Positions 1 to 62,439 of a stretch of 62,439 bases of DNA are shown one piece after another. A program made the translations under genes and the position numbers. The stretch comes from Actinoallomurus sp. (lineage in GTDB: Bacteria > Actinomycetota > Actinomycetes > Streptosporangiales > Streptosporangiaceae), in the NCBI GenBank assembly GCA_025964685.1, contig JAOPYG010000108.1:1-62439 (forward strand), written 5' to 3'. Every line of letters starts with the position of its first letter. Positions within the stretch are counted from its first letter, which is position 1. A model generated the notes under the pieces. The model did no database searches, was not told the origin of the DNA, and was given only the letters and a program-made list of their open reading frames with translations.

Positions 1-501
1 GCGTTCATCCTTCACGATGTCTTCCGCTACTCCTTCGCCGAAGTGGCCGAGATCGCCGGCCGCACGCCGGCGGCATGCCGCCAGCTGGCCTCGTCGGCCC
101 GCCGTCGCGTTCGCGCGTCGCAGGCTCCCGCGACTCCGACCGCCCAGCAGGCCGGCATCGTCAGGGACTTCAAACAGGCATGGGAAGCCAAGGACATCGA
201 CGCCCTCATCGGCCTGCTGGACCCCGACGCCACGACGATCGCCGACGGCGGCGGCCTCGTCAGCGCCCATCTCCGCCCGATCGAAGGTGGCGAGCCGGTC
301 GCGCGCGCCTGGCTCGAAGTCGCCGCCCGGGCACCCGACCTGACGATCCTGGAGCGTACGGTCAACGGTCGGCCCGGCCTGGTCGCTCAGCAAGACGGCG
401 TCACCGTGACGGTGTACGCGTTCGACATCGCAGGCGACCGGATCAAGCACATCTGGGCAGTACGCAACCCCGAGAAACTCCGGCCCTGGACCACGGGCTG
501 A
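1..501 (+). CDS. ECF41-family RNA polymerase sigma factor, C-terminal part (5' end outside window)
   Basis: The frame is open from base 1, so the N-terminal part (sigma region 2) lies upstream of the window. The first ~38 residues read as a region 4.2 helix-turn-helix (FRYSFAEVAEIAGRTPAACR), which contacts the -35 element. From about residue 50 the protein continues as a SnoaL/NTF2-like domain. That domain carries DGGG and, near the C-terminus, NPEKL, the two short motifs known from the ECF41 group, where the extension replaces a separate anti-sigma factor. Family knowledge: ECF41 genes usually sit beside a carboxymuconolactone-decarboxylase, oxidoreductase or epimerase gene. None is visible downstream, so any partner would be upstream of the window. 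Confidence 0.85.
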   Translation, partial: AFILHDVFRYSFAEVAEIAGRTPAACRQLASSARRRVRASQAPATPTAQQAGIVRDFKQAWEAKDIDALIGLLDPDATTIADGGGLVSAHLRPIEGGEPVARAWLEVAARAPDLTILERTVNGRPGLVAQQDGVTVTVYAFDIAGDRIKHIWAVRNPEKLRPWTTG

Positions 502-626
502 CGCGCGTCGCTGAGCGCACGGCCACTGACGCTGCTTGAACCAGACCCAGCCGGCCGCCCGTCCTACTCGCAGGAAGATGACCGGGTATTCAGCGTGCGG
601 GCAGCCCCCCCGAAGTACTACAGGTT

Positions 627-659
627 CGGGCCGACGGTCAGGTGACCGTCGGCTGCCCG
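627..659 (-). terminator. Hairpin downstream of the displaced glnA2 tail
   Basis: Bases 630-640 (gccgacggtca) pair perfectly with 643-653, and flanking CGG/CCG bases lengthen the stem. It lies about 40 bp downstream (on the minus strand) of the glnA2-like stop codon at 698-700. This fits an old rho-independent terminator of the displaced gene end. There is no clear U-tract, as is common in high-G+C actinomycetes. Confidence 0.45.
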
Positions 660-684
660 GTGGGTTGAAGAGGCTTAACCAGCC

Positions 685-784
685 CGCTGAGCTGCGGCTA
701 CAACACCGCGAGGTAGCGGCGGCGTTCGTACTCCGTCACCTGCCGCCGGTAGTCCTCCCACTCCACGCGCTTGTTGCGCAGGAA
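685..784 (-). pseudogene. Displaced 3' end of a glnA2-type glutamine synthetase gene (copy 1 of a 100-bp direct repeat)
   Basis: On the minus strand this stretch encodes the last ~28 residues of a GlnA2-like protein (FLRNKRVEWEDYRR through YLAVL) followed by a stop at 698-700. By hand count it matches 3533-3632, the 3' end of the intact gene, at 91 of 100 bases. Nearly all differences fall at third codon positions, with one amino-acid change (V for A). Homology stops abruptly at 784, so only the tail is present. Because an integrase tail lies next to the other copy, I read this as the far-end half-site of an element integrated into the 3' end of glnA2. A relic of a second decayed glnA2 copy is the alternative. 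Confidence 0.75.
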
Positions 785-1315
785 CTGATCAGCGAGTCCG
801 CTACGTGCGGCGCTATGCGCCTGCTAGCCGCTGACCTGCCCACGAGCGGTTGTCATCGGTGTTCGCGGTTTGTCCCTAGTCGTCCTTCTACGGCCCACAG
901 ACGGCCCCGGCGAACACCCATGTTCCAGCCGCTCCTGTCATCCGCCGACCCGGCTCAGTAGCCCCGCTGCCCGAGCCCCAAGAGGTGTTGCCGGTCCTCA
1001 CGACACGGCCGCGGGAAGGTGATCTTAAGACCCTTCGGCGCGGGGGCATGCCGGGCTGGGGCCCGGCCGTCTGTCACGGGAATCGTCTTTCGTGCTGAGC
1101 CGTCGAGGGTTAATGTTCGGGCAGCGAGTGACCCACGAGGAGCTAAGACATGGTCGATTGCCCGAGCGCGCGTTGACATTGTAGGCCGTGATCGGCCTGT
1201 CATCGCGTGCTGCCCTTGATGTTGCGGCACAGCGAGCCTTCCCCTGCCTGAATCGCAGGCGCACCTGGTGTGCGCCGGGTGATGGGCCTCGTCGTCGGCA
1301 ATCCAAGGGATCCCT
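785..1315. other. 531-bp region with no convincing gene
   Basis: Open frames here have scrambled composition and no recognisable domain, and I see no repeat structure beyond short G+C-rich palindromes. It lies just inside the first direct repeat, so it probably holds eroded element DNA. The last ~100 bp would carry the promoter and leader of the MFS gene that starts at 1316. Confidence 0.4.
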
Positions 1316-2695
1316 GTGCCGTCCACTTCCTCCGCTGTATCCGATTCCAGTCGATCTGTTCCGCGAAGTCTGTGGCGGGATCGCGACTTCCGCAGACTCT
1401 GGGTGGGTCAGACGGTCTCCCGACTCGGCGAACAGACCACTCTGATCGTTCTCCCGCTCTTCGCCGTCCTGACGCTCAACGCCGGCGCCGGCGAGTTGGG
1501 TGTCCTGCGCGCGGTGGGGCAGGCGCCGATCCTGTTGCTCTCGCTCTTCGTCGGCGCCTGGGTGGACAGGTGGCGGACCCGCACGGTGATGGTGCTGACG
1601 GACGCCGGCCGGACCCTGATACTGGGCGCCGCCGCCGCGGCCGGTCTCCTCGGTTGGCTCGGCCTGCCCGCGCTGCTCGTGGTCGCCTTCGCCGTCGGGG
1701 CCCTGTCCGTGTTCTTCGACGTGGCATACCAGGCGTCTCTCGTACGACTGGTGAAACGCAATCAGTTGCTGCAGGGCAACAGCGCCCTCGAGGGCAGCCG
1801 GTCCGCGGCGCAGATCGGCGGGCCCGCCCTCGGCGGTGCGTTGGTGTCACTGCTGTCGGCGCCGATCGCTGCCGCCTCCAGCGCGTTGTTTTTCGCGCTG
1901 TCGTTCCTGTCGATCCGACGGATCCGCCGGACCGAATCGATCCCGGAACGCTCGGAACGTCCCCCTCGGGTATGGCGACGGATCCATGAGGGCCTCCGCT
2001 TTGTCGTCAGCGATACCTCGCTGCGGACCGTGTGCCTCGCCTCGGCCGCCTTCCAGTTCTCCTTCGCGGCCATGATGACCGTCTATCTGCTCTTCCTGCC
2101 GCGGGAACTGCACCTGTCGGGCACCATTGTCGGGCTGGCGCTTGCGGCGACGGGACCGGGCGCGCTCCTGGGCTCGATGCTGGCCGCCCGCTTGCCGAGC
2201 CGGTTCGGTTACGGCACGGTGCTCGTGTCCGCGGCGGCACTCGGCGACGGCGCGTTCCTGTGGGTGCCCGCGCTGCACGGCTCCTCGGCGGTGACGGTTT
2301 CCGCGCTCCTGGCGATCAACCTCGCGTTCGGGACCGCTGGCCAGTTGGTGAATGTCACGGTCATGGCGGTGCGGCAGGCCGTCACTCCGGACGGGATGCA
2401 GGGCCGCGCGGCCGCGACGATCACGTTTGTCGGCATGGGGATGGCCCCCCTCGGCTCCCTGCTCGGCGGGTTTCTCGCGATGGATTGGGGGCTGCGCACC
2501 AGCCTCCTGGTGACGGCCGCGGGCATGATGTCGTCTCCCGTGCTGATGGCTCTGTCCCCGCTCGCACGCCTGGGACGGGCGCTTCCGGCCGTGCAGGACG
2601 CGCCGCCGACGGTCGCCCGTTCTGAAGCCCACGAGACGGCCGCCCGCGAGACCAGCGACTGCCCTCCAGGTGACGTCGAAACCCGCTCACATTGA
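1316..2695 (+). CDS. MFS transporter, macrolide-efflux (Mef/enterobactin-exporter) type
   Basis: The 459-residue protein has about 12 hydrophobic segments and starts with the pattern typical of the MefA/EntS-like MFS group: RDRDFRRLWVGQTVSRLGEQ, then an A-motif-like loop GAWVDRWRTR near residue 80. Proteins of this group pump macrolides or other lipophilic compounds outward by proton antiport; the substrate cannot be inferred here. The GTG start at 1316 follows AAGGGA at good spacing. The hydrophilic C-terminal ~45 residues are unusual in length and low in complexity. It is the only intact large gene between the two glnA2-tail repeats, so it is the likely cargo of the element. Confidence 0.85.
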   Translation: MPSTSSAVSDSSRSVPRSLWRDRDFRRLWVGQTVSRLGEQTTLIVLPLFAVLTLNAGAGELGVLRAVGQAPILLLSLFVGAWVDRWRTRTVMVLTDAGRTLILGAAAAAGLLGWLGLPALLVVAFAVGALSVFFDVAYQASLVRLVKRNQLLQGNSALEGSRSAAQIGGPALGGALVSLLSAPIAAASSALFFALSFLSIRRIRRTESIPERSERPPRVWRRIHEGLRFVVSDTSLRTVCLASAAFQFSFAAMMTVYLLFLPRELHLSGTIVGLALAATGPGALLGSMLAARLPSRFGYGTVLVSAAALGDGAFLWVPALHGSSAVTVSALLAINLAFGTAGQLVNVTVMAVRQAVTPDGMQGRAAATITFVGMGMAPLGSLLGGFLAMDWGLRTSLLVTAAGMMSSPVLMALSPLARLGRALPAVQDAPPTVARSEAHETAARETSDCPPGDVETRSH

Positions 2696-2790
2696 CCATG
2701 GATACGGCCTTCACATGACTCCCGAAGCCACCGCCAACCCATGCAAGGTCATGCTGATCTGTACGAGATCACGTGCAGCTTAGAGCTGAC

Positions 2791-3087
2791 CTATGCAAGA
2801 TCCGTCTGTCCCAGGGTCTTGGACAGGCGCCGTTCGAGCCGGGTGATGTGCGCGGACAGTCGCCCGTTGCGGGCCGTGAGGTTCGCGACGTCGGCCGGCA
2901 GCGACTTGCGGCTGACCTGCATTCCGGCGGTCGTGCCGGGTGGGGGCCGGCCCGCGCGGGCGACCGAGGAGACGCTGATCTCCTCCCCGGCAGCGGTCAG
3001 TTGGTCGAGGGCTTTGAACACCCGGTTTCGTCGACGGTCGGAGTCTGCGGCACGCGCTCGGGTCAGGTGGTCCGGTGATGTGCTCAC
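2791..3087 (-). CDS. DUF6262/TnpC-like transposon accessory protein, shortened
   Basis: A 98-residue protein. The first ~45 residues (SDRRRNRVFKALDQL, then ISVSSVARAG) match my memory of the N-terminal helix-turn-helix of DUF6262 proteins, which accompany Tn554-type tyrosine recombinases. The C-terminal ~35 residues form the charged coiled-coil usually seen at the end (LTARNGRLSAHITRLERRL). The usual middle section, about 20-30 residues after the SVARxAGVS motif, seems to be missing, so this may be an internally deleted derivative. The GTG start overlaps the stop of the upstream recombinase remnant (GTGA at 3087-3084), showing former translational coupling. Confidence 0.6.
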   Translation of the reverse strand: MSTSPDHLTRARAADSDRRRNRVFKALDQLTAAGEEISVSSVARAGRPPPGTTAGMQVSRKSLPADVANLTARNGRLSAHITRLERRLSKTLGQTDLA

Positions 3088-3275
3088 GCGTCACGCTCCA
3101 GCCGCAGGTCCGGCTCGGGCAGGCGGATGCCGGGCATGCCCAGGGAGACGGTGCGGGACTTGCGCAGGGTCCGGGTGGCGTCCTTGATCTGCTCGCGTTC
3201 GTCGTCGGTGAGCCCGTCGAGGTCGGTCTCCACGCGGCGGATCAGTGTGCGGATGCGCTTGATCTCCTCGTCAGG
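3084..3275 (-). pseudogene. C-terminal remnant of a Tn554-type tyrosine recombinase
   Basis: On the minus strand about 64 codons read in one frame to a TGA at 3086-3084. Landmarks are DEEIKRIRTLIRRVETDLDG, a DDEREQI segment and the ending LGMPGIRLPEPDLRLERDA. The composition and coupling to a DUF6262 gene resemble the C-terminus of the recombinase that precedes the TnpC-like gene in Tn554-family modules. The catalytic core is absent because the frame runs into unrelated plus-strand integrase sequence near 3275-3290. The assignment rests mostly on context. Confidence 0.5.
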
Positions 3276-3281
3276 CGGTCC

Positions 3282-3470
3282 GCCGTACCGACTTCAGAGA
3301 ACATCGAGGCACTGAGCCAGTACCTGGGCCACAGCGACCCAGGGTTCACGCTTCGGGTCTACACGCACCTGATGGGCAACGGCGAGAGCCGTACCCGGGA
3401 AGCCGTGGACAGCATGTACCAGGGCATCGGACCAGCGTCCGACGGCCCAGAGACGGCCCAGGCCGCCTAA
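3282..3470 (+). pseudogene. C-terminal catalytic tail of a phage/AICE-type tyrosine integrase
   Basis: The plus-strand frame ending at 3470 contains SENIEALSQYLGHSDPG followed by TLRVYTHLM, then RTREAVDSM. This is the last catalytic box of tyrosine recombinases (LGH...T...YTH, with the nucleophilic tyrosine) and the usual tail of actinomycete integrative-element integrases. The N-terminal binding domain and the first catalytic Arg/Lys boxes are missing, so the product would be inactive. The gene ends 62 bp before the second glnA2-tail repeat (3533), the typical position of an integrase next to its attachment site. Confidence 0.75.
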
Positions 3471-3475
3471 GACGG

Positions 3476-3512
3476 CTTCCGGGCCAACGGTCTTCAACCG
3501 TCGGCCCGGAAG
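3476..3512. terminator. Terminator-like hairpin between integrase remnant and glnA2
   Basis: CTTCCGGGCCAACGG (3476-3490) and CCGTCGGCCCGGAAG (3498-3512) form a 15-bp stem with one mismatch and a 7-nt loop. It sits between convergent reading frames and could serve both the integrase (plus) and glnA2 (minus). Confidence 0.7.
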
Positions 3513-3532
3513 CTCATCGTTCACGAAGACCG

Positions 3533-3632
3533 CGCTGAGCTGCGGCTACAGCACCGCGAGGTAGCGCCGCCGCTCGTACTCGGTGACCTGGCGACGGTAG
3601 TCCTCCCACTCCGCGCGCTTGTTGCGCAGGAA
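3533..3632 (-). repeat. 100-bp direct repeat, copy 2 (3' end of intact glnA2-type gene)
   Basis: Matches 685-784 in the same orientation at 91/100 positions. Here it forms the functional last ~28 codons of the glnA2-type gene. In the integration model this is the element-borne half-site that restores the gene's reading frame. Confidence 0.7.
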
Positions 3633-4907
3633 GAAGTCGAAGACGTGCTCGCCGAGCACCTCGGCGACCAGCTCGCTGCGCTCCATCGCCGCGATCGCCT
3701 CGTCGAGGCTCTGCGGGAGCGGCTCGATGCCCATCGCCCGGCGCTCCGCCGGGGTGAGCGCCCACACGTCGTCCTCGGCGCCGGGCGGCAGTTCGTACCC
3801 CTCCTCGATCCCCTTGAGACCGGCCCCGAGGATCACCGCGAACGCCAGGTACGGGTTGCACGCGGTGTCCAGCGAGCGGAACTCGATGCGGGTCGCGTGG
3901 CCCTTCTGCGGCTTGTACATCGGCACGCGCACGAGCGCCGAGCGGTTGTTGTGCCCCCAGCAGATGTACGGCGGTGCCTCGCCGCCGGCGCCCGCGGACG
4001 CGCCCACGCCGCCCCACAGCCGCTTGTAGGAGTTGACCCACTGGTTGGTCACCGCGGTCATCTCGGCCGCGTGCCGGAGCACGCCCGCGATGAACGCGCG
4101 GCCGACCTTGGACAGCTGGAACTCCGCGCCGGGCTCGTAGAAGGCGTTGCGGTCGCCCTCGAACAGCGACATGTGCGTGTGCATGCCGGAACCGGGCTGG
4201 TCGGTGAACGGCTTGGGCATGAAGGAGGCGAACACGCCGTGCTCCAGCGCGACCTCCTTCATCACCAGGCGGAACGTCATGATGTTGTCCGCGGTGGTGA
4301 GCGCGTCGGCGTAGCGCAGGTCGATCTCCTGCTGGCCCGGGCCGCCCTCGTGGTGGCTGAACTCCACCGAGATGCCCATCGACTCCAGCATCATGATCGC
4401 GCTGCGGCGGAAGTCGTGCGCGGCGCGGTGCGGGGTGTGGTCGAAGTAGCCGCCCGAGTCGACCGGCTGCGGCTCCCCGCCGTTCGCGACGTTCTCCTTG
4501 AGCAGATAGAACTCCAGCTCAGGGTGCGTGTAGAAGGTGAAGCCGAGGTCGGCGGCGCGGGCGAGCGTGCGCTTGAGGACATAACGCGGGTCGGCGAAGC
4601 TCGGCGTGCTGTCCGGCATCAGGATGTCGCAGAAGATTCGCGCGGTGCCGGGTGACTCGGCCCGCCAGGGCAGCACCTGGAAGGTCGACGGATCCGGCTT
4701 GGCGAGCATGTCCGCCTCGTGGATCCGCGCGAAGCCCTCGATCGCCGATCCGTCGAAGCCGATGCCCTCGGCGAGCGCCTGCTCGAGCTCGGCAGGCGCG
4801 ACAGCGACCGACTTGAGGAACCCGAGCACGTCGGTGAACCACAGCCGGATGAAACGGATGTCGCGCTCCTCGAGAGTGCGGAGCACGAACTCCTGCTGAC
4901 GATCCAA
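3546..4907 (-). CDS. glnA2: Glutamine synthetase family protein, GlnA2 type (possible gamma-glutamylpolyamine synthetase)
   Basis: A 453-residue ATP-dependent glutamate-amine ligase. The N-terminus (DRQQEFVLRTLEERDIRFIR) and length match actinobacterial GlnA2 (M. tuberculosis GlnA2, S. coelicolor SCO2241) rather than housekeeping GlnA1, which is longer and carries an adenylylation loop. Visible motifs: beta-grasp FDGSAIEGFAR, ATP/glutamate site HPELEFY, HHEGGPGQQEIDLRY and the ATP-binding MPKPFTDQPGSGMH. In S. coelicolor GlnA2 and GlnA3 glutamylate polyamines, so ammonium assimilation is not assured. It lies 85 bp downstream of an amino-acid ABC transporter on the same strand. Its last 28 codons are a direct repeat of 685-784. 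Confidence 0.88.
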   Translation of the reverse strand: MDRQQEFVLRTLEERDIRFIRLWFTDVLGFLKSVAVAPAELEQALAEGIGFDGSAIEGFARIHEADMLAKPDPSTFQVLPWRAESPGTARIFCDILMPDSTPSFADPRYVLKRTLARAADLGFTFYTHPELEFYLLKENVANGGEPQPVDSGGYFDHTPHRAAHDFRRSAIMMLESMGISVEFSHHEGGPGQQEIDLRYADALTTADNIMTFRLVMKEVALEHGVFASFMPKPFTDQPGSGMHTHMSLFEGDRNAFYEPGAEFQLSKVGRAFIAGVLRHAAEMTAVTNQWVNSYKRLWGGVGASAGAGGEAPPYICWGHNNRSALVRVPMYKPQKGHATRIEFRSLDTACNPYLAFAVILGAGLKGIEEGYELPPGAEDDVWALTPAERRAMGIEPLPQSLDEAIAAMERSELVAEVLGEHVFDFFLRNKRAEWEDYRRQVTEYERRRYLAVL

Positions 4908-4992
4908 AGCCGATCCCTTCGTAAGCCGGAAGACATGTGTGGCGACTTACATTCTGCCGCCTCCGTGTTTCCCCTACGTTACGGGCACCGGG

Positions 4993-5754
4993 TCAGGCCT
5001 CTTCAACCTCTCCGACCTGGGCCGCGGCCGGGTCGAGCACCCGTGAAAGGAACGTGCGCGCGCGCTCGCTGCTCGGCGCGCCGATCACCTCGGCGGCCGG
5101 GCCCTCCTCGACGATCACGCCGCCGTCCATGAAGACGACGCGGTCGGCGACCTCACGGGCGAAGCTCATCTCGTGGGTGACCACCATCATGGTCATGCCG
5201 TCGAGGGCAAGCCGGCGCATGACACCGAGGACGTCGCCGACGAGCTCGGGGTCGAGCGCGGAGGTCGGCTCGTCGAAGAGCATCACCGACGGGCCCATGG
5301 CCAGGGCGCGGGCGATCGCGACCCGCTGCTGCTGGCCGCCGGACAGCTGCGCGGGGTAGGCGTCGATCTTGTCGGCGAGCCCGACGCGCTCCAGGTTCGC
5401 CCGGGCCACCTTCTGTGCCTCCGCGGCCGAGCGGCGCAGCACCCTGCGCTGGGCGATCGTCACGTTGGCCAGTACGGACAGGTGCGGGAACAGGTTGAAC
5501 TGCTGGAACACCATGCCGATGCGGCGGCGTACGGCGTCCAGGTCGCACTCGGGGTCGGTCAGCTCGGCGCCGTCGACGATCACCGTGCCCGAGGTCGGTG
5601 CCTCCAGAAGGTTCACGCAGCGCAGCAGGGTCGACTTGCCCGACCCGGACGGCCCGATGACACAGACCACCTCGCCGGCCGCGACCTCCAGGTCGATGCC
5701 GCGCAGCACCTTCAGGTCACCGAACGACTTGTGCAGGTCGCGTACCTCGATCAT
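4993..5754 (-). CDS. Polar amino-acid ABC transporter, ATP-binding protein
   Basis: A 253-residue ATPase of the GlnQ/GluA type that powers glutamine, glutamate or related amino-acid import. Walker A is GPSGSGKST near residue 34, the ABC signature is LSGGQQQR, Walker B is [14 protein letters not shown], and the switch histidine is in VVTHE. The ATG start at 5754 overlaps the permease stop by 4 bp (translational coupling). It is the third gene of binding protein-permease-ATPase-glnA2, consistent with uptake of an amino acid feeding nitrogen metabolism. Confidence 0.93.
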
Positions 5755-6572
5755 CGCTGTCCCCTCTTCTGCCGTGCCTCCAGGCGCCGCGCCAGGTAGC
5801 TCAGCGGAATCGTGATGATCAGGTAGCAGAACGCCGCGATGATGATCGGCGTGGAGTTGCCCTGCTGGCTCGCCACGTCGCTGGAGTACTTGGACAGCTC
5901 ACGTTCCTGCAGCGTGATGCCGAGGAAGAGCGCCAGCGAGGAGTCCTTGAACAGCAGGACGAGCTCGTTGGTGAGCGGCGGGATCACGATCCGCAGCGCC
6001 TGCGGGACGACGATCGAGCGCATCGCCTTGCCCTGCGACATGCCGAGCGTGCGCGCCGCCTCCATCTGGCCGCGCGGCACCGCCTCGATGCCGGCCCGGA
6101 TCGTCTCGGCCATGTACGCGGCCGAGACGAGGCCGAGCGAGAGCGCCGCCTGGCCGTACACCCCGCCGGGCAGGTTGGTGCCGGGAAAGGCGAGCGGCAC
6201 GCCGGTGCCGACGAAGACGAAGATCAACAGTGCCGGCAGCCCGCGGAATGCCTCGATGTAGGTGAGCGCGAACCAGCGGTACGGCGCCGCGGACGACAGC
6301 CGCATGAGCGCAAGGACGAGCCCCCCGGCCAGGCCGAGCGTGAACCCGGTGATCGTGAAGATCAGGGTGTTGCGCAGCCCGACCGTGATGATGTCGGGAA
6401 AGACCTGCTTGGCGATGCTCCAGTTGGCGAAGTTCGCGTGGATCTCGTGCCAGTCGGCCGACCCCAGCAGGGCGATGACCACCACGAGGAAGATGGCGTA
6501 CTCTCCGCCGAGCACGAGCTGGCGCCGGCGGCGCCGCGTGAGCCGGGGCGCCGCCCCTTCTGCCGTCGCCAC
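5751..6572 (-). CDS. Polar amino-acid ABC transporter, permease (His/Glu/Gln/Arg/opine type)
   Basis: Integral membrane subunit with about five membrane segments and the EAA-loop region typical of HisMQ-type permeases ([20 protein letters not shown] around two-thirds of the chain). I chose the GTG at 6572, two bases after the stop of the binding-protein gene; an in-frame GTG at 6605 would overlap that gene by 31 bp. The basic N-terminus (RLTRRRRRQ) precedes the first membrane helix. A single permease gene implies a homodimeric channel. Confidence 0.9.
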
Positions 6573-6574
6573 GC

Positions 6575-7381
6575 TCAGCTGCCCGCGGGGAGCGGACCGA
6601 TCCACTTCTCGTAGAGCTTCTTGTACTCGCCGTCCTGCTTGGTCTGGTCGATGACCTGGTTGATCATCGCCAGCAGCTTGGGGTTGTGGCCCTTGCGGAC
6701 CGCGTAGCCCAGCTGCTCACCGGTGTTGATGTTCGCCGCGACGGCGTACTTGGAGTTGGCCGGGTCCTTCAGCCAGCCCTGCACGACCGGGTAGTCCGCG
6801 ATGAGCGCGTCGATCTGGCCACTGCGCAGGCCGTTGAGCAGGCTCGCGGAGTCCTTGAAGGACTTCGTGTCGATGCCCTTGCCATGGGCGTAGTCCTCGC
6901 TCGTCGTCTGCGCCTGCGCGCCGAGCTTGAGCTTCTTGGCCTTCACGTCCTCGAGCGAGGCGAACGTGGTGCCCTTCTTGGCCATCACCGCCTGGGTGGC
7001 GTCGAAGTAGGGCTTGGAGTAGTCGATGAACTTCGCCCGGTCCGCCGTGATCGTCATCCCGGCCGCGGCGACGTCACACTTGCCGGCGTTGAGCGCGGAG
7101 CCGGTCTTGATCGTCTCGAACGGCGTGTCGATGAGCTGCTGGGTCACGCCGAGCTTCTTGGCGACCATGTCGATCAAGTCGATGTCGAAACCGACGACCT
7201 TCCCGCCCTGCGCCGACTGGAACGGCGGGTACGGCAGGTGGGTGCAGGTCGTCAGGTGTCCCTTCTTGACCAGCTTGGCACCCTGGACCGTCACCTCTTT
7301 ATTCCCGCTTCCGCACGCGGTGACGATGAGGGCGGTCGCGCACAGCCCGGCGCAGGCAGCCAGACGGCGACGTAGAGACAC
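6575..7381 (-). CDS. Amino-acid ABC transporter substrate-binding lipoprotein
   Basis: A type-II periplasmic-binding fold (SBP_bac_3). The GTG start at 7381 is preceded by GGAGGA at 5-nt spacing; a longer reading frame to 7408 lacks such a site. A lipoprotein signal ends in LIVTACGS, so the mature protein should be anchored to the outer face of the membrane at the Cys. Family landmarks are GFDIDLIDMVAKKLG, the KCDVAAAGMTIT ligand-binding hinge and DALIADYPVVQ. It is the first gene of the transporter operon and has a close paralogue at 9065-9871. Confidence 0.92.
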   Translation of the reverse strand: MSLRRRLAACAGLCATALIVTACGSGNKEVTVQGAKLVKKGHLTTCTHLPYPPFQSAQGGKVVGFDIDLIDMVAKKLGVTQQLIDTPFETIKTGSALNAGKCDVAAAGMTITADRAKFIDYSKPYFDATQAVMAKKGTTFASLEDVKAKKLKLGAQAQTTSEDYAHGKGIDTKSFKDSASLLNGLRSGQIDALIADYPVVQGWLKDPANSKYAVAANINTGEQLGYAVRKGHNPKLLAMINQVIDQTKQDGEYKKLYEKWIGPLPAGS

Positions 7382-7455
7382 AGTTTCCTCCAGGATCCCT
7401 GTAAGCAATGCCCGAGACTATGTCATATCTGTCACTACCAGGAGGGACGACTTGA

Positions 7456-8982
7456 TCACGGGTTCACTACGGCGAGGAAGCGGGCGGCGAGCGGGGCGGC
7501 GACTCGTCCTCCCTCTCCCCCGCGCTCGACGAAGACCGCGAATGCCAGGTCGCCCCGGTAGCCGATGAACCAGGCGTGCGAGTGACCGGCGGAGTCGTAC
7601 TCGGCGGAGCCGGTCTTGCCGTGGGTTCCCCCGGGCAGCCGGGCGCGCGCGGCCGTCCCGTACGTCACGACGTCACCCGTCATCGAGCGCAACCCGGCGA
7701 TGACCGTGGCCGGGAGCCGCTTCATCGGCCGGTGGCCGACCAGACGCTCGGCGACCAGCCGCGGTGAACGGTACGTTCCGTCGGCCACCGCGGCGGCCAC
7801 GACGGCCATGTCGAGGGTGGTGGCCTGGACCCTCCCCTGCCCGATGGACGCCTCGGCGAGCGCGTTGCCCTCGGCGCCGGAGGGAAAGTCGCCGGCGTAG
7901 GCCGCCACGCCGGGGTCGAAGTGGGAGCCGAAGCCGAACTCGGCCGCGGCGTCCGCCAGCCTGTGGCCGCCCGCCGAGACGCCCAGCCCGGCGAAGGTCG
8001 TGTTGCAGGACTCGGCGAACGCGCGCGCGAGCGGCACCGAGCCGAGGGCGAAGTCGTGGTCGTTGTGGATCGTGCGCTGCGCCGCCACGGTGACGGCCGG
8101 GCAGTCGACGGCCGTCCGCGGCGACATTCCCCGCGCCAGAAGTGCGGCGCCGGTGATCACCTTGAACGCCGACCCGGGCGGATTCAGGTCGAGGAGGGCA
8201 CCCTTCGGCTCCTCCAGGCGGTCGGCGACCGCGAGTATCTCGCCGGTGGAGGGCCGTACGGCCACGAGCGCGGCGGGTGCCGAACCCACGGCGCGGTCGG
8301 CGGCCGCCTGCAGCCGCCGGTCGAGGGTGGTGCGGACACGCTTGGCCGCGTGGCTCGCGAACGCCTTGACCCGCTGCGCGGGGCGTCCGGGGTTCTGGAG
8401 CTCCACCGCCCATCCGGGCTCGTCGTCGCCGGGGTCACCGAACCGGTCGCCGACGTCGGCGAGGTACGGCTGGACGCTGCTCGCGGCCGGCAGCCCCTTT
8501 CCGTCGGCGGCGACCGGCGTGGACGGAGCCGCGTCGAGCCGGGTGAGCACGAGCCGCCCGCCGTCGGCCAGTGAGGGGTAGAGGGTCGCCGGCGACCATC
8601 GCACCCGCCAGCGCCCACCCCGGCGCATGAGCCGGAGCACGGCGTGGAAGGTCCAGCTCCCGGCACCGGACAGCACGCGGGTGACCTCGAAGTCCACCGA
8701 GGCGGTGTTGCCCTCGCGCAGCGGCCGGCCGGGCACGAGCTCGACCTGCTCGACGTGCAGGGCCTGGGAGAACGCGCGGTGGCGGGCGGCGAAGTCGGCG
8801 GGCGGGTCGTCGGCCAGGCGCCGCATCTCCCCGACGTTGCCTCGGCCCCAGGCGCTGAAGTACTTACCCGCGGCCTCCTCGGGCGTGGCGGAGCCGCCCG
8901 GGCTCCGCAGCGCGACGCACGACGCGGCGGCCGCCAGGACCAGCACGACGACTCCCCCGACGAGGACGAGGACCCTGCGCAT
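7456..8982 (-). CDS. Penicillin-binding protein with NTF2-like (MecA_N) domain, transpeptidase
   Basis: About 508 residues from the ATG at 8982, which is preceded by GGGGGAG. It begins with a single signal-anchor helix (VLVLVGGVVVLVLAAAA), followed by an NTF2-like MecA_N domain (PEEAAGKYFSAWGRGN onward) and a transpeptidase domain. The three penicillin-binding motifs are present: SAFK (nucleophile Ser, after NPPG), SCN and KTGS. The middle dimerisation domain is short. Predicted function is D,D-transpeptidation of peptidoglycan at the outer membrane face. It sits between two paralogous amino-acid-binding lipoprotein genes on the same strand (74 and 82 bp gaps), so co-transcription is plausible although a functional link is not obvious. 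Confidence 0.9.
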   Translation of the reverse strand: MRRVLVLVGGVVVLVLAAAASCVALRSPGGSATPEEAAGKYFSAWGRGNVGEMRRLADDPPADFAARHRAFSQALHVEQVELVPGRPLREGNTASVDFEVTRVLSGAGSWTFHAVLRLMRRGGRWRVRWSPATLYPSLADGGRLVLTRLDAAPSTPVAADGKGLPAASSVQPYLADVGDRFGDPGDDEPGWAVELQNPGRPAQRVKAFASHAAKRVRTTLDRRLQAAADRAVGSAPAALVAVRPSTGEILAVADRLEEPKGALLDLNPPGSAFKVITGAALLARGMSPRTAVDCPAVTVAAQRTIHNDHDFALGSVPLARAFAESCNTTFAGLGVSAGGHRLADAAAEFGFGSHFDPGVAAYAGDFPSGAEGNALAEASIGQGRVQATTLDMAVVAAAVADGTYRSPRLVAERLVGHRPMKRLPATVIAGLRSMTGDVVTYGTAARARLPGGTHGKTGSAEYDSAGHSHAWFIGYRGDLAFAVFVERGGEGGRVAAPLAARFLAVVNP

Positions 8983-9064
8983 CTCATCGACTCCCCCGCG
9001 CGACCGGACCAAGTGGACCATCTGGGCGGGGCGCGGACGGCGGACCTGGCCTCCTCCGGCCAGA

Positions 9065-9871
9065 TCAGCCGGCGCCGGGCGGCATCGGCCCCATCCACTT
9101 CTCGTAGATCCTGCGGTACGCGCCGTCGTCCCGGCTCTGCGTGATGACCTGGTCGATAAGCCGGAGCAGGCCCGGGTTACGCGCCTTGCGGACGGCGAAG
9201 CCGTACTGCTCGCGCGTGCGCAGGCCGGCGACGATGGTGAAGTCGGCGTTGTCCGCGTCGGTCAGCCAGTAGCGCACCACCGGGTCGTCCTGCACCAGCA
9301 CGTCGACCTGGCCGGTGCGCAGCGCGCCCAGCTCGGTCACGGAGTTCTCGTACGCCTTGAGCGTCCAGCCGCGCGCCTGCGCGTACTCCTGGCCGGTGGT
9401 GCCGGCGACGACGCCGACCCGCAGCCCGTCGCCGGCGATGTCCTTGGAGGTGAGGCGCGGCTGCCGACGCGCCATCAGCACCTGGCCGGAGTTGAAGTAG
9501 GGACGGGAGAAGTCGACCTTGGACGCCCGGCGCCGGTTGATCGTCATGCCGGCCGCGGCGACGTCGCACTCACCGCCCGCGAAGACCTGCCCGGACGTGA
9601 TCGCGGTGAAGTCGGTGTCGACGACCTTCTGGCGGAGCTTCAGCCGCCGCGCGACGAGGTCCATCAGGTCGACGTCGAAACCGACCACGGTGCCGCGCCG
9701 CTCGAACTGGAACGGGGCGTACGGCAGATGGGTGCACGTGGTCAGCACGCCCGTGCCGACCAGCCGCACGCCCTGGACGGTCGCGCCGCCCGCGCCGGTG
9801 CCGCACGCGGCGAGCAACGACGCCGCGACCGCCATGACGGCGGCCGGCCGTGACGGAGCGATGGGGTGCAC
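9065..9871 (-). CDS. Orphan amino-acid ABC transporter substrate-binding lipoprotein
   Basis: A 268-residue SBP_bac_3 protein starting at GTG 9871 behind GGAGG. The lipobox is SLLAACGT. It aligns along its full length with the binding protein at 6575-7381: both share TTCTHLPY.PFQ, VVGFD.DL.D.VA, GMTI and the ending YEKW.GP.P.G. No permease or ATPase lies beside it. It may therefore share the 4993-6572 translocator with a different specificity, or act as a sensor or decoy. About 164 bp separate it from the divergent MFS gene at 10036. Confidence 0.88.
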   Translation of the reverse strand: MHPIAPSRPAAVMAVAASLLAACGTGAGGATVQGVRLVGTGVLTTCTHLPYAPFQFERRGTVVGFDVDLMDLVARRLKLRQKVVDTDFTAITSGQVFAGGECDVAAAGMTINRRRASKVDFSRPYFNSGQVLMARRQPRLTSKDIAGDGLRVGVVAGTTGQEYAQARGWTLKAYENSVTELGALRTGQVDVLVQDDPVVRYWLTDADNADFTIVAGLRTREQYGFAVRKARNPGLLRLIDQVITQSRDDGAYRRIYEKWMGPMPPGAG

Positions 9872-10035
9872 GGGGGCCTCCGAGGGGTTCGGATCTTCGG
9901 CGGGCGGGCAGGGTCATCCCGGTCACTGAGGCGAGTCAACCAGTTGCGAGCCGTTACCGCCACTGGGAAGCGCACACGCCCGAGGTGACGGAAAAGCAAT
10001 GGCAAAATGTCGTACCCCTTCGGGACGATGCCTCT

Positions 10036-11301
10036 ATGACGTGCGTAGAAGAACAGCTGCCTCCGCCTCCCACGACGCGTCTCCCGGGCTTCCTCTCCAC
10101 GCGCGTCGGCGGTCTGCCGCGGGCGTTCTGGGCGCTGTGTGCGGGCTCGTTCGTCAACCGGCTCGGCACGATGGTCGAGCCGTTCATGGCCTTCTATCTC
10201 ACCGGCGTGCGCGGGTTCTCCCTCACCGCCACCGGAGCCGTGCTGGCCCTCTTCGGGCTGGGCTCGGTGTTCTCCCAGATGCTGGGCGGGGTGCTGGCCG
10301 ACCGTGTCGGCCGGCGGGTCACCCTCACCGGCGGCATGCTGGCGACCGCCGCCGCGATGCTCGCCCTCGGCTATGTCACGGCCACTCCGGTGGTCATCGC
10401 CGTGGTGTTCGTGCTCGGTCTCACCATCGACATGTACCGCCCGGCCGCCCAGGCCCTGGTGGCCGACCTGGTGGCGCCGGCCGACCGGAGCCGGGCCTAC
10501 GGTCTGCTGTTCTGGGCGATCAATCTCGGGTTCGCGGTCGCCATGGTGCTGGGCGGCACGCTGTCCCGCGCGGGCTTCTCGTGGCTGTTCTGGGTCGACG
10601 CGATGACCTGCGCGGTGTTCGCCGTGCTCGTGTGGCGCGCGGTCCCCGAGACGCGGGTGCGCCGCGCCGACCGCGAGCCTGGCGGGTTGGCCGACGTGCT
10701 GCGCGACCGGGTGGCGGTCGCGTCCGTGCTGATCGTCTTCGGTTACGGCTTCGTCTACCTCCAGGCCTACTCCACGCTCCCCCTCGCCATGGGGCGGGCG
10801 GGGCTCCCACCGCACTCATACGGCCTGGCCATGGCGCTCAACGGCATCGGCATCGTTCTCATCCAGCCGGTCATGATCGCGTGGCTCGCCCGCCGTGACG
10901 CCAGCCGCGTGCTCGCCGCGGGCATGGGCATCGTGGGCCTGGGCTTCGGGCTGACCGCCCTGGCGGGCTCGACTCCGGTCTTCGCCGCGACGGTGCTGGT
11001 GTGGACGGTGGGTGAGGTTCTGTTCGCGTCCGTGTCGTTGGCGATCATCGCCGATCTGGCCCCGCCCCATCTTCGCGGCCGATACGGCGGTTTCTACGGG
11101 ACCGCTTTCTCGGTCGCCGCTCTCCTCGGCCCGCTCGGCGGCAGCTGGCTGCTCGGCATTGGGGCCTGGCTGCCGTGGGTGACCTGCGCCGCTCTGTGCG
11201 CGGCCTCCGGCGTCGGGGCACTCGCGCTGGCCCCCGCGGTACGACGGAGACGTCGCGAAGGGATGACCACCGAGGGCGCGGCGGACAGTTCCCGTCCGTA
11301 G
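10036..11301 (+). CDS. MFS transporter, DHA1 (drug:proton antiporter) type
   Basis: A 421-residue protein with 12 predicted membrane segments. The A-motif loop GGVLADRVGRR follows the second helix. The ATG at 10036 (TCVEEQLPPPP) begins just before the conserved hydrophobic part; the open frame extends upstream to 9850 but that part is not protein-like. No Shine-Dalgarno is evident, so translation could be leaderless. It probably exports a hydrophobic compound. Its last ~97 bp are repeated at 11474-11570, beyond the stop codon. Confidence 0.85.
   Translation: MTCVEEQLPPPPTTRLPGFLSTRVGGLPRAFWALCAGSFVNRLGTMVEPFMAFYLTGVRGFSLTATGAVLALFGLGSVFSQMLGGVLADRVGRRVTLTGGMLATAAAMLALGYVTATPVVIAVVFVLGLTIDMYRPAAQALVADLVAPADRSRAYGLLFWAINLGFAVAMVLGGTLSRAGFSWLFWVDAMTCAVFAVLVWRAVPETRVRRADREPGGLADVLRDRVAVASVLIVFGYGFVYLQAYSTLPLAMGRAGLPPHSYGLAMALNGIGIVLIQPVMIAWLARRDASRVLAAGMGIVGLGFGLTALAGSTPVFAATVLVWTVGEVLFASVSLAIIADLAPPHLRGRYGGFYGTAFSVAALLGPLGGSWLLGIGAWLPWVTCAALCAASGVGALALAPAVRRRRREGMTTEGAADSSRP
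11172..11268 (+). repeat. 97-bp direct repeat, copy 1 (inside MFS gene 3' end)
   Basis: Matches 11474-11570 with 12 mismatches by hand count (about 88% identity), offset exactly 302 bp with no gaps. Confidence 0.8.
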
Positions 11302-11473
11302 GAAGCGGCGACCAGGCGGCACTCATCAGGCGGAGGAGGGAGTCAGGCTGGTGCCGGCCGGCCACCGACGACAACGCGGCGAGACGCCGCCCGGACGCCG
11401 CGCAGCGGTTGTCAGACCCGCCTTGGGTCATCTCCTCTCACCGGCGCCCGCCGCTCGGCCTCAGAGCACGGCC

Positions 11474-11576
11474 GCCATGGATGACCTGCGCCGCTCCATG
11501 CGCGGCCTCCGGCGTAAGGGCGCTCACGCCGGCACCCGCGGTACGACGGACACGTCGCGAAGGGTTGACCGTTTAG
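11474..11576 (+). pseudogene. Relic C-terminus of a duplicated MFS transporter gene
   Basis: The frame TGG-ATG-ACC to the TAG at 11574 encodes MTCAAPCAASG and PAPAVRRTRREG, which parallels the C-terminus of the upstream MFS protein (VTCAALCAASG, PAPAVRRRRREG). The reading frame is intact to its own stop but there is no membrane domain upstream; bases 11302-11473 show no MFS coding. It is best explained as the surviving tail of a tandem paralogue whose body was deleted. Confidence 0.7.
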
Positions 11577-11632
11577 GTGGCAAATGCCTAACTTCGAAAG
11601 TTGATTCCCCGAAGAGACGGCGCGCGAGCCGA

Positions 11633-12901
11633 ATGGTGCAAGCATCAAGCTCGGCCGATCCGGCGAGCGGGCTGAGGGTTCTCCGCGAGCGGAACTTCCG
11701 TTGGTTCTTCCTGGCGCAATGCGCCTCGATGCTCGGCGACGGGATGGTCGCACCGGCACTGGCGTTCGCCGTCCTCGGCCTCACCGGCCATGTATCCGAC
11801 CTCGGCCTCGTCCTGGCCGCCGGCACCGCGTCCCAGGTGCTGTTCATGCTCGTCGGCGGGGTGATCGCCGACTGGCTGCCACGCAACGCGCTGATGCTGG
11901 GCTCGGACCTGCTGCGCACCGTCAGCCAGGGCACCATGGCGGTGCTGTTGATCACCGGCTCGGCCCGGGTCTGGCACCTGCTCCTGCTGCAGACGGTGCA
12001 CGGCCTGGCCGCCGCGATGTTCATGCCCGCCGTACCCGGCCTCATCCAGACGACGACAACGCCCGAACAGCGGCAGCCCGCCAACGCGCTCCGTGTCCTG
12101 GCCATGTCCGGCTCGCTCATCGTCGGCCCGGCGCTGGCGGGCGTGCTCGTCGTCGCCGTCGGCCCCGGCTGGGCGATCGCCGCCGACGCGGCCACCTTCG
12201 CGGCCAGCGCCGCGTGCCTGTCGCGACTCAAGCTGCGCTACACCGTCCGCCCCCGCCGGTACCGCTTCGGCCGCGACCTGGCCGAAGGGTGGCGGGAGTT
12301 CCGCTCGCGCCGGTGGGTGTGGGCCGTCATCGCCGCCGCGTCCGTGATGAACCTGCTCTACGCCGGATACTCCGTGCTCGGACCGGCCGTCAGCATCCGC
12401 TCCTTCGGCGGCGCCGGCGGGTGGGCGATCATCTCGGCGACCTTCGGCATCGGCTGCCTGGGCGGCAGCATCGTGGCCCTGTGCGTACGCCCGCGCTTCC
12501 CGCTGCGCGCGGCCCTGATCGTGATGGTGGCGTTCGCGTGCCCGACCCTCACCCTGGCGGCCGGCCTCACGGTGGGCGTGGTCGCCGCCGCGGCGTTCTG
12601 CGGCGGCATGGTGCTGATGGTCTTCAACACGCTGTGGGAGACCACGCTGCAACAGCACATCCCGGCGACCACGCTGTCACGGGTGAGCGCCTACGAGTGG
12701 GCCGGAGCGGTCGCCTGCCAGCCCCTCGGCCTCGTACTGGTCGCCCCGGTGGCGGGCCGCCTCGGCCTGCACGCGACCCTCTGGACGGCGGGAGCGCTCC
12801 AGATCCTGGTCGCCCTGTCCCCGCTCCTCGTACCGGAGGTCCGCACCATGCACTCCCCCACCCCGAAACCGGTCTACACCGTGCCGCCGAGCTCGGTGTA
12901 G
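11633..12901 (+). CDS. MFS transporter, macrolide-efflux type
   Basis: A 422-residue, ~12-helix protein. It opens LRVLRERNFRWFFLAQCASM followed by LGDGM, the N-terminal pattern of the Mef/EntS-like MFS group, with GGVIADWLPRN as the first cytoplasmic loop. I chose the ATG at 11633 because protein-like sequence begins there; the frame is open further upstream through the relic of the previous gene. The substrate is unknown. It is the second intact exporter in tandem, unlike the DHA1-type neighbour, so it is not a simple duplicate. Confidence 0.83.
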   Translation: MVQASSSADPASGLRVLRERNFRWFFLAQCASMLGDGMVAPALAFAVLGLTGHVSDLGLVLAAGTASQVLFMLVGGVIADWLPRNALMLGSDLLRTVSQGTMAVLLITGSARVWHLLLLQTVHGLAAAMFMPAVPGLIQTTTTPEQRQPANALRVLAMSGSLIVGPALAGVLVVAVGPGWAIAADAATFAASAACLSRLKLRYTVRPRRYRFGRDLAEGWREFRSRRWVWAVIAAASVMNLLYAGYSVLGPAVSIRSFGGAGGWAIISATFGIGCLGGSIVALCVRPRFPLRAALIVMVAFACPTLTLAAGLTVGVVAAAAFCGGMVLMVFNTLWETTLQQHIPATTLSRVSAYEWAGAVACQPLGLVLVAPVAGRLGLHATLWTAGALQILVALSPLLVPEVRTMHSPTPKPVYTVPPSSV

Positions 12902-12978
12902 CCGAAGGCCGGCGAGGGGACCCCTCATCGGCAGACGCCGCCGAAGTCCTGCCACCTGCTCGGTCTAGGCTCGGTGCC

Positions 12979-14823
12979 GTGGCACAGTTGCGCATCGCTC
13001 TCGCACAGGTGAACGGGACCGTCGGTGACCTCACCGGTAACGCCGACCTGATCATCGACTGGACCCGGCGCGCCGCTGAGCGTGGCGCCCAGCTGGTCGT
13101 CTTTCCCGAAATGTTCCTGACCGGGTATCCGGTGGAGGACCTCGCCCTGCGCAAGTCCTTCGTGGACGCGTCGATCCAGACCCTCGCCGCGACCGCGCGC
13201 CGCCTGGCCGACCGGGGGCTCGGCGGTGTTCCCGTCGTCGCCGGCTACCTCGACCGGCGGAGCGACGTGGTCGACCGGGTCGGGCAACCGGCCGGTGCGC
13301 CGCTCGACGCCGCCGCGGTCCTCTACGACGGCCGGGTGGAGGTCCGTACGGCCAAGCACCACCTTCCCAATTACGGCGTCTTCGACGAATACCGCTACTT
13401 CGTGCGTGGTGACCGGTTGCCGGTGGTCCGGCTGCACGGCGTCGACGTCGCGGTCGCCGTCTGCGAGGACCTGTGGCAGGACGGCGGGCCGGTCGCCCTG
13501 ACCCGCGAGGCCGGGGCGCAGCTGCTGGTCGTGCCCAACGCCTCTCCGTACGAGCGCAACAAGGACGACGTACGCCTCGAGCTGTGCGCCCGGCGTGCTC
13601 GCGAGGCCGGCTCTGCGCTCGCCTATGTCAATCTGGTCGGCGGGCAGGACGAGCTGGTCTTCGACGGCGACTCGGTCATCGTCTCCGGAGAGGGTGAGCT
13701 GCTCGCCCGTGGCCCGCAGTTCTCCGAGGAGCTGCTGATCGCCGACCTCGAGCTGCCCGCCGCGCCGGCGGAGTTCGAACCGGGTGAGACACCGGCCGAC
13801 GCGCACGACGGGACGACCATCACGATCGAGCGGGTCCTGCTGTCGACCGAGCCGGTCGCGCCGTACGAGCCGGAGACGCCGCCGTGCGCCGAGCCGCTCG
13901 GCGACCTGGGCGAGGTGTACGGCGCGCTCGTGCTGGGCGTACGCGACTACGTGCGCAAGAACGGCTTCGGCTCGGTGATCCTCGGCCTGTCCGGCGGCAT
14001 CGACTCCGCCCTCGTCGCCACGATCGCCTCCGACGCCATCGGGCCGGAGAACGTTCACGCGGTGCTGATGCCGAGCCAGTACTCCAGCGACCACTCGATC
14101 ACCGACGCGGAGGACCTCGTCAAGCGGCAGGGGATCCACGGCCGTACCGTGCCGATCCGCGGCATCGTCGAGGCGTACGAGGGTGAGCTCGACCTGACCG
14201 GCCTCGCCGCGGAGAACCTCCAGGCACGCGTGCGCGGCAACATCCTCATGGGCCTGTCGAACGAGCACGGTCACCTCGTCCTCACGACCGGCAACAAGAG
14301 CGAGCTGGCCACGGGCTACTCGACGCTGTACGGCGACTCGGCCGGCGGCTTCGGGCCGATCAAGGACGTGCCGAAGGTGACGGTGTTCGCGCTCTGCCGG
14401 TGGCGCAACGAGCAGACGTCCGGCCTGCCGCCGCTCGTGCGCGGCTTCGCCACACCGCCGATCCCGCAGAACATCATCGACAAGCCACCGTCCGCCGAAC
14501 TCCGCCCCGGGCAGCTCGACACCGACTCGCTGCCGCCGTACGACATCCTCGACGCGCTGCTGGACGACTACGTCGAGAAGGACATGGGCCACGACGCGCT
14601 GATCGCCGCGGGCCATGACCGCGAGCTCGTGGAGCGCGTCATCCGGCTGGTCGACGCGGCGGAGTACAAGCGGCGTCAGTATCCGCCGGGCCCCAAGATC
14701 ACGCCGAAGAACTTCGGGCGGGACCGCCGGCTGCCCATCACCAGCCGGTGGCGTGAGATCGCCGCCCCGAACGTGCCGGATCCGGCGCGGGTCGGCAACG
14801 AGCAGAGCGCCACCGACGCCTGA
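12979..14823 (+). CDS. nadE: Glutamine-dependent NAD+ synthetase
   Basis: Catalyses the last step of NAD biosynthesis: deamido-NAD + ATP + glutamine to NAD. The 614-residue protein has an N-terminal nitrilase-type glutaminase with catalytic triad E44 (FPEMF), K126 (KHHLPNY) and C162 (AVCEDLW). An ATP-pyrophosphatase synthetase domain follows, with the PP-loop SGGIDS at 338-343. LTTGNKSE and the C-terminal PPGPKITPKNFGRDRRLPI region are also typical. The GTG at 12979 is the start that gives the conserved AQLRIALAQ N-terminus. The stop lies 4 bp from the convergent phosphatase gene. Confidence 0.96.
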   Translation: MAQLRIALAQVNGTVGDLTGNADLIIDWTRRAAERGAQLVVFPEMFLTGYPVEDLALRKSFVDASIQTLAATARRLADRGLGGVPVVAGYLDRRSDVVDRVGQPAGAPLDAAAVLYDGRVEVRTAKHHLPNYGVFDEYRYFVRGDRLPVVRLHGVDVAVAVCEDLWQDGGPVALTREAGAQLLVVPNASPYERNKDDVRLELCARRAREAGSALAYVNLVGGQDELVFDGDSVIVSGEGELLARGPQFSEELLIADLELPAAPAEFEPGETPADAHDGTTITIERVLLSTEPVAPYEPETPPCAEPLGDLGEVYGALVLGVRDYVRKNGFGSVILGLSGGIDSALVATIASDAIGPENVHAVLMPSQYSSDHSITDAEDLVKRQGIHGRTVPIRGIVEAYEGELDLTGLAAENLQARVRGNILMGLSNEHGHLVLTTGNKSELATGYSTLYGDSAGGFGPIKDVPKVTVFALCRWRNEQTSGLPPLVRGFATPPIPQNIIDKPPSAELRPGQLDTDSLPPYDILDALLDDYVEKDMGHDALIAAGHDRELVERVIRLVDAAEYKRRQYPPGPKITPKNFGRDRRLPITSRWREIAAPNVPDPARVGNEQSATDA

Positions 14824-14827
14824 GTTA

Positions 14828-16888
14828 CTACAGGTGGTGCGCCTCGCCGGGCCATGACTCCAGGACACGGTCGCCGCCGCCGGGCAGGTCGACCTCGCAC
14901 CAGACGACCTTGCCCTGGCCGGCGAGGCGTGCGCCCCAGCGTTTCGCCAGGCGGTGCACGACCTGCAGGCCGCGGCCGTTCTCGTCGTCGTCAGCCGCCT
15001 GGCGGGCACGGGGCAGCGCGTCGGAGCCGTCGCGTACCTCGAAGACCAGAGTGCGGTCGAGCAGCATTCTCAGGCCGATGTCGCCCGTGGCGTACCGCAG
15101 GGCGTTGGTGACCAGCTCGGACACCAGGAGCTCGGCGGTGAACGACAGGTCCTGCAACTCCCACGACTCCAGCGTGCCGCGCACCCGCCCGCGCGCCTCC
15201 CGTACGGCGGAGGCACGGGCCGGGAGGCTCATGCTGACTATGTGCTCCTCGGGCAGGCGGCGCAGGCGCGCGATGAGCACCGCGATGTCGTCGCGGTCGT
15301 GGTCGGAGTACGCACCGTCGAGCGTCGACTTGGCGAGATCCTCCAGGGGGCTCAGCAGCGCCTCCGGGCCGAAGACCCGCTGCAGCCGCGCCAGGCCGTC
15401 GTCGATGTCCTGGCCGCGGTTCTCCACGAGCCCGTCGGTGTAGAGCACGAGGATGCCGCCGTCGCCGATCGTGAAGGTGCGGGTCTCGATCATGCCTTCG
15501 CCGACACCGAGCGGCGGCGCGGGCGAGACGTCGAGGAACTCACTTGTGCCGCCGGGCCGCAACAGCAGCGGCGGAAGGTGACCGGCGGAGGCGATCTCGC
15601 AGGTGCCGTCGGTCGCGTCGTACACGGCGTACACGCAGGTCGCGAAGGCGGGCTCGCGCTCGCCGATGCCGCGCATCAGCGCGTCGACCTGCTGGAGGCC
15701 GTCGGCGGGCGACAGCTCCAGGTTGACGATCGTCTGGAGCGCCGTACGCAGCCGCCCCATCGTGACCGCGGCGCGTACGCCGTGCCCGGCCACGTCGCCG
15801 ACGATGAGGGCGACGCGTCCGCCGGGCAGGGCGATGGCGTCGTACCAGTCGCCGCCGACCTCGATGAGCTGGTTCCCCGGCAGGTAGCGGTGGCGGATCT
15901 CGACGCTCGACGGCGCGGTGAGACCGGTCGGGAGCATGCTGCGCTGGAGGGTGAGCGCGGTCGCCCGCTCCCGGCTGTAACGGCGGGCGTTGTCGATGTA
16001 GAGGGCGGCGCGGGCGGCGAAGTCCGTACCGATCTCCACGTCGTACGCGTCGAAGGCCCGGTGGGCGTCGCTTCGGGTGCACACGATGAAGCCGAGCGTG
16101 GTGCCACGGGCGATCAGCGGCAGCAGCACCATGGAGACGCCGTCGAGTAGCCGCGCGACGGGCGGACGTCGCCACGCCCGCGCGATGCGGCGCGCGTACG
16201 AGCCGTCCAGGTGCGACTCCAGGACCGGCGCGCCGGTCGCCATAACGCGCGCGTACGGCGTGCCGGGCGGGTACGCGAGGACCTCGCCGGCGGGGAACGC
16301 GGCACTCCAGCTGGGAAAGTCATTGTCGGAGGCGACGGCCAGCCGGTGCAGCACGGCCGTGCCCTCAGGAGAGAAGGAAGGGACCTCGTCGGCGCCCATG
16401 ATGCTTTCGCGGATCAGCACGCCGGCGGAGTTGCAGAAATGCGGGACGAGCACACCGGCGAGTTCCTGCGCCATTTGCTCCAGGTCGAGCATGGCGCTGA
16501 TGCGGGGCAACGCGTCGTCCAGCAGCGCCCATCTCATCAGGGCCGGATCGGTGAAACGCTCCAAGTCCGTCACCGCGACCCGGATCATCATCAGCCCGGA
16601 GTCACTGTCCCGCGTGTGCATGGGCACGACGGTGACGACCGCGTCGAGCGGCACGCCCTCCTCGCCGAGGACGCTGAGGACCGCGGTCCGCTCCTGGTTG
16701 GTGTCGAGGGCGTCGAGCAGGCCGGTGAGGGCCTCCTTGCCGTCAACGGCGAACAGGTCGGCCGCATCGGTGCCGAGGATGTCCTCCGGAGCACGACCGA
16801 CCACGCCGGGAGCGTTCTGGCCACACTGCAGGATCTCGCCGGAGCGGCCGATGCCGAGCACAAGTGTTCTCGCCGAAGAATCGGCCAT
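14828..16888 (-). CDS. SpoIIE-family protein phosphatase with PAS-like, GAF and HATPase domains
   Basis: About 686 residues from the ATG at 16888, preceded by GGAAGG; an in-frame start at 16954 adds 22 residues without a good ribosome site. Domain order: PAS-like (ILQCGQNAPGVVGRAPEDIL), GAF (~130-290), PP2C/SpoIIE (~305-525; GGDWYDAI, VGDVAGHGV and VLYTDGL hold the acidic metal ligands) and a C-terminal RsbW-like ATPase (SELVTNALRYA; GRGLQVVHRLA). Actinomycetes have many such proteins, which dephosphorylate anti-anti-sigma factors while the ATPase module phosphorylates or binds them. No partner anti-anti-sigma gene is adjacent. Confidence 0.9.
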   Translation of the reverse strand: MADSSARTLVLGIGRSGEILQCGQNAPGVVGRAPEDILGTDAADLFAVDGKEALTGLLDALDTNQERTAVLSVLGEEGVPLDAVVTVVPMHTRDSDSGLMMIRVAVTDLERFTDPALMRWALLDDALPRISAMLDLEQMAQELAGVLVPHFCNSAGVLIRESIMGADEVPSFSPEGTAVLHRLAVASDNDFPSWSAAFPAGEVLAYPPGTPYARVMATGAPVLESHLDGSYARRIARAWRRPPVARLLDGVSMVLLPLIARGTTLGFIVCTRSDAHRAFDAYDVEIGTDFAARAALYIDNARRYSRERATALTLQRSMLPTGLTAPSSVEIRHRYLPGNQLIEVGGDWYDAIALPGGRVALIVGDVAGHGVRAAVTMGRLRTALQTIVNLELSPADGLQQVDALMRGIGEREPAFATCVYAVYDATDGTCEIASAGHLPPLLLRPGGTSEFLDVSPAPPLGVGEGMIETRTFTIGDGGILVLYTDGLVENRGQDIDDGLARLQRVFGPEALLSPLEDLAKSTLDGAYSDHDRDDIAVLIARLRRLPEEHIVSMSLPARASAVREARGRVRGTLESWELQDLSFTAELLVSELVTNALRYATGDIGLRMLLDRTLVFEVRDGSDALPRARQAADDDENGRGLQVVHRLAKRWGARLAGQGKVVWCEVDLPGGGDRVLESWPGEAHHL

Positions 16889-16966
16889 GGCTGACGAACC
16901 CTTCCGTTGTCCCGTCGCCGCATCCTTGCGTCCCGTCAAGTATGTCGACTTCACCGCTAAATACGA

Positions 16967-16983
16967 GACAAATCACATTTGTC
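16967..16983. promoter_or_regulatory. Palindrome upstream of the SpoIIE-type phosphatase gene
   Basis: GACAAAT-CAC-ATTTGTC, perfect 7-bp arms, in a locally A+T-rich stretch 79 bp before the chosen start codon. It is a plausible operator or promoter element; the cognate regulator is unknown. Confidence 0.4.
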
Positions 16984-17358
16984 GAATCCACGCTGTGAGG
17001 CGTCGTTACCAGTTGATCACAGATCCGAACGCTGCGTACACGCATCGGCGACCCGCCCGCAAGTGACTGTGCCACTCGCACGACGACCATGCGCACCGGA
17101 TTGGATATGTGGCGCATCATGGTCGCGGAACTGCGACGGGAGAGGCGGCCGGGGCATCACCGCTCATGACCGGGACCTGGCGACGAATCGCGCCATCCTG
17201 CGAGGAAACGCCGTCACCAGGAGACCGGGAACGCCGCGCGAAGCGTCCCATGCCGTCCGGGGGCGCCGCGAAGCGCGCCGTGGCCAGGCGGACGCTTCTT
17301 ATGGCCACCGGCTCTCGGCCGCGGGTACCGCGGTGTCTGTCGGCCGGGGAGACGTCCG
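16984..17358. other. 375-bp region without a recognisable gene
   Basis: Short frames on both strands have no domain-like content. The region lies downstream of the tetR stop and upstream of the phosphatase promoter. I see no repeats or RNA fold worth naming. Confidence 0.4.
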
Positions 17359-17967
17359 TTAAGGGGTGCCGATGCCGCTCAGCAGAGCGTCGATCACCTT
17401 GGCCGGGAACTCATCCGGGATCGGGCCCGCACCGAACGCACGAGCCCGCTGTGCCAGTGCGCCCATCACCAGCCAGAGCGTGATCTCCACGTCCAGGTCG
17501 GCGCGCAGCTCACCGGAGCTGATGCCGCGCCGCAGCACCGTGCGGATCACGTCCCGGCGTGGCTCGACCACCTCGCGGGTGAAGCGGGCGATCAGTTCCG
17601 GGTACCGGGAGGCCCCGCCCATGATGCTCCAGTACCAGTCAAGGTGCCTGTTCTCGGCCTTGTCCGTCAGGAACGCCCGGGCGATGGCCACGAGGTCGTC
17701 GCGCACCGAGTCGCCGACCGGCGCCGGGAACGGTGCCTTCAGCGCGGCCAGGGCGTCGATGATGAGCGCCTCTTTGTTCGGCCAGCGCCGGTAGATCGTG
17801 GTCTTGCCGACGCCGGCGCGCGCCGCGACCGCCTCGATCGAGACGCCCGCGACGCCGCCCTCCTCGGCGAGCAGGTCGAGGGTCGCCTCGATGATGGCCT
17901 TGGCCGCGCGTTCGCTGCGGGGCCGGCCGGGCGGCCGGGCGGCGACCTGGTCAGTCGTCTGGGTCAT
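17359..17967 (-). CDS. TetR/AcrR-family transcriptional regulator
   Basis: 202 residues. The N-terminal helix-turn-helix spans about residues 20-65 (VSIEAVAARAGVGKTTIYRRW then PNKEALI), followed by an all-helical ligand/dimer domain with a TetR_C-like pattern (LRRGISSGELRADLD). It lies 14 bp downstream of the DHA2 exporter gene on the same strand. It is most likely the repressor of that operon, induced by an exported compound. Operator candidates are at 19559-19579 and 19616-19630. Confidence 0.9.
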   Translation of the reverse strand: MTQTTDQVAARPPGRPRSERAAKAIIEATLDLLAEEGGVAGVSIEAVAARAGVGKTTIYRRWPNKEALIIDALAALKAPFPAPVGDSVRDDLVAIARAFLTDKAENRHLDWYWSIMGGASRYPELIARFTREVVEPRRDVIRTVLRRGISSGELRADLDVEITLWLVMGALAQRARAFGAGPIPDEFPAKVIDALLSGIGTP

Positions 17968-17981
17968 CGCGCATCACCGTC

Positions 17982-19541
17982 TCACACGTCGACGTGCTCG
18001 GGGTGATCGACCGAGGACGCCGGGGTCTCCTCGGCGTTCCTGCCGGGCATCCACTTGAGCACGACGAGCGCGCCGAGCAGCGCGACCGCCGACGAGATGG
18101 CGGAGGTGACGTGCATGGCGTGGACGAACGACTGGTGCGCCGGGTCCATGATGGCGCGGCCGGCCGGGCCGAGCCTCTCGGCCACTCCCGCGGTGGCGCC
18201 GATCGACTCACCCGCGGTCTCCCGGAGTTTGACGGGCAGGGCGGTCAGGTGCGGCTTCATGTCGGAGCGGTAGATCGAGGCGACCAGCGAGCCGAGTACG
18301 GCGACGCCGAGCGCCACGGCGACCTGGCGGGCGATGTTGTTGATGGCCGATCCCGAGCCGGCCTGGTCGCGCGGCAGCACCGACATGACCGCGGTGGTGG
18401 CGGGCGGCATGACCATGCCCATTCCGGCGCCCTGCACGAAGAAGGTGAGCTCGAGCATCCAGATCGGGCTGTGCACGGTGGCGGTCACGTGGTAGCTGAG
18501 GAGCGCGATCGCGACCATGGTCAGGCCGGTCGCGGCGACCCGGCGTGCACCGAACCGGCCGACGAGGCGGGCGCTGCGCGGTGCGACGAGCAGCTGCCCG
18601 GCCGCGAGCGGTATGGACAGCAGCCCCGCGCGGAGGGGTGAGAAGCCGCGCACGCTCTGCAGGTAGAGGGAGATGAACAGGATGACGCCGCCGAGCGCGA
18701 AGAACACGAGCGCGATGGCGCCGACCGAGGCGGACAGCCTGCCGTCGCGGAAGAGACGGATGTTCAGCGACGGATGCTCGATGCGGGTCTCGTACCAGCC
18801 GAACAGCGCGAGCAGCGCGGCGCCGGCGATGACCGGGCCGTACACCTGCGGGACGAACACGGCGGCCTTCTCACCGCCCTCGATGATCCCGTAGGTCAGG
18901 AGGACCAGGCCGGCGATGGACAGCAGCACGCCGCCGAAGTCGATCTTCATGTGCCGCCCGCGCGACTCCGGCACGACGAAGACGATGGCGATGACTCCGG
19001 CCGCGACGATCGGGACGTTGATCAGGAAGACCGAGCCCCACCAGAAGTGGTCGAGCAGGAGTCCGCCGGTGATCGGTCCGAGCGCGATGGCGACGCCGAC
19101 GGCACCGGCCCAGATGCCGATGGCGCGGCCACGCTCCTCGGGCTCGAAGACGTTCGCGATGACCGACAGGGTCTGCGGCATGACCGCCGCGCCGCCGAGG
19201 CCCATGGCCGCGCGCGCCAGGATGAGCTGGTCGGGCGTCTGCGCGTACGAGGAGACCAGTGACGAGACCCCGAACAGCACCATGCCGATGATCAGCATGC
19301 GCTTACGGCCGATGCGGTCGCCGAGCACGCCGAAGGTGAACAGCAGGCCCGCGAAGACGAGGGTGTAGGAGTTGATCGCCCACTCGAGCTGGCTCTGGGA
19401 GGCTCCCAGTCCTTCTCGCGGATCCGCGATCGTCTTCAGGGCGACGTTGAGAACGGTGTTGTCGAGGACGACGACGAGGAGGCAGACGACCAGGACGTAC
19501 AGGATCGTCCAGCGCCTCTTGTGGATGGTCTGCGGATCCAT
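17982..19541 (-). CDS. MFS transporter, DHA2 (EmrB/QacA) family, 14 helices
   Basis: A 519-residue multidrug-type exporter. The N-terminus is typical of the family (TILYVLVVCLLVVVLDNTVLNVAL, written here only as a position: residues 13-36), with the membrane-embedded D27 and motif C around residues 140-170 (GAVGVAIALGPITGG). About 14 membrane segments are visible, and the long loop near residues 430-470 is usual. ATG 19541 follows GAAGGG. It forms an operon with the downstream tetR. Spectrum cannot be predicted. Confidence 0.9.
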   Translation of the reverse strand: MDPQTIHKRRWTILYVLVVCLLVVVLDNTVLNVALKTIADPREGLGASQSQLEWAINSYTLVFAGLLFTFGVLGDRIGRKRMLIIGMVLFGVSSLVSSYAQTPDQLILARAAMGLGGAAVMPQTLSVIANVFEPEERGRAIGIWAGAVGVAIALGPITGGLLLDHFWWGSVFLINVPIVAAGVIAIVFVVPESRGRHMKIDFGGVLLSIAGLVLLTYGIIEGGEKAAVFVPQVYGPVIAGAALLALFGWYETRIEHPSLNIRLFRDGRLSASVGAIALVFFALGGVILFISLYLQSVRGFSPLRAGLLSIPLAAGQLLVAPRSARLVGRFGARRVAATGLTMVAIALLSYHVTATVHSPIWMLELTFFVQGAGMGMVMPPATTAVMSVLPRDQAGSGSAINNIARQVAVALGVAVLGSLVASIYRSDMKPHLTALPVKLRETAGESIGATAGVAERLGPAGRAIMDPAHQSFVHAMHVTSAISSAVALLGALVVLKWMPGRNAEETPASSVDHPEHVDV

Positions 19542-19558
19542 CGGGCCCTTCAGAAATC

Positions 19559-19579
19559 GATACGGTGCTGTTGCGTATC
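19559..19579. promoter_or_regulatory. Operator candidate GATACG-N9-CGTATC
   Basis: Perfect 6-bp inverted arms located 18 bp before the exporter start codon. This is a TetR-family size and position. It could overlap the ribosome-binding leader of the exporter mRNA. Confidence 0.5.
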
Positions 19580-19615
19580 AAAACAGTACCGAACTCCCAT
19601 CTCTTCCCATCAGAT

Positions 19616-19630
19616 ACGAAACGGTTTCGT
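19616..19630. promoter_or_regulatory. Operator candidate ACGAAAC-G-GTTTCGT
   Basis: A perfect 15-bp palindrome in the divergent region between the exporter (minus) and panB (plus), 75 bp from the exporter start. With the GATACG palindrome 37 bp away it may form a double operator for the TetR protein. Confidence 0.55.
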
Positions 19631-19737
19631 TTCGGTCGGCCCGCGGAAATTTCAGGGGTGTTCCGGCCGTTGCGCTCGTGTAATCATCGGTGTGTCCGGG
19701 GACGCCAGATCGGCGCCTCGAGGCTGTGGAGGTATCG

Positions 19738-20592
19738 ATGTCTGCTTCAATGCCCGCTGAGAACCGTCGGCCGACCGCACTGTACGGCGGCCAGACCGGA
19801 CGCCGGGTGACCGTACGCGACCTCGCGGCGGCCAAGGAGAACGGCGAGAAGTGGCCCATGCTCACCGCGTACGACGCGCTGACCGCGCGGGTGTTCGACG
19901 AGGCCGGCATCCCGGTGCTGCTCGTCGGCGACTCCGGCGGCATGGTCGTACTCGGCTATGACTCGACCATCCCGGTGACCGTCGACGAACTGCTTCCGCT
20001 GACCGCCGCGGTCGTGCGCGGCACGTCACGGGCGCTGGTCGTCGCGGACATGCCGTTCGGGTCCTACCAGACCGGCCCGGAAGAGGCGCTGCGCAACGCG
20101 GCGCGCTTCCTCAAGGAGGCCGGCGCCCACGCGGTGAAGCTCGAAGGCGGAGAGCGGGTGCTGCCGCAGGTCGATACGCTCGTCTCGGCCGGCATCCCCG
20201 TCATGGCCCACCTCGGGCTCACGCCGCAGTCGGTGAACGCCTTCGGCGGCTACCGCGTCCAGGGGCGCGGCGAGTCGGGCGAGCGCCTGATGGCCGACGC
20301 CAAATCGCTGGAGGCCGCGGGGGCGTTCGCGGTCGTGCTCGAATGCGTCCCGGCTGAGCTGGCCGAGCGGGTCACGAGCGCGCTGTCGATCCCGACCATC
20401 GGCATCGGCGCCGGGGCGGCCACCGACGCACAGGTCCTCGTCTGGCAGGACATGGCCGGCCTCACACCGCACACCGCCCGGTTCGTCAAGCGGTACGCCG
20501 ACGTGGCCGGGGTGCTGCGGTCGGCCGTGGAGGAGTACGCCGCCGACGTCGTATCCGGTGCCTTCCCCGCCGCCGAGCACGGCTACCGCTGA
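19738..20592 (+). CDS. panB: 3-methyl-2-oxobutanoate hydroxymethyltransferase
   Basis: First committed step of pantothenate/CoA synthesis: ketoisovalerate + methylene-THF to ketopantoate. 284 residues; the ATG at 19738 follows GGAGG. Conserved features: [36 protein letters not shown] (Mg2+-binding Asp), [26 protein letters not shown] and the final [18 protein letters not shown] PanE-like ketopantoate reductase is encoded 1.8 kb away on the opposite strand, so the two are not in one operon. The divergent spacer is shared with the exporter operon. Confidence 0.95.
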
Positions 20593-20609
20593 GTCGGCCG
20601 CCCGCAGAC

Positions 20610-20650
20610 CGTGATCATGCAATAGGTTGCGGTTGTATCGCATGATCACG
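20610..20650. promoter_or_regulatory. Large inverted repeat between panB and the asparaginase-like gene
   Basis: CGTGATCATGCAATA (20610-20624) and TATCGCATGATCACG (20636-20650) pair at 14 of 15 positions around an 11-bp spacer; the outer 11 bp are perfect. It is A+T-richer than its surroundings and ends 45 bp before the next start codon. It looks more like a dyad operator than a terminator. Confidence 0.55.
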
Positions 20651-20695
20651 GAGCGGACGCTTCGGCGCCGCACGACGCCGGAGGAGCACGCCGAC

Positions 20696-21691
20696 ATGAC
20701 CATCTCCCCCGGACCGCCGCCGTGGCCGATTCCGCGGTCCTGGACGCTCACGCCACCGCAGCGCGGCGGTGCGGCCACGGACATCTCACCGGCGCGGCCG
20801 GAGCCGGCGAGGGCGCCCGCCCGAGCGGAGCACTCCGGCGTGGTGCGCCGCAGAATCGCGCTGCTCGCCCAGGACGACGCCGGCGCACGTGACGTCCTCG
20901 GCGCCGTCCCGGGCGTGACGGTCGACGCACGGACGATCCCGGCCGCCGCTCCGGGCTTCGCCGGGGTGTACGCCCTGGCCGACGCCGCGGCGCGGGCCCT
21001 GAGCGAGGGCGCGGACGGTGTCGTGCTCGTGCAGGCCGCGGCCGCCGCGGAGGAGACCGCCTGGGCGCTGGACCTCCTGCACCGGGGCGACGCGCCGCTC
21101 GTGCTCGCCGCCGATCCCGACCAGGCGCCGGACGTCGCCGACGCGATCAGCGTCGCCGCCGGCGCGCCCGACCGGGCCGGCTGCCTGCTCGTCGCCCGCG
21201 GCGAGATCCATTCGGCGCGGCACGTCCGATGGACCGGCACCGGCACGCCCGCGCTCGCCTCCCCCGGCGCCGGACCGCTGGGGCACGTCGCGGCCGGTGT
21301 GGTGCGCCTGCTGTGGCGCCCGCCGGAGCGACTGACCGTACGCGACGCTCCGAACCCCGGCTGGACTCCCCGCGTCGGCCTGCACACCGCGGTGCTCGGC
21401 GACGACGGCGAGCTGCTCGGCACGCTGGCCGGGCGCTGTGACGGCCTGATCGTGGCGGTCGGCGCGCCGGGCGGGGTGCCCGATGAGATCGCCGGAGCCC
21501 TGGCCGAGGCGGCGGCGCGCATCCCGGTCGTCCTGGCCTCTCCCACCGGCCACGGTTCACTGCCGGTGACGACACTCGACCCGCTGAAGGCCCGCGTCCT
21601 GATGCACCTGCTCCTCGCCGCCGGCCGCGACCGCGAGGCCGTGCTCTCGGCGTTCGCGGCGGCCGGCCGCCCGGGCCCCGCGCAGATCTGA
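20696..21691 (+). CDS. L-asparaginase-fold protein lacking the catalytic residues (predicted pseudoenzyme)
   Basis: 331 residues; ATG 20696 is preceded by GGAGGAG. The order and spacing of segments follow type I/II asparaginases: GADGVVLVQ...EETAWALDLL, GEIHSARHVRW and ASPGAGPLG. The catalytic positions are lost. The N-terminal TGGTIA motif with the nucleophilic Thr is replaced by LLAQDDAGAR, the T-D pair of HGTDTxEETA is replaced by Ala in VQAAAAAEETA, and the Lys of the VRKT/VTKT motif is Trp. The ~45-residue N-terminal extension is Pro/Ala-rich. Hydrolysis is therefore unlikely; binding of Asn/Gln or another ligand, or a structural role, is possible. Confidence 0.75.
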   Translation: MTISPGPPPWPIPRSWTLTPPQRGGAATDISPARPEPARAPARAEHSGVVRRRIALLAQDDAGARDVLGAVPGVTVDARTIPAAAPGFAGVYALADAAARALSEGADGVVLVQAAAAAEETAWALDLLHRGDAPLVLAADPDQAPDVADAISVAAGAPDRAGCLLVARGEIHSARHVRWTGTGTPALASPGAGPLGHVAAGVVRLLWRPPERLTVRDAPNPGWTPRVGLHTAVLGDDGELLGTLAGRCDGLIVAVGAPGGVPDEIAGALAEAAARIPVVLASPTGHGSLPVTTLDPLKARVLMHLLLAAGRDREAVLSAFAAAGRPGPAQI

Positions 21692-21692
21692 C

Positions 21693-22418
21693 CTACAGCG
21701 CGCCGGTGAGCACCCGGCGCGCCTCGGTGAGCGACGGGCCGTACCACTCAAGGTGCCGGCCGCTCACCAGCGCCGCGCGCAGCCCGGGGAACGCCTCCGG
21801 GCCGTCCGTCTCGCTGAAGGCGTACGGCTCGTCGGGCAGCACCAGCAGGTCCGGGCGGCGGCCGAGGATCTCCTCGGCGGTCACCTTCGGATAGCGCTCC
21901 GGGTCGGTGGCGTACAGGTTCGCGACGCCCAGCCGCGCCAGCACGTCGCCGGCGAACGTCTCGCGGCCGAGCACCATCCACGGGCGCCGCCAGATCGGGA
22001 TCACCGCCGTACGCTCCGGCGCGGGCGGATCCGCCAGGACGTCCGCCCAGGTCTCCCGGGCGGACGCCAGCCACGATGGCTCGTCCAGGCCGCAGGCCGC
22101 GAGCATCCCGGACAGTCCGGACAGCGCCTCGGGCAGGGTGCGGATGACCGTCACCCAGACCGGGATCCCGGCGGCACGCAGCAGGTCCAGGTCGGCCGGG
22201 CGGTTCTCCTCGAAGTTGGCCACAACGAGATCCGGCTCCAATGCGATGACCGTCTCGATGTCGGGGTTCTTCGTGCCCCGCACGCGTACGACGTCCAGCC
22301 CTGCCGGATGGGTGCACCAGTCCGTGGCGCCGACCAGCAGCCGCGGTGCCGTCTCCGCGATCGCCTCGGTCAGCGAGGGCACGAGCGACACGACACGCCG
22401 CACGCGATCCGGCGTCAC
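21693..22418 (-). CDS. BtuF-like helical-backbone metal/cobalamin-binding protein without signal peptide
   Basis: 241 residues. It matches the periplasmic-binding-protein-2 fold of BtuF/FepB proteins: RVVSLVPSLTEAIAET, VGATDWCTHPAG, PDIETVIALEPDLVVANFEEN and LLRAAGIPVWV. Unlike transport-linked members it has no signal peptide or lipobox, and no BtuCD genes lie nearby. The GTG at 22418 overlaps the TGA of the PanE-like gene (GTGA, 4 bp), so it is translationally coupled. I infer a cytoplasmic ligand-binding or chaperone role; the ligand is unknown. Confidence 0.75.
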   Translation of the reverse strand: MTPDRVRRVVSLVPSLTEAIAETAPRLLVGATDWCTHPAGLDVVRVRGTKNPDIETVIALEPDLVVANFEENRPADLDLLRAAGIPVWVTVIRTLPEALSGLSGMLAACGLDEPSWLASARETWADVLADPPAPERTAVIPIWRRPWMVLGRETFAGDVLARLGVANLYATDPERYPKVTAEEILGRRPDLLVLPDEPYAFSETDGPEAFPGLRAALVSGRHLEWYGPSLTEARRVLTGAL

Positions 22419-23377
22419 CGTCCCGCGTGCCCGTCCAGAGACGCCAGGAACTCCTCGGCCGTCAGCTGACCCGGGCTCTGTCCTTCCCGCGCCATCCGGT
22501 TGGCCACCTGACGCAGCCGCTCGTTGACCGGGGTCGGCACGCCGTGCTCGCGCCCGAGCAGGACGATCTCGCCGTTGAGGTAGTCGGCCTCGATCGTGCC
22601 GGTGCCGCGCTGCAGGCTCTGGTACGACGAGCCGCCGAGGCGGTCGCGACCACGGACCGGCCTGGCCCGCGCGATCACCGTGACGCCGTCCGGCGCGTCG
22701 ACGCCCGCTGCCCGCAGGCACGCGGCGCCCTCCTCGTGCGCCAGCCGGGCCACCTCACGGCCGGGTTCGCCGGGGCCGATGACGGCCTCGACGGCGTTGC
22801 CGAGGTTGGTCAGCAGCTTGCCGTACTTGTAGCGCATGACGTCCGCGCGCGCCTCCGCCTCGAACGTCGCGTCGACGAACGCCGCCGCGAGCGACCGCGC
22901 CGTCTCGTCATCGCCGCGCGGATAGCGGCCGACGTCGAGGCGGCCCGTGACCGGCGCCATGTACGTCTCCACCACGCCGGGCTCGAGGAACGTCGCGGGC
23001 AGCAGCACACAGACGCCGTACACCTGGGGGAACAGCCGCAGGGCGAGCCGCTCGTTCTCCACGCCGTTCTGGGCGCAGGCTAGGACGATCTCCGGCGGAG
23101 CGGCCGCGGACAGCTCGATCAGGGCGTCCGCGGTGTCCTGCGTCTTCATGGCGAGCAGGACGACGTCACCGGCGGTGAACGTCACCTCCGCCGGCCGGGA
23201 GGCGACGGGAATGGGCAGCGTGACGCTCTCGTCGGGGGTGTCGAGCCGCAGGCCGCTATCGCGGATCGCCTCGTAGTGGGCGCCGCGGGCGATCAGCGTG
23301 ACGTCGTGACCCGCCTGGAACAGGCGCGCGCCGACGACTCCACCGACCGCGCCCGCCCCGTAGACGACGAACCTCAT
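22415..23377 (-). CDS. 2-dehydropantoate 2-reductase family protein (PanE/ApbA)
   Basis: 320 residues. Rossmann NADP site VYGAGAVGGVVGARL at the N-terminus, MKTQDT and AQNGVENE at the usual places, the catalytic Lys in YKYGKLLTNLGNA (~residue 185) and a C-terminal helical ApbA_C domain with SSYQSLQRG. Predicted reaction: ketopantoate + NADPH to pantoate. The start codon overlaps the stop of the F420 reductase gene by 4 bp. Placement in an F420/BtuF-like operon leaves open that this paralogue reduces another 2-keto acid. Confidence 0.85.
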   Translation of the reverse strand: MRFVVYGAGAVGGVVGARLFQAGHDVTLIARGAHYEAIRDSGLRLDTPDESVTLPIPVASRPAEVTFTAGDVVLLAMKTQDTADALIELSAAAPPEIVLACAQNGVENERLALRLFPQVYGVCVLLPATFLEPGVVETYMAPVTGRLDVGRYPRGDDETARSLAAAFVDATFEAEARADVMRYKYGKLLTNLGNAVEAVIGPGEPGREVARLAHEEGAACLRAAGVDAPDGVTVIARARPVRGRDRLGGSSYQSLQRGTGTIEADYLNGEIVLLGREHGVPTPVNERLRQVANRMAREGQSPGQLTAEEFLASLDGHAGR

Positions 23378-24054
23378 AGGCCGGTGACCCGGACGCCGGC
23401 GTGCGTCTTGTAGCGCCGGTTGATGGAGATGAGGTTGGCGACCAGCGCCTCGACCTGGTGGGCGTTGCGGAGCCGGCCGCCGTACACGCCGCGCACCCCG
23501 GAGATGCGGCCGGCCAGCGCCTGCACGATCCCGGTGGCCTCACGGTCGTCGCCGAGCACGAGCACGTCGAGGTCGACCTCGTCGACCTCGGGGTCGAGCA
23601 GGATGACCGCGGAGACGTGGTGGAACGCGGCGACGACGGTGCTGCCGGTCAGCACGGCCGCCGCCTGCTGGGCGGCGCTGCCCTCTTCGACCGGCAGCGC
23701 GTAGGCGCCCTGCTTGTCGAAGCCCAGCGGGTTGACGCAGTCGATGACGATCTTTCCCGCGAGTTCGTCGCGCAGCGACTCGAGCAGCGCCCGGTGACCG
23801 TCCCACGGCACGGCGACGATCACCACGTCGGCCTCGCGCGCGACGACGGGATTCTCCTCGCCGCGGGCGGTCAGCCCCTCGCCGAGGCTCTGGGCCGCGT
23901 CCCGCGCGCGCTCCGCGCTGCGCGAGCCGATGATGACGTCATGGCCGGCGAGCGCGAACCGGCGGGCCAGGCCCTTGCCCTGGTCTCCTGTGCCGCCCAG
24001 GATGCCGATGGACAGGCCACTGACGTCCGGTGGTTCAGCCTGCGAAATGGTCAT
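23374..24054 (-). CDS. npdG: NADPH:coenzyme F420 oxidoreductase
   Basis: 226 residues. The N-terminal motif GILGGTGDQGKGLARR is the NADP-binding loop characteristic of F420-dependent NADP reductases, with IIGSRSAERA as the 2'-phosphate-binding strand; FHHVSAVILLD and the C-terminal LRNAHQVEALVANLI follow the family. It shuttles hydride between NADPH and F420, supplying F420H2 for LLM-type enzymes such as the candidate at 30318-31277. It is the first gene of a three-gene operon with 4-bp overlaps. Confidence 0.9.
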   Translation of the reverse strand: MTISQAEPPDVSGLSIGILGGTGDQGKGLARRFALAGHDVIIGSRSAERARDAAQSLGEGLTARGEENPVVAREADVVIVAVPWDGHRALLESLRDELAGKIVIDCVNPLGFDKQGAYALPVEEGSAAQQAAAVLTGSTVVAAFHHVSAVILLDPEVDEVDLDVLVLGDDREATGIVQALAGRISGVRGVYGGRLRNAHQVEALVANLISINRRYKTHAGVRVTGL

Positions 24055-24078
24055 GAACGAAATCCTGCCAGGGACACC

Positions 24079-24828
24079 TCACCCGGTCTGTGCCCGGGGT
24101 CCCGCGGCCATAGCGGCGCCGACGATGCCGGCGGAGTTGTGCAGCTCGGCGGCGACCACGGGAGTGCGCACCTCCTTCAGGTGCGGCAGGAAGTGCTCGG
24201 CGTTCTTGCTCACGCCGCCGCCCACGATGATCAGGGACGGCCAGACCAGGTCCTCCAGCCGCCGCAGGTACTCCTCCACCTTCTCGGCCCACTTGGGCCA
24301 GCTCCACTCGTGCACCTCGCGGGCGTGCGCGGACGCCCGCGACTCGGCGTCCTTGCCGCGGATCTCGATGTGCCCGAACTCGGTGTTGGGCACCAGCGTG
24401 CCGTCGGTGAACAGCGCGGTGCCGATGCCGGTGCCGAGGGTGACCAGGACCACGGTCCCCCCGTGGCCCCGCCCGGCCCCATGGGTCATCTCCGCGACGC
24501 CCGCGGCGTCGGCGTCGTTCAGCAGCGTCACCGGCACCCCGCTCTCGTCGGCGAGCAGGTCGCGCGCCTGCAGGCCGCGCCACTCGTCCGTCAGGTTCGC
24601 CGCGGTATGCGTGACCCCGTCGATGACCACTCCGGGGAACGTCACGCCGACCGGCCCGTCCCACTCGAAGTGCCGGACGATCTGTGCCACGACGGCGGCG
24701 ACCGGCCGGGGCGCGGCGGGCTCCGGTGTGTCCATCCGCAGGCGGTCACGGGTGAACTCACCGGTCTGGACCTCGACGGGCGCGCCCTTGATGCCGCTGC
24801 CGCCGATATCGATGCCGAGAATCTCCAT
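24079..24828 (-). CDS. ppgK: Polyphosphate glucokinase
   Basis: 249-residue ROK-family kinase, a hallmark of actinobacteria: glucose + polyphosphate (or ATP) to glucose-6-phosphate. The phosphate loop [14 protein letters not shown] opens the protein; [13 protein letters not shown] holds the catalytic Asp; [29 protein letters not shown] and the [13 protein letters not shown] segment are typical of PpgK. It lies 24 bp upstream of npdG on the same strand and could head the same transcript. Confidence 0.93.
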
Positions 24829-24941
24829 AGGTCATGGGTACACCAGACCGTGCCCGCGCGAACGTGTCCGGCCGCACGCCACTTTGCCGCGATGCCTCAG
24901 ATGAGGATGAGCGGACCGGACTCGTACGGCACCATGGCGTC

Positions 24942-25523
24942 ATGGACGCGAGTCAGGTCGGTGCGCTGCGGGAGCTGCTGTCGACGACCGGCTGGCCGGA
25001 GCGCACGCAGGACTTCGCCCGCTGCCTGCGCGCCTCCGCCAGGGTTCCGGGCAGCCTGTTGCTGTTCGGCCCCCCCGATGCCGAGCCCTGGCATTTCGCC
25101 GCCCACCTGGACGACGAGAGCCGGCTCAACGCCCTGCCGGAGATCGCCCCCACGCTCGTGCGCTGGGATCCACCGCCGGGCGCCCCCTCTCACCTGCGGG
25201 TCGGCCTCGACCGGCTGGAGGCCGCGCGACGCGGTGAGGCGCTGCTCGTCGTCTCCGAGGACGCGGCGCCCGAGGGGCTGCTCGAACGCGTCGACGACGC
25301 GCGCCGGATCGGCGCGACGATCTTCGCGCTGGACGGCGACGACCGTGAGCTGCGCGGGCTGGCGCACGAGTCGCTGACCGTGCCGGCCGGCGAGTCGCTG
25401 GTCTCCTTCGACGCCGCCCAGCACCTGGTGAGCGCGGCGGCCGGCGAACCGCGTGCCAGACGCGGCCTGCGCGACCGCCTGGCCGGCCTCCTCGACACCA
25501 TCACCGGACCACCTGCGGGCTGA
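24942..25523 (+). CDS. Uncharacterised actinobacterial protein
   Basis: 193 residues from the ATG at 24942 (DASQVGALRELL). I do not recognise a family. It is acidic, rich in Leu/Arg/Asp, with no signal peptide or membrane segment. The pattern of short hydrophobic strands (GSLLLFGPP, EALLVVSEDA, ATIFALDGDD) alternating with helices suggests a small alpha/beta domain of about 170 residues, then a basic tail. It is divergent from ppgK, with about 113 bp between starts. Confidence 0.65.
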   Translation: MDASQVGALRELLSTTGWPERTQDFARCLRASARVPGSLLLFGPPDAEPWHFAAHLDDESRLNALPEIAPTLVRWDPPPGAPSHLRVGLDRLEAARRGEALLVVSEDAAPEGLLERVDDARRIGATIFALDGDDRELRGLAHESLTVPAGESLVSFDAAQHLVSAAAGEPRARRGLRDRLAGLLDTITGPPAG

Positions 25524-25550
25524 CCGGCCTCGCGCCACACCCGGGGGCGG

Positions 25551-25724
25551 TCAGTCGTCGTTCTTGGCCTCCCACTGCTCGTTGCGCTCCCTGGCGTGCT
25601 GCAGGGCGTTCGCGGCCTCGTTCTCGGTCTGGTACGGGCCCATGCGGTCGCGGTCAGGGCAGCCCGCGCCGTGTTCGACCCGCATGTGCTTGAGGCAGAA
25701 GTACCACGCGTCGTCGTCGCTCAT
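25551..25724 (-). CDS. Small conserved Cys/His protein (57 aa)
   Basis: ATG at 25724 preceded by AGGAGA; stop at 25553-25551. The sequence starts MSDDDAWYFCLKHMRVE, contains GAGCPDRDRMGPYQT and ends in a charged helix (ALQHARERNEQWEAKNDD). C10, H13, H18 and C22 are spaced like a single metal-binding (zinc-ribbon-like) site. Proteins of this pattern (WYxCLKHxxVE...GCPxxDRxGPYxTxxEA) are, from memory, widespread in actinomycetes but without an assigned function. Divergent from map. Confidence 0.8.
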   Translation of the reverse strand: MSDDDAWYFCLKHMRVEHGAGCPDRDRMGPYQTENEAANALQHARERNEQWEAKNDD

Positions 25725-25782
25725 CGCCGTCTCCTGATCATGTTGTCATCGTTCCCTTAGGGGGCAACTAAACTCCAACACC

Positions 25783-26631
25783 ATGACGACGCAACTCCGG
25801 CCCGGTCACGTCTCGCCGATCCGTAAGGTGCCCGCGGAGATCCCCCGCCCGGAGTACGTCGGCAAGAAGTTTCCCCGCACCGGAGAGCCCGACGTCAAGA
25901 CGCCGGAGATCATCGAGAAGATGCGGGTGGCCGGCCGGATCGCGGCGCAGGCGATGGCGGAGGTCGCCAAGAACATCACGCCCGGTGTCACCACCGACGA
26001 GCTGGACCGCATCGGCCATGAGTACATGCTCGACCAAGGCGCCTATCCCTCCACGCTCGGCTACCGCGGCTTCCCCAAGTCGCTCTGCACCTCGCTCAAC
26101 GAGGTGATCTGCCACGGCATCCCGGACGACACGGTCGTGCGCGACGGCGACATCATCAACATCGACATCACCGCGTTCAAGGACGGCGTGCACGGCGACA
26201 CCGACGCGACGTACCTGGTCGGCGACGTGGATGAGGAGTCGCGGCTGCTCGTCGAGCGCACCCACGAGGCGCTGACGCGCGCCATCAAGGCGGTGCGTCC
26301 CGGGCGGCGGCTCAACGTGATCGGCCGGGTCATCGAGTCCTACGCCAAGCGGTTCGGGTACGGCGTGGTCCGCGACTTCACCGGGCACGGCATCGGCACG
26401 ACCTTCCACTCCGGGCTGATCGTGCCGCACTACGACGACACGAACGCCTCGACCCTGATCGAGACCGGCATGACGTTCACCATCGAGCCGATGCTGACCC
26501 TCGGCACGATCGAGTACGACGTCTGGCCGGACAACTGGACGGTCGTGACCAAGGATCGCAAGCGCACCGCTCAGTTCGAGCACACGCTGCTGGTCACCGA
26601 CGACGGCGCGGAGATCCTCACCCTGCCGTGA
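25783..26631 (+). CDS. map: Methionine aminopeptidase, type I
   Basis: 282 residues; removes the initiator Met from nascent proteins. Metal ligands are visible in [16 protein letters not shown] (two Asp), [12 protein letters not shown] (His), FTIEPML (Glu) and [11 protein letters not shown] (Glu). The ~40-residue N-terminal extension with the [16 protein letters not shown] proline-rich linker is the one seen in actinobacterial MetAP-1c proteins, which use it in place of a zinc finger to contact the ribosome. Divergent from the 57-aa protein gene. Confidence 0.95.
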
Positions 26632-26674
26632 CCGGCCCTGGATAGCGGCGCGCGACGCGGGTACGTACCGCGCC

Positions 26675-27640
26675 GTGGCCGACAAACTCGGGACCTACCG
26701 CAGCAAACGCGACGCGCGCCGGACACCGGAGCCGGTCCCCGACAAGGGGCCGCTGCCCGAGGGCCGCGACGACACGTTCGTCATCCAGGAGCACCACGCG
26801 CGGCGGCTGCACTGGGATTTCCGCCTGGAGCGCGACGGCGTGCTCGTCTCGTGGGCGCTGCCCAGGGGCGTGCCGGACGACCCGAAGGTCAACCATCTCG
26901 CGGTGCACACCGAGGACCATCCGCTGGAGTACGCCTCCTTCGCCGGAGAGATCCCCCAGGGCGAGTACGGCGGCGGCCAGGTCAAGATCTGGGACCGCGG
27001 CACGTACGAGACCGAGAAGTGGACGGACCGCGAGGTCAAGATCGTGCTCCACGGCACCCGGGTCTCCGGGCGTTACGTGCTCTTCCCGACCAACGGCAAG
27101 AACTGGATGATCCACCGGATGGATCCGCCGGTCTCCCCCGACGCCGACCCGATGCCCGAGGACGTGCGCCCGGTCGAGCCGGAGCCGCGCAAGCGGCTGC
27201 CGCAGCGCAGGGACGAGTACGGCTATGAATTCGCCTGGGGCGGGCGGCGGCTCATCATGTACGCCGAGCGCGGGCCCGCCCGGGCCGTCGCGGCGGACGG
27301 CAGACCCGCCAAGGCGCCCCGCGGGCTCGGGGAGGCGCTCGGGTCCAGCCGCGCGGTGCTCGACGGTGAGCTGACCGCCACGGACGGCGAGACCTACATG
27401 ATCTTCGATCTGCTGTACCTGGAGGGGCGGTCGCTGCTGGACGAGCCGTACGAGCGGCGGCGTCAGCTCCTCGGCACGCTGGGGCTGTCCGGCCCGCACT
27501 GGCAGACCGCGCCCTCCTTCGACGACGGCGAGGCCGTGCGGGAGGCGGCGCGCGAGCAGGGGCTGCCCGGCATCGTCGCCAAGCGCCTCGACGGGCCGTA
27601 TCGGCAGGACAAGGCCGACTGGCGCCTGATCCCCTCCTGA
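26675..27640 (+). CDS. LigD-type 3'-phosphoesterase with degenerate DNA-ligase-like domain
   Basis: 321 residues from GTG 26675. Residues ~1-165 are a LigD 3'-phosphoesterase (PE) domain: EHHARRLHWDFRLERDG, HLAVHTEDHPLEYASF and GEIPQGEYGGGQ carry the metal-binding and catalytic residues that trim 3' phosphates or ribonucleotides before end joining. Residues ~175-321 resemble the adenylation domain of LigD-like ATP-dependent ligases (AVLDGELTA, GIVAKRLDGPYR). The nucleotidyl Lys of the KWDG motif is Ala (A187 in AWGG) and the OB-fold is absent. So the C-terminal part cannot be adenylated and may only bind DNA. No ku or polymerase gene is adjacent. Confidence 0.85.
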   Translation: MADKLGTYRSKRDARRTPEPVPDKGPLPEGRDDTFVIQEHHARRLHWDFRLERDGVLVSWALPRGVPDDPKVNHLAVHTEDHPLEYASFAGEIPQGEYGGGQVKIWDRGTYETEKWTDREVKIVLHGTRVSGRYVLFPTNGKNWMIHRMDPPVSPDADPMPEDVRPVEPEPRKRLPQRRDEYGYEFAWGGRRLIMYAERGPARAVAADGRPAKAPRGLGEALGSSRAVLDGELTATDGETYMIFDLLYLEGRSLLDEPYERRRQLLGTLGLSGPHWQTAPSFDDGEAVREAAREQGLPGIVAKRLDGPYRQDKADWRLIPS

Positions 27641-27772
27641 CGTCCCGCCTGCGAGCGCCGGACATACGGGGAATGTGTGGATCTTGTCCGGCGCGTCGCA
27701 GCGCACTGGGAGTCCCCGGCCGGTTACAGTCCCGCGCGTGGCAATGAAGCGGGCAAAGCGAGTGATGTACCG

Positions 27773-28519
27773 ATGATGGGGCATACGCATGCCCTGGCGG
27801 GGGCTGTCGCGTGGCTGGGGGTCGTCCCCCTCCTCGCGGACCATGGCATGAGAATGACGCCCGGCGAGATCGTCGCCGGCTCCGTCGTCTGCGCGGGGGC
27901 GGCGTTGCTGCCCGACATGGACCACCACGACGGCTCGATCGCCAACGCGCTCGGGCCGATCACCCGGGTGCTGTGCAAGGGCGTCGCGGCGATCTCCGGC
28001 GGGCACCGGCACGCCACGCACTCGCTGGCGTTCTGCCTGGTGGCGATGTTCGGCACCGACCTGCTCGCGCAGTACTTCCGGCCGGGCTGGTGGGTGGAGC
28101 TCTTCCTGCTGATCTGCCTGGGGCTGCGCGGGGTCGGCATCCACGTGCCCGAGCGCGAGCACTTCAACATGATCCTGAACGGCGCGCTGGCCGGAGGCCT
28201 GACGTACCTGATGGCGGGCATGCACTTCGCCGGGCCCGGGATCGACCTGCACGTGCACCACTACCTGCTGGGCTGGGCCGGTCTGTCGGTGGGGCTCGGC
28301 AGCTTCATGCACGTGTTCACCGACTGCCTCACCCCGCAGGGCTGCCCGGTGTTCTGGCCGCTGCAGACGAGGTTCGAGGTACCGATCGTGCCGCGCACCG
28401 ACGGGGTCGTGGAGAAGTGGGTGGTGACGCCTGTTCTGACCCTCGGCATGCTGCTCCTGGCGATCCGGACGTCGGCCGGTGGCTTCGCCGTGCACTGGCT
28501 GGAGCGCAACCGCGGCTGA
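27773..28519 (+). CDS. DUF457/YdjM-type membrane-bound putative metal-dependent hydrolase
   Basis: 248 residues with about five hydrophobic segments. Motifs shared with YdjM-type proteins: GHTHALAGAVAW at the N-terminus, LLPDMDHHDGSIAN, GGHRHATHS, and a late HVFTDCLTPQG. The repeated His/Asp residues near the membrane could coordinate metal; enzymatic activity is a family prediction. ATG 27773 is followed at once by a second ATG (27776), and either could be used. Stand-alone gene between the LigD-PE gene and the HtrA-like protease. Confidence 0.8.
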   Translation: MMGHTHALAGAVAWLGVVPLLADHGMRMTPGEIVAGSVVCAGAALLPDMDHHDGSIANALGPITRVLCKGVAAISGGHRHATHSLAFCLVAMFGTDLLAQYFRPGWWVELFLLICLGLRGVGIHVPEREHFNMILNGALAGGLTYLMAGMHFAGPGIDLHVHHYLLGWAGLSVGLGSFMHVFTDCLTPQGCPVFWPLQTRFEVPIVPRTDGVVEKWVVTPVLTLGMLLLAIRTSAGGFAVHWLERNRG

Positions 28520-28620
28520 GCCCGCCAAGGGATCAACCAGGTCATTTCTCCGGCAAGGGATGGGCCGGTCAGACCTGCCGTACGGCTTGCCTTCCGTGGC
28601 CGGGGGGAACAGCACTGGGC

Positions 28621-29670
28621 ATGGAGCGACAGATGCGGTCTGCCGTCGCGTTGATCGCCGGGCTGACACTGATCGCCGGTTGTGGCGGTGACGTGCGACG
28701 GCGGGCGGCCACCCCATCGGCGGCCGGCCCGGCCACGCCCGCCGCCGGCGTCGCGATCGAGCAGCAGTTCGAGCAGGTGGTCAAGACCGTGCTGCCGTCC
28801 GTCGTGCAGATCAACACCGACTCCGGCCTGGGGTCCGGCGTCGTCTACGACACCAAGGGCGATATCGTCACCAACGACCATGTGGTGGCGGGCGCGCACC
28901 GGCTCCAGGTCACCACGCCGAGCTCCAAGACGCCGCTGCCGGCGACGCTCGTCGGGGAGTTCGCCGCGAACGACCTCGCCGTCGTCCGCGTGAAGAACGC
29001 CCGGCTGACCCCGGCGACGTTCGGCGACTCCGGCCGCCTGGCGGTCGGCCAGATGGTGCTGGCGATGGGCAACCCGCTCGGCCTGTCCGGAAGCGTCACC
29101 AACGGCATCATTTCCGCGCTCGGGCGTACGGTCAGCTCCCAGCACGAGGGATCCTTCCCCGGCGCGACGATCGCCGGCGCGGTGCAGACGAGCGCGCCGA
29201 TCAACCCGGGCAACAGCGGGGGCGCGCTGGTCACCCTCACCAACCAGGTGGTCGGCATCCCGACGCTGACCGTCTCCGACCCGCAGATCGGGGGGGCGGC
29301 GAACGGGATCGGGTTCGCGATCCCCAGCAACACCGTCAAGCTGATCGCGAACCAGCTCATCGCGTCGGGGCACGTGAAGGAGTCCGGGCGGGCGGGGATG
29401 GGCGTCAAGGTACGGACCGTCGTCGACATGCGGGGGAACGTGACGGGCGTGGGCGTGGTGTCGGTGACTCGGGGTGGCGCCGCAGACAAGGCCGGGATCT
29501 CCCCGGACGACGTGATCCTGTGGGTCGACGGCACCCGCACGCCGACGACCACGGCCCTGGCCGAGGCACTGGCCGCGCTGAAGCCCGGGCAGAAGGTCAA
29601 GGTGGAGATCCAGCACCCCGACGGCACGAAGGAGATGAAGACCGTCACCCTCGGCCAGCTACCCGGCTAG
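28621..29670 (+). CDS. HtrA/DegP-like serine protease with PDZ domain, lipoprotein
   Basis: 349 residues. Signal peptide with lipobox LIAGCGG, so the protein is probably anchored outside the membrane; actinobacterial HtrA proteins more often carry a transmembrane helix. Trypsin-like triad: H87 (TNDHVV), D118 (AANDLAVV) and S199 (PGNSGGAL). The PDZ domain covers ~240-340 (GVVSVTRGGAADKAGISPDD). Predicted role is extracytoplasmic protein quality control. A second possible start lies at 28633. The stop is 7 bp from the convergent aspartic-protease gene. Confidence 0.9.
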   Translation: MERQMRSAVALIAGLTLIAGCGGDVRRRAATPSAAGPATPAAGVAIEQQFEQVVKTVLPSVVQINTDSGLGSGVVYDTKGDIVTNDHVVAGAHRLQVTTPSSKTPLPATLVGEFAANDLAVVRVKNARLTPATFGDSGRLAVGQMVLAMGNPLGLSGSVTNGIISALGRTVSSQHEGSFPGATIAGAVQTSAPINPGNSGGALVTLTNQVVGIPTLTVSDPQIGGAANGIGFAIPSNTVKLIANQLIASGHVKESGRAGMGVKVRTVVDMRGNVTGVGVVSVTRGGAADKAGISPDDVILWVDGTRTPTTTALAEALAALKPGQKVKVEIQHPDGTKEMKTVTLGQLPG

Positions 29671-29677
29671 ACACGCC

Positions 29678-30235
29678 CTAACGGCGTTGGATGATCAGCT
29701 TGTTGTGGCGGAAGTCGAGCATGACGTTGCCGAACCGGCACAGCTCGTCGGAGCCCAGCAGGCCGCCGACGCCGATGCCGAGGTCGACGACCGACAGCGA
29801 CGTTCCGTGCATCGCCACGCCGCCGAGGGTCCAGTGATGAACCCGGACGACCGGCACCATGCCGCTGCCGGTCACGCCCTGCACCGGATGCTGCTGGCCG
29901 GTGCGCGGCAGGCCCAGCCTGCGGACCAGGCTGCGGTCCACCGAGGAGTTGGAGGATCCGGTGTCGAGCACGAACTCGTACGGCCCGCGGCCGTTGACCT
30001 TCATCGGGACATAGACGAGCGTGCCGCCGTTGCCGCGCACCACCCGCATGGGCAGCGTGATCTGCGTGGACCGTGCCGTCGCCGCCGGAGTGGGCGTGGG
30101 CACCGGCGGAGGCACCGTCACGGGAGCACCGGCCGGCCCCCGGGTCGGGACCACGCCGACGCGCGAATCGGCGCAGCCCACGGCGATCTGCAGCGCGGCG
30201 GACAGCAGCAGACCGGTGAGCACAGTGCGGGACAC
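29678..30235 (-). CDS. Retropepsin-like (single-domain) aspartic protease, lipoprotein
   Basis: 185 residues. N-terminal lipoprotein signal ending in IAVGCADS, then a Pro/Thr-rich linker (~residues 25-58), then one aspartic-protease lobe: YEFVLDTGSSNSSVD with the catalytic DTG, a flap-like region and the hydrophobic GVGGLLGSDELCRFG segment. With only one DTG it must dimerise to be active. Clan AA proteases of this type are known in bacteria but rarely studied in actinomycetes. Convergent with the HtrA-like gene; both products are predicted to sit on the outer membrane face. Confidence 0.8.
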   Translation of the reverse strand: MSRTVLTGLLLSAALQIAVGCADSRVGVVPTRGPAGAPVTVPPPVPTPTPAATARSTQITLPMRVVRGNGGTLVYVPMKVNGRGPYEFVLDTGSSNSSVDRSLVRRLGLPRTGQQHPVQGVTGSGMVPVVRVHHWTLGGVAMHGTSLSVVDLGIGVGGLLGSDELCRFGNVMLDFRHNKLIIQRR

Positions 30236-30317
30236 AGAACGGACCTTCCCGCGCGCGGCTGCCCTTACCCGTGATCACTGGAGCTGGTCACCTCACAGTC
30301 CATGGAGTCCTGGCTGG

Positions 30318-31277
30318 TCAGGACCTGTCCGCGGTGAGCTCGCGTACACGCTCGATCACCGGCGCGAACGCCTCCATGAACGGCCCGTGGACGGTGTAGT
30401 AGCTGAAGCCGAAGCGTTCACGGTCGCGGAGGATCCGCTCGGCCATCTGCTCGACCGTGCCGATGAGGACGAAGGGCGTGTCGAGGAGCTCGTCCACGGT
30501 CATGGTCCGGCCGTGCTGCTCCAGGATCTTCTCGGCGACGGCGCGGCGGTCGTCGGTCTCCACGATCATCTGGACGAGCACGTGCCACTCGACCGCGTCG
30601 GCCCGCTCGCCCGCGCATCCGCGCGCGTACCGCACCCGCTCGTCCGCCTCCTCGGCGGTGCCGATCCGGAAGGAGCCCGGTGGCTGTCCCTTGATCTGGT
30701 AGACGCCGGCGACCGCGATGATGTCGGCGTGCTCGGCGGCGACCCGCAGGATGCGGTCGCCCGTGCCGCCCACGATCAGCGGCGGGCCGGCCCCGTCGAA
30801 GCCGCGCCGCTGCATGGGCCGTGGCACGCCGCGGCCCATCGCCTCCCGCGTCGCCGCCTGCTGCGGGTACCCCTCGGCGGCGAACAGGCGGCCCAGCTCC
30901 TGGATGGTCGCCTCGAGCCGGTCCGCGCGGTCGCCGAACGGCTCCCAGGCGATGCCGGCCTCGTCGAACTCCCACTTCATGTGGCCGGCGCCGAGCCCGA
31001 GCTCCAGACGTCCGCCGGTGAGGATGTCGGTGGTGATCACTTCGCGGGCCAGGAGCGCGGGGTTCCAGAACGCCGCGTTCAGCACGAGGGTGCCGACCTT
31101 CAGCCGCTCCGTCGCGGCGGCCGCCGCTACCAGCGCCGGGAACGGCGCCTCGGAGCCGAGGTGGTCGGCGGCGAAGAGGGTGTCGTAGCCGTACCGCTCC
31201 GCGCGGCGGCAGGTCTCGGCGAACTCCTCGGCCGAGACGATGTCCGGGATGTTGAAGGAGAACCGGAAGTCAGCCAT
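30318..31277 (-). CDS. LLM-class (luciferase-like) F420-dependent oxidoreductase, TIGR03621-like
   Basis: 319-residue TIM-barrel protein. Landmarks are FRFSFNIPDIVSAEEFAETC, YDTLFAADHLG, LKVGTLVLNAAFWNPALLAREV, GRLELGLGAGHMKWEFDEAGI and PLIVGGTGDRILRVAAEHAD. These match a mycobacterial/actinomycete LLM subgroup annotated as F420-dependent. The substrate is unknown. The npdG product (23374-24054) could supply its F420H2. Monocistronic, 63 bp downstream of the CopD-CtaG gene on the same strand. Confidence 0.85.
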   Translation of the reverse strand: MADFRFSFNIPDIVSAEEFAETCRRAERYGYDTLFAADHLGSEAPFPALVAAAAATERLKVGTLVLNAAFWNPALLAREVITTDILTGGRLELGLGAGHMKWEFDEAGIAWEPFGDRADRLEATIQELGRLFAAEGYPQQAATREAMGRGVPRPMQRRGFDGAGPPLIVGGTGDRILRVAAEHADIIAVAGVYQIKGQPPGSFRIGTAEEADERVRYARGCAGERADAVEWHVLVQMIVETDDRRAVAEKILEQHGRTMTVDELLDTPFVLIGTVEQMAERILRDRERFGFSYYTVHGPFMEAFAPVIERVRELTADRS

Positions 31278-31340
31278 GGCGGGAATGCTCCCCCACTCTG
31301 CCGCGCGGCGCCAGTGCCGTACGCGGCGGGCGGAACCGCC

Positions 31341-33395
31341 TTACTCCGTGGCCTCTTCGGTCTGCTTGGTCTCCGTGGTCTCCCGCGACCGCCGGTCGAG
31401 CGAGGCGAGATAGGCGTTGTAGTCGGACAGCTCGTCGTCGGCCTTGGCCGCCTCGGCCCGGTCGGCCTGCCGCTCGATCCGCCCCGCCAGCCGCCGGTCG
31501 TCGGCGTACCACTGGAACACCAGAGCGATCAGCACGATGAACGTCGGGATCTCCCCGAACGCCCAGGCGATCGAACCGCCGGTGTGCTGGTCGGACAGGA
31601 TCGACGTGCCCCAGGGACGGTGCAGCGCGGTGTACCACCCGGAGGCGATCGGCGCGCCGAGGTTCATCAGCGCGATGCCGAAGAACGCGTGGAACGGCAT
31701 GGTCACGAACAGCAGCAGCATCTTCGCCAGGTACGGCAGCTTGCGCGGTGTCGGGTCGACGCCGATCAGCACCCAGAAGAACAGTGAGCCGGACGCGAGG
31801 AAGTGGAGAAGCATCGCGAGGTGCCCGACATGGGCGCGCATCAGGTAGCCGAACAGCGGTGTGAAGTACACCGCGTAGGTGCTGACGATGAAGATGACCG
31901 TGGCCGTGGCCGGATGGCCGATGAACCGCATCGCCCGGCTGTGCAAGATGATCGTCAGCCACTCGCGTGGCCCGCGGTCGCCCCTGATGGCCGCCGGTTT
32001 GAGCGCGCGCAGCGCGAGCGTCACCGGGGCGCCCAGCACGAGCAGGATCGGGCTCAGCATCGACAGGACCATGTGCTGGATCATGTGCGTGCTGAACAGC
32101 ACCGGGGAGTACGTCGCGATCCCGGTCATCGTGACGGCGACGATCGTGACCAGGCCGATCGCCCAGGAGATCGTACGGCCGATGGGCCAGGCGTCGCCGC
32201 GCGCGCGCAGCCGGGTGAGACCGGCCGCGTACAGGCCGCCCAGCACGATCACGAGCACCGCGAAGAACAGGTCGGGCCGCCACATCGTGAGCAGCCGGCC
32301 GACCGTGATCGGCGGCGGCATGGGGAAGCCCATCATGCTGGTGACCGGATCATCGCCCAGGTCGGAGGCGGGCGGTGCGGTGCGCGCCAGCGCGACGGCG
32401 ACGCCGAGCGTCGCGGTCATCAGGATGACCTCGACACCGGCGAGACGGGCGAACGCCCACGGCGGGCGGGTGACGGCCGGGCGGGCGTAGCCCTTGGGGC
32501 TGTGCGCCATGAGGACCGGCAGCGTCCGCTCGCGGTGCAGGTAGCCGAAGACGCCCAGAACCGTGAAGAGGGCCAGCTTGACCAGGACCAGCCGGCCGTA
32601 GTCGCTGGTGTAGAGCAGTGACGGGTCGGGCAGCCGGGACACGACGTTGGCGGCGCCGCTCACCCCGACGGCGACGTAGCACCAGAGCGCCATCCGGCTG
32701 AACCGCCCGGCGGCGACACCCAGATGGTCACCGCCCTGCACGGCGTGCCAGACGAGGAGCAGCAGGCCGCCCACCCATGGGGACAGCGCGAGGATGTGCA
32801 TCGCCAGCCCGCTGATCGCCAGCTCGTGGTTGGGCGAGGCCGCGGAGTGACCGGTGAGCGGCGGGGGCAGCAGGGCGATGAGCGCGACGACGAGCAGTCC
32901 CGCGGCGCTGCCGGGTGAGACGGCGGTGCGTGCCAGCAGCGCGATCAGTGCAGCCAGCAGGACGACGAACATGAGCGCGGTGCCCTGCGGGAGCTGGCCG
33001 ACGTAGCTGGACAGCTCACTGCCGCCCACCACCTTGCCCGCCGGCACGCCGAGGATGTCGGAGACCGTGAAGATCAGTGTGGCGGCCGCACCGGCGGCCC
33101 AGAAGGCGGCGATCCAGGACGCGCCCCGCAGGTATCGGACGGCCTGCGGGTCGAGCGTCCCGCGCATGGACGGGAGCAGTACCGCGGCCCCAAGGAGTAC
33201 GCCGACGGTCAGCGTGCCGCCGGCCTCCATGACGAACCGCGAGACGGGCAGCCCCCAGCGGGTCAGCGTGCCGGCGTCGCCCAGGCCAGGAATCACCTGC
33301 TCACGGAGCGCGCCACCGGCCAGACCGGCGACGACCAGCGCGACGAGGCCGGCGACGGCTGCCGCCGCCGCGATGTACGGCCCTCGCCTACGCAC
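31341..33395 (-). CDS. CopD copper-uptake domain fused to CtaG cytochrome c oxidase assembly domain
   Basis: About 684 residues with ~15 membrane segments. Residues ~1-310 resemble CopD, with paired His in the membrane (GHSAASPNHELAISGLAMH, positions typical of copper handling); residues ~340-640 are CtaG_2 (caa3_CtaG), with THMIQHMVLSML, HFLASGSLFFWVLIGVDPTP and MPFHAFFGIALM. The fusion is common in actinobacteria and is thought to deliver copper to the oxidase. The charged C-terminal tail is cytoplasmic. I prefer the GTG at 33395; a TTG at 33440 would add 15 Pro-rich residues without a ribosome site. Confidence 0.88.
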   Translation of the reverse strand: MRRRGPYIAAAAAVAGLVALVVAGLAGGALREQVIPGLGDAGTLTRWGLPVSRFVMEAGGTLTVGVLLGAAVLLPSMRGTLDPQAVRYLRGASWIAAFWAAGAAATLIFTVSDILGVPAGKVVGGSELSSYVGQLPQGTALMFVVLLAALIALLARTAVSPGSAAGLLVVALIALLPPPLTGHSAASPNHELAISGLAMHILALSPWVGGLLLLVWHAVQGGDHLGVAAGRFSRMALWCYVAVGVSGAANVVSRLPDPSLLYTSDYGRLVLVKLALFTVLGVFGYLHRERTLPVLMAHSPKGYARPAVTRPPWAFARLAGVEVILMTATLGVAVALARTAPPASDLGDDPVTSMMGFPMPPPITVGRLLTMWRPDLFFAVLVIVLGGLYAAGLTRLRARGDAWPIGRTISWAIGLVTIVAVTMTGIATYSPVLFSTHMIQHMVLSMLSPILLVLGAPVTLALRALKPAAIRGDRGPREWLTIILHSRAMRFIGHPATATVIFIVSTYAVYFTPLFGYLMRAHVGHLAMLLHFLASGSLFFWVLIGVDPTPRKLPYLAKMLLLFVTMPFHAFFGIALMNLGAPIASGWYTALHRPWGTSILSDQHTGGSIAWAFGEIPTFIVLIALVFQWYADDRRLAGRIERQADRAEAAKADDELSDYNAYLASLDRRSRETTETKQTEEATE

Positions 33396-33590
33396 GGGGT
33401 CCGCCGGCGGGGGTGCCCGCGGGAGAAGCAGAGGAGGCAAGGCGCGGAAGGCACGCGAGCCGAGGAGGATTCGTCATGGAGGCGAAGATCGATCTTTCCG
33501 GGTGAGCTGCCGGCACGGACCTTCCCACCTTATTCACCACCCGCCGCAGGTCCGCCCCGAGTGGCCTTTCAGCGTCGATACTTTCCCCGC

Positions 33591-34889
33591 TCAGAGGCCC
33601 GCGCAGGTGAGGGCGTGGCGGTAGGCCTCGGCGCGATGTTCTTCGTCGCCGGTCTCCGACAGCAGCTCCGCGAGGGTGAACCAGCCCTCGGCCACCTCGC
33701 GGGAGGGCTCCATCTGCCGCAGGAACGCCGTCGCCCGGTCCAGTATCTCGGCGGCGTCCTGCTCGCGGCCGAGGCGGATGCGGGCCTCTCCCAGGACGAG
33801 GAGCGCCCCCGCGGTCGCCGGGCGGGGTTCGGTGCCGAGGAGCTCCAGGGCCTCGGCGGCGTGGTCGGCGGCGCTGCGCGGGCGCCCCGTCGCGAGCTCG
33901 GCGCGGCCGAGCTCGGTCAGGCAACGGGCGATGTCGATGCCGCCGGCGGCCGTCGCGGTCATCTCGCGCATGGCCCGCTGGAGTTCGTCGCGGGCGCGCT
34001 CGGCGTGGTCGGGGCGTGCCAGCAACATGAGCGTGCCGTACTCGCCGCGAAGCCGGCTGAGGTTGCGCAGGTCGGCGGCCTCCCCGAGCAGGGCCAGCGC
34101 CCGTTCGCCGTAGATCACCGCCTGCTCGAAGTCGGCCTGGTAGCGGGCGACGATGGCGGCCTCCCAGTAGGCGGCCATCCGCGCGGCCGGGCTGCCGAGC
34201 GCGTCGGCGTGCTCGATCAGGCGGTCGGCGAGCTGGCGCCCGCTGACCAGGTCACCGCGTTCGAGGTAGGCGCCGACCAGCGTGGCGCCGAGCTTGACGG
34301 TCTCGTCGGTCCAGGGGCCGGGTTTGGCGGTGACGCGCGCGAAGGCACCCTCGGCCACCGCGACGCTGCGGGCCGCGTCACCCTTTTCGCGGTGACAGCG
34401 CGACATCGCGATGTTGAGCCGGATCCACTCGTCGGCGTCGTAGTCGGGTGACAGGACGGCGGTCAGCGTGGCGAACTCCTGGAGCGCCTCCTCGAGCTCC
34501 CCGGTCGACTCCAGGGCGAGCGCGTGCGCCCACCGCGCCCGGCGCGCGTACTCCGGCAGCGAGGTCAGGTCGGGGTCGTCCAGCAGCTCCGTGAGCCGGT
34601 CGCGCGCCTCGGACGCCTCGCCGTTCTGCAGGGCGATCTCGGCGTACTCGATGATCACGCGCATCCGGTCCTGCGCGTCCTCGTCAATGCCGCTTGACAG
34701 ATATGAGGCGGAACACCCGAGTTTACGCGCGAGGAGACGCACGACATCGGGTGTCGGTATGCGCTTACCGCTTTCGATCAGGGAAACGTAGCTGTCGGAC
34801 AGCTCCGGGAGGGCCAACTGCGCCTGTGACAGGCCCTGACGAATCCGGGTCATTCGGATCCGGTGCCCTAGTGATCCTTGACTGTCCAC
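33591..34889 (-). CDS. XRE-family regulator with TPR domain (RRNPP-like candidate receptor)
   Basis: 432 residues from GTG 34889. An N-terminal XRE helix-turn-helix (residues ~9-63: GLSQAQLALPELSDSYVSLI, then ESGKRIPTPDVVRLLARKLG) is followed by about nine TPR-like helical repeats to the end (e.g. GELEEALQEFATL, QADFEQAVIYGERALALLG, GRPRSAADHAAEALELLG). This is the architecture of Rgg/PlcR/NprR-type regulators that bind short peptides in the TPR groove. The gene is divergent from an ORF for a 45-aa secreted peptide (34932-35069), with only 42 bp between the starts. A direct regulator-signal pair is inferred from this arrangement. Confidence 0.85.
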   Translation of the reverse strand: MDSQGSLGHRIRMTRIRQGLSQAQLALPELSDSYVSLIESGKRIPTPDVVRLLARKLGCSASYLSSGIDEDAQDRMRVIIEYAEIALQNGEASEARDRLTELLDDPDLTSLPEYARRARWAHALALESTGELEEALQEFATLTAVLSPDYDADEWIRLNIAMSRCHREKGDAARSVAVAEGAFARVTAKPGPWTDETVKLGATLVGAYLERGDLVSGRQLADRLIEHADALGSPAARMAAYWEAAIVARYQADFEQAVIYGERALALLGEAADLRNLSRLRGEYGTLMLLARPDHAERARDELQRAMREMTATAAGGIDIARCLTELGRAELATGRPRSAADHAAEALELLGTEPRPATAGALLVLGEARIRLGREQDAAEILDRATAFLRQMEPSREVAEGWFTLAELLSETGDEEHRAEAYRHALTCAGL

Positions 34890-34931
34890 ATTAACCCGCT
34901 TTTACTCGACCGTTGATACGGAGACTGTTGC
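34878..34931 (+). promoter_or_regulatory. Promoter and ribosome-binding site of the small secreted peptide
   Basis: TTGACT at 34878-34883 and TTTACT 17 bp downstream form a plausible -35/-10 pair on the plus strand. GGAGA at 34920-34924 lies 7 nt before the ATG at 34932. The -35 box overlaps the first codons of the divergent XRE-TPR gene, so regulator binding here could control both genes. Confidence 0.5.
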
Positions 34932-35069
34932 ATGAATCGACTCATGAGGGCCGCGGCCACACTTACCGTGATAACTGGCATTTCGCTCGTCCTCGGAAGC
35001 ACGACCGCGATCCCCGCCGTCACCAGCGCCGGACGCCCGGGTGCACCCCAGGTGTTCCACTGCTGCTGA
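34932..35069 (+). CDS. Small secreted peptide precursor (45 aa), candidate pheromone
   Basis: ATG 34932 behind GGAGA, stop TGA at 35067-35069. N-terminus MNRLMRAAATLT is positively charged, followed by a hydrophobic core VITGISLVLGSTTAIPA (about residues 13-29). A likely signal-peptidase site follows (IPA or TSA). This leaves a short mature peptide of 12-16 residues ending in GRPGAPQVFHCC. Two terminal Cys and a Gly/Pro-rich stretch are unusual for random sequence. Terminator-like hairpin 78 bp downstream. Together with the divergent XRE-TPR gene this looks like a secreted signal gene; no homologue is known to me. Confidence 0.65.
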   Translation: MNRLMRAAATLTVITGISLVLGSTTAIPAVTSAGRPGAPQVFHCC

Positions 35070-35146
35070 CGTTCCCCTCTTCAAAAGGATAGTTTTCTCC
35101 GGCTTGTTCTAGAAGCACCTTCGGAAAGATGCTTGAGAGGGGCCCG

Positions 35147-35174
35147 CGGGGGTCCGGCATGAACCGGGCCCCCG
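35147..35174 (+). terminator. Hairpin downstream of the small peptide gene
   Basis: CGGGGGTCCGG (35147-35157) pairs with CCGGGCCCCCG (35164-35174) at 10 of 11 positions around a 6-nt loop. It fits a terminator for the peptide gene, isolating it from the dehydrogenase gene that follows. Confidence 0.6.
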
Positions 35175-35308
35175 GAGCACCCATAGATGGCCATATCGGG
35201 AGATCTCGCCAAAGAGCCGCAACCGATTCGTGAGATCGTCCCTGTTCCTTTCTCCTTCGCGCCTGCTCTACTGCCCACAGGCCGGGTATGGGACGAGAGG
35301 TGAGCGTC

Positions 35309-37624
35309 GTGACGAAACAGGACGGTCCCCGCGCGCGGGAGGGCGCCCCGGTCACCGGACGGTCGTTCGCGGGCGGCGTCGGTGACAGCGCCCCGCGCCC
35401 CGACGGCGTGCTCAAGGTGCGGGGCGCGTTCGCGTACTCCTCCGACCTGTGGATGGACGGCATGCTGTGGGGCGCCACGCTGCGCAGCCCGCATCCGAGC
35501 GCCCGCATCCGCGGCATCGACGTGACCGAGGCGGTCAAGCTGCACGGCGTGCACGCCGTGCTCACCCACGAGGATGTCCCCGGCGCCAAGCACTACGGCC
35601 TGGAGCTGAAGGATCAGCCCGTGCTCGCCATCGACCAGGTCCGTTACCAGGGCGAAGCGGTGGCGATCGTGGCCGCGGACCATCCGGAGACCGCCCGCCG
35701 CGCGTGCGACCTGATCACGGTCGACTACGACGTACGCGAGCCGGTGACGGACGCGCGCGCCGCCGCGCTCGACCCGGCCTGCCCGAAGGTGCACGAGCGC
35801 GGCAACGTCGTACGCCACCAGCCCGTGCGGACCGGCGACACCTTCACCGCCGACGTGGTCGTGACGGGCGAGTACGAGGTGGGCATGCAGGACCAGGCGT
35901 TCCTCGGCCCCGAGTCGGGGCTCGCCGTGCCGGCCGAGGACGGCGGGGTCGACCTGTTCATCGCCACGCAGTGGCTCCACGTCGACCAGGAGCAGATCGC
36001 GCCCGTCCTGGGCCTGCCGCCGGACCGGATCCGGCTGACGCTGTCCGGGGTGGGCGGCGCGTTCGGGGCCCGCGAGGACTTGTCCATGCAGATCCACGCC
36101 TGCCTCCTCGCCCTGCACACCGCGCGGCCGGTCAAGATCGTCTACGGCCGTGAGGAGTCCTTCTCCGGGCACGTACACCGGCATCCGGCGACCCTTCGCT
36201 ACGAACACGGCGCCGGGCGGGACGGACGGCTCGTCTACGTCAAGGCCGAGATCATCCTCGACGGCGGGGCGTACTGCTCCTCCACTCCGGCGGTGGTCGG
36301 CAACGCCGCGTCGCTCGGCGCGGGGCCGTACGACGTGCCGAACGTCGCCGTCGACGCCTACGGGGTGTACACGAACAACCCGCCCTGCGGCGCCATGCGC
36401 GGCTTCGGCGCCGTGCAGGCCTGCTTCGCCTACGAGTCGCAGATGGACCGGCTCGCCGAGGCGTGCGGACTGGACCCGATCGAGATCCGCGTGCGCAACG
36501 CGCTGTCGGAGGGCTCACGCCTGCCGACCGGGCAGGTCGTGGACATGCCCGCGCCCCTCACCGACATGCTGCGCCGCGTGGCGAGGTTCCCCATGCCCGC
36601 GCCGGCCGACACGGCCGACCTGAGGAACCTGCCGGGCGGGGTGTCGAACACCACGCACGGCGAGGGGGTCGCCCGCGGCGTCGGGTACGGCATCGGCATC
36701 AAGAACATCTGCTACTCCGAGGGGTTCGACGACCTCTCCACGGCGCGGGTGCGCCTGGAGGTCTCGGGCGGTGAGGTCACCGTGCTGGTGCACACGGCGG
36801 CGGCCGAGGTCGGGCAGGGGCTGGTCACGCTCCAGGCGCAGATCGCACGTACGGAGCTGGGCGTCGAGCGGGTGACCGTCGCGCCCGCCGACACCACGGT
36901 GGGCTCCGCGGGCTCCTCCAGCGCGTCGCGCCAGTCGTACATGACCGGCGGCGCCGTACGGGCCGCCTGCGAGGCCGTGCGCGAGAGGGTGCTCCGTCTC
37001 GCCGGGATGCCCGGCGGCACCCTCAGCGGCGGGCACGTCGTCGCCGGCGGTACCGCGGTTCCGCTCGCCGAGGTGCTCGGCGACCGGGTGATCGAGGAGA
37101 CCCGGGAGTTCCACCACCGGCCTACGACGCCCCTGGACCCGCGAACCGGGCAGGGCGACTCCCACACGCAGTTCGCGTTCTGCGTGCACCGGGCGGTCGT
37201 CGACGTGGACGTCGAGCTGGGCCTCGTGAAGGTGGTCGAGCTGGCTGCCGTGCAGGACGTGGGCCGGATCCTCAACCCGATCGCCCTGGAAGGCCAGATC
37301 CACGGCGGGACGGCTCAGGGGCTGGGCCTCGCCCTGATGGAGGAGGTCCAGGTACGGGACGGCCGCATCCGTAACCCCTCCTTCACCGACTACCTCATCC
37401 CCACCATCCTCGACATGCCGCCGATGAGTCTGGAGATCCTGGAGAATCCCGATCCGCACGCGCCGTACGGGCTACGCGGCGCCGGTGAGCCGCCCACGCT
37501 GTCCTCGACCCCGGCGATCGTGGCCGCCGTACGGGACGCGTGCCGGCTGCCGCTGAGCCGGGTGCCGATACGCCCGGAGCACATTCTGGACGCGGCCGGG
37601 CGCGTTGGTCGAGGTCCGGCCTGA
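35309..37624 (+). CDS. Xanthine dehydrogenase-type molybdopterin-binding subunit (PucD/XdhB-like)
   Basis: About 771 residues (GTG 35309 after GAGAGG; an ATG at 35288 is also possible). Ald_Xan_dh_C a/b domain first (VLKVRGAFAYSSDL, LRSPHPSARI), then the molybdopterin-binding domain. Mo-pterin contacts are seen as VGGAFGAREDLSMQ, AMRGFGAVQ, EVGQGLVTLQAQI and the catalytic Glu in YGLRGAGEPPTLS. It hydroxylates purines or other heterocycles when assembled with a FAD subunit and a 2Fe-2S subunit, but neither is encoded here, so this is an orphan large subunit needing partners elsewhere. Confidence 0.87.
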   Translation: MTKQDGPRAREGAPVTGRSFAGGVGDSAPRPDGVLKVRGAFAYSSDLWMDGMLWGATLRSPHPSARIRGIDVTEAVKLHGVHAVLTHEDVPGAKHYGLELKDQPVLAIDQVRYQGEAVAIVAADHPETARRACDLITVDYDVREPVTDARAAALDPACPKVHERGNVVRHQPVRTGDTFTADVVVTGEYEVGMQDQAFLGPESGLAVPAEDGGVDLFIATQWLHVDQEQIAPVLGLPPDRIRLTLSGVGGAFGAREDLSMQIHACLLALHTARPVKIVYGREESFSGHVHRHPATLRYEHGAGRDGRLVYVKAEIILDGGAYCSSTPAVVGNAASLGAGPYDVPNVAVDAYGVYTNNPPCGAMRGFGAVQACFAYESQMDRLAEACGLDPIEIRVRNALSEGSRLPTGQVVDMPAPLTDMLRRVARFPMPAPADTADLRNLPGGVSNTTHGEGVARGVGYGIGIKNICYSEGFDDLSTARVRLEVSGGEVTVLVHTAAAEVGQGLVTLQAQIARTELGVERVTVAPADTTVGSAGSSSASRQSYMTGGAVRAACEAVRERVLRLAGMPGGTLSGGHVVAGGTAVPLAEVLGDRVIEETREFHHRPTTPLDPRTGQGDSHTQFAFCVHRAVVDVDVELGLVKVVELAAVQDVGRILNPIALEGQIHGGTAQGLGLALMEEVQVRDGRIRNPSFTDYLIPTILDMPPMSLEILENPDPHAPYGLRGAGEPPTLSSTPAIVAAVRDACRLPLSRVPIRPEHILDAAGRVGRGPA

Positions 37625-37675
37625 CGGACCGCTCCCCTACTCTCTCCGCATCGCCCCATCGATCGGAGGCCCCGC

Positions 37676-38296
37676 ATGCTCGTTCACCCCTGGGATTCGG
37701 CCGAGGACGAGGAGTGGCGCGCCTGGCTCGCCGAACGCGACTTCGGCCAGCTGATCGCCGGCGGGCGCGGGCGCGACCTGCCGGTCGTCGTGCCCACCCA
37801 TTTCCTCTTCGACGGAGAGCAGACGGTCTGGCTGCACCTGGCCCGCCCCAACCCCGTCTGGGAGCCGCTGGAGGAGCACCCGCGCGCGCTGCTGACCGTG
37901 GTCGACGACTACACCTACGTCCGCTCGGAGTGGAACGCGAACCCCGGCAGCGCGGTCGAGCGCGGCGTGCCGACGTCGTACTACGCGACCGTGCAGCTCG
38001 CCGGCGACGTCCGCGTGATCGATGACCCGGACGAGAAGGCGGCCCTCCTCGACCGCCAGCTGGGCCATTTCGAGCCGGGATCCGCGCGGCTGCCCGTGGC
38101 CGCGGACGAGGACCCGGACCGCCGGCTGCTGCCCGGCATCCGCGGCATCGAGCTGACCGTCACCGGCGTACGGGCCAAGTTCAAGTACGGCGGCAACAAG
38201 GAGGCCACCCACGTACGGGAGATCGCCGACCGGCTCGAGGAGCGCGGCACCCGCGCCGACATCGCGGCCCGCGACCACGCCCTGCGCCGCGTGTAG
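37676..38296 (+). CDS. FMN-binding split-barrel protein, PaiB type
   Basis: 206 residues. Split-barrel flavin fold with PVVVPTHFLFD, LHLARPNPVWEPLEEHPRALL and PTSYYATVQLAGDVRVID, matching PaiB-like FMN-binding proteins. B. subtilis PaiB is called a negative transcriptional regulator, but most homologues are better seen as flavin- or heme-handling enzymes. The ATG follows GGAGGC. It lies 51 bp after the molybdopterin subunit gene and may share its transcript. Confidence 0.8.
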   Translation: MLVHPWDSAEDEEWRAWLAERDFGQLIAGGRGRDLPVVVPTHFLFDGEQTVWLHLARPNPVWEPLEEHPRALLTVVDDYTYVRSEWNANPGSAVERGVPTSYYATVQLAGDVRVIDDPDEKAALLDRQLGHFEPGSARLPVAADEDPDRRLLPGIRGIELTVTGVRAKFKYGGNKEATHVREIADRLEERGTRADIAARDHALRRV

Positions 38297-38388
38297 ACGG
38301 CGCGCACCGATACCGTTGACTCTGGTGTGCCGGGAAGTCTGGTCGGCGCTGTCCTTGGTGATCCTTCAGGTGAGGAAGAGGCAGTGTC

Positions 38389-39858
38389 GTGACGGACGTG
38401 GAGCCCTTCGGCAGAGTGATCCTGCTGATCGCCCTCATCGGCACGCTCGCCGTCCTGTCCAACCGCTTCGGCGAGCGCCTGCGCGTCCCGGCCCCCGCGA
38501 TCTTCCTCCTGGGCGCCGCCGTCGCCGCCGGCATCTGGCCCCGGCTGGGCACGGTGAGCATCCCGACGGTCGAGAAGATCGTCACAGTGGCGCTCGCGGT
38601 GATCCTCTTCGACGGCGGCATGCACATCGGCCGTCGCCGGTTCCGCTCGGCGGCGGGCGCGACGGTGTGGCTCGGTGTGGCCGGCACCCTCGTGACCACC
38701 GCGGCTCTGGCCTTGCTCGCCCACTACGCGTTCGGCATCGACTGGCGCATCGCGATGCTGCTCGGCACGGCCCTCGCTCCCACCGATCCGGCCGTGGTGT
38801 TCTCCGTGCTCGGCCGGCGCGAGATCGCGGGACGCACCGGCACGTTGCTGGAGGGTGAGTCCGGCGCGAACGATCCGGTGGGCATCGCGTTGATGGTGGC
38901 GCTGATCGGCGCGGGTGCGGCGGGGTGGTCGACGGCCGGCCGGGTCACGCTGGAGTTCCTGCAGCAGATGGCCATCGGGGCGGCCGTCGGCGTCGCGGGC
39001 GGCATGGCGCTGTTGTTCTTCATGCGGCGGGTGCCGCTTCCCAGCGCCGGTCTCTACGCGCTGCGTGTCCTGTTCGGCGCCCTCATGATCTACGGGCTGG
39101 CGACGGTGGCGCAGGGCTCGGGCTTCCTGGCCGTTTTCGCGGCCGGCATCCTGCTCGGTGACGAGCGCGCGCCGTACAAGCGGGAGATCGAACGGTTCCA
39201 CTCCTCCCTGGCGAGCCTCGGCGAGATCGTCGCGTTCACCATGCTGGGCCTCACGATCAGGCTCAGCGACCTGCGCGACGGCGGGGCGCTCTGGATCGGG
39301 CTGCTGCTGGCCGTCGCACTGGCCCTCGTCATCCGCCCGGTGTTCGGGGGCCTCGTGCTGTGGCCGATCCGGCTCCAGCGCAACGAGCGCGTGTTCGTGC
39401 TCTGGACCGGGCTGAAGGGCGCGGTGCCGATCCTGCTCGGAACCTTCATCCTGCAGGCCGGCCTGCCCGGCGCGCACCGCGCGTACGCGATCATCTTCGT
39501 GGTCGTGGCGTTCTCGGTCGTCGTGCAGGGCGGGCTGGTGCCGACCCTGGCCCACCGGCTCCACATTCCGCTGCGCACCGTGGAGCCTGAGCCATGGAGT
39601 CTGGGCGTCCGCTTCCAGGAGGAGCCCGAGGGCCTGCACCGCTACCAGGTGGCCGCCGGCTCCGCCGCCGACGGCGCGACCGTGGACTCTCTGCCGTGCG
39701 GCGAGGACGCCTGGGTCAGCTTCGTGATCCGTGAGGGGCGCCTCCTCCCGGTACGCGCCGACACCGAGATGCGGGCCGGCGACGAGGTCCTGGTGCTGGC
39801 GGACGACGCTCCGCACCTGGAGGCCGTCTTCACGGAGCCGACTGACAAAAGCGGATGA
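38389..39858 (+). CDS. CPA1-family cation/proton antiporter (NhaP/CvrA-like) with TrkA-C-like tail
   Basis: 489 residues. About 12 membrane helices (residues 8-395) with the ion-binding signature GTALAPTDPAVVF and, later, GESGANDPVGIAL (acidic Asp residues of the CPA1 pore), followed by a cytoplasmic regulatory tail whose end resembles a TrkA-C/RCK_C domain (FVIREGRLLPVRADTEMRAGDEV). Exchanges K+ or Na+ for H+ for pH and volume control. GTG start at 38389. Stand-alone gene; a CTGACAC palindrome follows its stop. Confidence 0.88.
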   Translation: MTDVEPFGRVILLIALIGTLAVLSNRFGERLRVPAPAIFLLGAAVAAGIWPRLGTVSIPTVEKIVTVALAVILFDGGMHIGRRRFRSAAGATVWLGVAGTLVTTAALALLAHYAFGIDWRIAMLLGTALAPTDPAVVFSVLGRREIAGRTGTLLEGESGANDPVGIALMVALIGAGAAGWSTAGRVTLEFLQQMAIGAAVGVAGGMALLFFMRRVPLPSAGLYALRVLFGALMIYGLATVAQGSGFLAVFAAGILLGDERAPYKREIERFHSSLASLGEIVAFTMLGLTIRLSDLRDGGALWIGLLLAVALALVIRPVFGGLVLWPIRLQRNERVFVLWTGLKGAVPILLGTFILQAGLPGAHRAYAIIFVVVAFSVVVQGGLVPTLAHRLHIPLRTVEPEPWSLGVRFQEEPEGLHRYQVAAGSAADGATVDSLPCGEDAWVSFVIREGRLLPVRADTEMRAGDEVLVLADDAPHLEAVFTEPTDKSG

Positions 39859-39860
39859 GG

Positions 39861-39875
39861 CTGACACTGTGTCAG
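39861..39875. promoter_or_regulatory. Palindrome CTGACAC-T-GTGTCAG upstream of ald
   Basis: A perfect 15-bp dyad directly after the antiporter stop codon and 90 bp before the alanine dehydrogenase start. Size and symmetry suit a TetR/GntR-type operator. It is too short for a strong terminator. Confidence 0.5.
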
Positions 39876-39896
39876 CATCCTTGGGAATACAAATAC

Positions 39897-39938
39897 ATGC
39901 TGCTCATCGCGATTCTGGTCATCCGCGTCGCACCCTAA
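39897..39938 (+). CDS. Possible 13-residue leader peptide rich in Leu/Ile/Val
   Basis: ATG 39897 to TAA 39938 encodes MLLIAILVIRVAP: eight of 13 residues are branched-chain. It ends 26 bp before the ald start. A weak GGGA lies 9 nt upstream of the ATG. Its position and bias recall transcription-attenuation leaders, but no clear alternative terminator hairpin can be seen between it and ald, so it could be chance. Confidence 0.3.
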   Translation: MLLIAILVIRVAP

Positions 39939-39964
39939 GGGAGAGCCCAAACAAGGAGCGCATT

Positions 39965-41080
39965 GTGAAGATCGGCGTACCGCGCGAGATCAAGAATAAT
40001 GAGTATCGCGTCGCCATGACCCCTGCCGGTGCGCACGAGCTGGTGCGGCACGGCCATGAGGTCTTCGTCGAACACCAGGCGGGTGCCGGTTCGAACATCC
40101 CCGATGAGGACTACATCGGCGCGGGAGCCAAGATCCTTGAGACCGCCGACGACGTGTGGGCGACCGGCGAGCTGATCTTGAAGGTCAAGGAGCCGATCGA
40201 GCCGGAGTACGGCCGGATGCGCAAGGGCCAGACGCTCTTCACCTACCTGCACCTCGCCGCCTCGCGCGAGTGCACCCGGGCCCTGCTCGACTCGGGGATC
40301 ACCTCCATCGCGTACGAGACCGTGCAGTTGCCGAACCGGTCGCTGCCGCTCCTGGCTCCGATGTCAGAGGTCGCCGGCCGCCTGGCTCCGCAGGTCGGCG
40401 CGTACAACCTGATGAAATTCAACGGTGGCCGCGGCGTGCTGCCCGGCGGCGTGCCCGGTGTCGCGCCGGCCAAGGTCGTGGTCATCGGCGGTGGCGTGTC
40501 CGGACTGAACGCCGCCCAGGTCGCGGTCGGCATGGGCGCCGACGTGACGATCATGGACGTCAGCATCGACCGCCTGCGCCACATCGACTCGATCTACCAG
40601 GGTCGCCTCAAGACGCTCATGTCCAACGCCTACGCCGTCGAGCAGGCCGTCCTGGAAGCCGACCTGGTCATCGGCGCGGTGCTGATCCCCGGCGCCAAGG
40701 CGCCCATGCTGGTGTCCAACGACCTCGTCTCGCGGATGAAGGCCGGCTCCGTGCTCGTCGACATCGCCATCGACCAGGGCGGCTGCTTCGAGGACTCCCG
40801 TCCCACGACACACGACGAGCCGACCTACGCCGTGCACGACTCGGTCTTCTACTGCGTCGCGAACATGCCGGGCTCGGTACCGCGCACGTCGACGTACGCG
40901 CTGACGAATGTCACGCTGCCGTACGCCATCGCGCTGGCCGGCAAGGGCTGGCAGCAGGCCGTCACCGACGACCGGGCCCTCGCCCAGGGGCTCAGCACCC
41001 ACGAGGGACGGCTCACCAGCTACCCGGTCGCCGAGGCCCACGGCCTGGACTACGTCGAGCCGGACGAGCTCCTCGTCTGA
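39965..41080 (+). CDS. ald: Alanine dehydrogenase
   Basis: 371 residues; reversible NADH-dependent conversion of pyruvate + ammonia to L-alanine. N-terminal substrate domain [20 protein letters not shown] with the pyruvate-binding Arg; KVKEPIEPE carries the conserved Lys and [11 protein letters not shown] the catalytic His. The Rossmann domain has [16 protein letters not shown] and the C-terminal [21 protein letters not shown] signature. The GTG at 39965 follows AAGGAG. Likely regulated through the upstream dyad at 39861-39875. Length matches the family (about 370). Confidence 0.96.
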
Positions 41081-41129
41081 GGCCGCCCGCGAACGGTGTC
41101 GAGCGACCCGGTCCCGTAATGTGCCGTGC

Positions 41130-41723
41130 ATGGGCGAATTGATCCTGGTGCGGCACGGCGAGACGGAATGGTCTCGTGAGGGTCGCCACACCGGCCGTAC
41201 GGACCTGCCGCTCACGCCGCGAGGTGAGGAGCAGGCGCGTGCGCTCGCGCCGCTGCTCGCCGACCGCAAGATCGTGCTGGCGCTGTCCAGCCCGGCCCTG
41301 CGGGCGCGCCGCACCGCCGAGCTTGCCGGGCTCACCGGCGTCGAGACCGACGAGCGGCTCTGGGAGTGGGACTACGGCGAGTATGAGGGACTGAGCACGA
41401 CGCGGATCCGCGAGGATCGCCCGGGATGGTACCTGTGGCGCGACGGGGTGATCGGCGGCGAGACGGTCGACCAGGTCGGCAAGCGCGTGGACGGCGTGCT
41501 GGAGCGGGTCCGGCCCGTGCTCGCGGACGGTGACGTCGTCCTGGTCGCCCACGGCCACGTCCTGCGGATCCTGACCGCGCGCTGGCTTGGCCTGCCTGCC
41601 GCCGACGGCCGGCTGTTCAAGCTCGGCACCGGCACTCTGTCCACGCTCGGCACCGAGCACGACGAACCCGTCATCAGTACCTGGAACGTCCCCGCGTCGC
41701 AGACGGGCAACGGACATGAGTGA
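41130..41723 (+). CDS. Histidine phosphatase superfamily protein (phosphoglycerate mutase-like)
   Basis: 197 residues. The phospho-acceptor motif LVRHGETEW sits at the N-terminus; the second catalytic His is in VVLVAHGHVLRIL, and the proton donor region is WEWDYGEYEGLS. The compact size indicates a phosphatase of the SixA/CobC/AcpA-like branch rather than a glycolytic mutase. Substrate unknown. Its stop overlaps the next start by 8 bp, so it is coupled to the alpha/beta hydrolase. Confidence 0.85.
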   Translation: MGELILVRHGETEWSREGRHTGRTDLPLTPRGEEQARALAPLLADRKIVLALSSPALRARRTAELAGLTGVETDERLWEWDYGEYEGLSTTRIREDRPGWYLWRDGVIGGETVDQVGKRVDGVLERVRPVLADGDVVLVAHGHVLRILTARWLGLPAADGRLFKLGTGTLSTLGTEHDEPVISTWNVPASQTGNGHE

Positions 41724-42405
41724 GCTCCGCACGATCGACACCGGCGGCGCGCGTCTCGCCTGCCGGGTCGCCGGGGACGACGCGGCGCCCGCCCTGGTGC
41801 TGCTGCACGCCCTGGGAGAGGACGGATCGACCTGGGCCGCGACGGCGCGGCGGCTGGCCGGGCGGTACCAGGTGTACGCGCCGGACCTGCGCGGGCACGG
41901 GCACAGCGACCGCTGCCCGGAGTACTCCTTCGAGCTGATGCGCGATGACGTCCTCGGCCTGCTCGACACCCTGGGCCGGGACCAGGTCACCCTGGTCGGA
42001 CACTCGATGGGCGCCGTCGTGGCGTACCTGCTCGCCGGGGAGCGTCCGGAGCGGGTGGACCGGCTGGTGCTCGAGGAGCCTCCGCCGCCCGTCCCCGCCG
42101 ACCCGGCACGGATCCTGACGGAGGAGGAACGCGAAGAGCCCGCGTCCTTCGACTGGAAGATGGCCGCGGCGATCTACCGGCAGCGCAACGCCCCTGACCC
42201 CGCCTACTGGAACCGGCTCGCCGCGATCACCGCCCCCACGCTGATCGTCGCCGGTGGCTCCGGCAGCCACCTCCCGCAGAACGAGATGACGAGGATGGCA
42301 CGCACGATCCCCGACTGCCGGCTCATCACCATCGAGGCCGGCCACCTCGTGCACGAGAAGGAGCCCGAGGAGTTCACCGCGCGGGTCGAGGCCTTTCTCA
42401 GCTGA
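41716..42405 (+). CDS. Alpha/beta-fold hydrolase
   Basis: 229 residues. Oxyanion region LLHALGEDGSTW, nucleophile elbow GHSMGA, acid in the APTLIVAGGSGSH strand region and catalytic His in EAGHLVHEKEP. The family covers esterases, lactonases and haloperoxidase-like enzymes, so the substrate is open. The start codon lies inside the end of the phosphatase gene. The protein ends 5 bp before the convergent DUF2236 gene. Confidence 0.85.
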   Translation: MSELRTIDTGGARLACRVAGDDAAPALVLLHALGEDGSTWAATARRLAGRYQVYAPDLRGHGHSDRCPEYSFELMRDDVLGLLDTLGRDQVTLVGHSMGAVVAYLLAGERPERVDRLVLEEPPPPVPADPARILTEEEREEPASFDWKMAAAIYRQRNAPDPAYWNRLAAITAPTLIVAGGSGSHLPQNEMTRMARTIPDCRLITIEAGHLVHEKEPEEFTARVEAFLS

Positions 42406-42410
42406 TCCGG

Positions 42411-43250
42411 TCAGGACACCGCGAGCAGGTCCGGACCGCTGCCGCGGGTCAGGTCCCGCGCGCGCCGCGCGTCCGGTGAGTAGCGCCACGCCTCCGGGAC
42501 GACCCGCGTGCCCCGGTACAGCGCCTTCAGCCAGCCCGTCGCCCAGGCGTCCTCCAGCGGCGTCGCCGGCAGGCCGTACATGCGTCGGGCCCAGCGCGGC
42601 AGCGTCGCGACGACGAGGGTGGCCACGCCCGGGGCGGCCAGCTTGAGCGGCAGCCACTGGCGGGGCACGGTCGGGTTGAAGAGGCGCCGGAGCCCTTCCT
42701 TGGCGTCGCGGCAGGCATAGATCTGCCCCCGCATCTCCGCGTAGTAGGCCCTCATCTCGGCGACCGACGCGGGGATCCGCGCCGGATCCAGGCCGACGAC
42801 CGCACCGGCCCGGCGCTGCTCGTCCACGAACGCGTCGGCGTCGGCGGCGGTCAGCGGGACGCCGGCGCGGAGCGCGACGCCGAGGTAGGAGTCCACCTCG
42901 CCCATGTGCACCCACAGGAGGTTCTCGGGCGCGTCGACCGGGAACACCTCGCCCGTGTCGAGGTTGAGCCCGCTCAGCCGCGAGTGCAGGTTGCGCACCC
43001 GGCGGCCGACCCGCTCCACCTCGTCGTGGGTGCCGTAGGTGCGGACGCGGACGAACTCGATGGTGCGGCCGAGTCGTGCCCAGGCCGCCCGCGGGTCCAT
43101 CAGCTCGGAGTTCTGCGCGGTGCCCCACATGGACGGCGGGTGCAGTGCCTGCAGGATGAGGGCGCGGAAGCCGGCGATCATCTGCACGGGCTCGGCCATC
43201 ACGCGCCACGTCACGGAGCCGGGACCGAACAGGCCGTAGTCCTCGCTCAC
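42411..43250 (-). CDS. DUF2236 / MpaB-family heme oxygenase-like protein
   Basis: 279 residues. The N-terminal GPGSVTWRVMAEPVQMIAGF, then LQALHPPSMWG and the central ENLLWVHMGEVDSYL follow the DUF2236 family (MpaB, latex-clearing protein Lcp), where conserved His and Arg/Thr residues hold a heme b. Predicted cytoplasmic or peripheral oxidase/oxygenase of unknown substrate. A palindrome (43295-43310) lies 45 bp upstream of the ATG. Confidence 0.8.
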   Translation of the reverse strand: MSEDYGLFGPGSVTWRVMAEPVQMIAGFRALILQALHPPSMWGTAQNSELMDPRAAWARLGRTIEFVRVRTYGTHDEVERVGRRVRNLHSRLSGLNLDTGEVFPVDAPENLLWVHMGEVDSYLGVALRAGVPLTAADADAFVDEQRRAGAVVGLDPARIPASVAEMRAYYAEMRGQIYACRDAKEGLRRLFNPTVPRQWLPLKLAAPGVATLVVATLPRWARRMYGLPATPLEDAWATGWLKALYRGTRVVPEAWRYSPDARRARDLTRGSGPDLLAVS

Positions 43251-43294
43251 CGTTCACCGTCCTCGGGGGCACACAGTCCTACGAAGGACCGCGG

Positions 43295-43310
43295 ATAAGT
43301 GATGACTTAT
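43295..43310. promoter_or_regulatory. Palindrome ATAAGT-GATG-ACTTAT
   Basis: Perfect 6-bp arms in an A+T-rich patch between CutA and the DUF2236 gene, placed in the probable promoter of the latter (minus strand). A TetR- or MarR-type operator is possible; no regulator gene is adjacent. Confidence 0.45.
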
Positions 43311-43355
43311 TACCCCGGAAACGCAACGATCACACCCTGACCGGTCCGCGCGGGG

Positions 43356-43679
43356 TCACTCCGCGGTCTGCTCGCTCACCCAGGCCAGGTATTCGGCACT
43401 GCCCGCCACCACCGGCGTCCCGATGATCTCGGGGGTGTCGTACGAGTGCTGCTCGGTGATCAGCGTGGCGAGCTCCTCGAAGCAGTCGGTGGTGGTCTTG
43501 AACAACACCATCCACTCTTCGGCGGACTCGATCTCCCCTTCCCACCAGTAGGTGCTGGCGATCGGGCCGACCAGCTGAGCGCAGGCCGCGAGGCGCCCGG
43601 TGACCGCCGACTTCGCGAGCTCGGCGGCCTCCTTGCGCGAATCGGTGGTCGTCGTCACCTGGACGTACGCCTCGGCCAT
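43356..43679 (-). CDS. cutA: Divalent-cation tolerance protein CutA
   Basis: 107 residues, the usual family length. YVQVTTTTDSRKEAAELAKSA at the N-terminus, GRLAACAQLVGPIASTYWWEGEIE in the middle (residues ~30-53) and MVLFKTTTDCFEELATLI follow CutA. It forms very stable ferredoxin-like trimers; the original copper-tolerance phenotype in E. coli is indirect and the true role is unclear. Confidence 0.93.
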   Translation of the reverse strand: MAEAYVQVTTTTDSRKEAAELAKSAVTGRLAACAQLVGPIASTYWWEGEIESAEEWMVLFKTTTDCFEELATLITEQHSYDTPEIIGTPVVAGSAEYLAWVSEQTAE

Positions 43680-43773
43680 CAGCGACTCCTTCCCCGCCCG
43701 ATCGTAGCTCCGCTACCAGCTCTGATCCCGTAATGATCGCACCATCGTTTTCGTTACGATCACGTCACCGTGG

Positions 43774-45585
43774 TCAGCGGGCAGGCACGGCGACCAGCGC
43801 GCTGCCGCCATGGCGACGGGTCTTCTCCGCGACGGCCTCGACCTTGCCGCCGCCCAGGAACTCCAGGCCGGTGGCCGAGCCGATCACCCCCGCGGGCGGG
43901 CCGGGAAAGAGGATCAGGTCCTGTCCCTTGGCCTTCAGCGCGGCGCCGTACTTGTCGATGAACGCCTGCTCGGCAGCGGTCTGGGCGGTGTTGCGCTGGG
44001 TGGCGCGCGGCGCCTCGACCGCCGCGGGCAGGGTCATGCCGAGGTCGATGCGGTTCATCAGGATCTGCAGCACCGTCGTGATGATCGTCGAGCCACCCGG
44101 TGAGCCGACCGCGAGCAGCGGACGGCCGTTCTTCAGCACGATCGTCGGCGACATGCTGCTGCGGGGCCGCTTGCCCGCGGCGGGCAGGTTCGGGTCGGGA
44201 TAGCCGGCCGGGGTGGAGGAGACGAAGTTGAAGTCGGTCATCTCATTGTTCAGCAGGAACCCGCGGTGCGGCACGGTGATCCCGCTGCCGCCGAACTGCT
44301 CGATCGTCAGCGTGTAGGAGACGACGTTGCCCCACTTGTCCGTGACGACGAGGTGGGTGGTCTGCGGGCCCTCGTAGGGCAGCTGCTGGCCGGTGCCCGA
44401 CGGAGCCGCGCACCCGGCGCCGTTCAGGTCACCGGGTGCCACCGGCGCGGTGAGCGCCTGGTCCGGCTTGATCATGCAGGCGCGCGAGCGGGCGAACCGG
44501 TCCGACAGCAGCGTCTTCAGCGGGACGTTCGCATACGCCGGATCCCCGACGTACGCGCCGCGGTCGGCGTAGGCGAGCTTTGAGGCTTCGAGGTAGACCT
44601 GCGACGCCTCGACGGGGTCCTTGAGCTTGAACTGCTTCATGATGTTCAGCGCCTCGCCCACGGTTGAGCCGCCGGAGGACGACGGCGCCATGCCGTAGAC
44701 GTCGAGCCCCCGGTAGTCGACGTGCGTGGGGTCGCGCGGGACGACCTTGTAGCGCAGGAGGTCGGCGGACTGCACGACGCCGGGCCGTACGTTGCGCGTC
44801 GCGTTCGGGTCCACCGGCGGATGCTGGACGGTGGTCGCGATCTCCTTGCCGAGTTCGCCGCCGTAGAACCAGCCGAGCCCCTTCTTGGCGATCTGCTGGT
44901 AGGTGTCGGCGAGTTCGGGGTTGCGGAACGTCGAGCCGACGGCCGGCGGCTGTCCGCCGGGCAGGAAGAGCTGCCGCGTCGGCACGATGTCCTTGAACCG
45001 GTCGGCGTTGACCTGGGTCTGGTCATAGAACTCCTGGTCGACCGTGAAGCCCTGCTTCGCCACCGTGATCGCGGGCTGCAGCAGCGTGCTCAGCCGGCGG
45101 GAGCCGAAGCGGCGCAGGGCCGAGTCCCACGTGGCCAGCGTGCCGGGGACACCCACCGAAAGACCGCTGGTGACGGCGTCGGCGAAGGCGAGCGGTTTGC
45201 CGGTCGCGGGGTCGACGAAGAAGTCCTTGGTCATCTTCGCCGGGCCGGTCTCACGGCCGTCGAAGGTGGAGACCTTGTGGCTGCGCGCGTCGTAGTAGGT
45301 GAAGTAGCCGCCCCCGCCGATCGCCGAGACGTACGGCTCGGTGACGCCGAGCGTGGCGGCGGTGGCCACGGCCGCGTCGACGGCGTTGCCGCCGTGGCGG
45401 AGCACCTCGATCCCGCTCCTGCTCGCGTCCAGGTCGACGCTGGAGACCGCTCCCCCGTATCCGACCGCCACCGCTTGCTTCTGGTCGGCCGGCGCGTGAG
45501 CGGCCGGCTGCCGCGCCTGAGCGGGCACGACCAGCGTTGCCAGCGCGGCGGCGGTGATCCCGATGACCGCGGTGCTCCGGCGCAT
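43774..45585 (-). CDS. ggt: Gamma-glutamyltransferase (secreted)
   Basis: 603-residue Ntn-hydrolase that transfers or hydrolyses the gamma-glutamyl group of glutathione-like compounds. A signal peptide ends near VVPAQARQ; export is therefore likely. The autocatalytic cleavage Thr is in GPQTTHLVVTD (about residue 409), giving large and small subunits. GGNAVDAAVATAATLGVTEP, the nucleotide-like NEMTDFN and PRSSMSPTIVLKNGRPL are family landmarks. It is divergent from an APC amino-acid permease (217-bp spacer), which suggests use of released amino acids. Confidence 0.94.
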   Translation of the reverse strand: MRRSTAVIGITAAALATLVVPAQARQPAAHAPADQKQAVAVGYGGAVSSVDLDASRSGIEVLRHGGNAVDAAVATAATLGVTEPYVSAIGGGGYFTYYDARSHKVSTFDGRETGPAKMTKDFFVDPATGKPLAFADAVTSGLSVGVPGTLATWDSALRRFGSRRLSTLLQPAITVAKQGFTVDQEFYDQTQVNADRFKDIVPTRQLFLPGGQPPAVGSTFRNPELADTYQQIAKKGLGWFYGGELGKEIATTVQHPPVDPNATRNVRPGVVQSADLLRYKVVPRDPTHVDYRGLDVYGMAPSSSGGSTVGEALNIMKQFKLKDPVEASQVYLEASKLAYADRGAYVGDPAYANVPLKTLLSDRFARSRACMIKPDQALTAPVAPGDLNGAGCAAPSGTGQQLPYEGPQTTHLVVTDKWGNVVSYTLTIEQFGGSGITVPHRGFLLNNEMTDFNFVSSTPAGYPDPNLPAAGKRPRSSMSPTIVLKNGRPLLAVGSPGGSTIITTVLQILMNRIDLGMTLPAAVEAPRATQRNTAQTAAEQAFIDKYGAALKAKGQDLILFPGPPAGVIGSATGLEFLGGGKVEAVAEKTRRHGGSALVAVPAR

Positions 45586-45802
45586 TGCATCTCCTGACTC
45601 CGGGGAACGCGTCCCTCAACTGTGCCACCACATGCCGCAAAAGATCTACAAGGTCACCAGGCCACCCCCGGCCTTCCCCACCAAACGGAATAAATCCGCA
45701 GGTCCTTGCCACTAAAGGTAAATTCGGAAATTCTGTATACCCACGAGCGTCCCGGAGGTCATTCGGGGCACGAGACGCCGAAGACATGGAGTAACACCGG
45801 CT

Positions 45803-47368
45803 TTGGGCACCGAAGCGCCGTTCCGCAACAACCTCCTGCGCCGCCTGCCGGTCGAGGAGACGATCGGTCCGCGTCAGGGCGGCCGCCACCGCCTGTCGCT
45901 GGTGTACGGAACCCGCGACCTCGTCGTGCTCGGCCTCGGCGTCATGATCGGCTCCGGCATCTTCAGCATCGCCGGCCAGGAGGCGGCCACGACGGCGGGT
46001 CCGGCGGTGATCCTGTCGTTCGTCATCGCGGGTATCGCCTGCCTGCTGTCCGCCCTGTCCTACGCCGAGCTGGCCTCGACGATGCCGGTGGCGGGCAGCG
46101 CGTACTCCTTCACCTACGTGGCCTTCGGCGAGATCTGGGCCTGGGTGATCGGCTGGGCGCTCATTCTCGAGCTGCAACTCGCCGCCGCCGTCGTGAGCCG
46201 GGCGTGGTCCCTGTACGCGACGCAGCTCGTCAACGATGTCGGCACCCTCGCCGGGATCGCCTCCATCCGGGTGCCCGCGGCGCTGTCCGGCGTGGCCGGC
46301 AGGCCGACCGGCCTGGACCTGTTCGCGCTCGCGCTCCTGGTGCTGCTCGCGGTGCTGGTGGCCATCGGCGCGCGGCTCAGCCTCTACACGCTGTGGTTCA
46401 TGGTGCTCACGAAGGTCATCGTCATCGGCTTCGTGATCGGCGGCGGCCTGCTGTACTTCCACTCCGCCAACCTGCACCCGTTCGTGCCCCCGCCGCGGCC
46501 CGCCGCCGCGGGCGACGGCAGGACGGTGCTGGACGCGCTGATGGGCGGCAGCCCGCACGCGTTCGGCCTCGTGGGCATCTTCACCGCCACGTCGGCGATC
46601 GCCTTCGCCTACATCGGCTTCGATCTGATCGCCACCGCCGCCGAGGAGACGAGGGACGCCCCGCGGCGCGTGCCGAGAGGAATGCTCATCAGCCTGCTCA
46701 TCGCGATCGCCCTCTACATCGGCGTGGCCGTCGTGATGGTCGGCATGGTGCCCTACCGGACGCTGAACCCCGACACCCCGCTGACGTCGGCGTTCCACGC
46801 GGTCGGCTCCAGTGCCATGGGCGTGGTCATCGACGTGGGCGCGGTGATCGGGCTGGCCACGGTGGTGATGGTGGTGATGATCGCCCAGACGCGGGTGCTG
46901 TTCGCGATGGCACGCGACGGCCTGATGCCCGCAGGGCTGGCCGTGATCAGCCCCCGGTACAAGGTGCCGACCCGCGCCGCGGTGCTGGTCGGCGGCACGG
47001 CGATCGCGCTTTCACAGGTCGACGTGTGGACGTTCGGCAAGGTCAGCGTCCTCGCGCTGCAGCAGATGATCGTGATCGGCACGCTGTTCGCGTTCCTGTT
47101 CGTCTCGGCGGGGGTGATGGCGCTGCGCCGGAGCCGTCCGGACCTTCCCCGCGGCTTCCGGGTCCCCGGCGCACCCCTGACGCCCCTCCTGGCGATCGGC
47201 GCGACCGGCTGGCTCCTGCTCAACCTGCATCTGCGGACCTGGGTGTACTTCGGCGTCTGGATGACCGCCGGGCTCCTCATCTACCTCGTGCACGGGCGGC
47301 GGCACAGCCGGCTACGGGGGGCGCTCGGCGGACGGCCCGTGCACCCGCAGGGCCGTCACCGCCGCTGA
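45803..47368 (+). CDS. APC-family amino-acid permease
   Basis: 521 residues with about 12 membrane helices. It opens with YGTRDLVVLGLGVMIGSGIF, the substrate-binding first helix of the amino acid-polyamine-organocation family, followed by GPAVILSFVIAGIACLLSALSYAE and, near residue 270, AFAYIGFDLIATAAEETR. The TTG start at 45803 has GGAG about 14 nt upstream; no better start is visible. Cationic amino-acid-transporter-like; the divergent ggt suggests glutamate, glycine or cysteine-containing substrates. Confidence 0.87.
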   Translation: MGTEAPFRNNLLRRLPVEETIGPRQGGRHRLSLVYGTRDLVVLGLGVMIGSGIFSIAGQEAATTAGPAVILSFVIAGIACLLSALSYAELASTMPVAGSAYSFTYVAFGEIWAWVIGWALILELQLAAAVVSRAWSLYATQLVNDVGTLAGIASIRVPAALSGVAGRPTGLDLFALALLVLLAVLVAIGARLSLYTLWFMVLTKVIVIGFVIGGGLLYFHSANLHPFVPPPRPAAAGDGRTVLDALMGGSPHAFGLVGIFTATSAIAFAYIGFDLIATAAEETRDAPRRVPRGMLISLLIAIALYIGVAVVMVGMVPYRTLNPDTPLTSAFHAVGSSAMGVVIDVGAVIGLATVVMVVMIAQTRVLFAMARDGLMPAGLAVISPRYKVPTRAAVLVGGTAIALSQVDVWTFGKVSVLALQQMIVIGTLFAFLFVSAGVMALRRSRPDLPRGFRVPGAPLTPLLAIGATGWLLLNLHLRTWVYFGVWMTAGLLIYLVHGRRHSRLRGALGGRPVHPQGRHRR

Positions 47369-47423
47369 TCCTCCGTGAGGCCCTCGACATCCGCCGCGCC
47401 GTGTCGTACGTTCTTCTCAGTAG

Positions 47424-47434
47424 GAGATTATCTC
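47424..47434. promoter_or_regulatory. Palindrome GAGAT-T-ATCTC upstream of the Nudix regulator
   Basis: A perfect 11-bp dyad 17 bp before the ATG at 47451, within an A+T-rich leader. It is a good candidate autoregulatory operator for the NrtR-like protein encoded just downstream. Confidence 0.5.
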
Positions 47435-47450
47435 AAATGGAGAAGGACCT

Positions 47451-48269
47451 ATGGACTGGCGCGAAGAGGAGTTCCTGGCGGCCTACGATCCACGGGCCTA
47501 CGATCCCGTCGCGGTCGCCATCGACGTCGTCGCGCTGACCATTCGCGACGGTGTGCTGCACGTCCTGCTCGTCCAGCGCGGAGCCCCGCCCCAAGAGGGC
47601 ATGTGGGCGCTGCCCGGCGGCTTCGTGAAGAACAACCGCGACGAACGCGGCGGCGTGCACGCCGAGGACCTCGGCACCGCCGCCGCACGTGAGCTCGCCG
47701 AGGAGACCGGCGTGCGCGCGGACGCCCTCGACCGGGTCCACCTGGAGCAGCTCGCGGCCTACGGCGCGCCCGGCCGGGATCCGCGGATGCGCGTCGTCTC
47801 GATCGCCTATCTGGCGTTCGCCCCGGAGATGCCCGAGCCCCAGGCGGGCAGCGACGCGGCCGACGCGGCGTGGACCCCCGTCGCCACCCTCGGCCTGACG
47901 GGGCACGGCTCACAGCGGCCCGGCACGACCCGGCGGCTGGCCTTCGACCACGCCGCCATCCTCACCGACGGGCTCGAACGCGCCCGCTCGAAGCTGGAGT
48001 ACACCGCCCTGGCGACCACGTTCTGCGCCCCCGAGTTCACCATCCCGGAGCTGCGCGCCGTCTACGAGACCGTCTGGGGCGAGGAGCTGCACGCCGGGAA
48101 CTTCCACCGCAAGGTCCTGTCGGTGCCCGGGTTCGTGGAGAGCACGGGGGCGACCTCCGAACGCGGCGGACGGCGTGGCGGCCCGCGGGCCCGGCTCTAC
48201 CGCGCCGGCGACGCGCGCCTGCTCCACCCGGCGCTGCTGCGGCCATCGCGTGAGGAGGAGATCCGATGA
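47451..48269 (+). CDS. Nudix hydrolase with C-terminal winged helix (NrtR-like regulator)
   Basis: 272 residues. The N-terminal Nudix domain has VLLVQRGAPPQEGMWALPGG and the box E-x7-REL-AEETGV (catalytic Glu residues present), with a longer than usual insert between the first Gly and the Glu. Residues ~185-260 form the winged-helix region typical of NrtR proteins (FTIPELRAVYETVWGE, LHAGNFHRKVLSVPGF). NrtR members repress NAD-metabolism genes and respond to ADP-ribose. This one heads a four-gene operon and its stop overlaps the next start by 4 bp. Confidence 0.88.
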   Translation: MDWREEEFLAAYDPRAYDPVAVAIDVVALTIRDGVLHVLLVQRGAPPQEGMWALPGGFVKNNRDERGGVHAEDLGTAAARELAEETGVRADALDRVHLEQLAAYGAPGRDPRMRVVSIAYLAFAPEMPEPQAGSDAADAAWTPVATLGLTGHGSQRPGTTRRLAFDHAAILTDGLERARSKLEYTALATTFCAPEFTIPELRAVYETVWGEELHAGNFHRKVLSVPGFVESTGATSERGGRRGGPRARLYRAGDARLLHPALLRPSREEEIR

Positions 48270-49234
48270 CGCGCGCCGAGGCCGTCCGCCTCATCGAGAC
48301 CGCGCGGACCCCGGCCGATCTGTTCGGCTCCGCCGGCACCCGGGCGTACCGGCGGCTGGCCCGGCTCGTCCACCCCGACGCCGGCGGCCCGCGGGAGGCG
48401 TTCGACCGGCTGACCGCGCTGTGGCACGAGCACGGCCCGGTGACGATCAGGACGCGCCGCGGCACGTACGCGCTGGCCCCGGCGCCGATCCGCGGCGACC
48501 TGGCCAACCTGTACGACGCGGGCGAGGCGATGGTCAAGATCCCGCGTGACCCGGCAGCGAACGACCTGCTCGAACGCGAGGCGATCGCCCTGCGGCAGCT
48601 GCCCCAGGACGGCGACCGGCGGTTCCTGCCGTACGTCCCGCGCCTGCTGGAGAGCTTCCGGCACCGCGACGAGGCGACGGGCACCGAGCGCCGCGCGAAC
48701 GCGCTCGCCCGTCTCGGCGGATTCCGCTCCCTCATGGAGGTCCGCGCCGCGTACCCCGGCGGTGTCGACCCCCGCGACGTCGCGTGGATGTGGCGGCGGC
48801 TGCTGGTCGCGCTGGGCTTCGCGCACCGGGCGGGCGTCCTGCACGGCGCGGTGCTGCCCGAACACGTGCTGATCCATCCGGGCGAGCACGGGCTCGTGCT
48901 CGTCGACTGGTGCTACTCGGTGCCCGGCTGCCATCCGGACCGCGGCGACCGCGTGCCGGCGATGGTGCCCCGCCGCGCGGACTGGTATCCACCCGAGGTC
49001 GCCGCCCGCGAGCCGGCCGGCACGGGCACCGACATCTACCTGGCCACCCGGTGCATGACCTACCTCATGGGCGACCGGGCGCCCGGGCCGCTGCGGGCGT
49101 TCGCCCGTGGCTGCCTGCTCAGGGCACCGAATCGCCGCCCCCAGGACGCCTGGCGGCTGCTCGCCGAACTCGACGACCTCCTCGAACGGCTGTACGGCCC
49201 GCGCCGCTTCCGGCCGTTCCACCTGCCCGAGTAA
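48266..49234 (+). CDS. J-domain-like protein fused to a degenerate protein-kinase fold
   Basis: 322 residues. The first ~60 contain a J-domain-like helical hairpin with the hallmark HPD (YRRLARLVHPDAGG), which stimulates Hsp70 ATPases. From ~75 on it resembles a protein kinase: lysine strand AMVKIPRD, alpha-C Glu in EREAIAL, and LHGAVLPEHVLI in place of the catalytic HRD loop. LVDWCYS replaces DFG. The catalytic Asp of HRD is absent, so it is a probable pseudokinase or atypical kinase. Coupled to the Nudix gene (4-bp overlap) and 26 bp before the vWA gene. Confidence 0.75.
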   Translation: MTRAEAVRLIETARTPADLFGSAGTRAYRRLARLVHPDAGGPREAFDRLTALWHEHGPVTIRTRRGTYALAPAPIRGDLANLYDAGEAMVKIPRDPAANDLLEREAIALRQLPQDGDRRFLPYVPRLLESFRHRDEATGTERRANALARLGGFRSLMEVRAAYPGGVDPRDVAWMWRRLLVALGFAHRAGVLHGAVLPEHVLIHPGEHGLVLVDWCYSVPGCHPDRGDRVPAMVPRRADWYPPEVAAREPAGTGTDIYLATRCMTYLMGDRAPGPLRAFARGCLLRAPNRRPQDAWRLLAELDDLLERLYGPRRFRPFHLPE

Positions 49235-49260
49235 TCCCCGTACCCGAAAGGACACGACCC

Positions 49261-50229
49261 ATGGGAAGCGGAACCTGGTCCACCAACGTCTACGACGCCG
49301 CGGCGAGCTACCGAGCGGCGACCGGCGCCAGCGCGTTCGCCTACAGCGACGGCGGGGCCACCGCCGTGCACGAGGACCTCGACCCGTTCGGCGTGACCGT
49401 ACGGGAGAGCCGGGACAGCGACGAGCACCCCGAGTCGCTCGCCCTCGCCGTGATCTTCGACGTCACCGGATCGATGGGAAGCGTGCCGCGCACGCTCCAG
49501 TCGAAGCTGCCCGACCTGCTCGGCCTGCTGATGCGCAAGGGCTACGTCGAGCATCCGCAGATCCTGTTCGGCGCGGTGGGCGACGCCACCTGCGACCGCG
49601 CGCCCCTGCAGATCGGGCAGTTCGAGTCCGACAACCGGATGGACGACGACCTGGGCACGATCCTGCTCGAGGGCGGTGGCGGCGGCCAGATGAGGGAGTC
49701 CTACGAGCTGGCCATGTACTTCATGGCGCGGCACACGGCCATGGACTGCCTGGACAAACGCGGGCGGCGCGGCTACCTGTTCCTCATCGGTGACGAGCTG
49801 GCTTATGCGAAGGTGAAGGCGCCGGAGGTCGCGAAGGTCATCGGCGACACGGAGTCCGAGGACATCCCGCTGGTCTCGATCCTCGCCGAGCTGAAGCGCA
49901 GGTACGACGTCTACTTCATCATCCCCGAAGGCGCGTACCACTCCGGCGACGACCGGCTGACCGACTTCTGGCGTGCCCATCTCGGCCAGAACGTCATCCG
50001 CCTGGACGACCTGGACGCGGTCTGCGAGACGATCGCGCTGACCGTCGGTCTGGCCGAGGACGCCGTCGACCTCGAAGCGGGCCTGGACCACCTGCGGGAG
50101 TTCGGCTCGGACGCGGGCGGCTCCGTCTCGCGCGCGCTCGCACCGCTGAACGCCCGCCGCGGCGCCGTCGCGGTCTCGCCCGCACCGACCGGCCTCGATC
50201 CGGCGGACACCGAGGTCACGCGGCTGTGA
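49261..50229 (+). CDS. vWA-type (MIDAS) domain protein of unknown function
   Basis: 322 residues, ATG 49261 after AAAGGA. Residues ~60-260 look like a von Willebrand A fold: ALAVIFDVTGSMGSVP carries a DxTxS variant of the MIDAS motif, GAVGDATCD and LFLIGDELAYAKV provide later strands and acidic residues, and a glycine-rich loop GGGGGQMRESYELAMYFMAR lies between. No signal peptide. Such proteins usually bind partners through a metal ion. The stop overlaps the start of the PurA-like gene (4 bp). Confidence 0.75.
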   Translation: MGSGTWSTNVYDAAASYRAATGASAFAYSDGGATAVHEDLDPFGVTVRESRDSDEHPESLALAVIFDVTGSMGSVPRTLQSKLPDLLGLLMRKGYVEHPQILFGAVGDATCDRAPLQIGQFESDNRMDDDLGTILLEGGGGGQMRESYELAMYFMARHTAMDCLDKRGRRGYLFLIGDELAYAKVKAPEVAKVIGDTESEDIPLVSILAELKRRYDVYFIIPEGAYHSGDDRLTDFWRAHLGQNVIRLDDLDAVCETIALTVGLAEDAVDLEAGLDHLREFGSDAGGSVSRALAPLNARRGAVAVSPAPTGLDPADTEVTRL

Positions 50230-51473
50230 CGGACCACGTGATCGTCGTCGATCTCGGGTACGGGGACGCGGGCAAGGGCACGGTCGTCGACTGGCTCTGT
50301 GCCCGCGGCCCGTACGCCGCGGTGGTGCGGTTCAACGGCGGGGCGCAGGCGGCGCACAACGTCGTCACGACGGACGGACGGCACCACACGTTCGCCCAAT
50401 TCGGCTCGGGCACGTTCACGCCCGGTGTGGTGACGCACCTCTCGCGGTTCATGTTGGTCGATCCGCTCGCGCTGGCCGCCGAGGCCGGTCATCTGGCCTC
50501 CGTCGGCGTCGGCGACGCGCTGGACCGGCTGACGGTCGACCGTTACGCGCTGCTGACCACGCCGTACCACCGCGCGGCGAACCGGGCGCGCGCCACCGCG
50601 GTCCGGCACGGCTCCTGCGGCATGGGCATCGGGGAGACCGCGGTGTACGCCCTCGCCTGCGACGACGCTCCCCGGGTGGGTGACTGCCGCTCCCCCGCAC
50701 GGCTCCGTCGCAGGTTGCGGCTGCTGCGCGACCGTCTCTTCGACGAGCTGGGGCCGCTCGACGTGCCGGGCGTCGAGGAGTGCGCCGACGCGTTCGGCGC
50801 GTTCGCCGGACGCGTGCGGATCACCGGCGACGGCTTCCTGCCGGCGCTGCTGCGCCGCGGCCCGGCGGTGTTCGAGGGCGCGCAGGGGGTGCTGCTGGAC
50901 GAGCGGTTCGGCTTCCATCCGCACACGACGTGGTCGACGACGACGTTCGCGAACGCCCGGTCCCTGCTGGACGACGCGGCCGCGGACGCCCGGCGCCTGG
51001 GCGTGCTGCGGGCGTACCTGACACGGCACGGGCCTGGTCCCTTCGTGACCGAGGATCCGCTGCTCGACCGCCCGGAACCCCACAATCGGCGCGGCCGGTG
51101 GCAGGGGGCGTTCCGCACCGGGCACCTCGACGCGGTCGCGTTGCGCTACGCCCTGCGGGTCTGCGGCGGCGCGGACGCCCTCGCCGTCACCCACCTCGAC
51201 GCGCCGGCTCCGCTCATCTGCGAGGCCTACGACATCGGCGGCGCGACCACACCCGCCATCGCGCCCGCCGCGGATCTGGCGGGACAGGCGCTCCTCACCG
51301 ACCGGCTCCTGGCGGCCCGCCCTCGCTACTCCCAGGTCGGCGCGGACCCGGTCGCGACGATCGAGGCGGCCCTCGGTGTCCGCGTCACGCTCCGCTCGTA
51401 CGGCCCCGCGGCCGCGGACAAGGTGGCCGCCGGAACGTTCGGATTTTCGTTGGACGCCTCCACGGTCGCCTGA
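50226..51473 (+). CDS. Divergent adenylosuccinate synthetase homologue (PurA-like paralogue)
   Basis: 415 residues from GTG 50226. PurA fold landmarks: GYGDAGKGTVVDWL (P-loop; canonical GDEGKGK has Glu where this has Ala), GGAQAAHNVV with the catalytic-type His, EGAQGVLLDERFG, TTFANARSLL and HLDAVALRYALRV. The aspartate-binding loop (TTGRxR in PurA) is rewritten as HNRRGRWQGAFRTG, and the guanine-recognition TKxD is THLD. I infer a different substrate or nucleotide cofactor from housekeeping PurA, as in phage PurZ. Last gene of the Nudix-J/kinase-vWA-PurA-like operon. Confidence 0.82.
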   Translation: MTDHVIVVDLGYGDAGKGTVVDWLCARGPYAAVVRFNGGAQAAHNVVTTDGRHHTFAQFGSGTFTPGVVTHLSRFMLVDPLALAAEAGHLASVGVGDALDRLTVDRYALLTTPYHRAANRARATAVRHGSCGMGIGETAVYALACDDAPRVGDCRSPARLRRRLRLLRDRLFDELGPLDVPGVEECADAFGAFAGRVRITGDGFLPALLRRGPAVFEGAQGVLLDERFGFHPHTTWSTTTFANARSLLDDAAADARRLGVLRAYLTRHGPGPFVTEDPLLDRPEPHNRRGRWQGAFRTGHLDAVALRYALRVCGGADALAVTHLDAPAPLICEAYDIGGATTPAIAPAADLAGQALLTDRLLAARPRYSQVGADPVATIEAALGVRVTLRSYGPAAADKVAAGTFGFSLDASTVA

Positions 51474-51554
51474 CCACCGCGTACCGGGGCGGACCCGCGG
51501 AACGCCCTGTGGCACGGGCCTCCGCACCCTCACGGGTCCGGGATCATTGACGGC

Positions 51555-52718
51555 ATGACGATGACGCCGGTCGCCACCGCCCCCACGCGCCGCGACCGAC
51601 AGGCGCGTGTCGCGGTGGCCGTCACATTCGGCATCCACGGCGTCGCGTCGGGCAGCTGGGCCGGCCGTATCCCCTGGGTCAAAGAGGCGCGGCACCTGTC
51701 GCCCGGCGGCCTGGGCCTGGCCCTCATGGGAGCGGCGATCGGCGGACTGCTGGCGGCGCCGCTGGCGGCATGGCTCATCTCGCGGTTCGGCAGCCGCGCC
51801 GTCACCAGAGCCATGGGACTCGCGATGGCGGCGAGCCTGCCGCTCGTGCCGTTCGCGTCCGGCCTGCCGGTGATCTTCGGCGCGCTGGTGCTGTTCGGCG
51901 CGTCCGGCGGCGTGCTCGACGTGGCGATGAACGCGAACGGCGTGGTGGTCCAGGAGCGCTACGGACGCTCGATCATGTCCGGGCTGCACGGCATGTGGAG
52001 CATCGGCGGCCTTACCGGCTCCGCGCTCGCGGGCCTCGCCGCCGGGGCCGACATGGGCGCACCCTCCCATCTGCTGATCGTCGGCTGCGCGGTCTTCGTG
52101 ATCAGCGCGGTGAGCGGGTTCTGGCTCACGCCGGCGCCCCGGTCCGCGGCCGGCAAGGTCTTCGCCCGGCCCGACCGAGTTCTGCTCCTGCTCGGCGCGG
52201 TGATCTTCTTCGGGCTCTTCGCCGAGGCGGCCGCCGCCGACTGGAGCGGGGTCTACCTCCGCACCGCCGCGCACGCCCAACAGGACGTCGCCGCCTGGGG
52301 ATACGCCGCGTTCTCCCTGGCGATGGCCGCCGCCCGGCTGACCGCCGACCGCTTCGTCGAACGCGTCGGCTCGGTCCGTCTCGTCCGCGCGGCGGCGCTC
52401 ACCGGGGCCGCCGGACTGGCCATCGGCCTGCTGTTCCCGGCGACCCCGGTCGTGATCATCGCGTTCGCGATACTCGGGCTCGGGATGGCGACGGTGGTGC
52501 CCCTGACGTTCAGCGCCGCGGGCAGCATGCCGGGCCACGATCCCGGCACGTCGGTGGCCGCCGTCGCCACGGTCGGATACGGCGGCTGGATGCTGGCGCC
52601 GCCGGTGATCGGCTTCGTCGCGCAGGGCACGTCCCTGACGGTCGCGCTGGCCGTCGTGGCCGTGATCACCGCGCTCATCGCGGTGCCCGCCGGTGCCCTG
52701 CGACCGGCCCGCGCCTGA
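51555..52718 (+). CDS. MFS transporter (YbjJ-like)
   Basis: 387 residues, about 12 membrane segments. It opens VAVAVTFGIHGVASGSWAGRIP, then PWVKEARHLSPGGLGLALMG, the N-terminal pattern of the YbjJ/FucP-like MFS branch. Middle features: GVLDVAMNANGVVVQERYGR, LHGMWSIGGLTGSALAG. Substrate unknown. It lies 81 bp after the PurA-like gene on the same strand and might be co-transcribed, but it has its own start region, so membership of that operon is uncertain. Confidence 0.85.
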   Translation: MTMTPVATAPTRRDRQARVAVAVTFGIHGVASGSWAGRIPWVKEARHLSPGGLGLALMGAAIGGLLAAPLAAWLISRFGSRAVTRAMGLAMAASLPLVPFASGLPVIFGALVLFGASGGVLDVAMNANGVVVQERYGRSIMSGLHGMWSIGGLTGSALAGLAAGADMGAPSHLLIVGCAVFVISAVSGFWLTPAPRSAAGKVFARPDRVLLLLGAVIFFGLFAEAAAADWSGVYLRTAAHAQQDVAAWGYAAFSLAMAAARLTADRFVERVGSVRLVRAAALTGAAGLAIGLLFPATPVVIIAFAILGLGMATVVPLTFSAAGSMPGHDPGTSVAAVATVGYGGWMLAPPVIGFVAQGTSLTVALAVVAVITALIAVPAGALRPARA

Positions 52719-52916
52719 CGGCGGAGTACGCGCAGTCCGGCCCGCGTGATCTTCTTCGTGGGGTCAGGAACGCCATCGGCGGGTATCTGCCAGGGAGAAC
52801 ATCTCTGGTCGCCGGCAGCGGATTCGAGAGCGCGCCGGACCGTCGACGCCGCATCACGACGCGCCGGCGGGGTGCGATACGGCCAGGCACCCGACAAATC
52901 CAAGGAGTGGGCAGAT

Positions 52917-53372
52917 ATGACTGTCACGACCGCGCAGCCGACCCTCTATGACCCCGAGACTCTGGTCCCGGCCGACCTGTTCACCAAGCTCGCCGCGCGC
53001 GTCGAGCGCGACGCGAAGGTCGAACCGGAGCGCGCCGAGCGCATCATGCGGCAGGCACTGGCATTCCTTCTCGCCTGCGCCCGCAACCCGGAGACTCCGC
53101 TGTCACCGTCGAGGGCGGTCGACCACGGCTGGCACGCCTTCATCCTGCACACGCGGGAGTACGCCGACTTCTGTGGCCGCGTCGCCGGTCACTTCATCCA
53201 CCACGCGCCCGAGGACCCGGCAGGCGAACGCGCCGAGGCCGTCGCGCGCAACGAGAGGACCGTCGAGGTCATGCGGCGCTCCGGCCTGCCGGTGGACGAG
53301 GAACTCTGGGACGTGGGCCTGGCCTCGTGCTCGGCCAACTGCGAAAAATGCTGCTCCGGCGGCGGCCACTGA
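52917..53372 (+). CDS. Small protein with glycine-rich-domain (DUF1399)-like core and Cys-rich tail
   Basis: 151 residues; ATG 52917 after AAGGAG. The core VDHGWHAFILHTREYADFC followed by FIHHAPED resembles the repeated unit of glycine-rich-domain proteins (VDxxWHxxxLxTxxYxxFC). The C-terminus SCSANCEKCCSGGGH has four Cys and a Gly/His end, suggesting metal binding or a modified peptide-like tail. No signal peptide or membrane helix. I know similar single-unit proteins from actinomycetes only as hypothetical. No obvious modification enzyme is adjacent. Confidence 0.7.
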   Translation: MTVTTAQPTLYDPETLVPADLFTKLAARVERDAKVEPERAERIMRQALAFLLACARNPETPLSPSRAVDHGWHAFILHTREYADFCGRVAGHFIHHAPEDPAGERAEAVARNERTVEVMRRSGLPVDEELWDVGLASCSANCEKCCSGGGH

Positions 53373-53384
53373 GTGAGAGCCGAC

Positions 53385-54890
53385 TCAGGTCCTCGTATCG
53401 AGGAAAGGGGTGAGGAGGCCGGGCAGTGCCTCGTTCGCGACGCGGAGCGCCTCATCGAGCGGGACGTCCTGCACGTCGATCCGCTGGCGGCCCGCCGCGG
53501 TCGTCGCGACGAGCGTCGCCAGGCCTGCCCGGCGCTGGAAGAACGATCGGTGGACGTTCCAGCCGATGATCCCGTCGTAGGACAGCGCGCTGCGGCGGCG
53601 TACGAGCGAGCCTCGGCGGCTGACCAGGGTCCGCTCGCTCAGCGTGTGCCCAAGGGAACGCGCGCGGTCCCACGCGAGCAGCGCGGCGATCGGCAGGAGC
53701 ACCAGCGACAGCCGCCAGGTCCAGGACGGCAGCCAGCCGAGTGCCGACAGGGCGAGGCAGACGGCGACGATGAGGGCGGCGACGCCGACGGCACGGGTGT
53801 AGCGGCGCCGGATCGCCCGGCCTCCGTGCCCGGCCAGCGCGTCGGTCAACGGCGCCGTACGACCCAGGACCAGACCGGCGACCCGCTGGGCCTCGGCTAG
53901 CGGCCCCGGTGGCAGCAGCAGTGAGCCGCCGCGTTCGGCGCCACGGCCGACGCGCAGCCCGGTGGTGATGGCGAGACAGCGGGCGCCGCGTACGGCACGC
54001 AGCAACAGCGGCTCACTGATCTCCACGCCGTGCAGCCGGCGCTCCTCGATCGTGATGGACCGCGTCGTGATCAGACCGCGTGTGACGTGCAGCGTGCCCG
54101 AGCTGCCCCGCGTCAGCCGGAACTGGAAGAACGCCAGGATGTAACCGAGCGTGGAGGCGATCGCGACCGCGACCATCAGCGCCACCACGAACACCGCGAT
54201 CTGGACGGGCACCGCGGCGTGCTCCCAGCGGTCCAGCAGAGTGCTCACCGGCCCGAGCTGACCCGGGTCGATGTGGGCCTCGCTCACGGCTCGTCCGGTG
54301 AAGCCGGCGATCACACCGACGGTGACCAGGCCCGTCAGCGTGAACGGGCCGTACCGGATCCACTCGGGCGGCACACTCGCCAGCAGCGTCTCCCGGGGAG
54401 CCGTCTCCGTTCTCGCCTCGGACGGCTCGGACCGCGCGGGCGTCCGGCGCAGCAGCTCCGCCCGCAGCCGGGTGGCCTCGTCGGCGTGCAGGGCGTCGAG
54501 CTTGACCGCGTCGTCCTTGCGGTCGGTACGCCCCGTTCCGACCTCGACCTTGGCCAGCCCGAGCGAGCGGTGCAGCGCGTTGGCGGTGACGTCGACGGTA
54601 CGGATGCGGTCACGCGGGATGGTCAGCACCTGACGCCGCAGCAGGCCCTTGCGGACCTGGACCTGCTCGGCCGAGACACGGTAGGTCGTGGTGAACCAGC
54701 GCAGCATGCCCGCCACCACCACGAAGGCCGCGCCGGCGAGGCTCCACCACGAGCCGTGGCCGCCCGCGGTGCCGGCGAACACCAGGCCGATCAGCACCGG
54801 CCAGGCGCGCAGCAGCTCCTGGATCGGATGGATCACGAGCATCCGGGTGGACAGCCGCCGCCATCCGTCCGTCTCGTGCACCGTCGTCAT
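53385..54890 (-). CDS. PH-domain (bPH2) membrane protein, YdbT-like
   Basis: 501 residues from ATG 54890. Two N-terminal helices (LLRAWPVLIGLVFAG...), then a bacterial PH domain (TTYRVSAEQVQVRKGLLRRQ, IPRDRIRTVDVTANALHRSLG, AKVEVGTG), then further membrane helices and two more bPH2 units (HVTRGLITTRSITIEERRLHG; ERTLVSRRGSLVRRRSAL). B. subtilis YdbS/YdbT, a comparable pair, help protect against certain bacteriocins. The ATG overlaps the stop of the smaller PH gene (ATGA). Confidence 0.85.
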   Translation of the reverse strand: MTTVHETDGWRRLSTRMLVIHPIQELLRAWPVLIGLVFAGTAGGHGSWWSLAGAAFVVVAGMLRWFTTTYRVSAEQVQVRKGLLRRQVLTIPRDRIRTVDVTANALHRSLGLAKVEVGTGRTDRKDDAVKLDALHADEATRLRAELLRRTPARSEPSEARTETAPRETLLASVPPEWIRYGPFTLTGLVTVGVIAGFTGRAVSEAHIDPGQLGPVSTLLDRWEHAAVPVQIAVFVVALMVAVAIASTLGYILAFFQFRLTRGSSGTLHVTRGLITTRSITIEERRLHGVEISEPLLLRAVRGARCLAITTGLRVGRGAERGGSLLLPPGPLAEAQRVAGLVLGRTAPLTDALAGHGGRAIRRRYTRAVGVAALIVAVCLALSALGWLPSWTWRLSLVLLPIAALLAWDRARSLGHTLSERTLVSRRGSLVRRRSALSYDGIIGWNVHRSFFQRRAGLATLVATTAAGRQRIDVQDVPLDEALRVANEALPGLLTPFLDTRT

Positions 54891-55384
54891 GTGGCGTCGC
54901 CCCGGCCGGCCTGGGTGCCCTCGGTGAGCTCGTCGACGAGCCGCTCCGCCGTCGCGCGGTCGAGGCCGTGGATCTTCAGCGGGCCGGCGGCCGACGCCGT
55001 GGTCACCGTGACGTTCGCCAGGCCGAACAGCTGCTCGAACGGCCCGCGCTCGCTGTCGACGGTCTGGATACGGGAGACCGGCGCGATGCGCCGTTCCTGG
55101 TCGAACCAGCCCGACTGCGTGTAGACCGCATGCGGCGTCGACTCCCATCGGTGCACGCGGAACCGCCATTGCGGCATGACGGTCACATGCGCGGCGGCGA
55201 GGATCAGGGTGATGACCAGGGCGGCGACGAGCAGGCCCCGGTGCGCGTCGTCCTCGACCATCCAGACGATCTCCACGGCGAGCGGCACCAGCCATCCGGC
55301 GAGGGCGCGCACCGCCCAATAGATGCGCGCCCGGGGGCTGACGAGATGCCGCGGTGGCCGGAGGCTCACCTCCGATGACTCCAT
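54887..55384 (-). CDS. PH-domain (bPH2) membrane protein, YdbS-like
   Basis: 165 residues from ATG 55384 (AGGA upstream). Two membrane helices (residues ~20-65: WAVRALAGWLVPLAVEIVWM; LLVAALVITLILAAA) and one bPH2 domain (WRFRVHRWESTPHAVYTQSG, then IAPVSRIQTVDSERGPFEQL, FGLANVTVTTASA). First gene of the YdbS-YdbT-like pair; the 4-bp overlap and joint occurrence imply a complex in the membrane. Confidence 0.87.
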   Translation of the reverse strand: MESSEVSLRPPRHLVSPRARIYWAVRALAGWLVPLAVEIVWMVEDDAHRGLLVAALVITLILAAAHVTVMPQWRFRVHRWESTPHAVYTQSGWFDQERRIAPVSRIQTVDSERGPFEQLFGLANVTVTTASAAGPLKIHGLDRATAERLVDELTEGTQAGRGDAT

Positions 55385-55651
55385 GGGTCGATCCTGACAG
55401 AGGATCACGCTCCTGCGAACAGCGGCATGTCCCGGATCCAACGATGACGAATGTCATGAGAAAGCCGTAGCGGGCAATGTGGGCACCCGCGTCATCTCCC
55501 CCAACGCGCCGAGGACGGCCACCGCTTCTCTTCGGGGCGTGCGACGTTGCATGATGGCGACTACCTGCGGAAACATCGCCGCGGTGATGCCCATCGGAAT
55601 CCCTCGCCCGGCGACTTTGAACCCGGCGAGGCGAATGGCGGGAGTCGAGAG

Positions 55652-56137
55652 ATGCGCGATGAGGCGGGTGCCGGCGAACCGGTTGGCAAGCACGTCCTTG
55701 GGCGTCAGCTGGGCGTCGCGGCCAAGGCCGTGCGCGGCTACCTCGAACAGCGCCTGGCCGCCGCCGGGTCGAGCTTCGCGGTGTGGACGGCGCTGTTCGC
55801 GTTGACGGCCAAGGGACCGCTGATCCAGCGCGAGCTGGCCGAGTTGCTGAACGTCGAGGGTCCGACGCTGACCCGCCACCTCGCCCGCATGGAGTCCGAA
55901 GGGCTGATCGAGCGGCACCGTACGACCGCGGACCGGCGCGCCGCCATCGTGCGGCTGACGGAGGCCGGCGAGGCCATGTACGCCCGCCTGTGCGGCATCG
56001 TCAGCGCGGGCGGCGACACCGTCCTCAAGGGCTTCTCCCCTCGCGAGATCGAGGAGTTCACCGGGTACCTCACCCGCCTGATCGAGAACGTCGGGGCCGC
56101 CGGCCCGTCACGGCGTCACGCACCGGGTCCCCGGTAA
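55652..56137 (+). CDS. MarR-family transcriptional regulator
   Basis: 161 residues from ATG 55652 (GGGAG upstream). Winged helix-turn-helix: LIQRELAELLNVEGPTLTRH is the recognition region and the wing is IERHRTTADRRAAIVRLTEAG (DRR motif). Typical MarR dimer helices flank it. No co-directional target gene is adjacent; the 267-bp spacer towards the PH-domain operon (minus) is divergent and could hold its operator. Confidence 0.88.
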   Translation: MRDEAGAGEPVGKHVLGRQLGVAAKAVRGYLEQRLAAAGSSFAVWTALFALTAKGPLIQRELAELLNVEGPTLTRHLARMESEGLIERHRTTADRRAAIVRLTEAGEAMYARLCGIVSAGGDTVLKGFSPREIEEFTGYLTRLIENVGAAGPSRRHAPGPR

Positions 56138-56270
56138 GTACGGGCCCCGAAGGTTCATTTCGTTCCGTCTCGACCGGTTCTCGCGGTTCCTCCCCCACCG
56201 TGCGACCGAGGATGAAACCATGTGGTTCGGTCGATGACCGCGCGCCGAAATGGTCCTCCGGCAGGACTGT

Positions 56271-56290
56271 TCACCAATGGTCATCAATGG
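56271..56290 (+). promoter_or_regulatory. Tandem 10-bp direct repeat TCACCAATGG/TCATCAATGG
   Basis: Two adjacent decamers, nine of ten bases identical, 40 bp upstream of the XRE gene start at 56330. Spacing of one helical turn suits cooperative binding of a regulator to one face of the DNA. Confidence 0.45.
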
Positions 56291-56329
56291 CAGACTCTGC
56301 CCGCGTTGTGGTGATCGGAGGTTGATTCT

Positions 56330-57199
56330 GTGGCGGTCCCGACCAATTCGGCGAACCGTCCCACCGTCCGCCGCCGGATCATGGCGGCACAGCTACGCCG
56401 GTTGCGCGAGACCTCCGGCGTCACGCGGCGTGAGGCGGCCGCGTCGATCGGCCTCGGCGAGTCCAAGCTGAGCCGGATCGAGACCGGCCGGGTCGGCCTG
56501 GACGAGGACGACCTCAAGCAGCTCCTGAAGCTGTACGGCATCCACGAACCCGACGAGCGCGACGCGCTGCTGGCCCTCGCCCGTGAGGCCAACCGGCCCG
56601 GATGGCTCCAGGACTACAGCGGCGCTATGCCCGCCTGGTTCCGCCCGTACGTCGACCTGGAAGAGGCCGCACAGGTCATCCGCACCTACGAGGTGCAGTT
56701 CGTCCCCGGGTTGCTGCAAACGGAGGACTACGCCCGCGCCGTCATCACCCAGGGCCGGTCGGACCTGCCGGAGGAAGAGGTCGCTGCGCGGGTCGAGTTG
56801 CGGCTGCGCCGGCAGCGGATCCTGACGGCGTCGCACCCGACGCGCCTGTGGGCGGTCATCGACGAGGCGGCCCTGTGGCGTCCCATCGGCGGCTCGGACG
56901 TGTCACGCGCGCAGTTGCGCGCCCTCCTGGACGCGGCGCGGCTCCAGCACATCACGGTGCAGGTCATGCCGTTCCACGTCGGCGGGCACGCCGGTGAGGC
57001 CGGGGCCTTCACGGTCCTGCGCTTCCCCGACCCCGAGCTGCACGACATCGCCTACGTCGAACAGCTCACCGGTGCGATGTACCTGGAGCGGGACGACGAC
57101 ATGGACAGCTACGGAGCCGCGATGGAACGGCTGTGCGTGCAGAGCGCGTCGCCCGAGGAGTCCATGGACCTGATCAGCAAGATCACCCGGGAGATCTAG
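56330..57199 (+). CDS. XRE-family regulator with DUF5753 domain (1)
   Basis: 289 residues from GTG 56330. N-terminal helix-turn-helix RLRETSGVTRREAAASIGLG followed by ESKLSRIETGRVGL (residues ~20-55); the rest is a DUF5753 domain (PGWLQDYSGAMPAWFRPYVD, YEVQFVPGLLQTEDYARA, TVQVMPFHVGGHAG). These WhiJ-like regulators are expanded in filamentous actinomycetes and usually adjoin a DUF397 small-protein gene; none is visible here. The convergent gene at 57228 is a paralogue with the same architecture. Confidence 0.92.
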   Translation: MAVPTNSANRPTVRRRIMAAQLRRLRETSGVTRREAAASIGLGESKLSRIETGRVGLDEDDLKQLLKLYGIHEPDERDALLALAREANRPGWLQDYSGAMPAWFRPYVDLEEAAQVIRTYEVQFVPGLLQTEDYARAVITQGRSDLPEEEVAARVELRLRRQRILTASHPTRLWAVIDEAALWRPIGGSDVSRAQLRALLDAARLQHITVQVMPFHVGGHAGEAGAFTVLRFPDPELHDIAYVEQLTGAMYLERDDDMDSYGAAMERLCVQSASPEESMDLISKITREI

Positions 57200-57224
57200 G
57201 GCGTGTCTGACAGACACGCCCTAG
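57196..57224. terminator. Perfect bidirectional hairpin between convergent XRE genes
   Basis: CTAGGGCGTGTCTG-A-CAGACACGCCCTAG: 14-bp arms around a single base. It overlaps the stop codon of the left gene and ends 4 bp before that of the right. One arm (AGACACGCCCTA) also occurs at 29670-29681 between two other convergent genes. Confidence 0.75.
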
Positions 57225-57227
57225 GGC

Positions 57228-58133
57228 TCAGGTCTCCTTCAGGAAGCGGCCCAGGGTGTCGCGAATGGCCGTCGCCGGCTCCGCGTCGATGCAGAGCCGC
57301 TCCATGACCGCGAGGTAGTGGTCGACCTCGTCGCGCTTGTCGAGGTAGAGGGCGCTGGTCAGCTGTTCGAGGTAGACGACGTCGGGCAGGTCGCGCTCGG
57401 CGAACCGCAGGATGCTGAACGGCCCGCCCGCGGCCGCGTGCCCGCCCAGCTCGAACGGGACCACCTGCAGCGTGATGTTCGGCGACTCGGTCAGCTCAAG
57501 CAGGTGGCGCAACTGCTTGCGCATCACCTGCGCTCCGCCGAGCGGGCGCCGCAGCACCGCCTCGTCCACGACCGCCCACAGGTGCGGGGGCTCCGCGGAG
57601 GTCAGCAGGGACTGACGCCGCATGCGCAGCCCGACCCGGCGCTCGACCTCGTGCCCGGGGGCGTCGGGGTGCCCGAGAAGAGTGACGGCGCGCGCGTAGT
57701 CCTCGGTCTGCAGCAGGCCGGGGACGAACTGCACCTCGTACGCGCGGATGCGCGAGGCGGCCTCTTCGAGACCGATGTAGACCTCGAACCAGTTGGGCAG
57801 GATGTCGGAGTAGCTGTGCCACCAGCCCGGCTCGTTCGCCTGGTCGGCCAGGGACAGCATCTGCTCGCGCTCGTCCGCGCCGTCGACGCCGTAGAGCGTC
57901 AGCAGGTCGGACACGTCGCGACCCCGGAACCGTACGCGGCCCAGCTCCATACGGCTGATCTTGGAATGGGAGGCTCTGATCGCCTCACCGGCCTCTTCGC
58001 AGGTGATGTGCCGCTGCTCGCGTAGCCGCCGCAGCTGTGAGCCCAGGACGATCCGGAGCACCGTCGGACCGCCGCGGTGAGGACCGAACATGTTGCTGAC
58101 GGCCGGTTCGCCGCCAGGCTGGGACCCGATCAT
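57228..58133 (-). CDS. XRE-family regulator with DUF5753 domain (2)
   Basis: 301 residues from the ATG at 58133 (GGGGAG just upstream; the frame is open to 58190). Helix-turn-helix QLRRLREQRHITCEEAGEAI then RASHSKISRMELGRVRF; DUF5753 follows (PGWWHSYSDILPNWFEVYIG, YEVQFVPGLLQTEDYARAVT, LQVVPFELGGHAAAGGPFSI). Paralogue of the convergent 56330-57199 protein. A 25-bp inverted repeat GGACACT-N11-AGTGTCC lies 12 bp before the start, suggesting autoregulation. Confidence 0.92.
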   Translation of the reverse strand: MIGSQPGGEPAVSNMFGPHRGGPTVLRIVLGSQLRRLREQRHITCEEAGEAIRASHSKISRMELGRVRFRGRDVSDLLTLYGVDGADEREQMLSLADQANEPGWWHSYSDILPNWFEVYIGLEEAASRIRAYEVQFVPGLLQTEDYARAVTLLGHPDAPGHEVERRVGLRMRRQSLLTSAEPPHLWAVVDEAVLRRPLGGAQVMRKQLRHLLELTESPNITLQVVPFELGGHAAAGGPFSILRFAERDLPDVVYLEQLTSALYLDKRDEVDHYLAVMERLCIDAEPATAIRDTLGRFLKET

Positions 58134-58144
58134 GTGCTCCCCTA

Positions 58145-58169
58145 GGACACTGGAATCGGCCAAGTGTCC
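58145..58169. promoter_or_regulatory. Operator candidate GGACACT-N11-AGTGTCC
   Basis: Perfect 7-bp inverted arms with an 11-bp spacer immediately upstream of the XRE/DUF5753 gene on the minus strand; position is ideal for autorepression. Confidence 0.6.
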
Positions 58170-58217
58170 CACTCGCAGTGACCAATGCAACCCCCAAGGT
58201 AGCGTCGCCGCGTCAGC

Positions 58218-58234
58218 TCAACGTAGAACGTTGA
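58218..58234. promoter_or_regulatory. Second dyad TCAACGT-AGA-ACGTTGA
   Basis: Perfect 7-bp arms with 3-bp centre, 85 bp upstream of the minus-strand XRE start. It could be a second binding site or belong to another regulator. Confidence 0.4.
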
Positions 58235-58665
58235 CGGCGGCGGGGGCCGCTCGACCGTCGGCGCGGAGACATCGGCGCCACCGTCCGCCGCGTCGCCGGA
58301 CCCCCGGGTGCGCGCTTTCGCACTTCAGGCACCTTGCCGGTGCAAGGACCCGCAATCAGGCATCTTTTGCCAGGTCCGCCCATGTATCCGGCATTTCCCG
58401 CCGTGGCCTAATCCGGTCAGTGGAACCGCCGGAATGGATGCTTGGCCGCACCGCCCTCGCGGTACGCGCATTCACCGGCGATCAGTGCCATCGCTTTGGC
58501 ATAAGCACCTGAACTGCGGGTTCGTCTTTTCCAGGACGCGGCGAGCCTCCCGTCGATCACGGAGAGCTGTTGTTCAATTACAGCAGGTGCTCGGCGGGCC
58601 TTGAGGGGGTGTTTTCGGACCCAATCACCCGCCCGAGAACAGATCGCAAACAACAGGAGAAAGAC
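58235..58665. other. 431-bp region upstream of the secreted protein gene; no gene called
   Basis: A minus-strand frame ending near 58433 is open for about 65 codons but has poor third-position G+C and no family I can name. The last ~50 bp contain the AGGAGA ribosome-binding site of the gene at 58666. The rest shows nothing definite. Confidence 0.35.
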
Positions 58666-59319
58666 ATGTTGACTCGTAGCCCGCAAGTCTCCCGGCTGAT
58701 CAGCGCGCTGCCGCCGGTCTGCGCCATCGCACTGTCCGTCGTCGCCATCGCGCCCGCCGCGCACGCCCGCACCGCTCCTCCCGGCCCCGCGCCGCTGCTC
58801 GCCAACGGCGGCTTCGAGGCCCCGGGCATCCCGGCCAACTCCTTCATCCGATACGGCACGGGAAGCACGATCGGCCCGTGGCGGGTCAGCGAGGGCAACG
58901 TCGACCTCACGGGCGCCAACTTCTGGCAGTCCGCCGACGGCCGTCAGTCCCTCGACCTGGAGGGCAGCGAGTCCGGGACGATCGAACAGCATCTCGCGAC
59001 CCGCATCGGCGGCTGCTACACCGTGACCTTCGCGCTGGCCGGAAACCCGGACGGCGGCCCCGCGGTCAAGCGCGGCTTCGCCCGCGTGTCCCAGCACACC
59101 CTCGGCCACCCGACGGTCCAGAAGAACTTCATCTTCAACACGGCGGGCAAGTCGCGGGCCAACATGGGGTACGTCCCGCAGCGGTTCCGCTTCCGCGCCC
59201 TGGCGTCGAGCGGCACGCTCATCTTCGCCAGCACGACCGGCGGCGGCTACGGCCCCGTCATCGACGCGGTGAACGTCACCCAGTCCAACCCGATCGAATG
59301 CCGCCTCGTGCGCCCGTGA
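58666..59319 (+). CDS. Secreted choice-of-anchor C / DUF642-like protein
   Basis: 217 residues, ATG 58666 after AGGAGAAAG. Sec signal peptide (residues 1-~35, ending AAHA). The mature part is a galactose-binding-like beta domain with the family markers LLANGGFEAP, IGPWRVSEGNVDLTG, DGRQSLDLEGSESGTIEQ and a Cys pair (GGCYTVTFALAGNPDG; IECRLVRP). Members are exported and thought to bind the cell wall or extracellular polysaccharide. Strong terminator follows. Confidence 0.88.
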   Translation: MLTRSPQVSRLISALPPVCAIALSVVAIAPAAHARTAPPGPAPLLANGGFEAPGIPANSFIRYGTGSTIGPWRVSEGNVDLTGANFWQSADGRQSLDLEGSESGTIEQHLATRIGGCYTVTFALAGNPDGGPAVKRGFARVSQHTLGHPTVQKNFIFNTAGKSRANMGYVPQRFRFRALASSGTLIFASTTGGGYGPVIDAVNVTQSNPIECRLVRP

Positions 59320-59341
59320 CCGGCCACTGACCGACGGTACG

Positions 59342-59377
59342 AAAACCCCTGTTCACACGCATGTGAGCAGGGGTTTT
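59342..59377 (+). terminator. Rho-independent terminator after the secreted protein gene
   Basis: AAAACCCCTGTTCACA and TGTGAGCAGGGGTTTT pair at 15 of 16 positions around a 4-nt loop, ending in a T-run: the clearest classical terminator in the window. Confidence 0.9.
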
Positions 59378-59665
59378 CCCATGCCCGGTCCATGCGGGCG
59401 ACTCGGCGGGTGCACCGTGACGCCCGTGCCGGGGAGGATGTTCGGCGGCGTCACCGCGCAGAAAAGGTGGTCACCGCCAACGAGCATGCGCCACGGTCGC
59501 GGACATGCTCACGCGGGGAAGGAGCTCCCCGGAGACACCTGCGCCAGAGCCGGCCGTACGAGCCGGCGAAGAGCGGTGACCGCGGGGCCTGGCCTGGCCG
59601 GTGTGTCCGAGTTGCGTCGGGCATCACCCGGCAGGCAAGGTAGTGGAGCTTGGTACCGATACCTC
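59378..59665. other. 288-bp spacer before the tRNA gene
   Basis: No coding frame with domain-like content on either strand. The last ~40 bp should contain the tRNA promoter, but no strong consensus boxes are visible. Confidence 0.4.
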
Positions 59666-59739
59666 GGGGCGGTAGCTCAGCCGGTTAGAGCAGAGGACTC
59701 ATAATCCTTGGGTCGTGGGTTCGAGTCCCACCCGCCCTA
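59666..59739 (+). tRNA. tRNA with CAT anticodon (elongator tRNA-Met; tRNA-Ile2 not excluded)
   Basis: Full cloverleaf: acceptor stem GGGGCGG with CCGCCCT (one G-U pair), D-arm GCTCAGCCGGTTAGAGC, anticodon arm AGGACTCATAATCCTT with CAT, T-arm GTGGGTTCGAGTCCCAC. Discriminator A at 59739. No CCA is encoded. It is not the initiator (no three G-C pairs typical of tRNA-fMet). A CAT anticodon could also be the lysidine-modified Ile2 species, but the ACTCATAA loop suits elongator Met. Confidence 0.9.
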
Positions 59740-59758
59740 CTGTCTCGACCATCCGCAA

Positions 59759-59795
59759 GCGGCGCCCTACCTGGGGTTTTCCGGGTGGGCGCCGC
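59759..59795 (+). terminator. Terminator downstream of the tRNA
   Basis: GCGGCGCCCTACC pairs with GGGTGGGCGCCGC, with one bulge or mismatch, around a loop containing TTTT; 20 bp after the tRNA. Confidence 0.7.
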
Positions 59796-60607
59796 CGTGC
59801 CGCCCCCTAACGCGATGGCAGGGCGAGTCCCTTTGCGGCGCGTACGACGTAGGCGTGCTCACCCGGGTCGTCCGCCTCAATACCGGTCACCGTGCGAGCC
59901 ACCTGGGGCCACGGAGAACCACCCCACGGCCGGCGCGATGATCAGGAACGCCGGGTGCGCGGGGTCGACGTCGTCGTCGCGCTGGGCGCACCTTGTTCTG
60001 GTAGTGCACGCGTCCTCGGACCGGGGCGACCGCGACGCCGGTCCGCTTTTCTTCGCCTATTGGTTCGCCGCCAAGGCGGCCGGCCCGGCCGCGCCGCCCC
60101 GACCATGCGGTCAAGCTTTATGTCGAGCCTCTCGCGGCCAGCCCCGAGGCACTCATGCACTTCCTTGCCCGACGGGCGCCCTACCGGGCGAACGGCGGGG
60201 CATGGCACGCGAAGGACGGCGCCGCTCCGGGCCTCGTCGCGGCACCCTCCCGTCTCCTGACCCCTTGACGGCACCCGGACCTCACTTCCATGATCACTCA
60301 GACGGCTCGTCCCGCGACGCTCCGCTATAACTGGCTCCGTAACTTTCACCGATATGTTTCGGATGTAGGTGCCCGCGGCGGCCCGCCAGCCGAACCTCGA
60401 TCCGTGGCTCACCCATCGCGATCTTCCTTACTGAGCTGCGAAAACACCCCGAATCGCCCCCTTGCGACTCGGCTTCGAATCCCCAGCGAGCGAGCAAATG
60501 CACGTGCATTTGGGAGTGCATCAGTTCTTGCATCCACTTGGCCGACGGAGGAAGATAGCCGATCAAGCCACTCGGTCCCGCCCCGAGTCCGTCTGGAGGC
60601 CCGCCAG
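59796..60607. other. ~810-bp region without an intact gene
   Basis: No intact gene is recognisable. One plus-strand frame, 60101-60268 (55 codons to a TGA), reads plausibly as protein (VKLYVEPLAASPEALMHFL; RRAPYRANGGAWHAKDG) with high third-position G+C but lacks a start and continues into nonsense upstream. It may be a decayed gene fragment. Upstream of 60608 the sequence becomes less G+C-rich, which fits the promoter of the ATP-binding protein gene. Confidence 0.35.
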
Positions 60608-61141
60608 ATGCCCGTGTACAGCACGACGTGCAGTTCCGGCACGGACGGCCGTGCTGAGCCCCGCCGTCCGCATACGGCGACGCCCGACAGGTCCCACGTA
60701 CTGCCGCCACTCACGGTCTTCGAGCCCGGCGCCGAGGCGCCCGGCGGCGCGGTCTGCGCGCTCCGCCCGGCCAGCGTCTCGTCGCGTACCGCCCGGGAGT
60801 TCGCCACCAGCACGCTGAACTCCTGGGGCCTGAGCCAGCTCGTCGACGACGCCGTTGTCATCATCTCCGAGCTCGTCACCAACGCCGTGCGCCACGGAGT
60901 CCCCCCGTACGCCGCCGCGGCGGGTGACATGCCGATCAAGCTCAGCCTGGTCCGCCAGGGCCGTTTCCTGGTCCTGATCGTTGCCGACCCCAGCGACCAG
61001 GGCCCCAAGGTGCGCCCGGCCGACGACGTCTGCGAGAACGGCCGCGGACTGCACGTGATCGAGGCGCTCAGCCGCGTATGGGGATGGACACCTCTCGCCG
61101 ACACGGGTAAGGCGGTGTGGGCCGCGCTCCTCCTCCACTGA
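60608..61141 (+). CDS. RsbW-like ATP-binding protein (anti-sigma-type HATPase)
   Basis: 177 residues from ATG 60608 (GGAGG 8 nt upstream; the frame is open far upstream but non-protein-like). Bergerat-fold ATPase: SELVTNAVRHG is the N box with the Mg-ATP-binding Asn, LVLIVADPSDQGP and GRGLHVIEALSRVWGWTP the G boxes. These proteins act as kinases or binders of anti-anti-sigma factors, and in actinomycetes are often encoded near XRE/DUF5753 and DUF397 genes; here two XRE/DUF5753 genes lie 2.5-4 kb away. Confidence 0.87.
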   Translation: MPVYSTTCSSGTDGRAEPRRPHTATPDRSHVLPPLTVFEPGAEAPGGAVCALRPASVSSRTAREFATSTLNSWGLSQLVDDAVVIISELVTNAVRHGVPPYAAAAGDMPIKLSLVRQGRFLVLIVADPSDQGPKVRPADDVCENGRGLHVIEALSRVWGWTPLADTGKAVWAALLLH

Positions 61142-61322
61142 CAAGCGGGAATAGCGTCCGGTTTCAGCCAGTCGCGAAACCGTTCTCGTCCGTTACCATG
61201 TCGTCGGTCATGAACAGTCAAATTTTTGGCACGACCCGTGACATCCTGGGCACTGTAAATCGTTGCTTACCGTCGTTCGGATCTCGGTAAGCCGCGAAGC
61301 ACCGCCACCCCAAGGATTCGGT

Positions 61323-62439
61323 ATGGAAGGGCGCGCCAGCGGACCGACCGGTGCATCGCCGCCAGCAGGCAGCCATACGACTCCCCCGCTGGTCGGACGC
61401 CGCGACGTCCTCGACCAATTCACCCGGCTTCTCAACTCCATCGGCGAACCCGCCTCTAAACGGGCCGCCGAGTCCACGCGGCTGGTCGGCCTGGCCGGTG
61501 AGCCCGGGGCGGGAAAGACCCGGCTTCTGCAGGAGCTGGTGGCGGACGCCGAGAGCCGCGGGATGCTCCCGCTGGCGGGACGGGCGGCCGAGTTCGAGCA
61601 GGAGATGCCCTTCGGCGCCGTGGTCGACGCGCTCGACGATCACCTCGACACGATCGCCGAACCCTCCGGTCCGCTCGGAGCGCAGACCGCGTCGCTGCTG
61701 GTGGCCGTCTTCCCCGCCCTGGCGGCGAGCGGGTCCGGCGAGACCGGTTCGCAGGAACCCGCCGACACCGGCCTTGGACGCTACGGCATCTACCGCGCCG
61801 TGCGCCGGCTGCTGGAGGAGGTCGTCCCCGCGTCGGGGCTCGTGCTGATCCTGGACGACCTGCACTGGGCCGACGAGGCAACGATCGAGCTGCTCGACTA
61901 CCTGGTCCGCCACCCACCGCGCGGACCCGTGCTCATCGTGGTGGCCTACCGCCCGGCCCAGGCCTCACCTCGGCTGGCCGCCCTCATGCAGGCGGCGCAG
62001 CCGATCCCGGTGACCCCTCTCAACGAGGCAGAGGTGGAGGAGTTCCTCGGCCCGGGCGTGAACCGCACGCGACGGGAGGCCCTGTTCGCGGCCAGCGGCG
62101 GCAACCCCTTCTACCTCGAAGCGCTGGCCCGCATGGGCAGCGAACCGGTCTCCGGCGCCGGAGGCCCGGGCGAGCTGCCGCCGGCCATCCGCGCGGCACT
62201 GCGGATGGAGCTGAGCGGGCTCCCGGCCGACGCCTTGCTGGTCGCGCAGGGCGCCGCCGTCGCCGCGGACGAGTTCGAGCCGGCGCTGGCGGCCGTCGCC
62301 GCCGAGCTGCCCGAAGACCGCACCCTCGATGCGATCAGCGAGCTCGTCGCACGCGACGTCGTACGGCCCGCCTCCGCCGGCCGGTTCCGGTTCCGGCATC
62401 CACTCGTACGGCCTGCCGCGTACGGCTCCGCGGCCGCGG
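61323..62439 (+). CDS. Large AAA-ATPase transcriptional regulator (LAL/LuxR-type), N-terminal part
   Basis: ATG 61323 (AAGGA upstream); open to the window end, 372 codons visible. After a ~22-residue Pro/Gly-rich start comes an AAA_16 domain: PPLVGRRDVLDQF, Walker A GLAGEPGAGKTRLL, Walker B LVLILDDLHWADEA, VLIVVAYRP and the sensor-like region ASGGNPFYLEALAR. This layout is that of LAL-type (MalT/LuxR) regulators, usually 900-1000 residues with a C-terminal LuxR helix-turn-helix, which is outside the window. Other STAND regulators are not excluded. Confidence 0.85.
   Translation, partial: MEGRASGPTGASPPAGSHTTPPLVGRRDVLDQFTRLLNSIGEPASKRAAESTRLVGLAGEPGAGKTRLLQELVADAESRGMLPLAGRAAEFEQEMPFGAVVDALDDHLDTIAEPSGPLGAQTASLLVAVFPALAASGSGETGSQEPADTGLGRYGIYRAVRRLLEEVVPASGLVLILDDLHWADEATIELLDYLVRHPPRGPVLIVVAYRPAQASPRLAALMQAAQPIPVTPLNEAEVEEFLGPGVNRTRREALFAASGGNPFYLEALARMGSEPVSGAGGPGELPPAIRAALRMELSGLPADALLVAQGAAVAADEFEPALAAVAAELPEDRTLDAISELVARDVVRPASAGRFRFRHPLVRPAAYGSAAA

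Follow-up and report, generated by a model that had tools for sequence, protein, structure and literature searches.

We describe a two-gene unit in which a helix-turn-helix (HTH) regulator with TPR repeats is paired with a small gene whose product starts with a predicted signal peptide and ends in two cysteines (CC). The pair is conserved, the peptide is under coding selection and its C-terminus is invariant in the CC class; the pairing recurs across families, gene orders and gene neighbourhoods. We came to it through a 62,439-nucleotide stretch of Actinoallomurus DNA (the window), and consider it likely that the two genes form an RRNPP-like peptide-signalling module, consisting of a secreted pro-peptide with a C-terminal dicysteine that is re-imported and read by a cytoplasmic TPR transcription factor.

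The gene, its start, its signal and its end are visible in the sequence, and we infer the rest of the path, from secretion, processing and re-import to binding, the DNA target and any density dependence, by analogy with RRNPP systems. On this analogy, the 45-amino-acid (aa) product would be exported via Sec and cleaved after an alanine (AIPA, AIAA or ATAA), leaving a peptide of about 16 residues that ends in CC. Once back inside cells, this peptide, or a shorter fragment from its C-terminus, would bind the TPR domain of the HTH regulator encoded next door, and the HTH would then grip the shared 42-bp divergent region, as well as other targets, differently.

The gene pair in the window

The presumed receptor is an XRE-type regulator of 432 aa encoded on the minus strand (33591–34889). 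It matches Pfam HTH_3 (4.5e-10) and several TPR families, TPR_12 among them, with the helix-turn-helix at residues 11–64 (34698–34859, minus strand). On the plus strand, an open reading frame (ORF) with an ATG start (34932–35069) encodes 45 aa, MNRLMRAAATLTVITGISLVLGSTTAIPAVTSAGRPGAPQVFHCC; its N-terminus is basic, a hydrophobic stretch follows and the last residues are QVFHCC. Neither Pfam nor NCBIfam has a match for this product. The analysis bears out the initial annotation, which had described an HTH-TPR regulator of this length 42 bp from a divergent ORF with its own ribosome site, a signal peptide, the QVFHCC tail and a hairpin behind it.

Our hydrophobicity rule predicts a Sec signal peptide at residues 1–29 (MNRLMR to AIPA; 34932–35018, plus strand), the cleavage point being set by eye on the genus alignment. 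Cleavage after this Ala would leave a predicted mature peptide of 16 residues, VTSAGRPGAPQVFHCC (35019–35066, plus strand), which fits the 12–16 residues first proposed; its Cys pair is encoded at 35061–35066. A GGAG (34920–34923, plus strand) 8 nt before the ATG is likely to be the ribosome site of the peptide gene, of modest quality. The 42-bp divergent region (34890–34931) presumably holds overlapping promoters and an operator; no promoter or operator was identified within it, and a promoter and terminator scan of 34780–35330 reported neither a sigma-70-like promoter nor a terminator. Past the peptide gene, the folding centroid places a hairpin at 35147–35174 (plus strand), with 11 mostly G/C pairs, a 6-nt loop and no T-run. 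Although absent from the terminator scan, it may be a terminator. The surrounding stretch (35070–35185) has a minimum free energy of −48.3 kcal/mol (z −1.8), equalled in 9 of 200 shuffles.

Paired peptides within the genus

Across eight Actinoallomurus genomes, the regulators fall into three groups. Group A comprises the window gene and its orthologues, with a divergent ORF of 44–46 aa ending in VFHCC or TIHCC in five of the eight genomes. In the other three, where the regulators are 71–72% identical, the peptide is absent, and because the AAAGGATAGTTTTC stretch that lies 3′ of the window ORF is still present beyond, this absence suggests loss. Group B regulators (about 50% identical) have a divergent 46–57-aa ORF ending in CC in all eight genomes (SSSACC, SSSMCC, VPIACC, VPIVCC, SFSRCC, PTSRCC, GDLTCC and GGLVCC), and the length differences among these peptides are whole codons. 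No divergent CC ORF accompanies the group C paralogues (about 37% identical; zero of eight). Examined genomes with both A and B thereby hold two paralogous receptors with differing peptide ends, for example VFHCC and SSSACC. At three loci (L013, L014 and L017), the 3′ end of the group B regulator has a small His-rich, lipoprotein-like ORF nearby, which contains TACGHSHHHVVHHHVVHH and is perhaps metal-binding.

The initial annotation had asked for a comparison of non-synonymous with synonymous change. Among orthologues of the window peptide from five Actinoallomurus species, pN/pS is 0.65 and dN/dS 0.56, which indicates purifying selection, and dN/dS falls to 0.40 over the last nine residues of the group A peptide. 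Six peptide sets gave pN/pS of 0.27–0.78 and dN/dS of 0.17–0.73, and the GC content of 108 peptide genes is 0.61, 0.60 and 0.74 at the three codon positions.

The 93 distinct CC peptides that we compared are 30–58 aa long (median 43). All 93 end in CC, in a set selected for that ending, and only six contain an additional Cys. The Cys codons vary (TGC TGC in 77 of 86, the rest with TGT), so conservation of the dicysteine is at the protein level. The preceding residues differ between close relatives, with H, W, Y, F and M favoured at position −3; a fixed CC behind a variable part is what one would expect of a signal whose specificity changes.

One feature of the DNA was considered as a promoter element and rejected. 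An early Gln codon of the regulator (within 34876–34881 of the window) is the rare CAA, which reads TTGAC on the peptide strand and could be taken for the −35 box of a peptide promoter. CAA is the first Gln codon in 52 of 58 CC regulators of the home family (f1), compared with 49 of 808 Gln codons deeper in the gene. This element is shared by the peptide-less C paralogues, in eight of eight cases, so it is not evidence for the peptide.

Survey across the phylum

Loci came from genome searches at the level of the family (120 genomes), the class (394) and the phylum (396), together with one named scan and plasmid records. Few candidates were scored per genome and E-values were strict, so that absence from a genome is not implied. 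A regulator was counted as paired when an ORF of 22–90 aa with a signal-peptide-like start, called by a home-made hydrophobicity rule, lay on the opposite strand and began between −60 and +300 of the regulator start. The classified set holds 221 distinct regulators, after 33 duplicates, six partial matches (L025–L030) and L210 were left out; one had too little upstream DNA, which gives a denominator of 220.

Among these 220 regulators, the divergent ORF ends in CC in 87 (one residue being allowed after the Cys pair), belongs to a Trp/Pro-rich (WP) class in 21 and has another end in 6; 106 have none. A CC peptide was found elsewhere nearby at 11 further loci: nine are tail-to-tail behind the regulator, one is upstream and codirectional and one lies about 1.9 kb downstream. 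(This tally counts 11 loci from 22 rows, with L221, which ends in CCG, and rows not ending in CC excluded.) The CC pairs span nine GTDB families (f1, f9, f14, f19, f20, f26, f27, f38 and f49), with genera that include Actinoallomurus, Actinocorallia, Rhizohabitans, Planotetraspora, Sphaerimonospora, Microbispora and Acrocarpospora; Nonomuraea gerenzanensis also has one. The check proposed in the initial annotation, whether homologues of the regulator stand beside a small divergent ORF with a conserved C-terminus, thus gave a clearly positive answer: the CC peptides of all nine families keep the terminal CC while the residues before it vary. About 60 orthologues, by contrast, have no peptide nearby.

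As a control, the same rule was applied to other genes of at least 200 aa in the flanks of the regulator loci, with 67 regulator copies excluded. A CC ORF was beside none of 428 such genes, and an ORF of any kind beside eight. The difference between 87 of 220 and 0 of 428 has a Fisher p of 1.6e-47 when relatedness is ignored; because the regulators are related, the real evidence is the number of families rather than this value. The 1.0 Mb of regulator flanks contains 232 small signal-peptide-like ORFs with a ribosome site, of which 23 end in CC. All but one of these are divergent beside a regulator, and the remaining one, on Streptomyces plasmid NZ_CP109191.1 (L260:8205–8369), is a predicted secreted ORF of the 50-aa class, ending in PLCC and about 1.9 kb from an HTH-TPR gene; it is annotated as the hypothetical protein WP_331750220.1.

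A held-out set of 26 regulator matches from the family, class and phylum searches was fetched after the rule had been fixed. With the rule unchanged, ten of the 26 have a CC peptide: eight of eight main-type regulators of f1 and two of two from f19, with none of 11 second-match f1 paralogues and none of five distant matches.

Sister forms of the peptide occur in the same regulator family. Nine regulators of an f1 clade around Planomonospora are accompanied by a peptide that lacks CC; eight of these peptides end in GWNHPG, GWGWPG, PWQWPI, AWNGPW or similar and the ninth in LGPLNNAE. Short ORFs from other classes of the phylum end in GYPWPK, NWPKH, KWPWG, APWPHCC or APWPPCC, and some f19 peptides combine both end types (PDWPGMCC). 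The WP class was defined post hoc, and its count in the control is 1 of 428. Loci with Trp/Pro-rich sister peptides are L055, L070, L072, L075, L168, L170–L172 and L226–L235. At four Streptomyces-like loci (f18; L248, L251, L310 and L311), the divergent signal-peptide ORF has an unrelated end without CC, possibly a further class. The phage collection yielded one fragmentary homologue of the regulator, on a faecal contig labelled bacteriophage (L282; MT836207.1), with no peptide seen.

Relation to known signalling systems

Like PlcR–PapR, NprR–NprX, Rgg–SHP, ComR–ComS and Rap–Phr, the system described here has a regulator with HTH and TPR domains beside a short pro-peptide gene with a signal peptide, predicted by the hydrophobicity rule to be of the Sec type; the conserved part lies in the C-terminal residues, and several receptor–peptide pairs can occur in one genome. 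It differs from these RRNPP systems in its hosts, which are Actinomycetota and not Bacillota, in the obligatory C-terminal dicysteine or Trp/Pro-rich end, and in receptors of about 420–440 aa whose nearest relatives are often peptide-less; peptide binding and import would here follow from the analogy. In the initial annotation the pair had been called an actinomycete analogue of RRNPP systems. The conserved pairing of a receptor-like protein with a peptide supports that description, and its pheromone role stays at the level of analogy.

The gamma-butyrolactones of Streptomyces are cell–cell signals with a cytoplasmic DNA-binding receptor. The present system resembles them in these respects and in its actinobacterial setting, and is unlike them in that a gamma-butyrolactone is an enzyme-made small molecule with an unrelated receptor. 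Actinobacteria are described as signalling mainly through small molecules such as butyrolactones in PMC10075063 and PMC13220807, the latter treating RRNPP in Firmicutes. The candidate families of RRNPP_detector, as given in PMC10075063, also have a TPR receptor of 250–500 aa adjoining a small secreted pro-peptide; that survey, as described there, covered complete genomes of Firmicutes and viruses only. We found no actinobacterial system of this kind in the open-access library searched, in agreement with the first reading of the locus; preprints and most subscription papers lay outside the scope of this search, so a description elsewhere is possible.

On sequence evidence, the pair is a widespread family and not a single oddity, with Trp/Pro-rich sister forms and some pairs arranged tail-to-tail. 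A bolder extension, which we regard as rather unlikely, is that it represents an ancient, phylum-wide pheromone class of Actinomycetota, separate from that of Bacillota, and that its commonest, dicysteine-ended branch could be read in only one thiol, disulfide or metal state and would so join population sensing to redox or copper. If the signalling reading is correct, Actinobacteria, the source of many antibiotics, would have a widespread peptide code that is written in genes and has receptors that can be named. Synthetic peptides of no more than about 16 residues would then allow a direct test of density control over development and secondary metabolism, and the code could be used to activate silent gene clusters. 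For a signal of this type, a fixed Cys pair at the end would be unusual chemistry, and the natural losses, Cys-free sister forms and two paralogous pairs per genome would serve as ready specificity experiments.

The receptor and its peptide-less relatives

A profile built from 53 regulator sequences has PlcR as its best non-designed match in the Protein Data Bank (PDB; 5e-13), over residues 3–189, that is, over the HTH and the first TPR part, both common modules; as a single sequence, the window regulator matches only designed TPR proteins there. Residues 191–290 (34020–34319, minus strand), with T203, A239 and N276, are a tentative candidate for the ligand site, picked out by weak differences in conservation. 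C paralogues keep 0.47 of the CC-consensus residues in this segment, compared with 0.91, 0.84 and 0.72 elsewhere. Retention in the segment is also low in distant CC regulators (0.55), and in Actinomadura-type regulators (0.81) it is about that of their peptide-bearing neighbours, the GPRVHCC group (0.80). Position 276 no longer holds Asn in the WP clade, the C paralogues, the three Actinoallomurus losses and half of the Actinomadura-type sequences, and N276 is missing from distant CC regulators as well. We treat columns N276, T203 and A239 as a suggestive lead from the alignment to the ligand site.

No CC peptide was found in the available flanks of 57 Actinomadura-type and three Actinoallomurus orthologues, nor in those of 25 C-type paralogues. 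Because these 60 orthologues and 25 paralogues lack one nearby, the regulator can work without a CC peptide, and the peptide-less members probably act without a peptide or with another ligand. These losses weigh more heavily than anything else against a simple obligate pairing. Mapped onto a tree of 181 regulators, the CC label requires 13 changes, compared with 60 when shuffled, so it is clustered, with repeated gain or loss. When genomes were searched with a DNA pattern for PRVHCC followed by TAA or TGA, no unlinked peptide was found in eight Actinomadura-type genomes; among 120 genomes the pattern matched four, all of them at known loci. The test is partial because the pattern missed two known GPRVHCC genomes (G055 and G095).

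Regulators that persist without the peptide also bear on the possibility of a toxin–antitoxin or bacteriocin-like pair, in which a membrane-active small peptide would be silenced by the HTH-TPR protein. The gene for a short hydrophobic peptide, running divergently from one for an HTH repressor-like protein, has the outline of such a pair. We nevertheless consider it very unlikely, given that orthologous regulators remain where the peptide is gone, that the product combines a signal peptide with a polar, variable mature part whose end is fixed, and that none of ten peptides tested against Pfam and NCBIfam had a match, to a toxin or otherwise, above a curated cut-off.

Gene neighbourhoods

The pair in the window is flanked by a gene for a CopD–CtaG protein (31341–33440) and a xanthine dehydrogenase gene (35288–37624), both named from Pfam. 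Across the home family, copC-like and copD-ctaG genes usually come after the regulator, and the other side holds xanthine dehydrogenase and a PucR-type regulator; CopC and PucR were named by eye, and CopD/CtaG and the dehydrogenase by Pfam on the window genes. The copC-like/copD-ctaG clusters c1 and c2 are present in 19 and 13 of 26 neighbourhood gene sets, respectively. The neighbours in f19 are aminotransferase, fructosamine kinase, ABC transporter and ribonucleotide reductase genes, and those in f26 are polysaccharide genes or GlnE. Among 20 loci, 17 with the regulator called, no further gene was common across families except in a few pairwise cases. Since the CC pairs span nine families with differing neighbours, the pairing itself is what is conserved; the peptide–regulator module is self-contained, and what it controls may differ between loci.

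Copper can be bound by vicinal thiols, and the copper-type genes of the home family raise the possibility that the secreted peptide works through metal or redox activity: its CC would bind Cu(I) or a different thiophilic metal, or report the redox state, and the regulator would sense metal or redox stress either on its own or by way of the peptide. In keeping with this, position −3 is most often His (15 of the 93 CC peptides), but Trp, Tyr or Phe is found there equally often, and some sister peptides are entirely without Cys. Elsewhere the pair stays while its neighbours change to polysaccharide genes, ribonucleotide reductase or GlnE. We therefore keep the copper link as a rival rather than an explanation, and think it quite improbable.

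Gene order and neighbours also weigh on a leader peptide or attenuator, in which the terminal Cys codons would sense cysteine supply. The window ORF has two consecutive Cys codons before its stop and a hairpin behind it, and amino-acid leader peptides, likewise short ORFs with a run of one residue near the end, have reportedly been described in Actinobacteria. In those, a signal peptide is not expected and action is in cis on a downstream biosynthetic gene, whereas here the signal-peptide-like N-terminus is retained and the ORF is under coding selection. No conserved amino-acid gene was found downstream in cis, as the genes there differ between families and in nine loci the ORF faces the 3′ end of the regulator; Rfam has no match within 34700–35330. 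Of the readings considered, this one seems to us barely credible.

The signalling module remains our preferred reading of the pair. As a separate observation, a plasmid of Streptomyces goshikiensis (L255:6896–7108) encodes a predicted secreted hypothetical protein of 70 aa downstream of an HTH-TPR gene, near a BTAD-type regulator.
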